Shown piece after piece: positions 1 to 36,789 of a stretch of 36,789 nucleotides of DNA (its first letter is position 1; each line of letters opens with the position of its first letter). This stretch comes from Rhodospirillaceae bacterium (lineage in GTDB: Bacteria > Pseudomonadota > Alphaproteobacteria > Azospirillales > Azospirillaceae), in the NCBI GenBank assembly GCA_029267445.1, contig JAJUIU010000038.1, forward strand, positions 1-36,789, in the 5' to 3' direction. The notes under the pieces were generated by a model, which did no database searches, was not told where the DNA came from, and saw only the letters and a list, made by a program, of their open reading frames with translations. A program made the translations under genes and the position numbers.

Positions 1-1416
1 GCCTTCAGCACCAGCGCCAATGCGCGCGACGTCCTGTCCCGCCTGAACCAGGCGGCGGCGGCGGCCCTGTCCCGCCTGCAGGCGCTGGCCGAGAGCTGCG
101 AGCGGCTGGAGTCGGATCTGGCCGAGGCCAACGCCGCCTGGGAGGAGGCCCGCGCCGCCTTGGAGGAACTGCCCGACCCGGCGGAGGGGCGCAACCGCAT
201 CGCGGAGCTGCGCGCCCGGCTGGCGGAGCGGCGCGCCGGACAGGCGGAGCGGCAGAACGCGCTCGACCGGCTGGTCCGCGAGGCCGAGGCGCGCCGCCGC
301 CGCCTGGGCGCCATCGCCGACGAGGAGCGGTCCTGGCGCGGCCGGCTGGAGGGCACGGACGGCCGTCTGGCCGAGCTCCAGGCCCGCGCCGCCGAGACGA
401 CGGAGGAGCTGGAGAAGCTGGCCGAGCGTCCGGCGGAGATCGAAGGCGAGCGCGTCACCCTGCTGGACCGCATCGGCGAGGCGGAGCGGACCCGCAAGCG
501 CGCCGCCGACGAGCTCGCGGCGCTGGAGTCCGAGGTCGCGACGGTGGAGCGCGATCTGAAGACGTCCGAAAGCCAGCTGGCCGACGCGCGGGAGGCCCGC
601 GCCCATGCCGAGGCCGCCGTGGGGGCGGCCATGCAGGCCATGGAGACGATCCGCGAGCGCGTCGCCGAGAAGCTGGAATGCGCGCCGGAGAAGGTGCTGG
701 AGGTCGCCGGGATCGAGCCGGGCGACGACATGCCGGACGCGACCGATGTGGAGCGCCGGCTCGAGCGCCTTGTCGCGGAACGCGAGAACATGGGCCCCGT
801 GAACCTGCGAGCCGAGCAGGAGGTGCAGGAGATGGAGGCGCAAATCGAGGTCATGCGCACCGAGCGCGAGGACCTTGTCAGCGCCATCGCCCGCCTGCGC
901 CAGGGCATCGCCAGCCTGAACCGGGAGGCGCGCGAACGCCTGTTGGCCAGCTTCGAGAAGGTGGACGCCCACTTCCAGGAGATGTTCACCAAGCTGTTCG
1001 GCGGCGGCAAGGCGCACCTGAAGCTGACCGAGGCGGAGGACCCGCTGGACGCGGGCCTGGAGATCTATGCCAGCCCGCCTGGCAAGAAGCTGCAGATCCT
1101 GTCCCTGCTGTCGGGCGGGGAGCAGGCGCTGACCGCGCTGGCCCTGCTGTTCGCGGTGTTCCTGTGCAACCCGGCGCCGATCTGCGTGCTGGACGAGGTG
1201 GACGCGCCGCTGGACGAGGCGAATGTCGGCCGCTTCTGCGATCTGGTGGAGGAGATGGCCCGCCACGGGTCCACCCGCTTCCTGATCGTCACGCACCACC
1301 GGCTGACCATGGCGCGCATGGACCGGCTGTTCGGCGTGACCATGGCGGAGCGGGGCGTGTCCCAGCTGGTTTCCGTCGACCTTGCCATGGCCGAGGAGCT
1401 GCGGGCGACGGCCTGA
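1..1416 (+). CDS. smc: Chromosome segregation protein SMC, C-terminal part (5' truncated by window)
   Basis: The frame is open from base 1, so the gene starts upstream of the window; 471 residues are visible. The first ~260 residues are heptad-like, rich in Glu, Arg, Ala and Leu, and form the returning arm of the SMC coiled coil. The C-terminal ATPase lobe follows: signature motif [15 protein letters not shown], Walker [16 protein letters not shown] with its D-loop, and a switch His in IVTHHR. In this family two such heads bind ATP together with ScpA/ScpB kleisin and organise newly replicated DNA. The hinge and Walker A lie outside the window. No partner gene follows; the next gene is a lipoprotein after 139 bp. 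The identification is secure from the head motifs. Confidence 0.96.
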
Positions 1417-1555
1417 GGGCGGCAGGGTCTGGACGTAACAGGCCGATGGCCACGTTTACCCCCACCGCACGCAAGCCCGCCCCTATCTTGCCGCGATCCT
1501 GTGCCCCATATGTCTCGGGAGGGCAACGAGGTTTGGTGAGAAGGAGCGGATTGCC

Positions 1556-2044
1556 ATGACTTCAACAATCGCCAGGGTGCCGAAGGCGGCGGCGCTGGCG
1601 GCCCTGGCGCTGGGCCTCGCGGCCTGCGCCAACCCGCAGGCGGAACAGGCGCTTTACGCGCAGCGGGCCTTCGTGGGCATGCCGGCGCAGACGCTGTTGT
1701 CCTGCGCGGGCGTGCCGGAGCGGCAGGCGTCGGTCGACAACCTGGACTACTTCACCTACCGCAGCGAGCGGATCACCACCACGCCGGTGCCGTCGCCGGG
1801 TTTCGGCCCGCGCTACTGGCACCCGTGGTACGGCTGGACCGGTGGCTGGGGCTGGGACGACTACTATGGCGACGTGGAGAGCCGGAACTGCGAGGCCACG
1901 TTCGTCCTGAAGGACGGGGTGGTGCAGCAGGTGGTCTACGGCAGCTCGACGGACAGCCCGGCGGGGCGCCTGGGCCAGTGTTACAACATCGTCCAGAACT
2001 GTCTGGCCCTGATCCCGCAGCAGTCCGCGCAGCTGGGCCGCTGA
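1556..2044 (+). CDS. Small outer-membrane-type lipoprotein, function unknown
   Basis: 162 residues. The N-terminus has Arg/Lys, a hydrophobic stretch and a lipobox LAAC with Cys24, so it is very likely a lipidated envelope protein. Asp is absent at position +2 (Cys-Ala-Asn), which fits outer-membrane sorting. The mature part has a stretch rich in Trp, Tyr and Gly around residues 85-105, containing WHPWYGWTGGWGW. Further Cys residues sit at GVPE-proximal and C-terminal positions and could form disulfides. An AAGGAG ribosome binding site lies 8-9 bp before the ATG. A rho-independent terminator follows the stop, so it is probably a single-gene unit. I do not recognise a named family; the middle resembles small SmpA/BamE-like lipoproteins only loosely (a conserved-looking G-M-P-A, C-G-V-P segment). 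Confidence 0.85.
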   Translation: MTSTIARVPKAAALAALALGLAACANPQAEQALYAQRAFVGMPAQTLLSCAGVPERQASVDNLDYFTYRSERITTTPVPSPGFGPRYWHPWYGWTGGWGWDDYYGDVESRNCEATFVLKDGVVQQVVYGSSTDSPAGRLGQCYNIVQNCLALIPQQSAQLGR

Positions 2045-2077
2045 CACTCCGGCGGGTGGGACAATTCCGTGACCATT

Positions 2078-2107
2078 GGGCGCTCCACGCGGGGCGCCCT
2101 TTTCTTT
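2078..2107 (+). terminator. Rho-independent terminator after the lipoprotein gene
   Basis: GGGCGC at 2078-2083 pairs with GCGCCC at 2094-2099, followed at once by TTTTCTTT. It lies 33 bp after the lipoprotein stop codon and is the clearest plus-strand terminator in the window. Confidence 0.8.
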
Positions 2108-2402
2108 CGCATGTGCAAAACCGGCATGATCCCATGGGAAACCGATCCCCGTCGCCGCCGGTCATGAACAAACCGACAGAAATACTCCGCCAACTATACT
2201 TCCACTCTACATCCACATTGGCACTATCGATTTCGGCAGCATCAATCGGGAATATGTCCGGACAATTTCTTTCCGCTTGCGCGTGCGCCGCAACATGATG
2301 TTGCCTTATTGAAACAGGGCGGCCGATGGGGACATCCGGTCGGACAACGCCCGACACGACGTAGCGGGTGCCCCACGGCACCGCTCCAAACGGGAGGGCG
2401 GC
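2108..2402. other. AT-richer intergenic region upstream of the CBS/USP group, with a 13-bp palindrome
   Basis: Within 2108-2330 base composition drops visibly below the surroundings, with many runs of A/T. This fits a promoter and regulatory region for the CBS-domain gene that starts at 2403. A perfect palindrome CAACAT-G-ATGTTG lies at 2291-2303, about 100 bp before that start. No open frame here looks coding. I could not place a confident -35/-10 pair, and no FNR-type TTGAT-N4-ATCAA site is present. Confidence 0.5.
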
Positions 2403-2837
2403 ATGCACGTCTCGGCGATCCTGAAGACCAAAGGCTCAACCATCGTCACCATCCGTCCGGATGAGACGATCGCCGCCGTGGCCCAGCTCCTGGCCGTCAA
2501 CCGGATCGGTGCGGTGCTTTGCATGAACACCGACGGGGAGATCGCCGGCGTGCTGTCGGAACGCGACATCGTGCGCGGCCTGGCCGCCCATGGCGCCGCC
2601 GTGCTGGGGATGCCGGCGAGCGAGCTGATGACGCGGCGGGTCGTCGCGTGCAATCCGGGCGACACCATCGCCAGCGTCATGCAGCGCATGACCGACGGGC
2701 GCTTCCGCCACATGCCCGTGATGGAGGAGCGGAAGCTGGTCGGCTTCATCAGCATCGGCGACGTGGTGAAGCACCGCATCGAAGAGGTCGGGCAGGAGGT
2801 CGAAAGCCTGCGCGATTACGTCGCCGGCCAATTCTGA
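2403..2837 (+). CDS. CBS-pair domain protein
   Basis: 144 residues made almost entirely of two CBS motifs. The first spans about residues 8-65 and contains a GEIAGVLSERDIVR segment. The second spans about 74-130 and contains FRHMPVMEERKLVGFISIGD. A short tail (EVESLRDYVAGQF) follows. CBS pairs of this stand-alone kind bind adenosyl nucleotides or NAD and act as energy or redox sensors; the partner here is not shown by the sequence. A GGGAGG ribosome binding site precedes the ATG. The next gene, a universal stress protein, starts 15 bp after the stop, so the two are probably co-transcribed. The family call is firm; the biological role is inferred only from the stress-gene neighbourhood. Confidence 0.93.
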   Translation: MHVSAILKTKGSTIVTIRPDETIAAVAQLLAVNRIGAVLCMNTDGEIAGVLSERDIVRGLAAHGAAVLGMPASELMTRRVVACNPGDTIASVMQRMTDGRFRHMPVMEERKLVGFISIGDVVKHRIEEVGQEVESLRDYVAGQF

Positions 2838-2852
2838 CCCGGAGGGTTCCGC

Positions 2853-3434
2853 ATGTATCTGGCGAGGCCCCTCCCCCAGACCGTGTTCGGCCCGGCGCCC
2901 GTTCCCGTCCAGCCGAAGCCGCCGATCCGTACCGCCCTGCCGGTCGAGGCGGCGCCCATCCAGGCCGCGAACGAGCCCTTCAAGTTCCTCGTCTGCGTCG
3001 ATGACAGCCCGCAGTCCCGGACGGCCCTGCGCTTCGCGGCACTGCGGGCCCGGAACGTGGGCGGCCTTTTGGCGCTGCTGCACATCGTCGAGCCGGTCGA
3101 ATACCAGGAGTGGATGACCATCGCCGACGCGATCGCCATGGAGCGGCGGGACGAGGCGGAGCGGCTGCTGCATGAACGGGCCGGCGAGGTCAACGCGCTG
3201 ACCGGCATCATCCCGGAACTGCAGATCCGCACCGGCGCCATAGGGGAGGAGATCCTGGGGGCGATCCGTGACGATGGCGACATCCACGCGCTGGTGGTCG
3301 GCGCCGCCCCGCCGGCGGTGCGCCGGGGAAAGCTGATCTCCTGGCTGGCGGCCCAGCTGGCGGGGGCGCTGGACATTCCGCTGGTGGTGGTGCCGGGCAA
3401 TCTGACGGACATGCAGATCGACCGCCTGGCCTGA
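2853..3434 (+). CDS. Universal stress protein (UspA family) with Pro-rich N-terminal extension
   Basis: 193 residues. The first ~42 are Pro/Ala-rich and lie outside the fold. The Usp alpha/beta domain then starts at KFLVCVDDSPQSRTALRFA and ends with IPLVVVPGN. The usual C-terminal ATP-binding loop (G-2X-G-9X-G-S/T) is degenerate: the segment reads VVGAAPPAVRRGKLISWLA and lacks the canonical Gly/Ser pattern. ATP binding is therefore doubtful. A GGAGG site precedes the ATG. It lies 15 bp downstream of the CBS gene, a pairing common in oxygen- or energy-stress regulons. The role in stress survival is inferred from family and context. Confidence 0.9.
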   Translation: MYLARPLPQTVFGPAPVPVQPKPPIRTALPVEAAPIQAANEPFKFLVCVDDSPQSRTALRFAALRARNVGGLLALLHIVEPVEYQEWMTIADAIAMERRDEAERLLHERAGEVNALTGIIPELQIRTGAIGEEILGAIRDDGDIHALVVGAAPPAVRRGKLISWLAAQLAGALDIPLVVVPGNLTDMQIDRLA

Positions 3435-3489
3435 GCGGAACCGGATGGTGGGTGGGCTTGTTCTCCGTTACCCCCATTGGAGACGGACC

Positions 3490-3771
3490 ATGCCCCAAGA
3501 CGCCCACAGTGGCGCCCACACTGGCGCCCCCAGTGGCGCCCACACCGGCGCCCACACCGGCGATCGCGTCGGTGAGACGCCCGAGAGCGCCCCCATTCAG
3601 CAGAGCCCACAGCAACCCGCCCAAGCCCAGCCCATGCAGCAGCAGGGCGACACGGGCCGCCGGCCGGCTGCCCCGGGCGACGATCCGGCCGCCGGCCGGC
3701 GCCACCCCGACATCGAGGAGCGTGACGCGCCGTCCCGCGACACGGGCAGGGAGACGCAGGTGAAACGCTGA
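3490..3771 (+). CDS. Small low-complexity (disordered) protein with SGAHTG repeats
   Basis: 93 residues starting at an ATG with a GGAG site 6-7 bp upstream. The N-terminal part is a run of near-identical units such as SGAHTGA and PSGAHTG, encoded by an imperfect tandem repeat of about 18 bp (GGCGCCCACACTGGCGCCC type) at roughly 3510-3560. The rest is rich in Gln, Pro, Arg and Asp, with no hydrophobic core and no signal peptide, so it should be disordered and cytosolic. It sits between the Usp and ZIP genes with short gaps, and could be an operon member. No family is recognised. Its His/Asp content could suit metal binding next to a ZIP transporter, but that is speculation. A non-coding repeat is the main alternative. 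Confidence 0.5.
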   Translation: MPQDAHSGAHTGAPSGAHTGAHTGDRVGETPESAPIQQSPQQPAQAQPMQQQGDTGRRPAAPGDDPAAGRRHPDIEERDAPSRDTGRETQVKR

Positions 3772-3787
3772 GCCGTCGCTGGACGGC

Positions 3788-4570
3788 ATGTGGGACAACA
3801 CCGTCTTCCTGGGCCTTGTCGCCAGTGCGGCGGCCGGGCTGGCGACCGGTGCCGGCGCGCTGCCGATGCTGGTTGTGCGCCGCCTGTCCGACCGGCTGCA
3901 GGACACGCTGCTGGGCTTCGCGGCGGGGGTCATGCTGGCGGCCAGCTTCTTCTCCCTGATCCTGCCGGGACTGGAGCATCTGCGGGAGAACGGTGACGGG
4001 AAGGCGGCGGCGGCGGGCGTCGTCGTGACCGCCGTCCTGCTGGGCGCCGTGGCGATGCACCTGCTGAACCGCCTGCTGCCGCACGAACACTTCATCGGCG
4101 GCACGGACGACCGGCACCGGAACGCCAAGCTACGGCGCATCTGGCTGTTCGTGCTCGCCATCACGCTGCACAACTTCCCTGAGGGCCTCGCGGTCGGGGT
4201 CGGGTTCGGCGCCGGTGATGTCGCGAGCGGGCGGGCCATCGCCATCGGCATCGGTCTGCAGAACATGCCGGAGGGGCTGGCAGTCGCCGCCTCCCTGGTC
4301 GGGCTGGACTACAGCCGCCGCGCCGCCGTCGGCATCGCCACCCTGACCGGGCTGGTCGAGCCGGTCGGCGGGCTGCTGGGCGTAGCGGCGGTCAGCGTCG
4401 CCGAACCGCTGCTGCCATGGGGCCTGGGCTTCGCCGCGGGCGCCATGCTGTTCGTAGTCAGCAACGAGATCATCCCGGAAACCCACCGCAAGGGCCATGA
4501 GACGATGGCGACCACGGGCCTGATGATCGGGCTCAGCCTGATGATGTTCCTCGACGTCACGCTGGGCTGA
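3788..4570 (+). CDS. ZIP family divalent metal transporter (GufA/ZupT-like)
   Basis: 260 residues with about eight membrane segments. The two hallmark metal-site helices are clear: HNFPEGLAVGVGF at about 128-140 and QNMPEGLAVAASL at about 158-170, plus Glu191 in the GLVEPVGG helix. A short hydrophilic loop (about 96-116) contains HEHF and a DDRH segment, as in the ZIP variable loop. Family members import Zn, Fe or Mn across the inner membrane; the specific metal cannot be read from sequence. It follows the small disordered gene by 16 bp and is the last gene of this group. An inverted repeat at 4580-4606 lies just after the stop. Confidence 0.93.
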   Translation: MWDNTVFLGLVASAAAGLATGAGALPMLVVRRLSDRLQDTLLGFAAGVMLAASFFSLILPGLEHLRENGDGKAAAAGVVVTAVLLGAVAMHLLNRLLPHEHFIGGTDDRHRNAKLRRIWLFVLAITLHNFPEGLAVGVGFGAGDVASGRAIAIGIGLQNMPEGLAVAASLVGLDYSRRAAVGIATLTGLVEPVGGLLGVAAVSVAEPLLPWGLGFAAGAMLFVVSNEIIPETHRKGHETMATTGLMIGLSLMMFLDVTLG

Positions 4571-4579
4571 TCCGCAGGG

Positions 4580-4606
4580 ACGTCGCGGGGAACTGTTGCG
4601 CGACGT
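4580..4606 (+). terminator. Inverted repeat after the ZIP gene (possible terminator or operator)
   Basis: ACGTCGCG at 4580-4587 is the exact complement of CGCGACGT at 4599-4606, with an 11-nt loop, starting 10 bp after the ZIP stop codon. There is no T-run after it, so termination is uncertain. It also lies about 100 bp upstream of the transferase gene and could be a regulator site. Confidence 0.35.
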
Positions 4607-4702
4607 GACACGGACTTGTGTGCGACCGCTCACTTCCACAGCGCGCGGCCCGTGGTACCTTGCCACCCGCTTTCACAGCAACCGGAACCGAAGGACCGCC
4701 GC

Positions 4703-5401
4703 ATGGCTATCGATCTCTACATCTGGCCCACGCCCAACGGGCACAAGATCTCCATCGCCATGGAGGAGATGGGCCTGGACTACACCGTCCATCCGGTGGA
4801 CATCGGCAAGGGCGACCAGTTCAAGCCGGACTTCCTGAAGATCAGCCCGAACAACCGCATGCCCGCCATCGTCGACCCCGACGGGCCGGGCGGCAAGCCG
4901 ATCAGCCTGTTCGAGTCCGGCGCCATCCTGATCTATCTGGCGGAAAAGACCGGCAAGTTCCGGCCCAAGGATCAGGCGACCTGGTACACGCACATCCAGT
5001 GGCTGATGTGGCAGATGGGCGGCGTCGGCCCGATGTTCGGGCAGGCCGGGCACTTCATGTTCTACGCCCCGGAGAAGATCGAGTACGGCGTCGAGCGCTA
5101 CCGCAACGAGGCCAAGCGCCTGATGAAGGTGGCGAACACCCGGCTGGGCGAGGCCGAGTTCCTGGCCGGCGACTACGGCATCGCCGACATGGCGACCTTC
5201 CCCTGGCTGCGCCTGCACGAGCGCTACGGCATCGAGACGGCGGAGTTCCCGAACGTGAAGCGCTGGATCGACGCCATCGCCGCGCGCCCGGCCGTGCAGC
5301 GGGGCCTCGAGCTGCTGAAGGACAATCAGCGCAAGCCCGGCCAGCAGATCAGCGACGAGGAGCGGGAGAACATGTTCGGCAAGAAGCAGTTCGGCCGCTG
5401 A
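4703..5401 (+). CDS. Glutathione S-transferase, nu-type (YfcG/YghU-like)
   Basis: 232 residues. The N-terminal thioredoxin fold carries the nu-class TPNGHKISIAMEEMGL signature at about residues 10-25, with the cis-Pro segment NNRMPAIVD and the glutathione-binding FESGAILIYLAEK. The all-helical C-terminal domain includes LAGDYGIADMATFPWL, the usual N-capping and hydrophobic staple motif. Nu-class enzymes have disulfide reductase or peroxidase activity with glutathione rather than classical conjugation. I chose the ATG at 4703, preceded by GAAGGA, over an upstream in-frame ATG at 4616, because the family begins at the strand MAIDLYIW. Cytosolic. The next gene is separated by a promoter region, so this is probably monocistronic. 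Confidence 0.93.
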   Translation: MAIDLYIWPTPNGHKISIAMEEMGLDYTVHPVDIGKGDQFKPDFLKISPNNRMPAIVDPDGPGGKPISLFESGAILIYLAEKTGKFRPKDQATWYTHIQWLMWQMGGVGPMFGQAGHFMFYAPEKIEYGVERYRNEAKRLMKVANTRLGEAEFLAGDYGIADMATFPWLRLHERYGIETAEFPNVKRWIDAIAARPAVQRGLELLKDNQRKPGQQISDEERENMFGKKQFGR

Positions 5402-5444
5402 GACCCGCCCGGGGCGGACCCGCCGAAAAGTTTTTTGCGGGTCC

Positions 5445-5471
5445 TGTCGAATGACGGACACTCCGATCGTC
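5445..5471 (+). promoter_or_regulatory. Candidate ECF sigma promoter for the YCII/ECF operon
   Basis: TGTCGA at 5445-5450 is followed by CGATC at 5464-5468 and CGTC at 5468-5471. As I recall the literature, ECF42-group sigma factors recognise TGTCGA as -35 and a CGA-C/T type -10 element and drive their own DGPF operons. The spacing here (13 to 17 bp depending on how the -10 is drawn) is plausible but not decisive. Transcription would start about 50 bp before the YCII start codon. Confidence 0.5.
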
Positions 5472-5481
5472 AGGGGGATAT

Positions 5482-5504
5482 GGGCGCCCGATCCGTGGGC
5501 GCCC
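5482..5504 (+). repeat. Perfect hairpin in the leader of the YCII/ECF operon
   Basis: GGGCGCCC occurs at 5482-5489 and again at 5497-5504 with a 7-nt loop. Each copy is itself palindromic, so the two also pair with each other. It lies about 12 bp before the GGAGGAG ribosome binding site of the YCII gene and inside the predicted 5' leader. It could modulate translation or mRNA stability. Confidence 0.4.
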
Positions 5505-5528
5505 CCCGACCCCGGAGGAGTGTTTCCC

Positions 5529-5876
5529 ATGTCCAAGTTCCTGCTGATCCTGCACGAGAACCCGTCCACCTTCGCCCCCATGTCCCCGTCGGAGATGCAG
5601 GCGGTGATCGCCGAGTACGGCGCCTGGGCCCAGAAGATGGGCGGGATGGGCCGGCTGATGGGCGGCCACAAGCTGATGGACGAGGGCGGGCGTCGCCTGT
5701 CCGCCACCGGCGGCAGGCTGGTCGTCACCGACGGGCCGTACGCCGAGGCGAAGGACGTCATCGGCGGTTTCTTCATCATCGAGGCCGCCGACTACGCCGA
5801 GGCCGAGCGCCTTTCGGCGGACTGCCCGCACGTGAAGTACGGGGAGGTCGAGCTTCGCATGGTCCATGACATCTGA
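5529..5876 (+). CDS. YCII-related (DGPF domain) protein
   Basis: 115 residues with the DGPF/YCII fold. It begins KFLLILHEN, and the hallmark segment reads VTDGPYAEAKDVIGGFFIIEA (T-D-G-P-Y in place of DGPF). It ends with the charged strand VELRMVHDI. Members of this family are small cytosolic ferredoxin-like-fold proteins, genetically tied to ECF42 sigma factors. I chose the ATG at 5529 because a strong GGAGGAG lies 8 bp upstream and the family starts here; an in-frame ATG at 5451 would add an unrelated tail. The stop codon overlaps the next start by 11 bp, so the two genes are translationally coupled. The molecular role of DGPF proteins is not established; they may sense a signal or be targets. 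Confidence 0.92.
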   Translation: MSKFLLILHENPSTFAPMSPSEMQAVIAEYGAWAQKMGGMGRLMGGHKLMDEGGRRLSATGGRLVVTDGPYAEAKDVIGGFFIIEAADYAEAERLSADCPHVKYGEVELRMVHDI

Positions 5877-7137
5877 GGCGGGCGACGTCCGCCCCCTGGT
5901 CGACGACCTGTTCCGGACCCAGGCGGGCCTGCTCACGGCCCGTCTGGCCCGGATTTTCGGGCCCGGCGGCCTCGCCGACGCGGAGGAGGTGGCGCAGGCC
6001 GCCCTGCTGAAGGCGCTGGCGGTCTGGCCGTTCCAGGGCGTTCCGGACAATCCGGAAGGCTGGCTGTGGCGGGTGGCGCGGAACATGGCGCTGGACCGGC
6101 TGCGGGCCCGGCGATTCATCGCACCCATCGCACCGGAGGACATCGCCGACGCGCTGCCCGCCGAGGCGGTGGAAACCCCGGCGTTCCTGGCGGAGCTGGA
6201 GGACGACCGGCTGCGCCTCGTTTTCGCCTGCTGCCACCCCGTGCTGGCGCGGGAGGCCCAGCTCGCCCTGACGCTGAAGACCGTCTGCGGGCTGGGCACG
6301 GCGGAGATCGCCGCCGCCTTCCTGGTGCCGGAAGCGACGCTGGCCCAGCGACTCGTACGGGCGAAGGCCAAGCTGGCGGAGGCGCGGGTGCCCTTCGCCA
6401 TTCCCGGCCCCGACGAACTGCCGGATCGCCTCGCCGCCGTGCTGGAAGTGGTCTACCTGACCTTCAACGAGGGGTACGAGGCGGCGCGCGGCGAGGGTCT
6501 GATACGCCGCGAACTGACGGACGAGGCGCTGCGCCTGTCGCGGCTGCTGGCGGACCATCCCGTGGCGGGCCGGCCGGAAAGCCGGGCGCTGGCCGCCCTG
6601 CTGCACCTGCTGGCGGCGCGGCTGCCGGCGCGGGCGGACGCCCACGGGAACCTCGTGCTGCTGGCGGAGCAGGACCGCGCCCTCTGGGACGGCCGGCTGA
6701 TCGCGGAAGGCTTCCGCTGGCTGCGCCTGTCCCTGGCGGGCGAAGTGGAAACACGCTGGCACCTGGAGGCGGCGATCGCAGCCGCGCACGCGCAGGCCCC
6801 CGCCTGGGCGGAGACGGACTGGCCGCAAATCCTGTCGCTCTACGACCGGCTGCTGGCCCGCCACCCCTCCCCCGTCGTGGCGCTGAACCGCGCCGTGGCC
6901 CTGGCGGAGGCGGCGGGTGCCGAGGCCGGACTGGAGGCGCTGGAGGCATTGCGGGACGAGGCGCCGCTGGCCCGCTATCCGTTGTACGCGGCCGCCCGGG
7001 CGGAGATGAACCGGCGGCTGGGGAACCGGGCGGCGGCGGTGGACCTGCTGCGCGCGGCGCTGGGTCTGGACCTCGCCGCCCCGATGCGGCGGCTGCTGGA
7101 GCGCCGGCTCCTGGAACCGGCGCCGGACGGCGGGTAG
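5866..7137 (+). CDS. ECF-type RNA polymerase sigma factor, ECF42-like, with C-terminal extension
   Basis: 423 residues, more than twice a plain ECF sigma factor. Region sigma-2 spans about residues 10-85 (DAEEVAQAALLKAL, then PEGWLWRVARNMALDRLR). Region sigma-4 spans about 112-170 with a helix-turn-helix (GLGTAEIAAAFLVPEATLAQRL) that carries the CCHP segment typical of this group. The rest (about 185-423) is an all-helical, TPR-like extension including VYLTFNEGY. In ECF42 members this extension takes the place of an anti-sigma factor in controlling activity; none is encoded nearby. The start overlaps the YCII gene by 11 bp. The operon has a TGTCGA promoter candidate at 5445. The family call is strong; the ECF42 assignment rests on the DGPF partner and domain order. 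Confidence 0.94.
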   Translation: MTSEAGDVRPLVDDLFRTQAGLLTARLARIFGPGGLADAEEVAQAALLKALAVWPFQGVPDNPEGWLWRVARNMALDRLRARRFIAPIAPEDIADALPAEAVETPAFLAELEDDRLRLVFACCHPVLAREAQLALTLKTVCGLGTAEIAAAFLVPEATLAQRLVRAKAKLAEARVPFAIPGPDELPDRLAAVLEVVYLTFNEGYEAARGEGLIRRELTDEALRLSRLLADHPVAGRPESRALAALLHLLAARLPARADAHGNLVLLAEQDRALWDGRLIAEGFRWLRLSLAGEVETRWHLEAAIAAAHAQAPAWAETDWPQILSLYDRLLARHPSPVVALNRAVALAEAAGAEAGLEALEALRDEAPLARYPLYAAARAEMNRRLGNRAAAVDLLRAALGLDLAAPMRRLLERRLLEPAPDGG

Positions 7138-7170
7138 AGTGTGCGGCGCCCAACGGAGCAGACCGCCACC

Positions 7171-7737
7171 ATGCGCCTTCCCGCCCTCGCCCTCGGCATC
7201 CTGCTCGCGTCGCTTCCAGCCCAGGCCCAGGTAACGTCTTGCGACAGGCTGGCGGCGCATCCCGACGATCCGGACAAGACCGGTTCCGGCGTGTCGCAGA
7301 ACGAGCTGGACGCCGCCCGCGCCATCGCCGCCTGCGACAGCGACCTGCGCGCCGACCCGAAGAATCCGCGCCTCGCCTACCAGCTCGGCCGCGCCCTCTT
7401 CTCCGCCGGACAGTCGGAGACGGCGCGCCGGCAGTTCGCGGCGTCCGCAGCGGCGGGCTACCGGCAGGCGCAGTTCATGCTGGGCTTCCTCGCCCTGAAC
7501 ATCGACAGGCAGCCCTGCGCCGCCGGGGAGCACTGGCGCAAGGCGGCCCAGGGCGGGCACCTGTGGGCGGAGTTCAGCTTCGCCAGCAGCGCGCTGGCGG
7601 GCACCTTCGCGGGCTGCGGCTGGCAGGTGCCGGCCGAGGAGATCCGCGGCTATCTCGCGTCCGCCCGCGGCAAGGCCAAGGGCACGCGGATCGAGACGGA
7701 GGTCGAGGGGCTGGCGAAGGCGTTCGGCTTGCCCTGA
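7171..7737 (+). CDS. Secreted Sel1/TPR-like repeat protein
   Basis: 188 residues. A cleavable signal peptide (MRLPALALGILLASLPAQAQ, cleavage after about residue 19-20) sends it to the periplasm. The mature part has Sel1/TPR-like helical repeats: one around PRLAYQLGRALFSAGQSETA, the next around AAAGYRQAQFMLGFLAL, and another at GEHWRKAAQGGHLWAEF. Five Cys residues in the mature chain suggest disulfides. I chose the ATG at 7171 because the signal sequence begins there; an in-frame GTG at 7141 would prepend hydrophilic residues. It starts 33 bp after the sigma factor stop and may be in its operon. It is convergent with the next gene, with only 3 bp between stop codons. The function is not known. 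Confidence 0.85.
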   Translation: MRLPALALGILLASLPAQAQVTSCDRLAAHPDDPDKTGSGVSQNELDAARAIAACDSDLRADPKNPRLAYQLGRALFSAGQSETARRQFAASAAAGYRQAQFMLGFLALNIDRQPCAAGEHWRKAAQGGHLWAEFSFASSALAGTFAGCGWQVPAEEIRGYLASARGKAKGTRIETEVEGLAKAFGLP

Positions 7738-7740
7738 CGG

Positions 7741-8289
7741 TCAGGGCCGCTGCGCCACCTGATCCCCCCCGCGCCCTTCCGGCGACGGATCGGCGGCGGC
7801 CGGGTCCTGGTAGAAGGCGTGCTCCCCGATGGTGGCCACATGGTCGAACACGTACCGCCACTTCGGATTGACCCGCACATGGTGGAAGAAGGTCGCCCCG
7901 TTCGTGGGGTCGAGTTCCGGGTTCTCCACCATCTCGTCGGCAATGGTCAGGGCGCGGATCCAGGCGTCGCTCTCGCTCGGCGCGTCGCTGCGCCCGTCGC
8001 ACCACCATGAGAACTGGCAGGGCGGGTCCTCTCCGCCCTGACGCACCACGTCGCAGGGCGTGTCGGGGAAGGCCGGATCGGCGGCGCGGTTCAGCACCAC
8101 GGCGGCGACGGCGCGCTGAGCCTTCTCCGGCTCGCCGCGCGCCTCATGGTAGATCGTCTGGGCGATGCACTGTTTCTGTTCCGGCTGGGCGGCCACCGCC
8201 TGGACCTGCTCCAGGTTCGCAAGCGCCGGCGATGCCGCCAGGATGCCCGTCGTCACCGCCAGCGCGGTCCCAGCCAGAATCGAGCGCAT
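7741..8289 (-). CDS. SleB-like cell wall hydrolase (Hydrolase_2 family), secreted
   Basis: 182 residues with a signal peptide (cleavage after PALA, about residue 24). The SleB/CwlJ-type domain follows: CIAQTIYHEARGEP places the presumed catalytic Glu at residue 49, then AVAAVVLNR, FPDTPCDVV, CQFSWWCDG and GATFFHH. All are characteristic of these peptidoglycan-cleaving lytic transglycosylase-like enzymes. In proteobacteria the family is vegetative, not sporulation-specific, and acts in the periplasm on the cell wall. The C-terminal tail is Pro/Asp-rich and probably disordered. It is divergent from the metallo-hydrolase gene (180 bp apart) and convergent with the Sel1-like gene. Confidence 0.92.
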   Translation of the reverse strand: MRSILAGTALAVTTGILAASPALANLEQVQAVAAQPEQKQCIAQTIYHEARGEPEKAQRAVAAVVLNRAADPAFPDTPCDVVRQGGEDPPCQFSWWCDGRSDAPSESDAWIRALTIADEMVENPELDPTNGATFFHHVRVNPKWRYVFDHVATIGEHAFYQDPAAADPSPEGRGGDQVAQRP

Positions 8290-8469
8290 CGTCCAAACCT
8301 CGTGTTGTTGACACCGGGAAGTGAAACGATGGCTGCCCGGCCGAGGTTTCGGGGCTACATCGGATGCGCCGCGCGGCCGCCGCCCGAAAGGCTAGACAGG
8401 ATCGCGGCGCGTTGCGCCACCCGCCCCCCTCCGCCTAATGTGGCCGGGTCCGTGCCCCCTGGAGACGCC

Positions 8470-9156
8470 ATGTCCACCGCGCCCCGCACCCCGCCGCTGC
8501 AGGCCGTCATCATCCCGGTGACGCCGTTGCAGCAGAACTGCTCCCTGGTCTGGTGCACGGCCACCAAGCGGGGTGCGGTCACCGACCCCGGTGGGGACCT
8601 GGAGGTGATCGAGGGCGCGATCCGCCAGCACGGCTTGACGGTGGAGCGCATCCTGGTCACCCATGGCCATGTGGACCACGCGGCGGGCGTCGCCGACCTG
8701 AAGGCCCGGCTGAACGTGCCGGTGGAGGGGCCGCACATCGCCGACAAGTTCCTGATCGACGCGATCCCGGAACAGGGCGTGCGCTTCGGCATGCCGGGGT
8801 CCAAGTCCTTCACGCCCGACCGCTGGCTGGACGATGGAGACACGGTCACGGTGGGCGCCCTGACCTTCGCCGTCCTGCACTGCCCCGGCCATGCGCCGGG
8901 CCATGTGGTGTTCCACCATGCGGAAAGCCGCTTCGCCATCGTCGGCGATGTGATCTTCAAGGGCTCCGTCGGGCGGACGGACCTGCCCGGCGGCGACACC
9001 GACACGCTGATCCGGTCCATCCGGGAGAAGCTGTTCCCGCTGGGCGACGACGTGACCTTCCTGCCGGGCCACGGGGAGCCGTCGACCCTGGGCCATGAGC
9101 GCATGAACAACCCCTACGTCTCCGACCGCGCGCTCGCGGCCGGATCGCGCTGGTGA
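8470..9156 (+). CDS. MBL-fold metallo-hydrolase, glyoxalase II/YcbL-like
   Basis: 228 residues. The metallo-beta-lactamase motif THGHVDH gives ligands His65, His67, Asp69 and His70. Further ligands are in HCPGHAPGHV, GDVIFKGSVGR and the C-terminal GHGEPS. The chain is short and lacks the glutathione-binding C-terminal domain of true GloB, so it matches the YcbL group of type II glyoxalase-like thioesterases with two metal ions. Cytosolic. The ATG at 8470 follows TGGAGA by 5 bp; an in-frame extension upstream has no family match. The gene ends 10 bp before the tdk start, so the two are probably co-transcribed. Confidence 0.93.
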   Translation: MSTAPRTPPLQAVIIPVTPLQQNCSLVWCTATKRGAVTDPGGDLEVIEGAIRQHGLTVERILVTHGHVDHAAGVADLKARLNVPVEGPHIADKFLIDAIPEQGVRFGMPGSKSFTPDRWLDDGDTVTVGALTFAVLHCPGHAPGHVVFHHAESRFAIVGDVIFKGSVGRTDLPGGDTDTLIRSIREKLFPLGDDVTFLPGHGEPSTLGHERMNNPYVSDRALAAGSRW

Positions 9157-9166
9157 GGGGGCCGGA

Positions 9167-9751
9167 TTGCGCTACGGCAAGCTGGAGGTCATCTGCGGCC
9201 CGATGTTCTCGGGCAAGTCGACCGAGATCCTGAAACGGGCCGTCTGGTACACCCACGGGACCGGCACGCGGATCATGCTGCTGAAGCCCGCCTTCGACGT
9301 GCGCTACGCCGCCGACCGGGTGGTGAACCATGACGGGATCGGCTTCGACGCGGTGCCGATCCGGCGCATGCCGGCGGTGGCCGACGACGTCAGCGCCGTC
9401 TTCTTCGACGAGGTGCAGTTCTGCACCGACCCGCATTACGAGGGCGATCTGGTGGAGGATGTGCGGGCATTGCTCCAGCGCGGGATCGACGTGGCGGTGA
9501 GTGGCCTCGACCTCGACTGGCGTGGCCACGCCTTCCCGATCACGGCCACGCTGGCCGGCATGGCCGACGCCGTACAGAAGCTGCGCGCCCGCTGCGCCGT
9601 CTGCGGCCATGAGGCCGGCAAGACCTTCAAGAAGTTCCGCAACGACCGGACCGTGGAACTGGGCCAGGCGGACCTGTACGAGCCCCGCTGCAACCTGCAT
9701 TGGCACGACCACGGCGACGCCAGGGGCCGGGAGCCGGCGCTGGAGCTTTAG
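9167..9751 (+). CDS. tdk: Thymidine kinase (type II)
   Basis: 194 residues. Phosphorylates thymidine (and deoxyuridine) with ATP in the pyrimidine salvage pathway. Walker A is GPMFSGKST at residues 11-19. The catalytic acidic pair is in VFFDEVQF (Asp81-Glu82). The structural zinc site is Cys143-x-x-Cys146 plus Cys175-x-x-His178. The lasso/thymine-binding part includes the segment LYEPRCNLHW. The start is TTG at 9167, chosen because GAGGGGG lies 5-6 bp upstream and the protein family begins M-x-G-K/L-E-V-I-x-G-P-M; no ATG or GTG fits. It follows the metallo-hydrolase by 10 bp. Its expression may be lowered by the weak TTG start. Confidence 0.95.
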   Translation: MRYGKLEVICGPMFSGKSTEILKRAVWYTHGTGTRIMLLKPAFDVRYAADRVVNHDGIGFDAVPIRRMPAVADDVSAVFFDEVQFCTDPHYEGDLVEDVRALLQRGIDVAVSGLDLDWRGHAFPITATLAGMADAVQKLRARCAVCGHEAGKTFKKFRNDRTVELGQADLYEPRCNLHWHDHGDARGREPALEL

Positions 9752-9781
9752 GGCTGCTTGACGTTGATTCCCACACCTATC

Positions 9782-9866
9782 CGTCATCCCGGCGGCAGCC
9801 GGAATCCATGCATTCCTAGGCCCCCGCGGGTGGAGCCATGGGTCCCGGCTTTCGCCGGGATGACGG
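9782..9866. repeat. GTCATCCCGG-class intergenic palindromic repeat, copy 1
   Basis: The left end CGTCATCCCGGCG is mirrored by CGCCGGGATGACGG at the right end, with inner arms GGCAGCCGGAATCCATG and CATGGGTCCCGGCTTTCGCC. A second copy with the same ends and similar arms is at 23823-23906. It should fold into a long imperfect hairpin. Confidence 0.8.
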
Positions 9867-10044
9867 ATTGGAAGGGTGATCACCGCATATCGCGGAAGGG
9901 ATGGCGCAACGCACGGTACATGAGGCGCCCATTCTTCGACACCGTGCACACCGAAGCGGAGAAGCCGGCGGCCCTGCGCAAAGCCGGAGGCACGATGCCC
10001 GGCTCATTCCACGCCGTCTTCAGCCGCGCCTACCCGGAATGGGA

Positions 10045-10070
10045 AAGCCCCGCCGTTTCCGGCGGGGCTT
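10045..10070 (-). terminator. Hairpin terminator for the acyl-CoA dehydrogenase gene
   Basis: Perfect 11-bp stem AAGCCCCGCCG/CGGCGGGGCTT with a TTTC loop (GAAA on the minus strand), 27 bp beyond the acyl-CoA dehydrogenase stop. On the minus strand it is followed by only a short T-run (CTTTCCC), so it may act in both directions. Confidence 0.7.
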
Positions 10071-10096
10071 CTGCATCAGAACCGGTGTAGGCCGGA

Positions 10097-11890
10097 TCAG
10101 AACTGGTCCACGGCCACGTCCATCATGGACCTGCCGCCGCTCATCATGCTGCGGAAGCGGAACTCCACCTCCGGCAGCATCTTCTCCATGAAGAAGCGGG
10201 CGGTCTTGACCTTGCCGTCGTAAAACTCGGCCCGCTCGGCCCCGCCCTCCGACAGCTTGCCGTGGGCGACCTTCACCATCTTCAGCCACATCCAGCCCAG
10301 GCTCACCAGACCGAAGATGCGCAGATAGTCCGTGGAGGCCGCACCCGCCTCGTCCGGGCGGGCCATGCCCTTCTGGGCCAGCGTGGCCGTGGCCTGCTGG
10401 AGCTTACCGAACGCCTTGTAGAGCGGCCCTGCGAACTCCGCGAGCGCCGGATCGTTCAGCGACTGCTCCAGCTCCGCCTGCATCGGGTGGAAGAAGCGGC
10501 GCAGCAGGCGACCCATGTTCTGGGGCATCTTGCGGCCGACGAGGTCGAGCGCCTGGATGGCGTTGGCCCCCTCGTAGATCATGGCGATGCGGGCGTCGCG
10601 GACGAACTGCTCCATCCCCCATTCGCGGATGTAGCCGTGGCCGCCGTACATCTGCTGGCTGTTGGTGGCAACCTCGTAGCCCATGTCGGTGAAGTAGGCC
10701 TTCACCACCGGCGTCAGCAGGGCGACGAAGTCCTCCGCCTCCTGCCGCACCTTGGCGTCGGGGTGCTTCTCGTACATGTCGATCATCATGCCGACCCAGT
10801 AGCCCAGCGCGCGAGCCCCCTCGGTGAAGGCCTTGGCCTGCAGGAGGTTCTTGCGCACGTCCGGATGCACGATCAGCGGATCGGCCGGCTTCTCCGGCGC
10901 CTTGGCGCCCGACAGGGAGCGGCCCTGGAGCCGGTCCTTGGCGTAGGCGAGCGCGTTCTGGTAGGCGACCACGCCGATACCCAGACCCTGCATGCCGACA
11001 CCCAGGCGGGCGGCGTTCATCATGGTGAACATGGCGCGCATGCCCTTGTGGGGCTCGCCCACCAGCCAGCCGGTGGCGTCGTCGAAGTTCATGACGCAGG
11101 TGGCGTTGCCGTGGATGCCCATCTTGTGCTCGATGGACCCGCACATGACGCCGTTGCGCATGCCCGGCTCGTTGTCCTGGTTCGGCAGGAACTTCGGCAC
11201 CAGGAACAGGCTGATGCCCTTGGTGCCCGCCGGGGCGTCCGGAAGCTTCGCCAGCACCAGGTGGATGATGTTGCTGGTCAGGTCATGCTCGCCGGCGGAG
11301 ATGAAGATCTTGGTGCCGGTGATCTTGTAGGTGCCGTCGCCGGCCGGGACCGCCTTGGTCTTGATCAGGCCCAGGTCCGTGCCGCAGTGCGGCTCCGTCA
11401 GGCACATGGTGCCGGACCATTCGCCCGACGCCATCTTCGGCAGGTACTGCTGCTTCAGCTCGTCGTCGGCGTGGGCCTTGATGGCGTTCATGGCGCCGTG
11501 CGTCAGGCCCGGATACATGGCGAAGGCCATGTTGGCGGAGCACATCAGCTCCTCCATCACGAAGCCGATCGTGTGGGGCAGGCCCTGGCCGCCGTACTCC
11601 GGATCGAAGGCGAGGCCCTGCCAGCCGCCCTCGACATACTTGTCGTAGGCTTCCTTGAAGCCCTTCGGCGTGCGGACCACGCCGTTCTCATAGCGGCAGC
11701 CCTCCTCGTCGCCGGTGCGGTTCAGCGGCTGCAGCTCGTTCTCGCAGAGCTTCGCCGCCTCCTCCAGGACCGACTGGATCAGGTCCGGGGACGCGTCCTC
11801 GTAGCCCGGGAGCTGGGTCAGCGTCTGGGCGTTCAGCACGTCATTGAGGACGAAATTGATGTCCTCGAGCGGGGCCTTGTACATGGGCAT
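10097..11890 (-). CDS. Acyl-CoA dehydrogenase with C-terminal extension (DmdC/FadE-like)
   Basis: 597 residues, longer than the ~380 of a standard acyl-CoA dehydrogenase and typical of the large group with an added C-terminal domain (often annotated as 3-methylmercaptopropionyl-CoA dehydrogenase). N-terminal all-alpha domain; FAD-binding middle domain with MCLTEPHCGTDLG and KITGTKIFISAGEHDL; C-terminal helical domain with MYGGHGYIREWGMEQFVRDAR. The catalytic Glu is expected in MIYEGANAIQALDL. The last ~110 residues form the extra domain. It uses FAD and passes electrons to ETF. The ATG at 11890 has GAGGAA 7-8 bp upstream (a second ATG two codons in is possible). It is last in the order thiolase, dehydrogenase/hydratase, acyl-CoA dehydrogenase. 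Substrate chain length cannot be read from sequence. Confidence 0.95.
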   Translation of the reverse strand: MPMYKAPLEDINFVLNDVLNAQTLTQLPGYEDASPDLIQSVLEEAAKLCENELQPLNRTGDEEGCRYENGVVRTPKGFKEAYDKYVEGGWQGLAFDPEYGGQGLPHTIGFVMEELMCSANMAFAMYPGLTHGAMNAIKAHADDELKQQYLPKMASGEWSGTMCLTEPHCGTDLGLIKTKAVPAGDGTYKITGTKIFISAGEHDLTSNIIHLVLAKLPDAPAGTKGISLFLVPKFLPNQDNEPGMRNGVMCGSIEHKMGIHGNATCVMNFDDATGWLVGEPHKGMRAMFTMMNAARLGVGMQGLGIGVVAYQNALAYAKDRLQGRSLSGAKAPEKPADPLIVHPDVRKNLLQAKAFTEGARALGYWVGMMIDMYEKHPDAKVRQEAEDFVALLTPVVKAYFTDMGYEVATNSQQMYGGHGYIREWGMEQFVRDARIAMIYEGANAIQALDLVGRKMPQNMGRLLRRFFHPMQAELEQSLNDPALAEFAGPLYKAFGKLQQATATLAQKGMARPDEAGAASTDYLRIFGLVSLGWMWLKMVKVAHGKLSEGGAERAEFYDGKVKTARFFMEKMLPEVEFRFRSMMSGGRSMMDVAVDQF

Positions 11891-12058
11891 GGGTCGTTCC
11901 TCTCTCGCTTCCTCGACCCGACCCCGCCGACCCCGGCATCGGACACGCTGTTCGTCCGAATTCGGGAACCGACGGCACCGGGCCGCACGGGTTGAAGTCG
12001 AAATGGCCTGAAATGAAAGGGCCTAACGAATACGTCGATGAAGAATGCGGATCGCGGA

Positions 12059-12082
12059 GGGGGAGGTGTCGCCACCTCCCCC
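12059..12082 (-). terminator. Hairpin after the hydroxyacyl-CoA dehydrogenase/hydratase gene
   Basis: Perfect 10-bp G/C stem (GGGGGAGGTG/CACCTCCCCC) with a 4-nt loop, 14 bp beyond the stop codon. There is no T-run on the minus strand, so it may attenuate transcription or protect mRNA ends rather than stop transcription fully. Confidence 0.5.
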
Positions 12083-12096
12083 ACCCCGACGGGTCC

Positions 12097-14442
12097 TCAG
12101 TTCCGCAGCGGCTTGCCGGTTTCCAGCATGTGCTCGATGCGGTCGATGGTGGCGGGGTTCTTCATCAGGCGGATGAAGGCCTCGCGCTCCAGCGTGTAGA
12201 AGTCGTCCTCGGTGATGATGCGCGTGATGTCGGTGTCGCCGCCGGACAGCACGTAGGCCACCTCCTTGGACACGACCAGGTCGTGCGGCGTGGCCTTGCC
12301 CTGGAGCGCGAAGCCCTCCACGGCCATGCCCAGCGCCGTCTGCGCCGTCGGACCCGGCAGGCGCAGCTCCACCGGCTGCGGCGGCTGGTAGTCCTTGGAC
12401 AGCTCCAGCGCCTTCTTCTTGGCGTCGGCCAGCACCCGGTCCTTGTTGAAGGTGATGCTGTCGGTCGGCTTCAGGATGCCCATCTCCTTCGCCTCGAAGG
12501 CGGACTTCGCCACCTTGGCGGTGGAGATCGCCTCGAAGGCCTGGGCGATGGGCGGCATCGGGCCGCCGGGCCGCTTCTTGTTCACCGTGTAGCGGGTGAC
12601 CAGCTCCTTGCATCCACCCCAGCCGGGCAGCAGGCCTACGCCCACCTCGACCAAGCCGGCATAGGTCTCCGCATGGGCGACCACCGCGCTGGAGTGCAGC
12701 AGCACCTCGCAGCCGCCGCCGAGCGCCATGCCGGACGGGGCCGACACGGTGGGGAACGGGGCGTACTTGATCGCCTTCATGGTCTGCTGACCCTCGGCGA
12801 TGAGCTGCTCGATCTGCGGCCAGAGGCCGACATTCACGGCGAACAGGGCGAGGCCGAGATTGGCGCCGACGGAGAAGTTCGACCCCTCGTTATGGACCAC
12901 CAGGGCCTTGAAGGGGTTGGACTTGCCGTCGCCGATCATTTCCGCGGCCTTGCGGAACATTCCCATGATGTCGTTGTCGAGCGCGTTGGACTTGGAGGTG
13001 AACTCCAGGCACAGCACGCCGTCGCCGATGTCCCACAGGGCGGCCGATCCGTTCTTGGTCACCGGCTTCGCCGCCCGCATGATGTCGGACAGCAGCAGCA
13101 CGCCCTCGGGCCGCGGCACGGCGCGGTATTCGCCGTCGGTGCCCAGGAACTGGAGCACGCCGTTCTCCACCCGGTAGAACGGGCGGCCGGCGGCGACCTT
13201 CAGCAGTTCCGGGACGCGCTTGCCCTCGGCGGCGAGCTTCTCCGCGAACCAGCCGGTGCCGAGCTGGTCGATCAGCTCGAACGGGCCCCATTTCCAATTG
13301 TAGCCGAGGCGCATGGCCTCATCGACCTCGACCACCGTCTCCGCGATCTGCGGGACGAGGTCGGCCGCGTAGACCAGAGACTGGGACAGCACGCGCCAGG
13401 CGTAGGCGCCGCCCTTGTCCGCAGCCTCGACCAGCTGCTTGGGATTGCGGGCGTTGGCGCTGTCCAGGGTCGGCTTCATCTCCGGCCGGTACTGGCCGGT
13501 GGCGAGATCGAGCGCCTGCTTCACGCGCTTGCCGTCGGGCGTCTTCTGGAGCGTGTAGAAGCCGCCCTTGCCCTTACGGCCGGTATAGCCCTCCGCGATC
13601 ATGCGGTCGATCACGGGGCTGGTCCGGTGGACGCGGCGGTAGTCGTCGTCCGCCGGCAGGGTGGACAGCAGGCTTTTCGCCAGCAGCGGCATCAGGTCCA
13701 GGCCGACCAGGTCGATCAGGCCGAAGGTGCCGGTCTTGGGGATGCCCATCGGCTTGCCGGTGATGGCGTCGGCCTCCTCCACCGTCAGCCCGCCGTCCAT
13801 CGCCTCGTTCACGGCGACCTGCATGAAGTGCGTGCCGATGCGGTTGGCGATGAAGCCCGGCGTGTCCTTGCAGCGGACGACACCCTTGCCCAGCACCACG
13901 TCGCAGAAGCGGGAGACGCTGTCGAACGCCTCCTGACGGGTCTGCGGGCCCTTCACCACCTCCAGCAGCCGCATGTAGCGCGGCGGGTTGAAGAAGTGGG
14001 TGATCATGAAGTCCTGGGCGAAGCGCTCGCTCTGCCCCTGGAGCAGGATGTTCAGCGGGATGGTGGAGGTGTTGGAGCTGACGACCGAGCCCGGCTTCCG
14101 GACGGCGTCCAGCTTCTTGTAGAGGTCGGCCTTGATGGCCGGGTTCTCGACGATGGCCTCGACGATCCAGTCCACGTCCTTCAGCTTGTCGAGGTCGTCC
14201 TCGAGGTTGCCGGGGGTGACGAGGCTGGCCGCCTTCTTGTGCATGAAGGGGGCCGGGTCCTGCTTCATCATGCGCTCGATGGCGCTGCGGGCGACGACGG
14301 AACGGTCGTTGCCGCCGCTGTCCTTCACGGACTGCGGGACGATGTCGAGCAGGATGACGGGAATGCCGGCGTTCGCCATGTGGGCGGCGATCCCGCTGCC
14401 CATGACGCCGGAGCCGATGACGGCGGCGCTCTTGATGTCCAT
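12097..14442 (-). CDS. Bifunctional 3-hydroxyacyl-CoA dehydrogenase / enoyl-CoA hydratase (FadN-like order)
   Basis: 781 residues catalysing the two middle steps of beta-oxidation. The dehydrogenase comes first: Rossmann motif GSGVMGSGIA at residues 10-19, catalytic His149 in THFFNPP, and Glu161. Two C-terminal dehydrogenase segments run to about residue 400. The crotonase domain comes last (about 460-720), with GMALGGGCEVLLHSS and GLVEVGVGLLPGWGG carrying the oxyanion-hole and acidic residues. This order is opposite to E. coli FadB and matches FadN-type proteins. I chose the ATG at 14442, with GGGAGGAA 8 bp upstream, over an in-frame start at 14499 whose extra residues fit no family. The thiolase lies 195 bp upstream and the acyl-CoA dehydrogenase 206 bp downstream on the same strand. 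The call is firm. Confidence 0.95.
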   Translation of the reverse strand: MDIKSAAVIGSGVMGSGIAAHMANAGIPVILLDIVPQSVKDSGGNDRSVVARSAIERMMKQDPAPFMHKKAASLVTPGNLEDDLDKLKDVDWIVEAIVENPAIKADLYKKLDAVRKPGSVVSSNTSTIPLNILLQGQSERFAQDFMITHFFNPPRYMRLLEVVKGPQTRQEAFDSVSRFCDVVLGKGVVRCKDTPGFIANRIGTHFMQVAVNEAMDGGLTVEEADAITGKPMGIPKTGTFGLIDLVGLDLMPLLAKSLLSTLPADDDYRRVHRTSPVIDRMIAEGYTGRKGKGGFYTLQKTPDGKRVKQALDLATGQYRPEMKPTLDSANARNPKQLVEAADKGGAYAWRVLSQSLVYAADLVPQIAETVVEVDEAMRLGYNWKWGPFELIDQLGTGWFAEKLAAEGKRVPELLKVAAGRPFYRVENGVLQFLGTDGEYRAVPRPEGVLLLSDIMRAAKPVTKNGSAALWDIGDGVLCLEFTSKSNALDNDIMGMFRKAAEMIGDGKSNPFKALVVHNEGSNFSVGANLGLALFAVNVGLWPQIEQLIAEGQQTMKAIKYAPFPTVSAPSGMALGGGCEVLLHSSAVVAHAETYAGLVEVGVGLLPGWGGCKELVTRYTVNKKRPGGPMPPIAQAFEAISTAKVAKSAFEAKEMGILKPTDSITFNKDRVLADAKKKALELSKDYQPPQPVELRLPGPTAQTALGMAVEGFALQGKATPHDLVVSKEVAYVLSGGDTDITRIITEDDFYTLEREAFIRLMKNPATIDRIEHMLETGKPLRN

Positions 14443-14496
14443 TGCTGGGTTCCTCCCTGGAGGGGCTTCGCGGTGGGGGTCGGTTCCGATGGGGCG

Positions 14497-14533
14497 CACG
14501 CCTCGCCCTTCGACGGGCTCAGGGTGAGGCGTG
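14497..14533. repeat. CCCTTCGACAGGCTCAGGGTGAGG-class repeat, uninterrupted copy
   Basis: CACGCCTC at 14497-14504 mirrors GAGGCGTG at 14526-14533 around CTTCGACGGGCTCAGGG, a short hairpin in the gap between the dehydrogenase/hydratase and thiolase genes. A second uninterrupted copy is at 23546-23580. Confidence 0.75.
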
Positions 14534-14555
14534 CTTGCCGGGCGGCTTCAACCAA

Positions 14556-14618
14556 GACCCCTCATGCTGAGCTTGTCGTCGCTTTAGCGGACGCCGAAGG
14601 CGACTAGCACGAGGGGTC
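14556..14618. repeat. Same repeat class carrying a 29-bp structured insert, copy 1
   Basis: The ends GACCCCTC and GAGGGGTC are inverted. The core ATGCTGAGCTTGTC is followed at 14578-14606 by a 29-nt insert containing the small hairpins CGCTTTAGCG and GCCGAAGGC inside outer arms GTCGC/GCGAC. The identical 29-nt sequence occurs in the opposite orientation at 32904-32932. Confidence 0.75.
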
Positions 14619-14637
14619 GTGGCGCACCGCCGTCCGA

Positions 14638-15774
14638 TCAGACCGCCTCGAGCACCGTCGCGATGCCCTGGCCGCCGCCGATGCACTGGGTGGTCAGCGC
14701 GAACTGCTTGCCTTCGCGCTTCAGCAGGCTGGCCGCCTTGCCGGTGATGCGGGCACCGGTGGCGCCCAGCGGGTGGCCGAGCGCTATGGCGCCGCCGTCC
14801 AGGTTCACCTTGGACTGGTCGAAGCCCAGCTCGCGGGCGACCGTCATGGACTGGACCGCGAAGGCCTCGTTGGACTCGATGATGTCGATGTCCTTCACGT
14901 CCAGACCGGCGCGCTTCAGCGCCTTGCGGGAGGCCGGCACCGGGCCGTAGCCCATGATCGTCGGGTCGCAGCCGGAGACGGCGACCGAGCGGATCTTGGC
15001 GAGCACCTTCAAGCCGTGGGCCTTGGCGAACTCCTCCGAGCAGACCAGCGTGGCCGAAGCGCCGTCGGTCAGCGGGCTGGAGGTGCCGGCGGTGACCGTG
15101 CCCTCCGCGTCGAAGGCCGGCTTCAGGGTGGACAGGCCCTCGACGCTGGTGTCGGGGCGGATGCAGCCGTCCTTCTCAACCAGCGTGCCGTTGGCCTGGA
15201 TCGGCACGATCTCGTCCTTCAGCTTGCCGGCGGCCTGGGCGGCGGCGGCCTTGCGGTGGGACTCAGCGGCGTAGGCCTCCTGGTCCTTGCGGGTGAACTG
15301 GTACTTGCGGGCCAGGTTCTCCGCCGTGATGCCCATCGCCATGTAGGCGCCCGGCTCGGCCTGGGCCAGCTTCGGGTTCGGCATCGGGTTGAATCCCATC
15401 ATGGGCACCCGGGTCATGCTCTCCACGCCGGCGGCGATGAAGGCCTCGCCCGCGTTCAGCTGGATGGCGCCCGCGGCCATGTGGATGGCCTGCATGGAGC
15501 TGCCGCAGAAGCGGTTGACCGTGGTGCCGGCGACGGACTGCGGCAGGCCGGCGATCATGCCGATCAGCTTCGCCACGTTGAAGCCCTGCTCACCCTCCGG
15601 GAAGGCGCAGCCGACGATCAGGTCCTCGATCTCCTTCGGGTCGATGCCGGTGCGCTCCACCAGCGCCTTGACCACCGTGGCGGCCAGGTCGTCCGGGCGG
15701 ACCTTGGTCAGCTCGCCCTTGTTGGCGAGCGTGAAGGGGGACCGGGCGTAACCGGCAATGACGACATTCCTCAT
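14638..15774 (-). CDS. Acetyl-CoA acyltransferase (3-ketoacyl-CoA thiolase)
   Basis: 378 residues, thiolase fold in two halves. Cys90 in VNRFCGSSMQA is the acyl-carrying nucleophile; His334 in GHPLGATGAR and Cys364 in CIGGGQG complete the active site. The loop domain (about 120-245) includes MGITAENLARKY, typical of degradative thiolases (FadA/FadI/AtoB group). It cleaves 3-ketoacyl-CoA with CoA to release acetyl-CoA, the last step of the beta-oxidation cycle encoded here. The start lies 88 bp downstream of the MerR regulator gene on the same strand, so it is probably the first enzyme gene of a regulator-led operon. Cytosolic. Degradative rather than biosynthetic use is inferred from the neighbours. 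Confidence 0.95.
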   Translation of the reverse strand: MRNVVIAGYARSPFTLANKGELTKVRPDDLAATVVKALVERTGIDPKEIEDLIVGCAFPEGEQGFNVAKLIGMIAGLPQSVAGTTVNRFCGSSMQAIHMAAGAIQLNAGEAFIAAGVESMTRVPMMGFNPMPNPKLAQAEPGAYMAMGITAENLARKYQFTRKDQEAYAAESHRKAAAAQAAGKLKDEIVPIQANGTLVEKDGCIRPDTSVEGLSTLKPAFDAEGTVTAGTSSPLTDGASATLVCSEEFAKAHGLKVLAKIRSVAVSGCDPTIMGYGPVPASRKALKRAGLDVKDIDIIESNEAFAVQSMTVARELGFDQSKVNLDGGAIALGHPLGATGARITGKAASLLKREGKQFALTTQCIGGGQGIATVLEAV

Positions 15775-15862
15775 TTCCTGCGCTCCTCGCCTTGGTGGTC
15801 TTCGTTCGGATCAGTTGTCAGTTGGTCACTCGTGCGCCGGGATCGAACCCGGCCTGTCGCGA

Positions 15863-16318
15863 TCACGCACCCTCGGGATCGACGCCTTGGTGGCGGAGAT
15901 GCGCGACGATCTGGTTGTCGATGTCCGTCAGCTCCTTCAGCGTCTGGCGGACGTCGCGGAGCTGTTGTTCGAGCTGGTCGATCCGCTGGCGGGCAAGCTG
16001 GTGAGCGTAGCGCATCTGCTCCACCTGGGCCTCGTCGACATCGTACAGATCGACGAACTTCTTGATCTCCCCGATGGAGAAGCCCAGCCGCTTGCCGCGG
16101 CAGATCAACATCACGCGGGCGCGGTCGCGGTGGGTGTAGACCCGGTTCTGACCATCGCGGCCCGGCGTGACCAGCCCCTCGTCCTCGTAGAATCGAAGGG
16201 TGCGCGCCGTCAGGCCGAATTCCTCGGCCAGCTCGCTGATCGTGTAGGTCCGCCCTCCCTCGGGCGACGGGGCCTTCATGCTGTCGGGCACGGGTCCGTC
16301 CTTGTCGTCGGGAGCCAT
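15863..16318 (-). CDS. MerR family transcriptional regulator of the acyl-CoA degradation cluster
   Basis: 151 residues. After a ~22-residue polar tail, the MerR winged-helix domain starts at YTISELAEEFGLTARTLRFY and continues with the wing GRDGQNRVYTHRD to about residue 90. A long dimerisation helix (about 95-140, e.g. ARQRIDQLEQQLRDVRQ) follows. No Cys metal-site pattern is present, so it is not a metal sensor. The closest type I recognise is the LiuR-like group, which controls branched-chain amino acid and fatty acid catabolism and senses acyl-CoA-type effectors. The genes downstream are thiolase, hydroxyacyl-CoA dehydrogenase/hydratase and acyl-CoA dehydrogenase. A palindrome at 16331-16352, 12 bp before the start, is probably its own operator. 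The effector is unknown. Confidence 0.93.
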   Translation of the reverse strand: MAPDDKDGPVPDSMKAPSPEGGRTYTISELAEEFGLTARTLRFYEDEGLVTPGRDGQNRVYTHRDRARVMLICRGKRLGFSIGEIKKFVDLYDVDEAQVEQMRYAHQLARQRIDQLEQQLRDVRQTLKELTDIDNQIVAHLRHQGVDPEGA

Positions 16319-16330
16319 GATGGGCTCCGG

Positions 16331-16352
16331 TTGACGTTTACGTAAAGGTAAA
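16331..16352. promoter_or_regulatory. Palindromic operator candidate for the MerR regulator
   Basis: A perfect 10-bp core TTTACGTAAA lies at 16337-16346. Extending it to 22 bp (TTGACGTTTACGTAAAGGTAAA) keeps 9 of 11 mirrored pairs. It lies between the divergent MerR-led cluster and the DUF2237 gene, 12 bp before the regulator start. Both position and symmetry fit autoregulation by a LiuR-like MerR protein. I saw no second copy upstream of the thiolase, hydratase or acyl-CoA dehydrogenase genes. Confidence 0.6.
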
Positions 16353-16437
16353 GACGAGAGGGTCCGGAGTCAAGGATGACAATCGTGGCCCGTTGGGGCA
16401 GAGAATCCGACAGTGACACCCCAGGGGGATCCGTTCG

Positions 16438-16854
16438 ATGCGCGACCAGGACCGGCCGCCCGGCAACGAGCCGGAGGACTGGAAGGACACCGACCTCAGC
16501 GTCCTGGGGGAGCCGCTGGAGGTCTGCGGCATCGATCCGATGACGGGGTTCTTCCGCGACGGCTGCTGTTCCACCGGCCCGCACGACCACGGCTCGCACA
16601 CGGTTTGCGCCGAGATGACGCCGGAGTTCCTGGCGTTCAGCCGGTCGCGCGGCAACGACCTGTCCACACCGCGCCCCGAATGGCATTTCCCCGGGTTGAA
16701 GGCCGGCGACCGCTGGTGCGTCTGCGCCGCCCGCTGGCTGGAGGCCTACGAGGCCGGCGTGGCCCCGCCCGTGCGCCTGCGCTCCACCCATCAGGCGGCC
16801 CTGCGCATCGTCCCCTTCATAGCGCTGCGCCGGCACGCGCTGGACCTGTCCTGA
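16438..16854 (+). CDS. DUF2237 family protein
   Basis: 138 residues. The whole chain matches DUF2237, with landmarks LSVLGEPLEVCG, DPMTGFFRDGCC, GSHTVCAEMT and SRGNDLSTPRPEWHFPGL, then GDRWCVCAARW. Five Cys and several His are in conserved-looking positions, suggesting a metal or redox site, but the function of this family is not established. Cytosolic: no signal or membrane segment. AGGGGGA precedes the ATG by about 8 bp. It is divergent from the MerR gene and shares the 119-bp region holding the palindromic operator, so it may be co-regulated with acyl-CoA degradation. Confidence 0.92.
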   Translation: MRDQDRPPGNEPEDWKDTDLSVLGEPLEVCGIDPMTGFFRDGCCSTGPHDHGSHTVCAEMTPEFLAFSRSRGNDLSTPRPEWHFPGLKAGDRWCVCAARWLEAYEAGVAPPVRLRSTHQAALRIVPFIALRRHALDLS

Positions 16855-16952
16855 CACGCGTCCGCCCCCGTGGCGAGTCCCCGGACTTTCACTGGACTCC
16901 CACCGATGTTCATGTATTGTTCCCATAAATCCCGAAGAAGATGGAGGCACGC

Positions 16953-17330
16953 ATGATCGGGTACGTGACGCTGGGCACCAACGACCTGCCCCGGGCGGCG
17001 AAGTTCTACGACGCCATCGCGGCGGAGTTGGGCACCGGCCGCATGATGGAGTTTCCAACGGGTATCGCCTGGGGCACGCCCGGCGGGGCGCCGGGTATCG
17101 GCGTGCTGGCGCCCTATGATGGCAAGCCGGCCACGGTCGGCAACGGCGTCATGATCGCGCTGGACGCGAAGGACCAAGCGCAGGTGGACAGGCTGTACGA
17201 GATCGCGCTCGCCAACGGCGGCACCTGCGAGGGCAAACCGGGCCTGCGCGGCGGAGGATTCTACGCGGCCTATTTCCGCGACCCGGACGGCAACAAGCTG
17301 AACGCCTTCGTGATGGGCGCCCCGAGCTGA
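16953..17330 (+). CDS. VOC family protein (glyoxalase/bleomycin-resistance fold)
   Basis: 125 residues with a single glyoxalase-like module pair. It begins MIGYVTLGTNDLPRAAKFYD, has a central IAWGTPGG segment and ends with the classic YFRDPDGNKLNAFVM strand. Members bind a divalent metal and act as dioxygenases, isomerases or resistance proteins; this one cannot be assigned a substrate. I preferred the ATG at 16953, 6 bp after ATGGAGG, to the ATG at 16941 that forms part of that ribosome binding site. It lies about 100 bp after DUF2237 with AT-richer promoter-like sequence between (TTCATGTATTGTTCCC), so it may be transcribed separately. Confidence 0.92.
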   Translation: MIGYVTLGTNDLPRAAKFYDAIAAELGTGRMMEFPTGIAWGTPGGAPGIGVLAPYDGKPATVGNGVMIALDAKDQAQVDRLYEIALANGGTCEGKPGLRGGGFYAAYFRDPDGNKLNAFVMGAPS

Positions 17331-17349
17331 GGCGGGGCGCGGCTTCGCC

Positions 17350-18111
17350 CTACCCTTCCAGCGCCTGAAGCGCGGTGCGCAGGCGGGCGTCCTCGGGCAG
17401 ACGGTCGCGCATGCCGCGCAGCAGCGCCACCGCGTCGGCCCGCCGGCCCTGGCGGTGGAAGGCGCAGGCGAGGCCGATTGCGGCGGGAACCCGCGTCGGT
17501 TCCGCGATCAGCACGTCGGCGAAGAGCGGGGCCGCCTCGTCGTCGCGGGTGTCGGCGAGGCAGAGCAGGCCCAGCTGGAACTTGGCCTCGACATCGTCCG
17601 GCGCGAAGGCCAGCGCCTGGCGGAAGCAGTGCTCCGCCGCGTCGGCTTCGCCCAGGGCGTCGAGCGCCGTGCCCAGCCCGACATGGGCCGGCACCAGCCG
17701 GGGCGAACGGCGGATCGCCTCGCGGAAGCAGTCCCGCGCCTCCGCCGGACGGCCCAGGGCCGCCAGCGTGTTGCCGAGGTTGGTCAGGATCTCCGGATTG
17801 CCGGGGTCGAGCGTGGCGGCCCGGCGGAAACAGGTGGCGGCCGTGCCGAAGTCGCCCCGGTCGTAGAGCAGCACGCCCCGGCTGTTGTGGAACTCGGCGA
17901 TCCCGTCGTCGAGCGCAATGGCGCGGGCGAACAGCTCCCCCGCTTCGGCCGTGCGGTGCCGCTTCTGCACGATCAGCCCCAGCAGGTGCAGCGCCCGCGC
18001 CTCCATCGGGTCCATGGACAGGGCCTGGCGGGCGCTGAGCTCGGCGTCGGCCAGCAGGCCGGCCTGTAGGTATTGGTGGGAGAGGCTGACGCAGGCCTGG
18101 GCGAGGGACAT
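17350..18111 (-). CDS. TPR repeat protein
   Basis: 253 residues made of about seven consecutive TPR units. Examples are LADAELSARQALSMDP, then ALHLLGLIVQKRHRTAEAGE, NSRGVLLYDRGDFGTAA, LTNLGNTLAALGRPAEA, GLGTALDALGEADAA and FQLGLLCLADTRDDEA. No enzyme domain or signal peptide is visible, so it is probably a cytosolic scaffold; such N-terminal TPR blocks are often found in glycosylation or secretion proteins, but here the chain ends after them. I chose the ATG at 18111 because the repeats start right after it and GAAGG lies upstream; the longer frame to 18327 has no repeat pattern. It is convergent with the VOC gene, 19 bp away. The partner is unknown. Confidence 0.88.
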   Translation of the reverse strand: MSLAQACVSLSHQYLQAGLLADAELSARQALSMDPMEARALHLLGLIVQKRHRTAEAGELFARAIALDDGIAEFHNSRGVLLYDRGDFGTAATCFRRAATLDPGNPEILTNLGNTLAALGRPAEARDCFREAIRRSPRLVPAHVGLGTALDALGEADAAEHCFRQALAFAPDDVEAKFQLGLLCLADTRDDEAAPLFADVLIAEPTRVPAAIGLACAFHRQGRRADAVALLRGMRDRLPEDARLRTALQALEG

Positions 18112-18276
18112 GGGGCACACTGCCTTCTGCAGGGGTGTCTCGCCCCCGTAACAGCAAAGGCCGGGCCAGAGCCGAGGCGGCGGATTTCCTGGACTCCGCC
18201 CCGCCGCAAACGCCCCGCGCCGCCCCATCCCGGAAAAAGCTGCCGGGCAATTCCGCCCCCACCCCTCATAAAGGAC

Positions 18277-18301
18277 GGGCGGTCCCTGTCCGGAACCGCC
18301 C
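18277..18301 (-). terminator. Possible terminator downstream of nrdB
   Basis: GGGCGGT at 18277-18283 pairs with ACCGCCC at 18295-18301. On the minus strand the stem is followed by GTCCTTTAT. It lies about 65 bp beyond the nrdB stop, within the 254-bp gap before the TPR gene. The rest of that gap shows no other structure. Confidence 0.4.
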
Positions 18302-18365
18302 GCTGGAGTGGCACCCCCCGGGCCCATGGCTTGCCCGGATCGGCGCAGGAGCTTGTGGCCGAGGT

Positions 18366-19334
18366 TCAGTCGGCGAAGGCCTCCTCCCAGGTGCCCTTGG
18401 TGGCAGCCTTGGAGTATTCGGTGGCGCGGTTCTCGAAGAAGTTCGTGTGCTCGATGCCGTTCAGGATGGCGTCCATCCAGGGCAGCGGGTTCTTCTCGAT
18501 CCGGTAGATGGGCTGGAGGCCGAGCTGGGTCAGGCGGCGGTCGGCGATGTAGCGGATGTAGCGCTTCACATCCTCGCCCGTCAGCCCCTCGATCGGGCCC
18601 ATCTCGAAGGCGAGGTCGATGAAGGCGTCCTCGTGGTGGACGATGGTCTCGCAGGCGACATAGAGCTCGCGCTGCAGCTCCTCGGTCCAGATCTCCTCGT
18701 TCTCCGCGATGAAGGTGCGGAACAGCTTGATGATGCTCTGCGTGTGCAGGCTCTCGTCGCGCACCGACCAGGTCACGATCTGGCCCATCCCCTTCATCTT
18801 GTTGAAGCGGGGGAAGTTCATCAGGATCGCGAAGCTGGCGAAGAGCTGCAGCCCCTCGGTGAAGGCGCCGAACACCGCCAGGGTCTTGGCGATGTCCTGA
18901 AGGCTGTCGACGTTGAACTCGTGCATGTAGTCGTACTTGTCCTTCATCTCCTTGTAGCGGAGGAAGGCCGAGTACTCGGTCTCCGGCATGCCGATGGTGT
19001 CGAGCAGGTGGGAGTATGCGGCGATGTGCACCGTCTCCATGCTGGAGAACGCCGCCATCATCATCTGGATCTCGGTCGGCTGGAACACGCGGCTGTAGTG
19101 CCGCATGTAGCAGTTGTTCACCTCCACGTCGGCCTGGGTGAAGAAGCGGAAGATCTGCGTCAGCAGGTTCCGCTCCCCGTCCGTCAGCTTGTTGCGCCAG
19201 TCCTTGACGTCATCCGCCAGCGGCACCTCCTCCGGCAGCCAATGGATCCGCTGCTGGGTCAGCCAGGCCTCGTAGGCCCAGGGGTAGCGGAACGGCTTGT
19301 AGACGGGGTTCGGCGTCAGCAGGGCGGAGGGCAT
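18366..19334 (-). CDS. nrdB: Ribonucleoside-diphosphate reductase beta subunit (class Ia)
   Basis: 322 residues, ferritin-like radical-generating subunit. The six di-iron ligands line up with E. coli NrdB spacing: Asp69 (TQADVEVNN), Glu100 and His103 (SMETVHIAAY), Glu160 (FTEGLQLF), Glu194 and His197 (RDESLH). The radical Tyr is Tyr107, four residues after His103. It generates the tyrosyl radical used by NrdA to reduce NDPs to dNDPs. There is no ATP-cone. I chose the ATG at 19334 because the family begins there; an in-frame ATG at 19355 is possible. It is on the same strand as nrdA but 2.1 kb downstream, with an EF-hand gene between, so it must have its own promoter. An NrdR-box-like sequence lies at 19349-19364. 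Confidence 0.95.
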   Translation of the reverse strand: MPSALLTPNPVYKPFRYPWAYEAWLTQQRIHWLPEEVPLADDVKDWRNKLTDGERNLLTQIFRFFTQADVEVNNCYMRHYSRVFQPTEIQMMMAAFSSMETVHIAAYSHLLDTIGMPETEYSAFLRYKEMKDKYDYMHEFNVDSLQDIAKTLAVFGAFTEGLQLFASFAILMNFPRFNKMKGMGQIVTWSVRDESLHTQSIIKLFRTFIAENEEIWTEELQRELYVACETIVHHEDAFIDLAFEMGPIEGLTGEDVKRYIRYIADRRLTQLGLQPIYRIEKNPLPWMDAILNGIEHTNFFENRATEYSKAATKGTWEEAFAD

Positions 19335-19348
19335 GTCGGGCGCTGTCC

Positions 19349-19364
19349 ATACCATATCTAGTGG
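19349..19364 (-). promoter_or_regulatory. NrdR-box-like sequence upstream of nrdB
   Basis: On the minus strand it reads CCACTAGATATGGTAT and matches about 12 of 16 positions of the NrdR consensus (acaCwAtATaTwGtgt). A weaker match lies about 31 bp farther upstream, the usual spacing of paired NrdR boxes. It ends 14 bp before the chosen start codon, which is closer than usual, so confidence is limited. Confidence 0.35.
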
Positions 19365-19487
19365 CCGGAACCATATCCGGCACCCTAGAGAAGGTAACAC
19401 AACGGACGGAGTTGAAAAGCCCGACGTACCTGTGAATCAGGTGGAAGGCGGGGTTTGTCGCACCCCCCACCCCATTATTCCGGGGTA

Positions 19488-20135
19488 CTACCGCCGGCTC
19501 AGCAGGAATTCCACGGCCTCGCGCTGGGCGGCCATGAACTCGTCGCGCCCCACCGCCCCGTCCCCATCGCGGTCCCACCCGGCGATCCGCCCGGCCGCAT
19601 GGGCCCGGAACTCCGCCTCCGTCACCCGGAAATCGGCGTTGGCATCGGCCGACATGACGGGATCGAGCCCCATGCGCAGCCGCGCCCGGGGCCCGCGCTG
19701 CCCGTCGGGCGTGGCCTCGACCTGGCTGGGATCGATGGTGATCGGCGCCGGCGGGCGGCGGCGCGAGGGGCGCGGCTCCGGCGAGTGCGGCACGTGATAG
19801 GGCGAGCTGGTGCGCGCCTCCGTTAGTTCCACCGAGGTGACGTAGCCGTCGCCGTTCCGGTCGTAGGCCTTGAACACGCGGGCGGCGTCGGCCGCCATCT
19901 CGGCCGCCGTCAGCCGCCCGTCGCCGTTCGAATCGACGCGGCCGAACCAGGCGTCCAGCGTCTGGGCGTGGGTCTGGAGATCGGGGGTGGGCAGGCCCAG
20001 CAGCTCCCCGTTCGGGCTGACCTGGGCGAAACGGAGCGGCGGCCTGTCCGGGCCGGGGCCGGCGGCACAGCCGGCGAGCGCGCCGGCGAGGATGAGCGGG
20101 ACCAGGGCGGAAACGGCGGTCGGACTGCGGCGCAT
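19488..20135 (-). CDS. EF-hand lipoprotein
   Basis: 215 residues. Signal peptide with lipobox LAGC (Cys23) for lipidation. Four calcium-binding loops follow: DSNGDGRLTAAE, DRNGDGYVTSVE, DANADFRVTEAE and DRDGDGAVGRDE. The third lacks a Gly and has Phe where a Gly-x ligand is expected, so it may bind weakly. The pairs are separated by a Pro/Arg-rich linker (SPEPRPSRRRPPAP). It is a likely periplasmic or surface calcium-binding protein. It ends 153 bp before nrdB and may be preceded by a 22-residue membrane peptide gene at 20184-20252. No partner or pathway is evident; its position between nrdA and nrdB looks incidental. Confidence 0.9.
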   Translation of the reverse strand: MRRSPTAVSALVPLILAGALAGCAAGPGPDRPPLRFAQVSPNGELLGLPTPDLQTHAQTLDAWFGRVDSNGDGRLTAAEMAADAARVFKAYDRNGDGYVTSVELTEARTSSPYHVPHSPEPRPSRRRPPAPITIDPSQVEATPDGQRGPRARLRMGLDPVMSADANADFRVTEAEFRAHAAGRIAGWDRDGDGAVGRDEFMAAQREAVEFLLSRR

Positions 20136-20183
20136 GGGCTCTCGTGACGAGCGGGGGAACGCGGGCGCCGCAGCCTAGGCGGT

Positions 20184-20252
20184 TCAGGCGACGGCGGCCA
20201 GACCCATCAGGATCAACGGGAAGAAGGCGAGCAGCAGCTTGGCGATACGCAT
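20184..20252 (-). CDS. Possible 22-residue membrane peptide
   Basis: A very short frame with ATG at 20252 and TGA at 20184. GGAG lies about 8 bp upstream of the ATG. The peptide starts MRIAKLLLAFFPLILMGLAA, a positively charged N-terminus followed by a single hydrophobic helix, with no room for anything else. It lies 48 bp upstream of the EF-hand lipoprotein gene on the same strand and could be co-transcribed. It resembles small membrane proteins or a leaderless signal-like peptide. No homologue is known to me; chance is possible at this length. Confidence 0.45.
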   Translation of the reverse strand: MRIAKLLLAFFPLILMGLAAVA

Positions 20253-20466
20253 GGAAGGCTCCGGGGTGGCCGGGCCGGGGTTCGGGTGAACCGGGGTCCG
20301 TGATCTCGATGACCTGAGAATGCGGCCGAAGCGGGGCGCCGGGTGTGACGGGCGGCACAGGCACCGATGCGGCGGCGCCTGGGGTGCGATGCGCGGCCCG
20401 CATGGGGTGTGACGGGGGTCACCGGAGGGGCTCGTCCTGGGGGGGGGGCCGGCGCAGGTGGCGGGA

Positions 20467-20530
20467 GCCGGCCGGGATCACGAATGAACACGGATGCCCG
20501 CTGTCGCGGGCCACGGATGAACACGAATGG
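20467..20530. repeat. CACGGATG-class interspersed repeat, copy 1
   Basis: It starts GCCGGCCGGGATCACGAATG, continues with ACACGGATGCCCGCTGTCGC and ends CCACGGATGAACACGAATGG. The second copy at 21018-21079 matches almost base for base through the central GATGCCCGCTGTCGCGG segment. Confidence 0.75.
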
Positions 20531-20746
20531 CGGCTGGCGGACAGTGCCATGGATAGGGTGCCACCCGCGTCCCCACCCGCCTTCCCTGCGAAAGCAGGGA
20601 TCCACGGTTTTCTGTCGCCGAACGGGTGGTGGGAAAGAACTGTGGGCCCCTGCTTGCGCAGTGGAAACGGAGAATGAAGGCGAACAGTACGCCAGCGACC
20701 CTCCGTGTCTCCGTGTTGAACGATCCTTGAGCCCGGCCTGCGGCCT

Positions 20747-20876
20747 CTAAGGTGACATCAAAGGTGACAAAGGTGACATCTAAGGTGACAAAGGTGACGT
20801 CTAAAGTGACATCAAAGGTGACATGGGATTCCAGCGATTCCAGGCACTTGTCGCCTCTAAGGTGACAAAGGTGACG
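20747..20876. repeat. GGTGAC direct-repeat array with mostly alternating 12/9-bp spacing
   Basis: GTGAC begins at 20752, 20764, 20773, 20785, 20794, 20806 and 20818, then at 20862 and 20871. Spacings are 12, 9, 12, 9, 12, 12, then 44 and 9. The unit is AAGGTGACAT or AAGGTGACAA. Most of the array is therefore a 21-bp double unit, two helical turns. The two blocks both start with GCCTCTAAGGTGACA. It is too short and too regular for a CRISPR array and has no unique spacers. Confidence 0.8.
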
Positions 20877-21017
20877 TGATTCGATCACGCGGCGGTTCAT
20901 TCACGATATGCAAGACCCGGCGGCGCGGGGCCGCTGGGGTGGTTTGTAGCAGATTTCAGGAATATTTTCCAGATGCGGCGGCGGTGCGGGCGGCGGAGGC
21001 CGGTGCGGGTGGATGGG

Positions 21018-21079
21018 GCCGGCCGGGATCACGGATGACACGGATGCCCGCTGTCGCGGTCCACGGATGGGCACGGAGG
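21018..21079. repeat. CACGGATG-class interspersed repeat, copy 2
   Basis: Second copy of the repeat at 20467-20530, in the same orientation, with a few substitutions and one short deletion (ATCACGGATGACACGGATG in place of ATCACGAATGAACACGGATG). Confidence 0.75.
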
Positions 21080-21090
21080 GGAGTGGCGAC

Positions 21091-21190
21091 ACCTCCGTGA
21101 ACCTCTGTGCCCTCCGCGGTCTCCGTGGTTCATGGGGCGGCAGGGTTCTTCACCACGGAGACCGCAGAGACCGCTGAGGGGCACGGAGGG
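21091..21190. repeat. CACCACGGAGACC-class repeat in inverted pair
   Basis: The left arm contains TGCCCTCCGCGGTCTCCGTG and the right arm CACGGAGACCGCAGAGACC followed by GAGGGGCACGGAGGG, so the two face each other around a 20-bp centre. A further partial copy (CCCTCCGTGTCTCCGTG) is at 20699-20715. Confidence 0.7.
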
Positions 21191-21242
21191 GTGCGGTGTG
21201 CGTCCGGGCGCAGCGCCTCCTCATGGGGCCGATCTCCGTTCC

Positions 21243-21376
21243 GTCATCCCGGGCTTGCCCCGGGACCTGTGGACGGTGTGGATGCAGGGCACGGAGAAGG
21301 CGGAGATACCTCCCACAGGTCCCCCCGGATCGGGTCCGGGGCAGGCTTCTCTCCGCTGCGCTCCGGCCGGGATGAC
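21243..21376. repeat. GTCATCCCGG-class palindromic repeat, long copy
   Basis: GTCATCCCGG at 21243-21252 is mirrored by CCGGGATGAC at 21367-21376. Inner arms GGACCTGTGG near 21263 and CCACAGGTCC near 21313 also pair. It lies just beyond the nrdA terminator. Confidence 0.7.
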
Positions 21377-21386
21377 CGAAGAAAGT

Positions 21387-21414
21387 GAAAAAGCCGCCGG
21401 ATCGCTCCGGCGGC
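21387..21414 (-). terminator. Rho-independent terminator of nrdA
   Basis: On the minus strand a perfect 9-bp stem GCCGCCGGA/TCCGGCGGC with a GCGA loop is followed by TTTTTCA. It lies 28 bp beyond the nrdA stop codon, and shows that nrdA is not co-transcribed with nrdB. Confidence 0.85.
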
Positions 21415-21441
21415 CTTCGCGTCACGCGATCGGTGCTGGCC

Positions 21442-23319
21442 TCACTGACAGGCCAGGCACTCCTCGTACTTGTTCGGCTCGCCCGCGGCCGGTGCGGCGG
21501 CGGCGGTTTTGGTCTTGGGCATGGAGAGGTCCTTGGTCACGTCGCTCTCGGCGCGCTGCACGGAGAGCGAGCGGAGGTAGTACATGGACTTCACGCCCTT
21601 CTTCCAGGCCTGGTAGTGGATCTGGTGCAGGTCGCGCTTGTGCACGTCGGCCGGCAGGAAGATGTTGAGGCTCTGGGCCTGGCAGATGAAGGGCGTGCGG
21701 TCGGCGGCGAGGTCGATCAGCCAGCGCTGGTCCAGCTCGAACGCGGTCTTGAACACATCGCGCTCCAGGTCGGTCAGGAAATCCAGATGCTGGACCGAGC
21801 CGCCGTTGAGCGTAATCGAGGACCAGGTGTCCTCGTCGTTGCGGCCATAGCCCTCCAGCACCGTCTCCAGGTGCTTGTTGCGCACGCTGAAGCTGCCGGA
21901 CAGGGTCTTGTGGGTGTAGGCGTTGGCCGCCGACGGCTCGATGCCGGGGCTGGAGCCGCCGCAGATGATGGAGATGCTGGCCGTGGGCGCGATGGCGATC
22001 TTGTTGGAGAAGCGCTCCATCACGCCGTACTCCGCCGCGTCCGGGCACGGGCCCCGCTCCTCCGCCAGCTTGACCGAGGCGGCGTCCGCCTGGCGCTTCA
22101 CATGGGCGAACATGCGCTTGTTCCAGACCTTGGCCATGACGCTTTCGATCGGCACGCCCTGGGACTGCAGGAAGCTGTGGAAGCCCATGACGCCGAGGCC
22201 GACCGAGCGCTCGCGCTCGGCCGAATAGCGGGCGCGGGCCATCTCGTCCGGCGCGTTCTTGATGAAATCGTCCATCACGTTGTCGAGGAAGCGCAGCGTG
22301 TCCTCGATGAAGGTCGGGTGGTCCTGCCACTCCAGGAAGTATTCGAGGTTCAGCGAGCTAAGGCAGCAGACGGCCGTGCGCTCCTGCCCCCAGGGGTCCA
22401 GGCCCGTGGGCAGCGTGATCTCGCTGCACAGGTTGGACATCTTCACGTTCAGGCCGGCCAGCTTGTGATGCTCCGGGATGGCCCGGTTCACATGGTCGAT
22501 GAAGAGCAGGTACGGCTCGCCCGTCTCCACCCGCGCGGTGAGGATGCGGATCCAGAGGTCGCGCGCCTTCACCACACGGATGGTGGCGCCGTCCTTCGGG
22601 CTGGTCAGCTTCCACTCCGCATCCTCCTCCACCGCGCGCATGAAGGCGTCGGGGATGGCGATGCCGTGGTGGAGGTTGAGGGCCTTGCGGTTCGGGTCGC
22701 CGCCGGTGGGACGGCGCATCTCGATGAACTCCTCGATCTCGGGATGGGAGACCGGGAGGTAGCAGGCCGCCGAGCCGCGACGCAGGCTGCCCTGGGAGAT
22801 GGCGAGGGTGAGGCTGTCCATCACCCGGATGAAGGGGATGACGCCCGAGGTCTTGCCGTTGCCCTTGACCTTCTCCCCGATGGAGCGGAGGTTGCCCCAG
22901 TAGGAGCCGATGCCCCCGCCCTTGGCCGCCAGCCAGACATTCTCGTTCCACAGGCCGACGATGCCCTCCAGGCTGTCGGAGGACTCGTTCAGGAAGCAGG
23001 AGATGGGCAGGCCGCGCTTGGTGCCGCCGTTGGACAGCACCGGCGTGGAGGGCATGAACCAGAGGCGCGAGATGTAGTCGTACAGGCGCTGGGCGTGGGC
23101 GGCGTCGTCCGCATAGTAGCCGGCGACACGGGCGAACAGGTCCTGGTAGGACTCACCCGGCAGCAGATAGCGGTCGTCGAGCGTGGCCTTGCCGAACGCG
23201 GTCAGCAGATCATCCCGCGAACGATCCACAACCACCTGCTTGTGGCCGCGCACCTGGACGGAGCCCAGGAGATCCCCGCCCTGAGGCTGCTTCGCCTCGA
23301 AAACGTCGCCGTCGCGCAT
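21442..23319 (-). CDS. nrdA: Ribonucleoside-diphosphate reductase alpha subunit (class Ia), without ATP-cone
   Basis: 625 residues. Catalytic subunit reducing NDPs to dNDPs with NrdB. Active-site Cys108 (GLPISCFLN) and Cys319 (AVCCLSSLNL) form the redox pair. Asn296, Cys298 and Glu300 (SNLCSEI) are the radical and substrate residues. The radical-transfer Tyr pair is in KSMYYLRS, and the C-terminal shuttle is Cys621-x-x-Cys624 (ECLACQ). The chain starts directly with the helical domain: the ~90-residue N-terminal ATP-cone that senses dATP in E. coli NrdA is absent. A Lys/Ala-rich tail links the barrel to the CxxC. It has its own promoter region with DnaA-box-like and NrdR-like sites (23352-23398) and a strong terminator. 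Confidence 0.95.
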   Translation of the reverse strand: MRDGDVFEAKQPQGGDLLGSVQVRGHKQVVVDRSRDDLLTAFGKATLDDRYLLPGESYQDLFARVAGYYADDAAHAQRLYDYISRLWFMPSTPVLSNGGTKRGLPISCFLNESSDSLEGIVGLWNENVWLAAKGGGIGSYWGNLRSIGEKVKGNGKTSGVIPFIRVMDSLTLAISQGSLRRGSAACYLPVSHPEIEEFIEMRRPTGGDPNRKALNLHHGIAIPDAFMRAVEEDAEWKLTSPKDGATIRVVKARDLWIRILTARVETGEPYLLFIDHVNRAIPEHHKLAGLNVKMSNLCSEITLPTGLDPWGQERTAVCCLSSLNLEYFLEWQDHPTFIEDTLRFLDNVMDDFIKNAPDEMARARYSAERERSVGLGVMGFHSFLQSQGVPIESVMAKVWNKRMFAHVKRQADAASVKLAEERGPCPDAAEYGVMERFSNKIAIAPTASISIICGGSSPGIEPSAANAYTHKTLSGSFSVRNKHLETVLEGYGRNDEDTWSSITLNGGSVQHLDFLTDLERDVFKTAFELDQRWLIDLAADRTPFICQAQSLNIFLPADVHKRDLHQIHYQAWKKGVKSMYYLRSLSVQRAESDVTKDLSMPKTKTAAAAPAAGEPNKYEECLACQ

Positions 23320-23351
23320 CGTCTTGTCCCCGCTTTCCCCAGCCCCGAGCC

Positions 23352-23371
23352 TGTTGATAACCTGTGGATAA
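23352..23371 (-). promoter_or_regulatory. Two adjacent DnaA-box-like sequences upstream of nrdA
   Basis: On the minus strand TTATCCACA (23363-23371), a perfect match to the TTATNCACA DnaA box, is followed two bases later by TTATCAACA (23352-23360), one mismatch away. They start 33 bp before the nrdA start codon. E. coli nrdAB is known to be controlled by DnaA through two boxes in its promoter, so a similar link to replication initiation is plausible here. Confidence 0.6.
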
Positions 23372-23382
23372 CCAGGTCTTTA

Positions 23383-23398
23383 ACACCACATGTTGACG
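23383..23398 (-). promoter_or_regulatory. NrdR-box-like sequence upstream of nrdA
   Basis: On the minus strand CGTCAACATGTGGTGT matches about 10 of 16 positions of the NrdR consensus, best in the right half (TGTGGTGT against TaTwGtgt). No convincing partner box is seen 31 bp away, so this is only a candidate. Confidence 0.3.
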
Positions 23399-23545
23399 TG
23401 GCGAGGGAGGATGGTACCAGATGTCGGGGGGTCGGCAAGAGGGAATTTCGGGCGGACGACGATTTCCATTTTCCAGAGTCCGGCGGCGCGCGTAAGCCCT
23501 TGATGTGACTCGGATGCAAGGTGGACGGGGTGCCGATGCGCCTCC

Positions 23546-23580
23546 GCCCTCGCCCTTCGACAGGCTCAGGGTGAGGGCGA
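23546..23580. repeat. CCCTTCGACAGGCTCAGGGTGAGG-class repeat, uninterrupted copy 2
   Basis: CGCCCTCGCCC at the left pairs with the right end GGTGAGGGCG around CTTCGACAGGCTCAGG. It is the reference form for the interrupted copies at 14556-14618 and 32897-32956. Confidence 0.8.
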
Positions 23581-23601
23581 CGGGAGCGGCGGGGGCGGCT
23601 T

Positions 23602-23778
23602 ACCCCTCACCCGGCTCCCTCCGGTCGCCACCCTCTCCCGCAAGGGGAGAGGGTTCACTTTGTCCGCGCCCGATCCTGTGACGCCCGATGCCGCTGAGGC
23701 AGAACCATGTCGGCGCCACGTTCCCCCTCTCCCCTTGCGGGAGAGGGTCCCGAGCGTGAGCGAGGGGGGTGAGGGGTG
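23602..23778. repeat. Inverted pair of CCTCACCC...CTCTCCC-class repeats, pair 1
   Basis: The left copy (23602-23653) runs ACCCCTCACCC to CCCTCTCCCGCAAGGGGAG. The right copy (23721-23778) is its inverse, from CCCTCTCCCCTTGCGGGAGA to GGGTGAGGGGT. About 67 bp lie between. Each half has its own GGGAGAGGG hairpin, and the two halves can pair over roughly 50 bp. A second pair with the same layout is at 32991-33163. Confidence 0.8.
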
Positions 23779-23822
23779 ATGGGGGCGGCGGGGGCGGGAA
23801 GATCATTCGACCGATCCAAGCA

Positions 23823-23906
23823 GTCATCCCGGCGGAAGCCGGGACCCATGGCTTTCCACATGCGCCAAGCGGACAGATGGGCCCCGGCTTTCGCCGGGGT
23901 GACGGG
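23823..23906. repeat. GTCATCCCGG-class palindromic repeat, copy 2
   Basis: GTCATCCCGGCGGAAGCCGG at the left is mirrored by CCGGCTTTCGCCGGGGTGAC at the right. It is closely similar to the copy at 9782-9866. Confidence 0.8.
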
Positions 23907-24028
23907 TTTAGATAAGGATGCGGCGGCGGCAGGCGCCCCCACCTCCACCCCCTCCCCCGCTTGCCGGGGATGGCGGCGAGGGGTATCCAGGGAGGGCCGC
24001 AACCCCGCGTGAGGGACGAGAGACCGCG

Positions 24029-25393
24029 ATGTTCATCGCCTGCCCGAACCTGATCGCGAAGAACCCCGCCCGGCTGCATTACGGGATCGCCGTCGCCGAT
24101 GTGGACGGGGACGGGCGGGACGAGGTGGTGATAGCCGCCCACGGCCCGAACCGGGTGCTGAAATGGGACGGCGAGCGGCTGGTGGACGCGGCCGACCCGC
24201 TGGTGGAGGACGCGGGCAGGCTGGCCCTGGGGGTCGCCTGCGGGGACGTGGACGGCGACGGGCGGGAGGAGCTGTACATCCTGAACACCGACACGGCGAG
24301 CGGGCCGAAGGGTGTCTCGGACCGCCTGTTCGCCTGCTTCGGCAGCCGCTGGATCGACCTGATGGCGCTGCCGGAGAGTGCCGCCGCCGCGAACCGCTGG
24401 TCCGGCCGGTCGGTGGCGGTGATCGACCGGGCGGGCGACGGGCGCTACGGCGTGCTGGTGGCGAACCTGGGCGGGCCGCTGCGCCTGTATGAGCTGGACG
24501 AGCGCGGGCGGCTGGCCGACTTCGCCGAGGAGGCCGGGCTGGACGCGGTGCTCGACGCGCGGTCCCTGCTGGCGGCCCCGCTGATCGGCGACCTGCCGGA
24601 CGTGTTCGTCGGCTGCGAGAAGGGCCCCAACATCCTGTTCCGCAACGAGGGCGACGGCGGATTCGAGGAGATGGGCGAGGAATGGGGCCTGACGGACCCG
24701 CTGAACAGCGCGCGCGGGGTGTCCACCATCGACGCTGACGGCGACGGGCTGCTGGATCTGGTGCTGGGCAACTGGAAGGGGCCGCACAGGCTTTACCAGC
24801 AGCGGCCGGGCGGCGGGTTCCGCGACATCGCGCCGCCGGACCTCGCCCTGCCGTCGGCCGTGCGGACGGTGATCGTGGCCGACTTCGACAATGACGGCTA
24901 CGAGGAGATCCTGTTCAACAACCTGGGCGAGCCGAACCGGCTGTTCGGCTGGCGGGACGAGCGCTGGCAGCAGATCGAGATCGGCGACGCGGCCGAGCCG
25001 GACGGGCTGGGCACCGGGGCCGCCGTGGCCGACCTGGACGGGGACGGGCAGCTGGAGCTGATCGTCAGCCATGGCGAGGACCACCCGCAGCCCCTGTCGC
25101 TCTACATCGCCGAGCCGCGCGGGCATGGCTGGCTGCGGGTGCGGCCGCTGACGGCGGCGGGCGCGCCGGCGCGCGGCGCCATCGTGCGGCTGACGGCCGG
25201 CGGGCGCACCCAGGTGCGGGCGATCTGCGCGGGCTCCGGCTATCTCTGCCAGATGGAGCCGGTCGCGCATTTCGGGCTGGGCGACCTGAAACATGTGGAC
25301 CGGGTGGAGGTGCGCTGGCCGGACGGCAGCATCGCCCGGATCGACAGGCCGCAGCCCTGCACCACCCTGACGGTGCCGTTCCCGGGACGCTGA
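24029..25393 (+). CDS. FG-GAP/VCBS repeat protein with ASPIC/UnbV C-terminal domain (CRTAC1-like)
   Basis: 454 residues. Several beta-propeller blades carry Ca-binding loops: VADVDGDGRDEVVIA, CGDVDGDGREELYIL, TIDADGDGLLDLVLG, VADFDNDGYEEILFN and VADLDGDGQLELIVS. The last ~80 residues match an ASPIC/UnbV module (HGWLRVRPLT ... FGLGDLKHVDRVEVRWPDG). Related proteins are usually secreted, but no signal peptide is visible from the ATG at 24029 or in the frame upstream, which is repeat-derived. Either it is cytosolic or exported by another route. GAGGGA lies upstream of the ATG. It is convergent with the membrane protein gene, 4 bp away. The ligand is unknown. Confidence 0.9.
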   Translation: MFIACPNLIAKNPARLHYGIAVADVDGDGRDEVVIAAHGPNRVLKWDGERLVDAADPLVEDAGRLALGVACGDVDGDGREELYILNTDTASGPKGVSDRLFACFGSRWIDLMALPESAAAANRWSGRSVAVIDRAGDGRYGVLVANLGGPLRLYELDERGRLADFAEEAGLDAVLDARSLLAAPLIGDLPDVFVGCEKGPNILFRNEGDGGFEEMGEEWGLTDPLNSARGVSTIDADGDGLLDLVLGNWKGPHRLYQQRPGGGFRDIAPPDLALPSAVRTVIVADFDNDGYEEILFNNLGEPNRLFGWRDERWQQIEIGDAAEPDGLGTGAAVADLDGDGQLELIVSHGEDHPQPLSLYIAEPRGHGWLRVRPLTAAGAPARGAIVRLTAGGRTQVRAICAGSGYLCQMEPVAHFGLGDLKHVDRVEVRWPDGSIARIDRPQPCTTLTVPFPGR

Positions 25394-25397
25394 GCCG

Positions 25398-26255
25398 TCA
25401 GACCTCCACGTCCGTATCGACGGAGGGCACCTGGTTCGGCGCCAGGGTCGCCTGCCAGAGGCGGGCGGTGAAGATGGCGCTGGCCGCGTAGACGATGAAG
25501 GTGACGGGGATGCCGATCAGGCCCGTCGCGTCCGCCACGATGCCGCCGGTGAGCGCGCCGACGACGCTGAGCAGGTTCGACGGCAGGGCGATCAGCCACA
25601 GGATCATCGCCGACACGGTGGCGACGGGGACCGTTTCCCGCCAGGAGCGGGCGAGTGCCGAGCCCGTGTCCAGCGCCACCGGCACCACGCCGGGGCTGAG
25701 CCGGGCCACCATGTAGCAGACCAGGAAGAAGCCCAGCAGGCTGCCGAGCTGGCCGCCGACATTGGCCCCGAACTCCCCCGCCCCGGCGATGCCGAAGGCG
25801 ACCGCGCCGATCAGCGCGAGGGCGGCGGCCAGCAGGCTGAGCAGCATGAAGGCGGGGATGGTGGCGAGGCCGACGACGATGGTCCAGCCGATGGTGCGCA
25901 GCTCCCGCCGGCCGAGGCCGGGGTCGATCAGGGTGGCGTCGTCGTCGCCGAGCGCCGTCCAGCGGTACCAGCGGACCAGGAACCGCGCGTAGCCCCACAG
26001 CATCAGCAGAGAGCCGACGATGAGGTAGCCGCTGTTGGAAGCGACCCAGCGGCTCATGGCGCCCGGGTCCTGCTGCATGGTCGCGGCGTCGGGCGACGGG
26101 TTGGACCAGAAGAGCCAGAGGAAGAGGCCCACGCCCGCCAGGAACGGGAGCCCGGCGAACCGGACGAGGCGCCAGGGGTCGCCGAGGACGGCGGCGTAGG
26201 CGAGCGTCACCTCCTGGCGGATGTCCGGGCCGGTGGCACCGGTGCTGATGGTCAT
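25398..26255 (-). CDS. Multi-pass membrane protein, family not recognised
   Basis: 285 residues with about six hydrophobic segments, for example FAGLPFLAGVGLFLWLFW (about 33-50), YLIVGSLLMLWGYARFLV, WTIVVGLATIPAFMLLSLL, LLGFFLVCYMVARL and the C-terminal TGLIGIPVTFIVYAASAI. The N-terminal segment (QEVTLAYAAVLGDPWRLVRF) and the loop WYRWTALGDDDATLIDPGL are hydrophilic. The layout resembles small inner-membrane proteins of unknown function, with one permease-like RSWRETVPVATVSAM amphipathic stretch. No motif assigns a substrate. It is divergent from dgcN with 212 bp between, and convergent with the FG-GAP gene. Confidence 0.8.
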   Translation of the reverse strand: MTISTGATGPDIRQEVTLAYAAVLGDPWRLVRFAGLPFLAGVGLFLWLFWSNPSPDAATMQQDPGAMSRWVASNSGYLIVGSLLMLWGYARFLVRWYRWTALGDDDATLIDPGLGRRELRTIGWTIVVGLATIPAFMLLSLLAAALALIGAVAFGIAGAGEFGANVGGQLGSLLGFFLVCYMVARLSPGVVPVALDTGSALARSWRETVPVATVSAMILWLIALPSNLLSVVGALTGGIVADATGLIGIPVTFIVYAASAIFTARLWQATLAPNQVPSVDTDVEV

Positions 26256-26424
26256 GCGCGTCCCCGATGCGGCGGCGCCGGAAGGCGCCCGTGACTGCCG
26301 CTAATGTGTGGACGCGGAGACGTTTCCTCAACACCCGGCGGCCACACCGCGCCATCATGACCGGACGGCGTCGGGCGCGGTTGTCGGGTCGGAGACGCGA
26401 CCGTAGAGTGACGACAGCCCGAGA

Positions 26425-26450
26425 CGCCCGCCCGATACGCCCGCCCGATA
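26425..26450. repeat. 13-bp tandem duplication upstream of dgcN
   Basis: CGCCCGCCCGATA occurs twice back to back (26425-26437 and 26438-26450), followed by CGCCCC, ending 17 bp before the dgcN start and next to its GGAGG ribosome binding site. It is probably a slippage product and could tune expression. Confidence 0.7.
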
Positions 26451-26467
26451 CGCCCCCTGGAGGCCCC

Positions 26468-27493
26468 ATGCAGATCGCCGCACCCTACCTGCTGTTCCTG
26501 GGCGACGTGACCGACGACCTGGCCGCCAAGACGGCCGCCGGCATCGCCTACTGGCGGCCGGGGAACTGCCTGGGGCAGCTGCGGCTGCCGGGCTGCACGC
26601 CGGACCTGGGGCTGCCGGACATGACCATCGCGCAAGCCGTGGCGCGCGGGGCGCGGACCATGGTGGTCGGCGTCGCCAACCGGGGCGGGACCATCGCGCC
26701 GCACTGGGAGCCGGTGCTGCTGGAGGCGCTGGCGGCGGGCATGGACCTGGCGTCGGGGCTGCACCAGCGGCTGACGTCCCTGCCGGCGGTGCGCGACGCG
26801 GCGGCGAAGCACGGCCGCCACCTGTTCGACGTGCGCCACCCGGACCGCGACTTCGCCATCGCCACCGGGGCCAAGCGGGCCGGCCTCAGGGTGCTGGCGG
26901 TGGGGACCGACTGTTCCATCGGCAAGATGTACACGGCCCTGGCGCTGGAGCGGGAGATGACGGCGCGGGGCATGAAGGCCAGCTTCCGCGCCACGGGCCA
27001 GACCGGCATCCTGATCGCCGGGACCGGCGTGTCGGTCGACGCGGTGGTCAGCGATTTCGTGGCCGGGGCGGTCGAATGGCTGTGCCCGGAGAACGAGGCC
27101 GACCACTGGGACGTGGTGGAGGGGCAGGCGAGCGTGCTGCACCCGAGCTATGCCGGCGTGACGCTGGCGCTGGTCCACGGCAGCCAGCCGGACGCCATGG
27201 TGATGTGCCACGAGCCCAGCCGCCCGCACATGCGCGGCCTGCCGGGGCGGCCCCTGCCCGACCTCGCCGACTGCATCGCGGCGCACGAGGCGGCGGCCCG
27301 GGTGACCAACCCGCGCGCGAAGGTGATCGGATTCGCCTTCAACACCTCCGCCCTGTCGGACGACGCGGCCACGCGCCTGCTGCTGGAGACGGAGGAGCGC
27401 TTCGGCATGCCGGCGGTGGACCCGGTGCGCACGGGCGTGGAACCGCTGGTCGACATCCTGGAGGAGATCGAGGCCGATGCCCTCGTCCGTTAA
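26468..27493 (+). CDS. dgcN: DgcN-type N-acetyltransferase (DUF1611 family)
   Basis: 341 residues. The P-loop-like segment AVGTDCSIGKMYTALAL (about 145-161) is characteristic of DUF1611, together with GQTGILIAGTGVSVDAVVSDF and the His-rich VRHPDRDF region. In the described D-glutamate pathway this enzyme N-acetylates D-Glu to N-acetyl-D-Glu, which DgcA then racemises to N-acetyl-L-Glu. GGAGG lies 6 bp upstream of the ATG at 26468. The stop lies inside the next gene (17-bp overlap), so the two are translationally coupled. Cytosolic. The identity is strengthened by the partner gene; activity on D-Glu itself is inferred. Confidence 0.9.
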   Translation: MQIAAPYLLFLGDVTDDLAAKTAAGIAYWRPGNCLGQLRLPGCTPDLGLPDMTIAQAVARGARTMVVGVANRGGTIAPHWEPVLLEALAAGMDLASGLHQRLTSLPAVRDAAAKHGRHLFDVRHPDRDFAIATGAKRAGLRVLAVGTDCSIGKMYTALALEREMTARGMKASFRATGQTGILIAGTGVSVDAVVSDFVAGAVEWLCPENEADHWDVVEGQASVLHPSYAGVTLALVHGSQPDAMVMCHEPSRPHMRGLPGRPLPDLADCIAAHEAAARVTNPRAKVIGFAFNTSALSDDAATRLLLETEERFGMPAVDPVRTGVEPLVDILEEIEADALVR

Positions 27494-28478
27494 GCGGGAC
27501 CTGCGGGTCACGGTCGAGCGGTTCCCCATCGCGGGCGAGTTCCGCATCAGCCGGGGATCGAAGACCGAGGCCGTGGTGGTGGTGGCGGAGATCGACGACG
27601 GCGGCGTGGTCGGGCGGGGCGAATGCGTGCCCTACGCCCGCTATGGCGAGACGGTGGAGGGCGTGGCGGACGCGATCCGGGCCCTGGCCCCCCGCATCGC
27701 GACCGGCGGCATCGACCGCTTCGCCCTGGCCAGCACCCTGCCGCCGGGCGCCGCGCGCAACGCGCTGGACTGCGCCCTGTGGGACCTGGAGGCGAAGCTG
27801 ACCGGCGTGCCCGTCTGGCAGTCGGTCGGGCTGGACGCCGCACCGGGGCCGGTCACCACCTGCTACACCCTGTCGATCGATGCGCCGGAGAGGATGGGCG
27901 TGGCGGCCAGCACCTGCGGGCGGCCGGTGCTGAAGCTGAAGCTGGCGGGGGACGGGGCCGACCTGGAGCGGGTGCGCGCGGTGCGGCAAGGAGCGCCCCA
28001 GGCCCGGCTGATCGTGGACGCGAACGAGGGCTGGAGCCTGGACGATCTGAAGCGGCTGGCGCCGGCGTTCGCGGAGCTGGGTGTGGAGATGATCGAGCAG
28101 CCGCTGCCGGCGGCGGCCGACGACGCGCTGCTGGGATTCGCGAGCCCGGTGCCGCTTGGGGCGGACGAGAGCGTGCACGGGATCGACAGCCTGGAGCGGA
28201 TCCGGGGCAAGTACAGCGTGGTCAACATCAAGCTGGACAAGACGGGCGGCCTGACCGAGGCGCTGGAGATGAGGGAGGCCTGCGCCGCGGCGGGCCTGGA
28301 CATCATGGTCGGCTGCATGGTGGCGACATCGCTGGCCATGGCGCCGGCCTTCCTGCTGGCCCAGGGGGCGCGGTTCGTGGACCTGGACGGGCCGCTGCTG
28401 CTGGCCCGCGACCGGCCGGACGGGATGCGGTACGAGGGCGGGACCGTGTTCCCGCCCGCCCCGGCGCTGTGGGGCTGA
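27477..28478 (+). CDS. dgcA: DgcA-type N-acetyl-D-glutamate racemase (enolase superfamily)
   Basis: 333 residues of the muconate-lactonising/dipeptide-epimerase branch. Catalytic Lys pair: LKLKLAG (Lys153, Lys155) on one side and NIKLDKTGG (Lys252) on the other. Metal ligands are Asp181 (VDANEGW), Glu207 (MIEQPL) and Asp230 (LGADES). The related Ala-Glu dipeptide epimerase (YcjG) acts on murein peptides, but the tight coupling to the DUF1611 gene, with a 17-bp overlap, favours the DgcA role of converting N-acetyl-D-Glu to N-acetyl-L-Glu. No deacetylase or transporter is next to it. Cytosolic. The assignment is firm for fold, good for role. Confidence 0.88.
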   Translation: MPSSVKRDLRVTVERFPIAGEFRISRGSKTEAVVVVAEIDDGGVVGRGECVPYARYGETVEGVADAIRALAPRIATGGIDRFALASTLPPGAARNALDCALWDLEAKLTGVPVWQSVGLDAAPGPVTTCYTLSIDAPERMGVAASTCGRPVLKLKLAGDGADLERVRAVRQGAPQARLIVDANEGWSLDDLKRLAPAFAELGVEMIEQPLPAAADDALLGFASPVPLGADESVHGIDSLERIRGKYSVVNIKLDKTGGLTEALEMREACAAAGLDIMVGCMVATSLAMAPAFLLAQGARFVDLDGPLLLARDRPDGMRYEGGTVFPPAPALWG

Positions 28479-28488
28479 GGCGCCGGCG

Positions 28489-28866
28489 TCAGCGCCCGGC
28501 CGAAGCGGTCTGCTCCACCCGGCGCCAGCGGTGCCAGGCGAGCGCGCCCAGCACGGCGGCCACCAGGACGGCGCCGTGCAGCACCAGCAGCACGGCCATG
28601 GCGCCCAGGCTGGCCACGGTGACGACCTCCCAAAGCTCCCGCTGGCCCGCGCGCAGCAGCATCAGACCGGACGCGCTGCTGGCGAAGACGCCGATGACGA
28701 GGCCGAGGATCATGGCGTTCACCGCCGTTTCCGGCGGCAGATCGACGGCGCGGATCAACGTGGAGACGAGCACCGCGTCGCCCAGGATCTTCAGGGCCAC
28801 GGGCTGGAACGGGAAACCGGTGCCGGGCGCGGGACCGGTCGGTGGGCGGTCGGGTGACAGATTCAT
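28489..28866 (-). CDS. Small membrane protein, family not recognised
   Basis: 125 residues with two to three membrane helices. A Pro-rich hydrophilic N-terminus of about 20 residues precedes segments near AVNAMILGLVIGVFASSASG and VVTVASLGAMAVLLVLHGAV, ending with a basic tail (HRWRRVEQ). I chose the ATG at 28866; a TTG two codons upstream (28872) has GGAGG at a better 5-bp distance and is an alternative. It is convergent with dgcA, 10 bp away, and divergent from the histidine kinase region. No function can be assigned. Confidence 0.7.
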   Translation of the reverse strand: MNLSPDRPPTGPAPGTGFPFQPVALKILGDAVLVSTLIRAVDLPPETAVNAMILGLVIGVFASSASGLMLLRAGQRELWEVVTVASLGAMAVLLVLHGAVLVAAVLGALAWHRWRRVEQTASAGR

Positions 28867-29189
28867 GTCCAAGGCGGCCTCCTCTCGGACCGCATATGGT
28901 CACCCCCGGCGGCGGTCGCAACGCCGCATGATGGGGACGGACTGGCAGCAAGATGGGGGAGCCACCCCACCGCGATCCGCCCATACCGGACGGGGTGGGG
29001 CCGCGAAGACCAGGACCGCCGGATCGTCATTGGACCGACAAGGATTATCTCGACGAGTCCTTCGCCCCCGACCGCGAGCAGTGCGAGTCTTTGCGACTAT
29101 TCCTTTGGTCTGGCTTACATAAGGAATTGCTTTGGCCGACAACCATACCATGAAGGGCATATCCGGGATGTCGAGCCACGGGAGGACGT
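28867..29189. other. Intergenic region upstream of the hybrid histidine kinase
   Basis: 323 bp. The right-hand half (about 29060-29165) is AT-richer, with TTGCGACTATTCC and TTACATAAGGAATTGC, and is probably the promoter of the kinase gene. A 66-codon frame at 28953-29153 lacks a ribosome binding site and coding bias. I see no operator or hairpin I would defend. Confidence 0.5.
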
Positions 29190-30812
29190 ATGGCGGCTGG
29201 CGGCAGGGGTCTCGTCACCATGGCTGAAAGGCCCTTGGACCGAATGGAGGAAGCCGGTCCCGGCGGGGTGGACACCCCGGACGAACTCACGCGCCTGCGG
29301 GCCATCGAAGTGGCCCTCGCCCAGGCGGCGAGCCACAGCCCGATCGTGATCTACGCCCAGGATCGGGACCTGCGTTACGTCTGGCTGCACAACATCAATG
29401 CCGACCCGGTCCGGCAGTCGATGGTCGGCAAGTTCGACCATGAGATGCTGACGCCGGAGACGGCGGCCCCCCTGACCGCGCTGAAGCGGCGCGTGCTGAC
29501 CACGGGGGCGCCCGCCCGCGAGGCGGTCCGCATCCACGTGCTGGGCGAGGCCGAGCCCCGATTCTACGACCTGACGCTGGTACCGACGCGCGACGCCGCC
29601 GGCGCCATCATCGGGATCACCGGGGTGGGGATCAACGTCACGGTGCAGGAACGGCAGCGCGCCGAACTGGAGGCCGCGCGGGCGGAGGCGGAGCGCGCCA
29701 ATCAGGCCAAGTCGCGGTTCCTGGCGGCCGCGAGCCACGATCTGCGCCAACCCTTCCAGGCGATGCACCTGTTCCTGCACCTGCTGGAAATGAAGCTGAC
29801 AGCGGACGACCAGCGCGATCTGGCCCGCAAACTGGGCGAGGCGCTGGAAAGCGGGGAGCAGCTTCTGAACACGCTGCTGGAAATCTCCGCCCTGGAATCC
29901 GGCACGGTGACGCCGAGTCCGGAGGATGTGCCGCTGGGGCGCCTGCTGCGCCGCCTGACGGAGGAGTTCGAGCCCCAGGCGGCGGAAAAGGGCCTGCGGC
30001 TGCGATTCGTGGACAGTTCCGCCACGGTGCGGACGGACCCGGTGATGCTGGATCGCATGCTGCGGAACCTGATCGGCAACGCGTTGCGGCACACGGCGAC
30101 GGGCAAGGTGCTGCTGGGGGCCCGGAACGTGGACGGGGCGATGCGCATCGAGGTCTGGGACACCGGACCCGGTATCCCCGAGGACAAGCGGCAGGAGATC
30201 TTCCAGGAGTTCATCCAGCTGAACGAGGGGCCACGCGATAGGCGCCAGGGCCTGGGCCTTGGCTTGTCGATCGTGAAGCGCACCGGCCAGCTGCTGGGCC
30301 ATCCCGTCGGGCTGCGGTCCCGCCCCGGCCATGGCTCCTGCTTCTGGATCGAAGTGCCGGTCCCGAACCGGCCGGCCCGGACGGCGGCACCTGCGCGACC
30401 GGAACCGGTGCTGCCCCCGGCGCCGCGCCCGCTGGTGGCCGTGGCGGAAGATGACAGGCTGCAGCTGGCCGCGCTGGAGGCGATGCTGCGGGACTGGGGG
30501 TGCGAGGCCGTGCTGGCCCCCACTGCGGCGGAACTGCTGGCGAAGCTGCGCACGCTGGACCGGGCGCCGGACATCCTGCTGACCGACCTGCGGCTGCCCG
30601 GAACGGAGCAAGGGCCCACCCTCGCTTCGGAGATCCGGGCCGCGTACGGCGATGCCGTGCCGGCATTGCTGCTGACCGGGGACACGCATCCGGAGATCGA
30701 GACGACGGCGCGCGAGGCCCGTCTGACCCTGGTGCACAAACCGGTCCACCCCAACCGCCTGCGGCGGACGATCGAGGCGGCCCTGGGCCTGAGCCTGCGC
30801 CGGAACGGGTGA
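29190..30812 (+). CDS. Hybrid sensor histidine kinase with PAS and receiver domains
   Basis: 540 residues, no membrane segment, so a cytosolic sensor. PAS domain about 45-155 (SPIVIYAQDRDLRYVWLHN ... GITGVGINVT). A short coiled link leads to HisKA with phospho-acceptor His183 in ASHDLRQPFQAMH. The HATPase domain at about 290-395 has N-box MLRNLIGNALRHTA, G1 DTGPGIP and G2 GLGLGLSIVKR. A Pro-rich linker leads to a receiver domain about 420-535 with acidic pocket AEDD, phospho-acceptor Asp466 (LLTDLRLPG) and Lys517 (VHKPVHP). GGGAGG lies 4 bp before the ATG. No separate response regulator lies nearby; the S9 peptidase follows by 58 bp. The signal is unknown, although the haem-less PAS could bind a small cytosolic ligand. 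Confidence 0.95.
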   Translation: MAAGGRGLVTMAERPLDRMEEAGPGGVDTPDELTRLRAIEVALAQAASHSPIVIYAQDRDLRYVWLHNINADPVRQSMVGKFDHEMLTPETAAPLTALKRRVLTTGAPAREAVRIHVLGEAEPRFYDLTLVPTRDAAGAIIGITGVGINVTVQERQRAELEAARAEAERANQAKSRFLAAASHDLRQPFQAMHLFLHLLEMKLTADDQRDLARKLGEALESGEQLLNTLLEISALESGTVTPSPEDVPLGRLLRRLTEEFEPQAAEKGLRLRFVDSSATVRTDPVMLDRMLRNLIGNALRHTATGKVLLGARNVDGAMRIEVWDTGPGIPEDKRQEIFQEFIQLNEGPRDRRQGLGLGLSIVKRTGQLLGHPVGLRSRPGHGSCFWIEVPVPNRPARTAAPARPEPVLPPAPRPLVAVAEDDRLQLAALEAMLRDWGCEAVLAPTAAELLAKLRTLDRAPDILLTDLRLPGTEQGPTLASEIRAAYGDAVPALLLTGDTHPEIETTAREARLTLVHKPVHPNRLRRTIEAALGLSLRRNG

Positions 30813-30870
30813 TTGACCGCGCCGGCGCGCCGCTGTCTGCTTCGCCGATGATCGGGCGCGGGACGGAACG

Positions 30871-32877
30871 ATGACGGGGATCGCACGGCGGAGGGTGCTG
30901 CTGGCCGGGGCGGCGGCGGGCGCCCTGCCCTTCATCGGCCCCGCATCCGCGCCGGCGTCGGCCCATGCCCCCCTGATCCCCCGGCGGGTGCTGTTCGCGC
31001 CCGCCGACCGGGAGCTGCCGCGCCTCAGCCCCGACGGGCGGCGACTGCTGTGGCTGGCCCAGCACAATGGCGCGCGCAACCTGTGGACCGCCGGTGTGGA
31101 CACGCCGGCCGACGCGCGCCCGCTGACGCGCCTGTCCGGCCGGGGCGTGACGCGGCTGACACCGCCCGCCTGGAGCGCCGACGGGGCCGCCATCATCTTC
31201 GGCAGCGACGGCGACGGGGACGAGAACACGCGGCTGTCGGCGATCCGGCTGGAGGACGGACGCGTGGTGGCGCTGACGCCGGAGAAGGGCGTGCGGGCGG
31301 GCCTAGTCGGCGTCAGCCCCCGCCATCCGGACCAGGTGCTGGTCAGCCACAACGGGCGGGACCGCCGCTTCTTTGACGGGTGGCGCGTGGACCTCCGCAC
31401 CGGTGCGGCGGAACTGGTGTTCGAGAATGACGGGTTCGTGAACTTCTGGGCGGACCGGGACTTGCGCGTGCGCCTCGCCATGCGGCGGCGGGCGGACGCG
31501 GGCGTCGAGTATGTCGCCATCGGGCCGGACGGGACGCGCACACCCGCCGGGGGTGCGGACTTCGAGGACATGGAGACGACCACGCCGCTGCTGTTCGCCG
31601 ACGACGGGCGGACGCTGTACTGGATCGACAGCCGGGGCCGGGACAAAGCGGCCCTGACCGCGCAGGATACGGACGGGACCGTGCGGGTGCTGGGCCAGGA
31701 CCCGGCGGCGGACGTGTCGGGGGCCGCGTTCGACCCGGTGACGCTGACCCCACTGGGCTGGCGGTCGAACCCCGGACGGCCGCGCTGGACGGCACTGGAC
31801 CGACGTTTCGCCGACGACCTCGCCTACCTGGGCACGGTGGACAGGGGCGACATCGACTTCACGAGCTGGTCGGCGGACGGGACGCGGGCGCTGGTCTGGT
31901 TCAACGACGATGACGGGCCGGCGCGGTTCCGGCTGTACGACCGCGCCGCCCGGCGGGCGACGTACCTGTTCGCCAGCCATGACAGGCTGGACGGGCTGCC
32001 GCTGGTGCCGATGGAGACGGTGACCATCCGCAGCCGGGACGGGCTGGACCTGGTCAGTTACCTGTCGCGGCCGATGGATGCGACCGGGCCCACCCCGCTG
32101 GTGCTGGTGGTGCACGGGGGGCCGCACAGCCGCGACGCCTGGGGCCTGTCGCCCACCCACCAGTGGCTGGCGAACCGGGGCTACGCCGTGCTGTCGGTGA
32201 ACTTCCGGGGGTCCACCGGCTTCGGCAAACGGTTCCTCACCGCCGCCTACGGGGAGTGGGGGGCGAAGATGCAGGACGACCTGGTCGACGCGGTGGACTG
32301 GGCCGTGCGGGAGGGGATCGCCGACCGGGCGAAGGTGGCGATCATGGGGGCGAGCTATGGCGGCTACGCCACGCTGGCGGGCCTGACCATGACGCCGGGC
32401 GTGTTCGCCTGCGGCATCGCGTCGGTCGCCATGGCGAACCTGACCACCTTCCTGGACACCCTGCCCCCCTACTGGCGGCCGAACGCGAACATCTGGCACC
32501 GGCGCATCGGCGGCGATCCGACGACGCCGGAGGGCCGGGCGTTCCTGGAGGCGCGCTCCCCCCTCACCCATGTGGGGCGGATGACGGCACCGCTGCTGCT
32601 GGGTCATGGGGCGAACGACCCCCGCGTGAAGCCGTCCGAGAGCCAGCAGGTGGTGGAGGCGGCGCGGGCGAAAGGCCTGCCGGTCGTCTATGCCGTGTTC
32701 CCGGACGAAGGGCATGGCTTCGTCCGCCCGGCGAACCAGGTGGCCTGGCGGGCCCTGACGGAGGCGTTCCTGGCGCGCCACCTGGGCGGCCGGTTCGAGC
32801 CGGTCGGCCGGGACTTCGAGGGCAGCAGCATGGAGATCAGGGCCGGGCGCGAGCTGGTGCCGGGGCTGGCGGGGTGA
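30871..32877 (+). CDS. S9 family (prolyl oligopeptidase-like) peptidase with Tat-like signal
   Basis: 668 residues. The N-terminus ARRRVLLAGAAAGALP followed by an A-rich c-region ending ASAHA suggests Tat export to the periplasm. A beta-propeller (about 40-375) precedes the alpha/beta-hydrolase domain. Catalytic triad: Ser495 in MGASYGGYA, Asp583 in HGANDPRV, His615 in DEGHGF. The oxyanion segment is VLVVHGGPHS. The family cleaves short peptides after Pro, Ala or basic residues, or removes acyl amino acids; specificity is not readable. It starts 58 bp after the kinase stop on the same strand and may be co-transcribed. A repeat region follows. The propeller has extended Asp/Gly loops (GSDGDGDENTR). 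Confidence 0.94.
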   Translation: MTGIARRRVLLAGAAAGALPFIGPASAPASAHAPLIPRRVLFAPADRELPRLSPDGRRLLWLAQHNGARNLWTAGVDTPADARPLTRLSGRGVTRLTPPAWSADGAAIIFGSDGDGDENTRLSAIRLEDGRVVALTPEKGVRAGLVGVSPRHPDQVLVSHNGRDRRFFDGWRVDLRTGAAELVFENDGFVNFWADRDLRVRLAMRRRADAGVEYVAIGPDGTRTPAGGADFEDMETTTPLLFADDGRTLYWIDSRGRDKAALTAQDTDGTVRVLGQDPAADVSGAAFDPVTLTPLGWRSNPGRPRWTALDRRFADDLAYLGTVDRGDIDFTSWSADGTRALVWFNDDDGPARFRLYDRAARRATYLFASHDRLDGLPLVPMETVTIRSRDGLDLVSYLSRPMDATGPTPLVLVVHGGPHSRDAWGLSPTHQWLANRGYAVLSVNFRGSTGFGKRFLTAAYGEWGAKMQDDLVDAVDWAVREGIADRAKVAIMGASYGGYATLAGLTMTPGVFACGIASVAMANLTTFLDTLPPYWRPNANIWHRRIGGDPTTPEGRAFLEARSPLTHVGRMTAPLLLGHGANDPRVKPSESQQVVEAARAKGLPVVYAVFPDEGHGFVRPANQVAWRALTEAFLARHLGGRFEPVGRDFEGSSMEIRAGRELVPGLAG

Positions 32878-32896
32878 GCGGTTCCGCCCGTCGCCC

Positions 32897-32956
32897 CTCG
32901 CCCTAGTCGCCTTCGGCGTCCGCTAAAGCGACGACAGGCTCAGGGTGAAGGGCGAG
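32897..32956. repeat. CAGGCTCAGGG-class repeat with 29-bp insert, copy 2
   Basis: CTCGCCCT and AGGGCGAG form the ends, and GACAGGCTCAGGGTGA the core. The 29-nt stretch at 32904-32932 is the exact reverse complement of 14578-14606 and interrupts the repeat at the same position. Confidence 0.8.
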
Positions 32957-32990
32957 TGGAGCCATCAGCGCGGTAAATGGCTGGAGTCGT

Positions 32991-33163
32991 CACCCCTCAC
33001 CCCCCTCGCTCCGCTCGGGACCCTCTCCCGCAAGGGGAGAGGGGGAACTTGGTGACGGCACGGTTCTGACGCGGCGGGCTGATTTCAGATGAAGCTGCGG
33101 CGCCGGTAAACCCTCTCCCCTTGCGGGAGAGGGTGGTGAGCGCCAGCGAACCGGGTGAGGGGT
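32991..33163. repeat. Inverted pair of CCTCACCC...CTCTCCC-class repeats, pair 2
   Basis: The left copy (32991-33045) starts ACCCCTCACCC and contains CCCTCTCCCGCAAGGGGAG. The right copy (33108-33163) is its inverse, ending GGGTGAGGGGT. The gap between is about 62 bp, against 67 bp in the pair at 23602-23778, and both pairs lie 3' to genes or at gene ends. Confidence 0.8.
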
Positions 33164-33181
33164 GGACCGGGGCGCTGCCGG

Positions 33182-33667
33182 TCAGTCGCGGAAGTTCACG
33201 TACTGGAGCGGCTGTTCGATCTTCAGGCCCTTGACCAGGGCGATGCAGGCCTGGAGGTCGTCGATCTTTTTGCCGGTGACGCGCAGCTCGTCGCCCTGGA
33301 TTGCGGCCTGGACCTTCATCTTGCTGTCCTTGATGGCCTTGACGATCTTCTTCGCGAGCTCCTGCTCGATCCCCTGCTTGACCTTGACGACCTGGCGCAG
33401 GTTGCCGCCGGCGGCCCCCTCCTCCTTGCCCCAATCCAGCGCGCCGGGGTCGAGCTTGCGGCGCACGAAGTAGCCTTTGATCATCTCCTGGAGCTGGGCG
33501 AGCTTCACCTTGTCCTCGGTCAGGATGGTGATCTCGTTCTCCTTGCGCTCGATCGTGGACTTCGACCCTTTGAAATCGAAGCGGTTCTGGATCTCGCGAA
33601 GGACGCCGTCGATCGCGTTCTGCACCTCGGCCAGCTCGGTCTTGGAGACGATGTCGAAGGAGGGCAT
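33182..33667 (-). CDS. yajQ: YajQ family nucleotide-binding protein
   Basis: 161 residues, near the family's usual length. The chain starts MPSFDIVSKTELAEVQNAID, followed by FDFKGSKSTIERKENEI, GYFVRRKLDPGALDWG and a C-terminal DELRVTGKKIDDLQACIAL half, forming the two ferredoxin-like domains of YajQ. Members bind cyclic di-GMP or RNA/nucleotides; in Xanthomonas one acts as a c-di-GMP effector with a transcription factor. Cytosolic. It is divergent from the next gene, 127 bp apart. The family call is firm; effector binding here is inferred. Confidence 0.95.
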   Translation of the reverse strand: MPSFDIVSKTELAEVQNAIDGVLREIQNRFDFKGSKSTIERKENEITILTEDKVKLAQLQEMIKGYFVRRKLDPGALDWGKEEGAAGGNLRQVVKVKQGIEQELAKKIVKAIKDSKMKVQAAIQGDELRVTGKKIDDLQACIALVKGLKIEQPLQYVNFRD

Positions 33668-33794
33668 GGGCGGGCTTTCCAGGGCTGCGGGTCCGGTCGG
33701 GCGCGATCCTAAGCGGGCACCCCCGCCCGTTGCAACGGCGCGCGGCCTTCTTACCTATGGGCAGGAGAAAACGAGAAGAGGGAGGCCGGGCGCC

Positions 33795-34208
33795 ATGCCC
33801 TTCATGGACCGCGAGAGCTTCATCGCCCTGCTGGACAGCTTCGGCGACCCCGACGACGCCAAGGTGCTGGCGAACGCGCGCACGGTGCACGCCCGGATGC
33901 AGGATGCCGGTATCAGCTGGGACGCGCTGCTGATCCCCGCCCCCGGAACCGCTCCCGCCGAACCGGACGAGGAGGAGGCGAGCTGGCGCGAGCCCGCACC
34001 ACCGGCCGAGTTCATGCCGTCCGAGGACGACGCGGCGGACGCCGCGCTGATCGACCGCATGCTGGCGGAGTACAGCCTGTCGGAGGAGACGCGGCGCGAG
34101 CTACTGGACCTGAAGGCCGACATCGCGGCGGGCGAGTTCACCCGGCAGGACAGCAAGTACATCCGCAACCTCGCCGGCCGGCTGTCCACCCGAAAGAAGG
34201 CCGGCTGA
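33795..34208 (+). CDS. Hypothetical acidic protein, family not recognised
   Basis: 137 residues. The N-terminal part MPFMDRESFIALLDSFGDP is helical, the middle (about 48-75) is Pro/Glu/Asp-rich and probably disordered, and the C-terminal half (about 78-130) has two helices (ALIDRMLAEYSLSEETRRELLDL and a Lys/Arg-rich end). GAGGGAGG lies 9 bp before the ATG. A longer in-frame start upstream is not supported by composition. It is divergent from yajQ and convergent with the hemerythrin-like gene. It may be a small regulator or adaptor, but I cannot name a family. Confidence 0.75.
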   Translation: MPFMDRESFIALLDSFGDPDDAKVLANARTVHARMQDAGISWDALLIPAPGTAPAEPDEEEASWREPAPPAEFMPSEDDAADAALIDRMLAEYSLSEETRRELLDLKADIAAGEFTRQDSKYIRNLAGRLSTRKKAG

Positions 34209-34236
34209 GGCGAGGCGGGAAGGCGCTCCGGGGGCT

Positions 34237-34953
34237 TCAGGCCGCCAGACGGTCCATCAGGTCCGACCAGTCGGCGTCGGTCAGGGTCGGCCGGGCGGCG
34301 TGCAGCAGCACGGCCTCGTACGCCGCCTCCGGCGCGTCGGCGCGCATGTGGGCCAGCATCAGCCCGCGCTCCGGCCGTGACATGGCCGGCAGCATCACCC
34401 GCATCCAGGTGATCATCTCCGGGCCGGGGATGGCGCTGACGATCGCCTGCTCCATGGCCATCAGCTCGGCGTCGGTGAACAGACGCTGGAGCAGCGGCAG
34501 GGTCACCGTCTCCTCCTCGTGCATGTGCTGGAGGTCCTCCGACACGAAGAGGGAGAAGGCGAGGTAGAGGTCGCGGCCAAGGGCCGGGCGCGCGGCGGCG
34601 GGTGCCGTCTCCATCCGGGCCAGCAGCGCCTCTAGCTCCACGAAGCGCTGGCGGTGATGGTCGTGCTGATAGTCCACCATCACGCAGGCGGCGGCCGAGC
34701 GGGCGCGCAGCGGGATGTGGATGTGCGCCTCCTCATGGGCCATGTGGCTGGCCGAGAGGGCGAGTTGCGCCCGCACGGCGATGACCATGAGGGCCGCCGC
34801 CTCTGCATCGGCGAAGTCGGTCGAGCCGAGCCGCACCAGTAGCTGGGTCAGGGCGAAGCGGATCCCCTTGTGGACGGGACCGTAGAGGTCATGGGTGGCG
34901 CGGGCAGCCGGACGGACGTCGGCGGGCGCGGCGGGCAGGATCACATCGGGCAT
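34237..34953 (-). CDS. Hemerythrin-like protein
   Basis: 238 residues, all-helical. Helices carry His/Glu residues in positions typical of the hemerythrin di-iron or haem-type site: HDLYGPVHKGIR near residue 21, HMAHEEAHIHIPL near 75, YQHDHHRQRFVELE near 100 and HMHEEETVTLPLL near 155. The last ~70 residues (FTDAELMAMEQAIVSAIPG ...) form an added helical region, so it is larger than a single hemerythrin domain. Such proteins bind oxygen, sense NO or store iron; the role here is unknown. I chose the ATG at 34953, since the frame upstream to 35016 is Arg/Gly-rich and lies in the promoter. The ribosome binding site is weak. Confidence 0.75.
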   Translation of the reverse strand: MPDVILPAAPADVRPAARATHDLYGPVHKGIRFALTQLLVRLGSTDFADAEAAALMVIAVRAQLALSASHMAHEEAHIHIPLRARSAAACVMVDYQHDHHRQRFVELEALLARMETAPAAARPALGRDLYLAFSLFVSEDLQHMHEEETVTLPLLQRLFTDAELMAMEQAIVSAIPGPEMITWMRVMLPAMSRPERGLMLAHMRADAPEAAYEAVLLHAARPTLTDADWSDLMDRLAA

Positions 34954-34989
34954 AAGGGGCACCAAGCTTACGGGCGGTCGTCCAGGCCC

Positions 34990-35016
34990 CTTATACCGGC
35001 CGCGTGTGCCACGCAA
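34990..35016 (-). promoter_or_regulatory. Possible sigma-70-type promoter of the hemerythrin-like gene
   Basis: On the minus strand TTGCGT (35011-35016) and TATAAG (34990-34995) are 15 bp apart, with the start codon about 37 bp downstream. The spacing is shorter than the ideal 17 bp. The sequence upstream is AT-rich for this genome. Confidence 0.35.
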
Positions 35017-35062
35017 ATTTCAATTTGGTTTCGAATGTTTCAGTGCGCCACCTGACGGCCGG

Positions 35063-36058
35063 TCAGGCCGCCTCCTCCGCGAAATGGCAGGCGACGAGGC
35101 GGCCGTCGACGGCGCGGGGGAGCGGGATTTCGGCCGAACAGCGGGGCTGCGCCATGGGGCAGCGCTTGTGGAAGGCGCAGCCGGACGGCGGGTTGAGGGG
35201 ACTCGGGAGCTCCCCCTTCAGCGGCGGGGGGGCCGCCTCCCCCCGGTGCAGGCGCGGCATGGCGGCCAGCAGGGCGCGGGTGTAGGGGTGGCGCGGGCGG
35301 CTGAAGATGAGGTCCTTGGGGCCGTGCTCCACCGGCTTGCCCAGATACATGACCATGACCTCGTCCGCGATGTGGCGGACGACCGAGAGGTCGTGGCTGA
35401 TGAAGACGTAGGCGAGGCCGAACTCCTCCTGCAGATCCAGCAGAAGGTTCAGCACCTGCGCCTGGACCGAGACGTCGAGGGCGGATACGGGCTCATCCGC
35501 CACCACCACGCGCGGGTTCAGCATGAGCGCCCGGGCGATGGCGATGCGCTGGCGCTGACCGCCGGAGAACATGTGCGGGTAGCGGTCGGCAAGCTCCGGC
35601 CGCAGCCCGACCTTGGCCATCATCGCCAGCGCCTTCTCCCGCCGCTCCGCCGGGGACAGGTCCGTGTTGATCAGCAGCGGCTCCGCCAGGATGGCGCCGA
35701 CCTTCTGGCGCGGGTTGAGGGAGCCGTAGGGGTTCTGGAACACCATCTGCACGGTCGGGCGCCGGGCCTTGCGCGTGGCGGCGTCGGCATGGGCGACGTC
35801 CGTGCCGTCGAACATCAGCTCGCCCCCCGTGGGCGGCTCGATCATGGTCAGCACGCGGGCGAGCGTGGACTTGCCGCAGCCGCTCTCCCCCACCACGGCC
35901 AGGGTGCGGCCGGCGCGCACGGTGAAGCTGGCGCCGTCCAGCGCCTTGACCGTGGCCTTGCCGAACCAGCCGCGCTTGACGGTGTAGTGGCGCTTCAGGT
36001 CGCGCGCTTCGAGCACGACGGGGGCTTCGGCGGAAGTGGTTCCGGGTGATGCCGACAT
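35063..36058 (-). CDS. dppF: Dipeptide/oligopeptide ABC transporter ATP-binding protein (DppF/OppF type)
   Basis: 331 residues. Walker A GESGCGKST at about 57-65, Q-loop MVFQNPYGSLNP, signature FSGGQRQRIAIARAL, Walker B VVVADEPVSALD and switch His in FISHDLSVV. The C-terminal oligopeptide-type domain with GCAFHKRCPMAQPRC (Cys-rich) is present. It powers import of peptides or related solutes with the paired DppD ATPase. The start codon overlaps the dppD stop by one base (TGATG), so the two are translationally coupled; a GTG one codon earlier is possible. The permease and binding protein genes should lie upstream, outside the window. The transported substrate is not readable from the ATPase. 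Confidence 0.95.
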   Translation of the reverse strand: MSASPGTTSAEAPVVLEARDLKRHYTVKRGWFGKATVKALDGASFTVRAGRTLAVVGESGCGKSTLARVLTMIEPPTGGELMFDGTDVAHADAATRKARRPTVQMVFQNPYGSLNPRQKVGAILAEPLLINTDLSPAERREKALAMMAKVGLRPELADRYPHMFSGGQRQRIAIARALMLNPRVVVADEPVSALDVSVQAQVLNLLLDLQEEFGLAYVFISHDLSVVRHIADEVMVMYLGKPVEHGPKDLIFSRPRHPYTRALLAAMPRLHRGEAAPPPLKGELPSPLNPPSGCAFHKRCPMAQPRCSAEIPLPRAVDGRLVACHFAEEAA

Positions 36059-36789
36059 CACGCCGCCTCCCCGATCTCGTTAACCCGGATGCAGCGGACG
36101 CGGCCGGTGGCGTCGTCGTCCAGGGCCGGGCGGGCGGCACGGCAGGCGTCGACAGCGTAGGCGCAGCGCGGGTTGAACAGGCAGCCCGCCGGCCGGTCGA
36201 ACAGGCCGGGGACGACGCCGGGGATGGTGGGCAGGCGCCGCTTGCCCGCCGCCCGTTCCGGCAGGGCGTCCAGCAGCGCGCGGGTGTAGGGGTGGCGCGG
36301 ATTGGCGAACAGGTCGTCGGCCGACCGCGTTTCCACCACCTGCCCGGCGTACATGACGGTGACCCGGTGCGCCACCTCAGCCACCACGCCCATGTCGTGG
36401 GTGATCAGGATCAGGCCCATGCCCTTCTGGCGCTGGAGGTCGCGGAGCAGGTCCAGGATCTGCTTCTGGATCGTCACGTCCAGCGCCGTCGTCGGCTCGT
36501 CCGCGATCAGCAGGCGCGGATTGCAGGCGATGGCCATGGCGATCATCACGCGCTGGTTCATTCCGCCGGAGAGTTGGTGCGGGAAGGCGGACAGGCGCGT
36601 TTCCGGTGCGGGGATGCCCACCTGTTCCAAGAGCGCGATGGTGCGGTGGCGCAAGGCCTTGCCGGACAGCCCCTCGTGCAGCTTGAGGGTCTCCCCGATC
36701 TCGTTAACCCGGATGCAGCGGACGCGGCCGGTGGCGTCGTCGTCCAGGGCCGGGCGGGCGGCACGGCAGGCGTCGACAGCGTAGGCGCA
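36058..36789 (-). CDS. dppD: Dipeptide/oligopeptide ABC transporter ATP-binding protein (DppD/OppD type), 5' part missing or rearranged
   Basis: The frame stays open to the window edge (243 codons plus stop). From about 36690 downward it is normal Dpp[18 protein letters not shown], signature [16 protein letters not shown], Walker [13 protein letters not shown], switch ITHDMGVV and the C-terminal [15 protein letters not shown] domain. Walker A and the rest of the N-terminal half are not present. Instead, bases 36691-36789 encode in frame an exact copy of the protein's own C-terminus, from [17 protein letters not shown] to RVNEIGE, joined at the shared Glu-Ile-Gly-Glu to the middle of the protein. 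This makes either a tandem in-frame duplication or an assembly artefact. The gene is coupled to dppF by a TGATG overlap. Confidence 0.85.
36067..36165. repeat. 99-bp direct repeat, internal copy
   Basis: This 99-bp stretch encodes the DppD C-terminus and is repeated exactly at 36691-36789. The base on the left side differs between the copies (C at 36066, T at 36690). Confidence 0.95.
36691..36789. repeat. 99-bp direct repeat, window-terminal copy
   Basis: Exact copy of 36067-36165, offset 624 bp (208 codons), ending at the last base of the window. See the dppD entry for the coding consequence. Confidence 0.95.

Follow-up and report, generated by a model that had tools for sequence, protein, structure and literature searches.

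Deoxynucleotide supply must match replication. The region upstream of nrdA in this Rhodospirillaceae genome raises the question of whether one promoter bears sites both for NrdR, a likely sensor of the dNTP pool, and for DnaA, a likely sensor of initiation. We approached it from the contig segment that carries the gene, a stretch of 36,789 nucleotides referred to here as the window, and from related genomes. DnaA control of nrdAB, which the initial annotation of this DNA noted for E. coli, has already been reported: an excerpt of PMC8203912 describes repression of the operon by high DnaA-ATP and activation by low levels. According to a portion of PMC11317965, the usual target of E. coli DnaA is a tandem of boxes 2-3 bp apart, nrdA being among the targets, and 15 of 16 DnaA ChIP regions match a box pair. 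In the E. coli NrdR operator, a gap of 15-16 bp separates one 16-bp box from the other, and the operator overlaps the RNA polymerase site, as set out in part of PMC12176259. For Caulobacter, the regulon table excerpted from PMC3973325 places nrdA (CCNA_03607) in the direct DnaA regulon, and a passage of PMC3193534 names nrdB as directly DnaA-regulated and states that DnaA activates about forty genes. DnaA control of class I ribonucleotide reductase (RNR) genes is not new: it is well known in E. coli, and Caulobacter genes have been proposed or listed as targets. Three features appear to be distinctive here: a fixed NrdR-DnaA geometry, a DnaA site that comes after the predicted promoter, and a reversed order of the two sites at the nrdB genes of relatives. 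Among the open-access papers listed in our searches, no title or opening of an abstract described a fixed distance between NrdR box 2 and a DnaA box downstream of the promoter, the opposite order at nrdB, or the absence of the DnaA site from nrdJ.

The Predicted nrdA Control Region

The class I large subunit gene nrdA encodes a 625-residue protein on the minus strand (21442-23319; NCBIfam NF006577 (PRK09102), 1009.9 bits against a cut-off of 620). Read 5' to 3' on that strand, its upstream region contains a predicted -35 hexamer TTGCCG (23433-23438), a 16-bp spacer, and a predicted -10 hexamer TACCAT (23411-23416) that is overlapped by NrdR box 1, CCCCGACATCTGGTAC (23414-23429). NrdR box 2, CGTCAACATGTGGTGT (23383-23398), follows, and after 11 bp comes DnaA box 1, TTATCCACA (23363-23371), then GG, DnaA box 2, TTATCAACA (23352-23360, an 8/9 match), and finally the ATG at 23319. 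Both 9-mers lie where the initial annotation had placed them, on the minus strand, in tandem and in shared orientation 2 bp apart. The NrdR-like element that it had noticed beside them is box 2 of an NrdR pair at the usual distance: NrdR operators are pairs of 16-bp boxes 31-32 bp apart over a promoter, and the pair at the window nrdA is spaced by 31 bp. An nrdR gene is present in the genome (TIGR00244, 176.1 bits against a cut-off of 124.65).

At the predicted -10, all rows of a 17-row alignment share TGGTA and, after two further bases, AT; TTG occurs at the -35 spacing in 16 of the 17 rows. Because the promoter is itself a prediction and a strict sigma-70 scan of the nrdA upstream region returned no match, the placement of the DnaA box downstream of the promoter is likewise a prediction. 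The nrdA leader gave no Rfam match at E values up to 0.1; three weak matches at 23823-23903, outside the leader, are to miRNA models and fall far below the gathering scores. Two GANTC (CcrM) sites occur in the window at -192 and -161, and such sites have no fixed places across the 12 family rows looked at.

Chance Expectation and the DnaA Protein

The pattern TTATNNACA has two matches in the 36.8 kb window, both before nrdA, and none of 100 dinucleotide shuffles of the window contained two (mean 0.14). With the strict consensus TTWTNCACA there are also two window matches, one before nrdA and one elsewhere, a count reached in 4 of 100 shuffles. Across the 4.23 Mb genome TTATCMACA has 11 matches, exactly as many as the reversed control, and we therefore rejected the rarity of a single TTATCCACA as evidence. 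A lone box is weak by this measure, so the weight must be carried by the pair, its conservation, and its spacing. The pair pattern TTATNNACA-N{2,3}-TTATNNACA has one match in the genome, before nrdA, and none in the reversed control; the chance of a partner box is 1.7e-5 per site. The arrangement TTATCCACA-GG-TTATCAACA has the form of a double DnaA box of the Stringer et al. 2024 type, with two boxes in the same orientation 2 or 3 bp apart.

Only one protein in the genome matches the DnaA C-terminal domain. Its domain IV is identical to that of E. coli DnaA at 51 of 94 residues and at all nine checked positions, which we take to be the ones that read DNA. With these positions as in E. coli, the host DnaA should, by its sequence, be able to read an E. 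coli-type box. At another locus (L123:2034-2163, G000:C114), just before an HNH endonuclease gene, TTATCCACA occurs exactly twice over at a distance of 121 bp, once in each orientation, and may mark an origin-like or other DnaA site.

Conservation and Spacing at nrdA

We judged the family to be Azospirillaceae from the named relatives of nrdA (Oleisolibacter albus, 86% identity; Nitrospirillum, 83-84%). A match to nrdA at E <= 1e-100 was found in 28 of 82 family genomes. With named relatives added, the family set comprises 24 rows of the main nrdA type with 20 distinct upstream sequences; these are related species and do not count as independent events. Nine divergent copies (66-68% identity) and one fragment (L108-L117) were left out of the count, and the 9-mer is absent from the stretch inspected in these, which is probably N-terminal coding sequence.

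The initial annotation had named conservation of both 9-mers in close relatives as the test of its proposal, and the two boxes fared differently. TTATCCACA is invariant, occurring upstream of class I nrdA in 20 of the 20 distinct family sequences, the top count among 1680 letter permutations (the next reaches 7). The longest invariant run in the 17-row alignment is TTATCCACAG, at 10 bp, followed by the 5-bp TGGTA of the -10/NrdR box 1. TTATCAACA is found in none of the 23 other family rows, so that this genome alone of the 24 carries it. For the 16 other rows of the alignment, even the best same-strand partner at a distance of 2-3 bp departs from the box at 4 or more positions. Weaker partners with 2 mismatches occur at other distances, namely TCATACACA 7 bp downstream in the Nitrospirillum-type rows and GTGTCCACA 5 bp upstream in L092.

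Wherever it can be measured, in 23 of 24 rows and 19 of 20 distinct sequences, the distance from TGGTAnnAT (-10/NrdR box 1) to the DnaA box is exactly 48 bp; in the one other row, L104, a contig end cuts the upstream region off. In 20 rows the NrdR spacing is 31 bp and the DnaA box follows after 11 bp, and in 3 rows the two values are 32 and 10 bp. For L006 this geometry, 31 and 11 bp, was anchored on the -10 motif, the best-scoring NrdR scan pair there being distant and wrong. From the DnaA box to the ATG, the distance is 40 in 19 of the 24 rows and 41-52 in the other 5. A constant 48-bp distance beside a variable distance to the ATG suggests that the site is tied to the promoter/NrdR operator more than to the start of the gene.

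The Box Upstream of nrdB and dnaB

The small subunit gene nrdB (18366-19334, minus strand; Pfam PF00268, 262.4 bits against a cut-off of 33.6) had been called unlinked to nrdA, which is inexact: both genes are on the minus strand with about 2.1 kb between them, linked though not adjacent. The interval holds an EF-hand protein gene (Pfam EF-hand; 19488-20135, minus strand) and short GTCACCTTTGTCACCTTAGATGTCACC-type repeats (20720-20900, minus strand). In L220, L221, L223, and L225, one or two EF-hand-like frames with a recurring DPVMSA stretch also lie beside nrdB.

The nrdB promoter was said to have an NrdR-like site and no DnaA box. The first part stands, CCACTAGATATGGTAT being present at 19349-19364 on the minus strand with a partner at 31 bp, ACCTTCTCTAGGGTGC, that is a poor match by eye. 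The second part holds for exact boxes, but a degenerate DnaA-like 9-mer, TGATTCACA (7/9), occupies 19431-19439 on the minus strand, the position where several relatives carry TTATCCACA. An exact TTATCCACA precedes nrdB in 5 of 13 family loci (mean 0.02 and maximum 2 over 300 sampled permutations); the 13 include the window, itself without an exact box, and several of the five positives are closely related. These figures leave out the Nitrospirillum-type nrdB loci (L224-L230, 7 of the 20 examined), and with all counted the result is 5 of 20. The seven excluded loci lack a good NrdR pair (best scores 20-24 vs 26-34) and lie about 0.8 kb behind nrdA, from which we infer that their nrdB is probably cotranscribed with nrdA.

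In the relatives that have it, TTATCCACA starts 25-39 bp before NrdR box 1 of nrdB, the opposite order to nrdA. The earlier suggestion that the two subunits might be controlled differently thus survives in a changed form: the difference lies not in the presence of a DnaA box at one gene but in its side, upstream of the NrdR pair at 5 of 13 nrdB loci and downstream at nrdA. One locus, L213, has two exact TTATCCACA before nrdB with 1 bp between them.

The same 9-mer occurs 90 bp upstream of dnaB in this genome. In the family it is found within 200 bp upstream of dnaB at 17 of 29 usable loci (the next permutation reaches 7), the set being the best 30 of 83 matches in 81 genomes less L264, a gene fragment at a contig end. 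Two family members, L245 and L246, have exact TTATCCACA-GC-TTATCCACA double boxes before dnaB.

nrdA Upstream Regions beyond the Family

We then considered alphaproteobacterial nrdA upstream regions in a named set of 76 and a class sample of 85, with permutation controls run on the full 450 bp, possible coding frames included. When pairs at offsets of 20-45 bp are scored with an NrdR box consensus, 62 of the 76 named and 57 of the 85 class upstream regions have their best pair at 31-32 bp. The raw count of TTATCCACA is 16 of 76 and 12 of 85, the top permutation in both sets (permutation mean 0.19 and next best 5 in the named set, 0.24 and 4 in the class sample). In the class sample this raw 12 tops all 9-mers, and in the named set three NrdR-box 9-mers (17 each) exceed it. 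The exact 9-mer is missing from 73 of the 85 class-sample upstream regions.

Part of this signal may be coding. In 7 of the 16 named and 4 of the 12 class rows, every site follows a possible start codon in a frame that stays open as far as nrdA, and in 9 of those 11 rows TGTGGATAA stands in one reading phase, in which it would read ..V-D-K... Sites outside an nrdA-open frame number 9 of 76 and 8 of 85; the 8 include L132, which belongs to the family, and several of these sites, 180-430 bp upstream, may fall in another gene. The class-wide enrichment was scaled down accordingly: at 8 of 85 TTATCCACA is no longer the top 9-mer, others reaching 10.

A similar order is seen at nine non-family loci (L009, L012, L016, L029, L033, L071, L181, L185, and L201), where TTATCCACA in the same orientation lies 0-24 bp after the best-scoring NrdR box 2; the L181 site may be coding, read from a GTG or TTG start. 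Sites in reverse orientation at a similar distance are seen at L017 (+27), L148 (+20), and L152 (+31), and also at L071 (+25).

Proposed Control of nrdA and Its Alternatives

Sequence-based evidence gives good support to a predicted DnaA-binding site at nrdA: the box is conserved and constant in its spacing, it reappears at dnaB and nrdB, and domain IV of DnaA is conserved. We consider it probable that nrdA has a composite control region and that DnaA bound at the box would most likely hinder expression from within the leader. The predicted box lies in the presumed 5' leader, at about +34 for a transcription start 7 nt beyond the -10, and this position makes repression of nrdA by DnaA-ATP the likeliest outcome. 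Bound DnaA-ATP would most likely act as a road-block to promoter escape or early elongation, or it might stabilize the NrdR-repressed state. Relief would come once initiation uses up DnaA-ATP and the forks, consuming dNTPs, lower dATP. In this scheme the dNTP pool would be sensed through NrdR and the state of replication through DnaA. With its second box in tandem, this genome would bind DnaA more strongly than its relatives do.

The opposite direction of control, in which DnaA binds and activates nrdA, perhaps by displacing NrdR or with a start site other than the predicted one, seems to us possible though rather unlikely. Activation has been described for DnaA-dependent genes of Caulobacter in the excerpt of PMC3193534, so the direction at nrdA could indeed be reversed, and it is also the effect of low DnaA-ATP at E. 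coli nrdAB. Caulobacter nrdA and nrdB, as listed in the parts of PMC3973325 and PMC3193534 cited above, are direct DnaA targets, and the nrdB box of relatives stands upstream of the NrdR pair, the typical position of an activator. The nrdA box, however, is downstream of the sole conserved promoter-like motif seen, which is more in keeping with repression.

Two further alternatives would take DnaA out of nrdA control. The conserved 9-mer might serve another regulator or an mRNA leader element, its likeness to a DnaA box being due to chance. It does sit in the presumed leader, and single TTATCMACA sites are no commoner in the genome than the reversed control; yet the same 9-mer precedes dnaB and nrdB, at nrdB in a different arrangement, and the leader has no Rfam match up to the E value given above, so that we regard a chance resemblance as very unlikely. 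Still less credible is a site that mainly titrates or reloads DnaA in the manner of datA or DARS, its nearness to nrdA being incidental. That this is the genome's one match to the tandem-pair pattern could be read in its favor, but promoter control fits better with the exact distance kept to the nrdA -10/NrdR box and with the presence of the 9-mer before dnaB and nrdB as well, and relatives have single boxes. We retain hindrance of nrdA expression by leader-bound DnaA as the preferred reading.

Set beside known systems, the window nrdA resembles E. coli nrdAB in having tandem DnaA boxes (3 bp apart in E. coli, TTATCCACAaagTTATGCACT, in the excerpt of PMC11317965) and an NrdR operator at a class Ia promoter (PMC12176259, in part). 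It resembles Caulobacter crescentus as a case of alphaproteobacterial class I RNR genes, which are listed there as direct DnaA targets (PMC3973325, PMC3193534). The spacing of the NrdR pair is that of known NrdR operators as given in the same part of PMC12176259, from which the region differs in that a DnaA box follows box 2 at a fixed distance. In E. coli about 230 bp separate nrdA from nrdB, whereas the window nrdB is 2.1 kb away and has its own NrdR-like site. The E. coli DnaA pair presumably precedes both the -35 and the NrdR boxes; on that assumption the window pair differs in lying downstream of the predicted promoter and NrdR boxes, and the DnaA box at the nrdB of relatives is on the same side as the E. 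coli boxes. DnaA acting from opposite promoter sides at two genes for one enzyme would be a testable case.

Class I and Class II Enzymes

The family also has a B12-dependent RNR. Class II nrdJ is present in 80 of 81 family genomes, and of the 29 upstream regions taken from the 30 best loci (L292 was dropped as too short), 21 have an NrdR-type offset of 31-32 and none of the 29 has TTATCCACA. Among the RNR promoters examined, the DnaA site is thus found at class I only, the co-resident B12-dependent enzyme having NrdR-type sites alone, which offers a testable case of RNR classes dividing their labor, with one class coupled to the cell cycle.

A more far-reaching model can be sketched, which we regard as speculative and quite unlikely to hold in full. 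It would apply to Azospirillaceae and to certain further alphaproteobacteria. NrdR on boxes 1 and 2 and DnaA 10-11 bp beyond box 2 would make up a single, physically coupled operator at nrdA, and at nrdB DnaA would bind on the upstream side of the promoter. DnaA-ATP would have contrary effects on the two genes, either repressing nrdA and activating nrdB or the other way round, thereby setting subunit ratio and cell-cycle timing, and the class I enzyme only, not NrdJ, would be tied to replication. In one family genome, nrdJ is in two pieces, one with an in-frame TAA (G063:C1:386921-390689).
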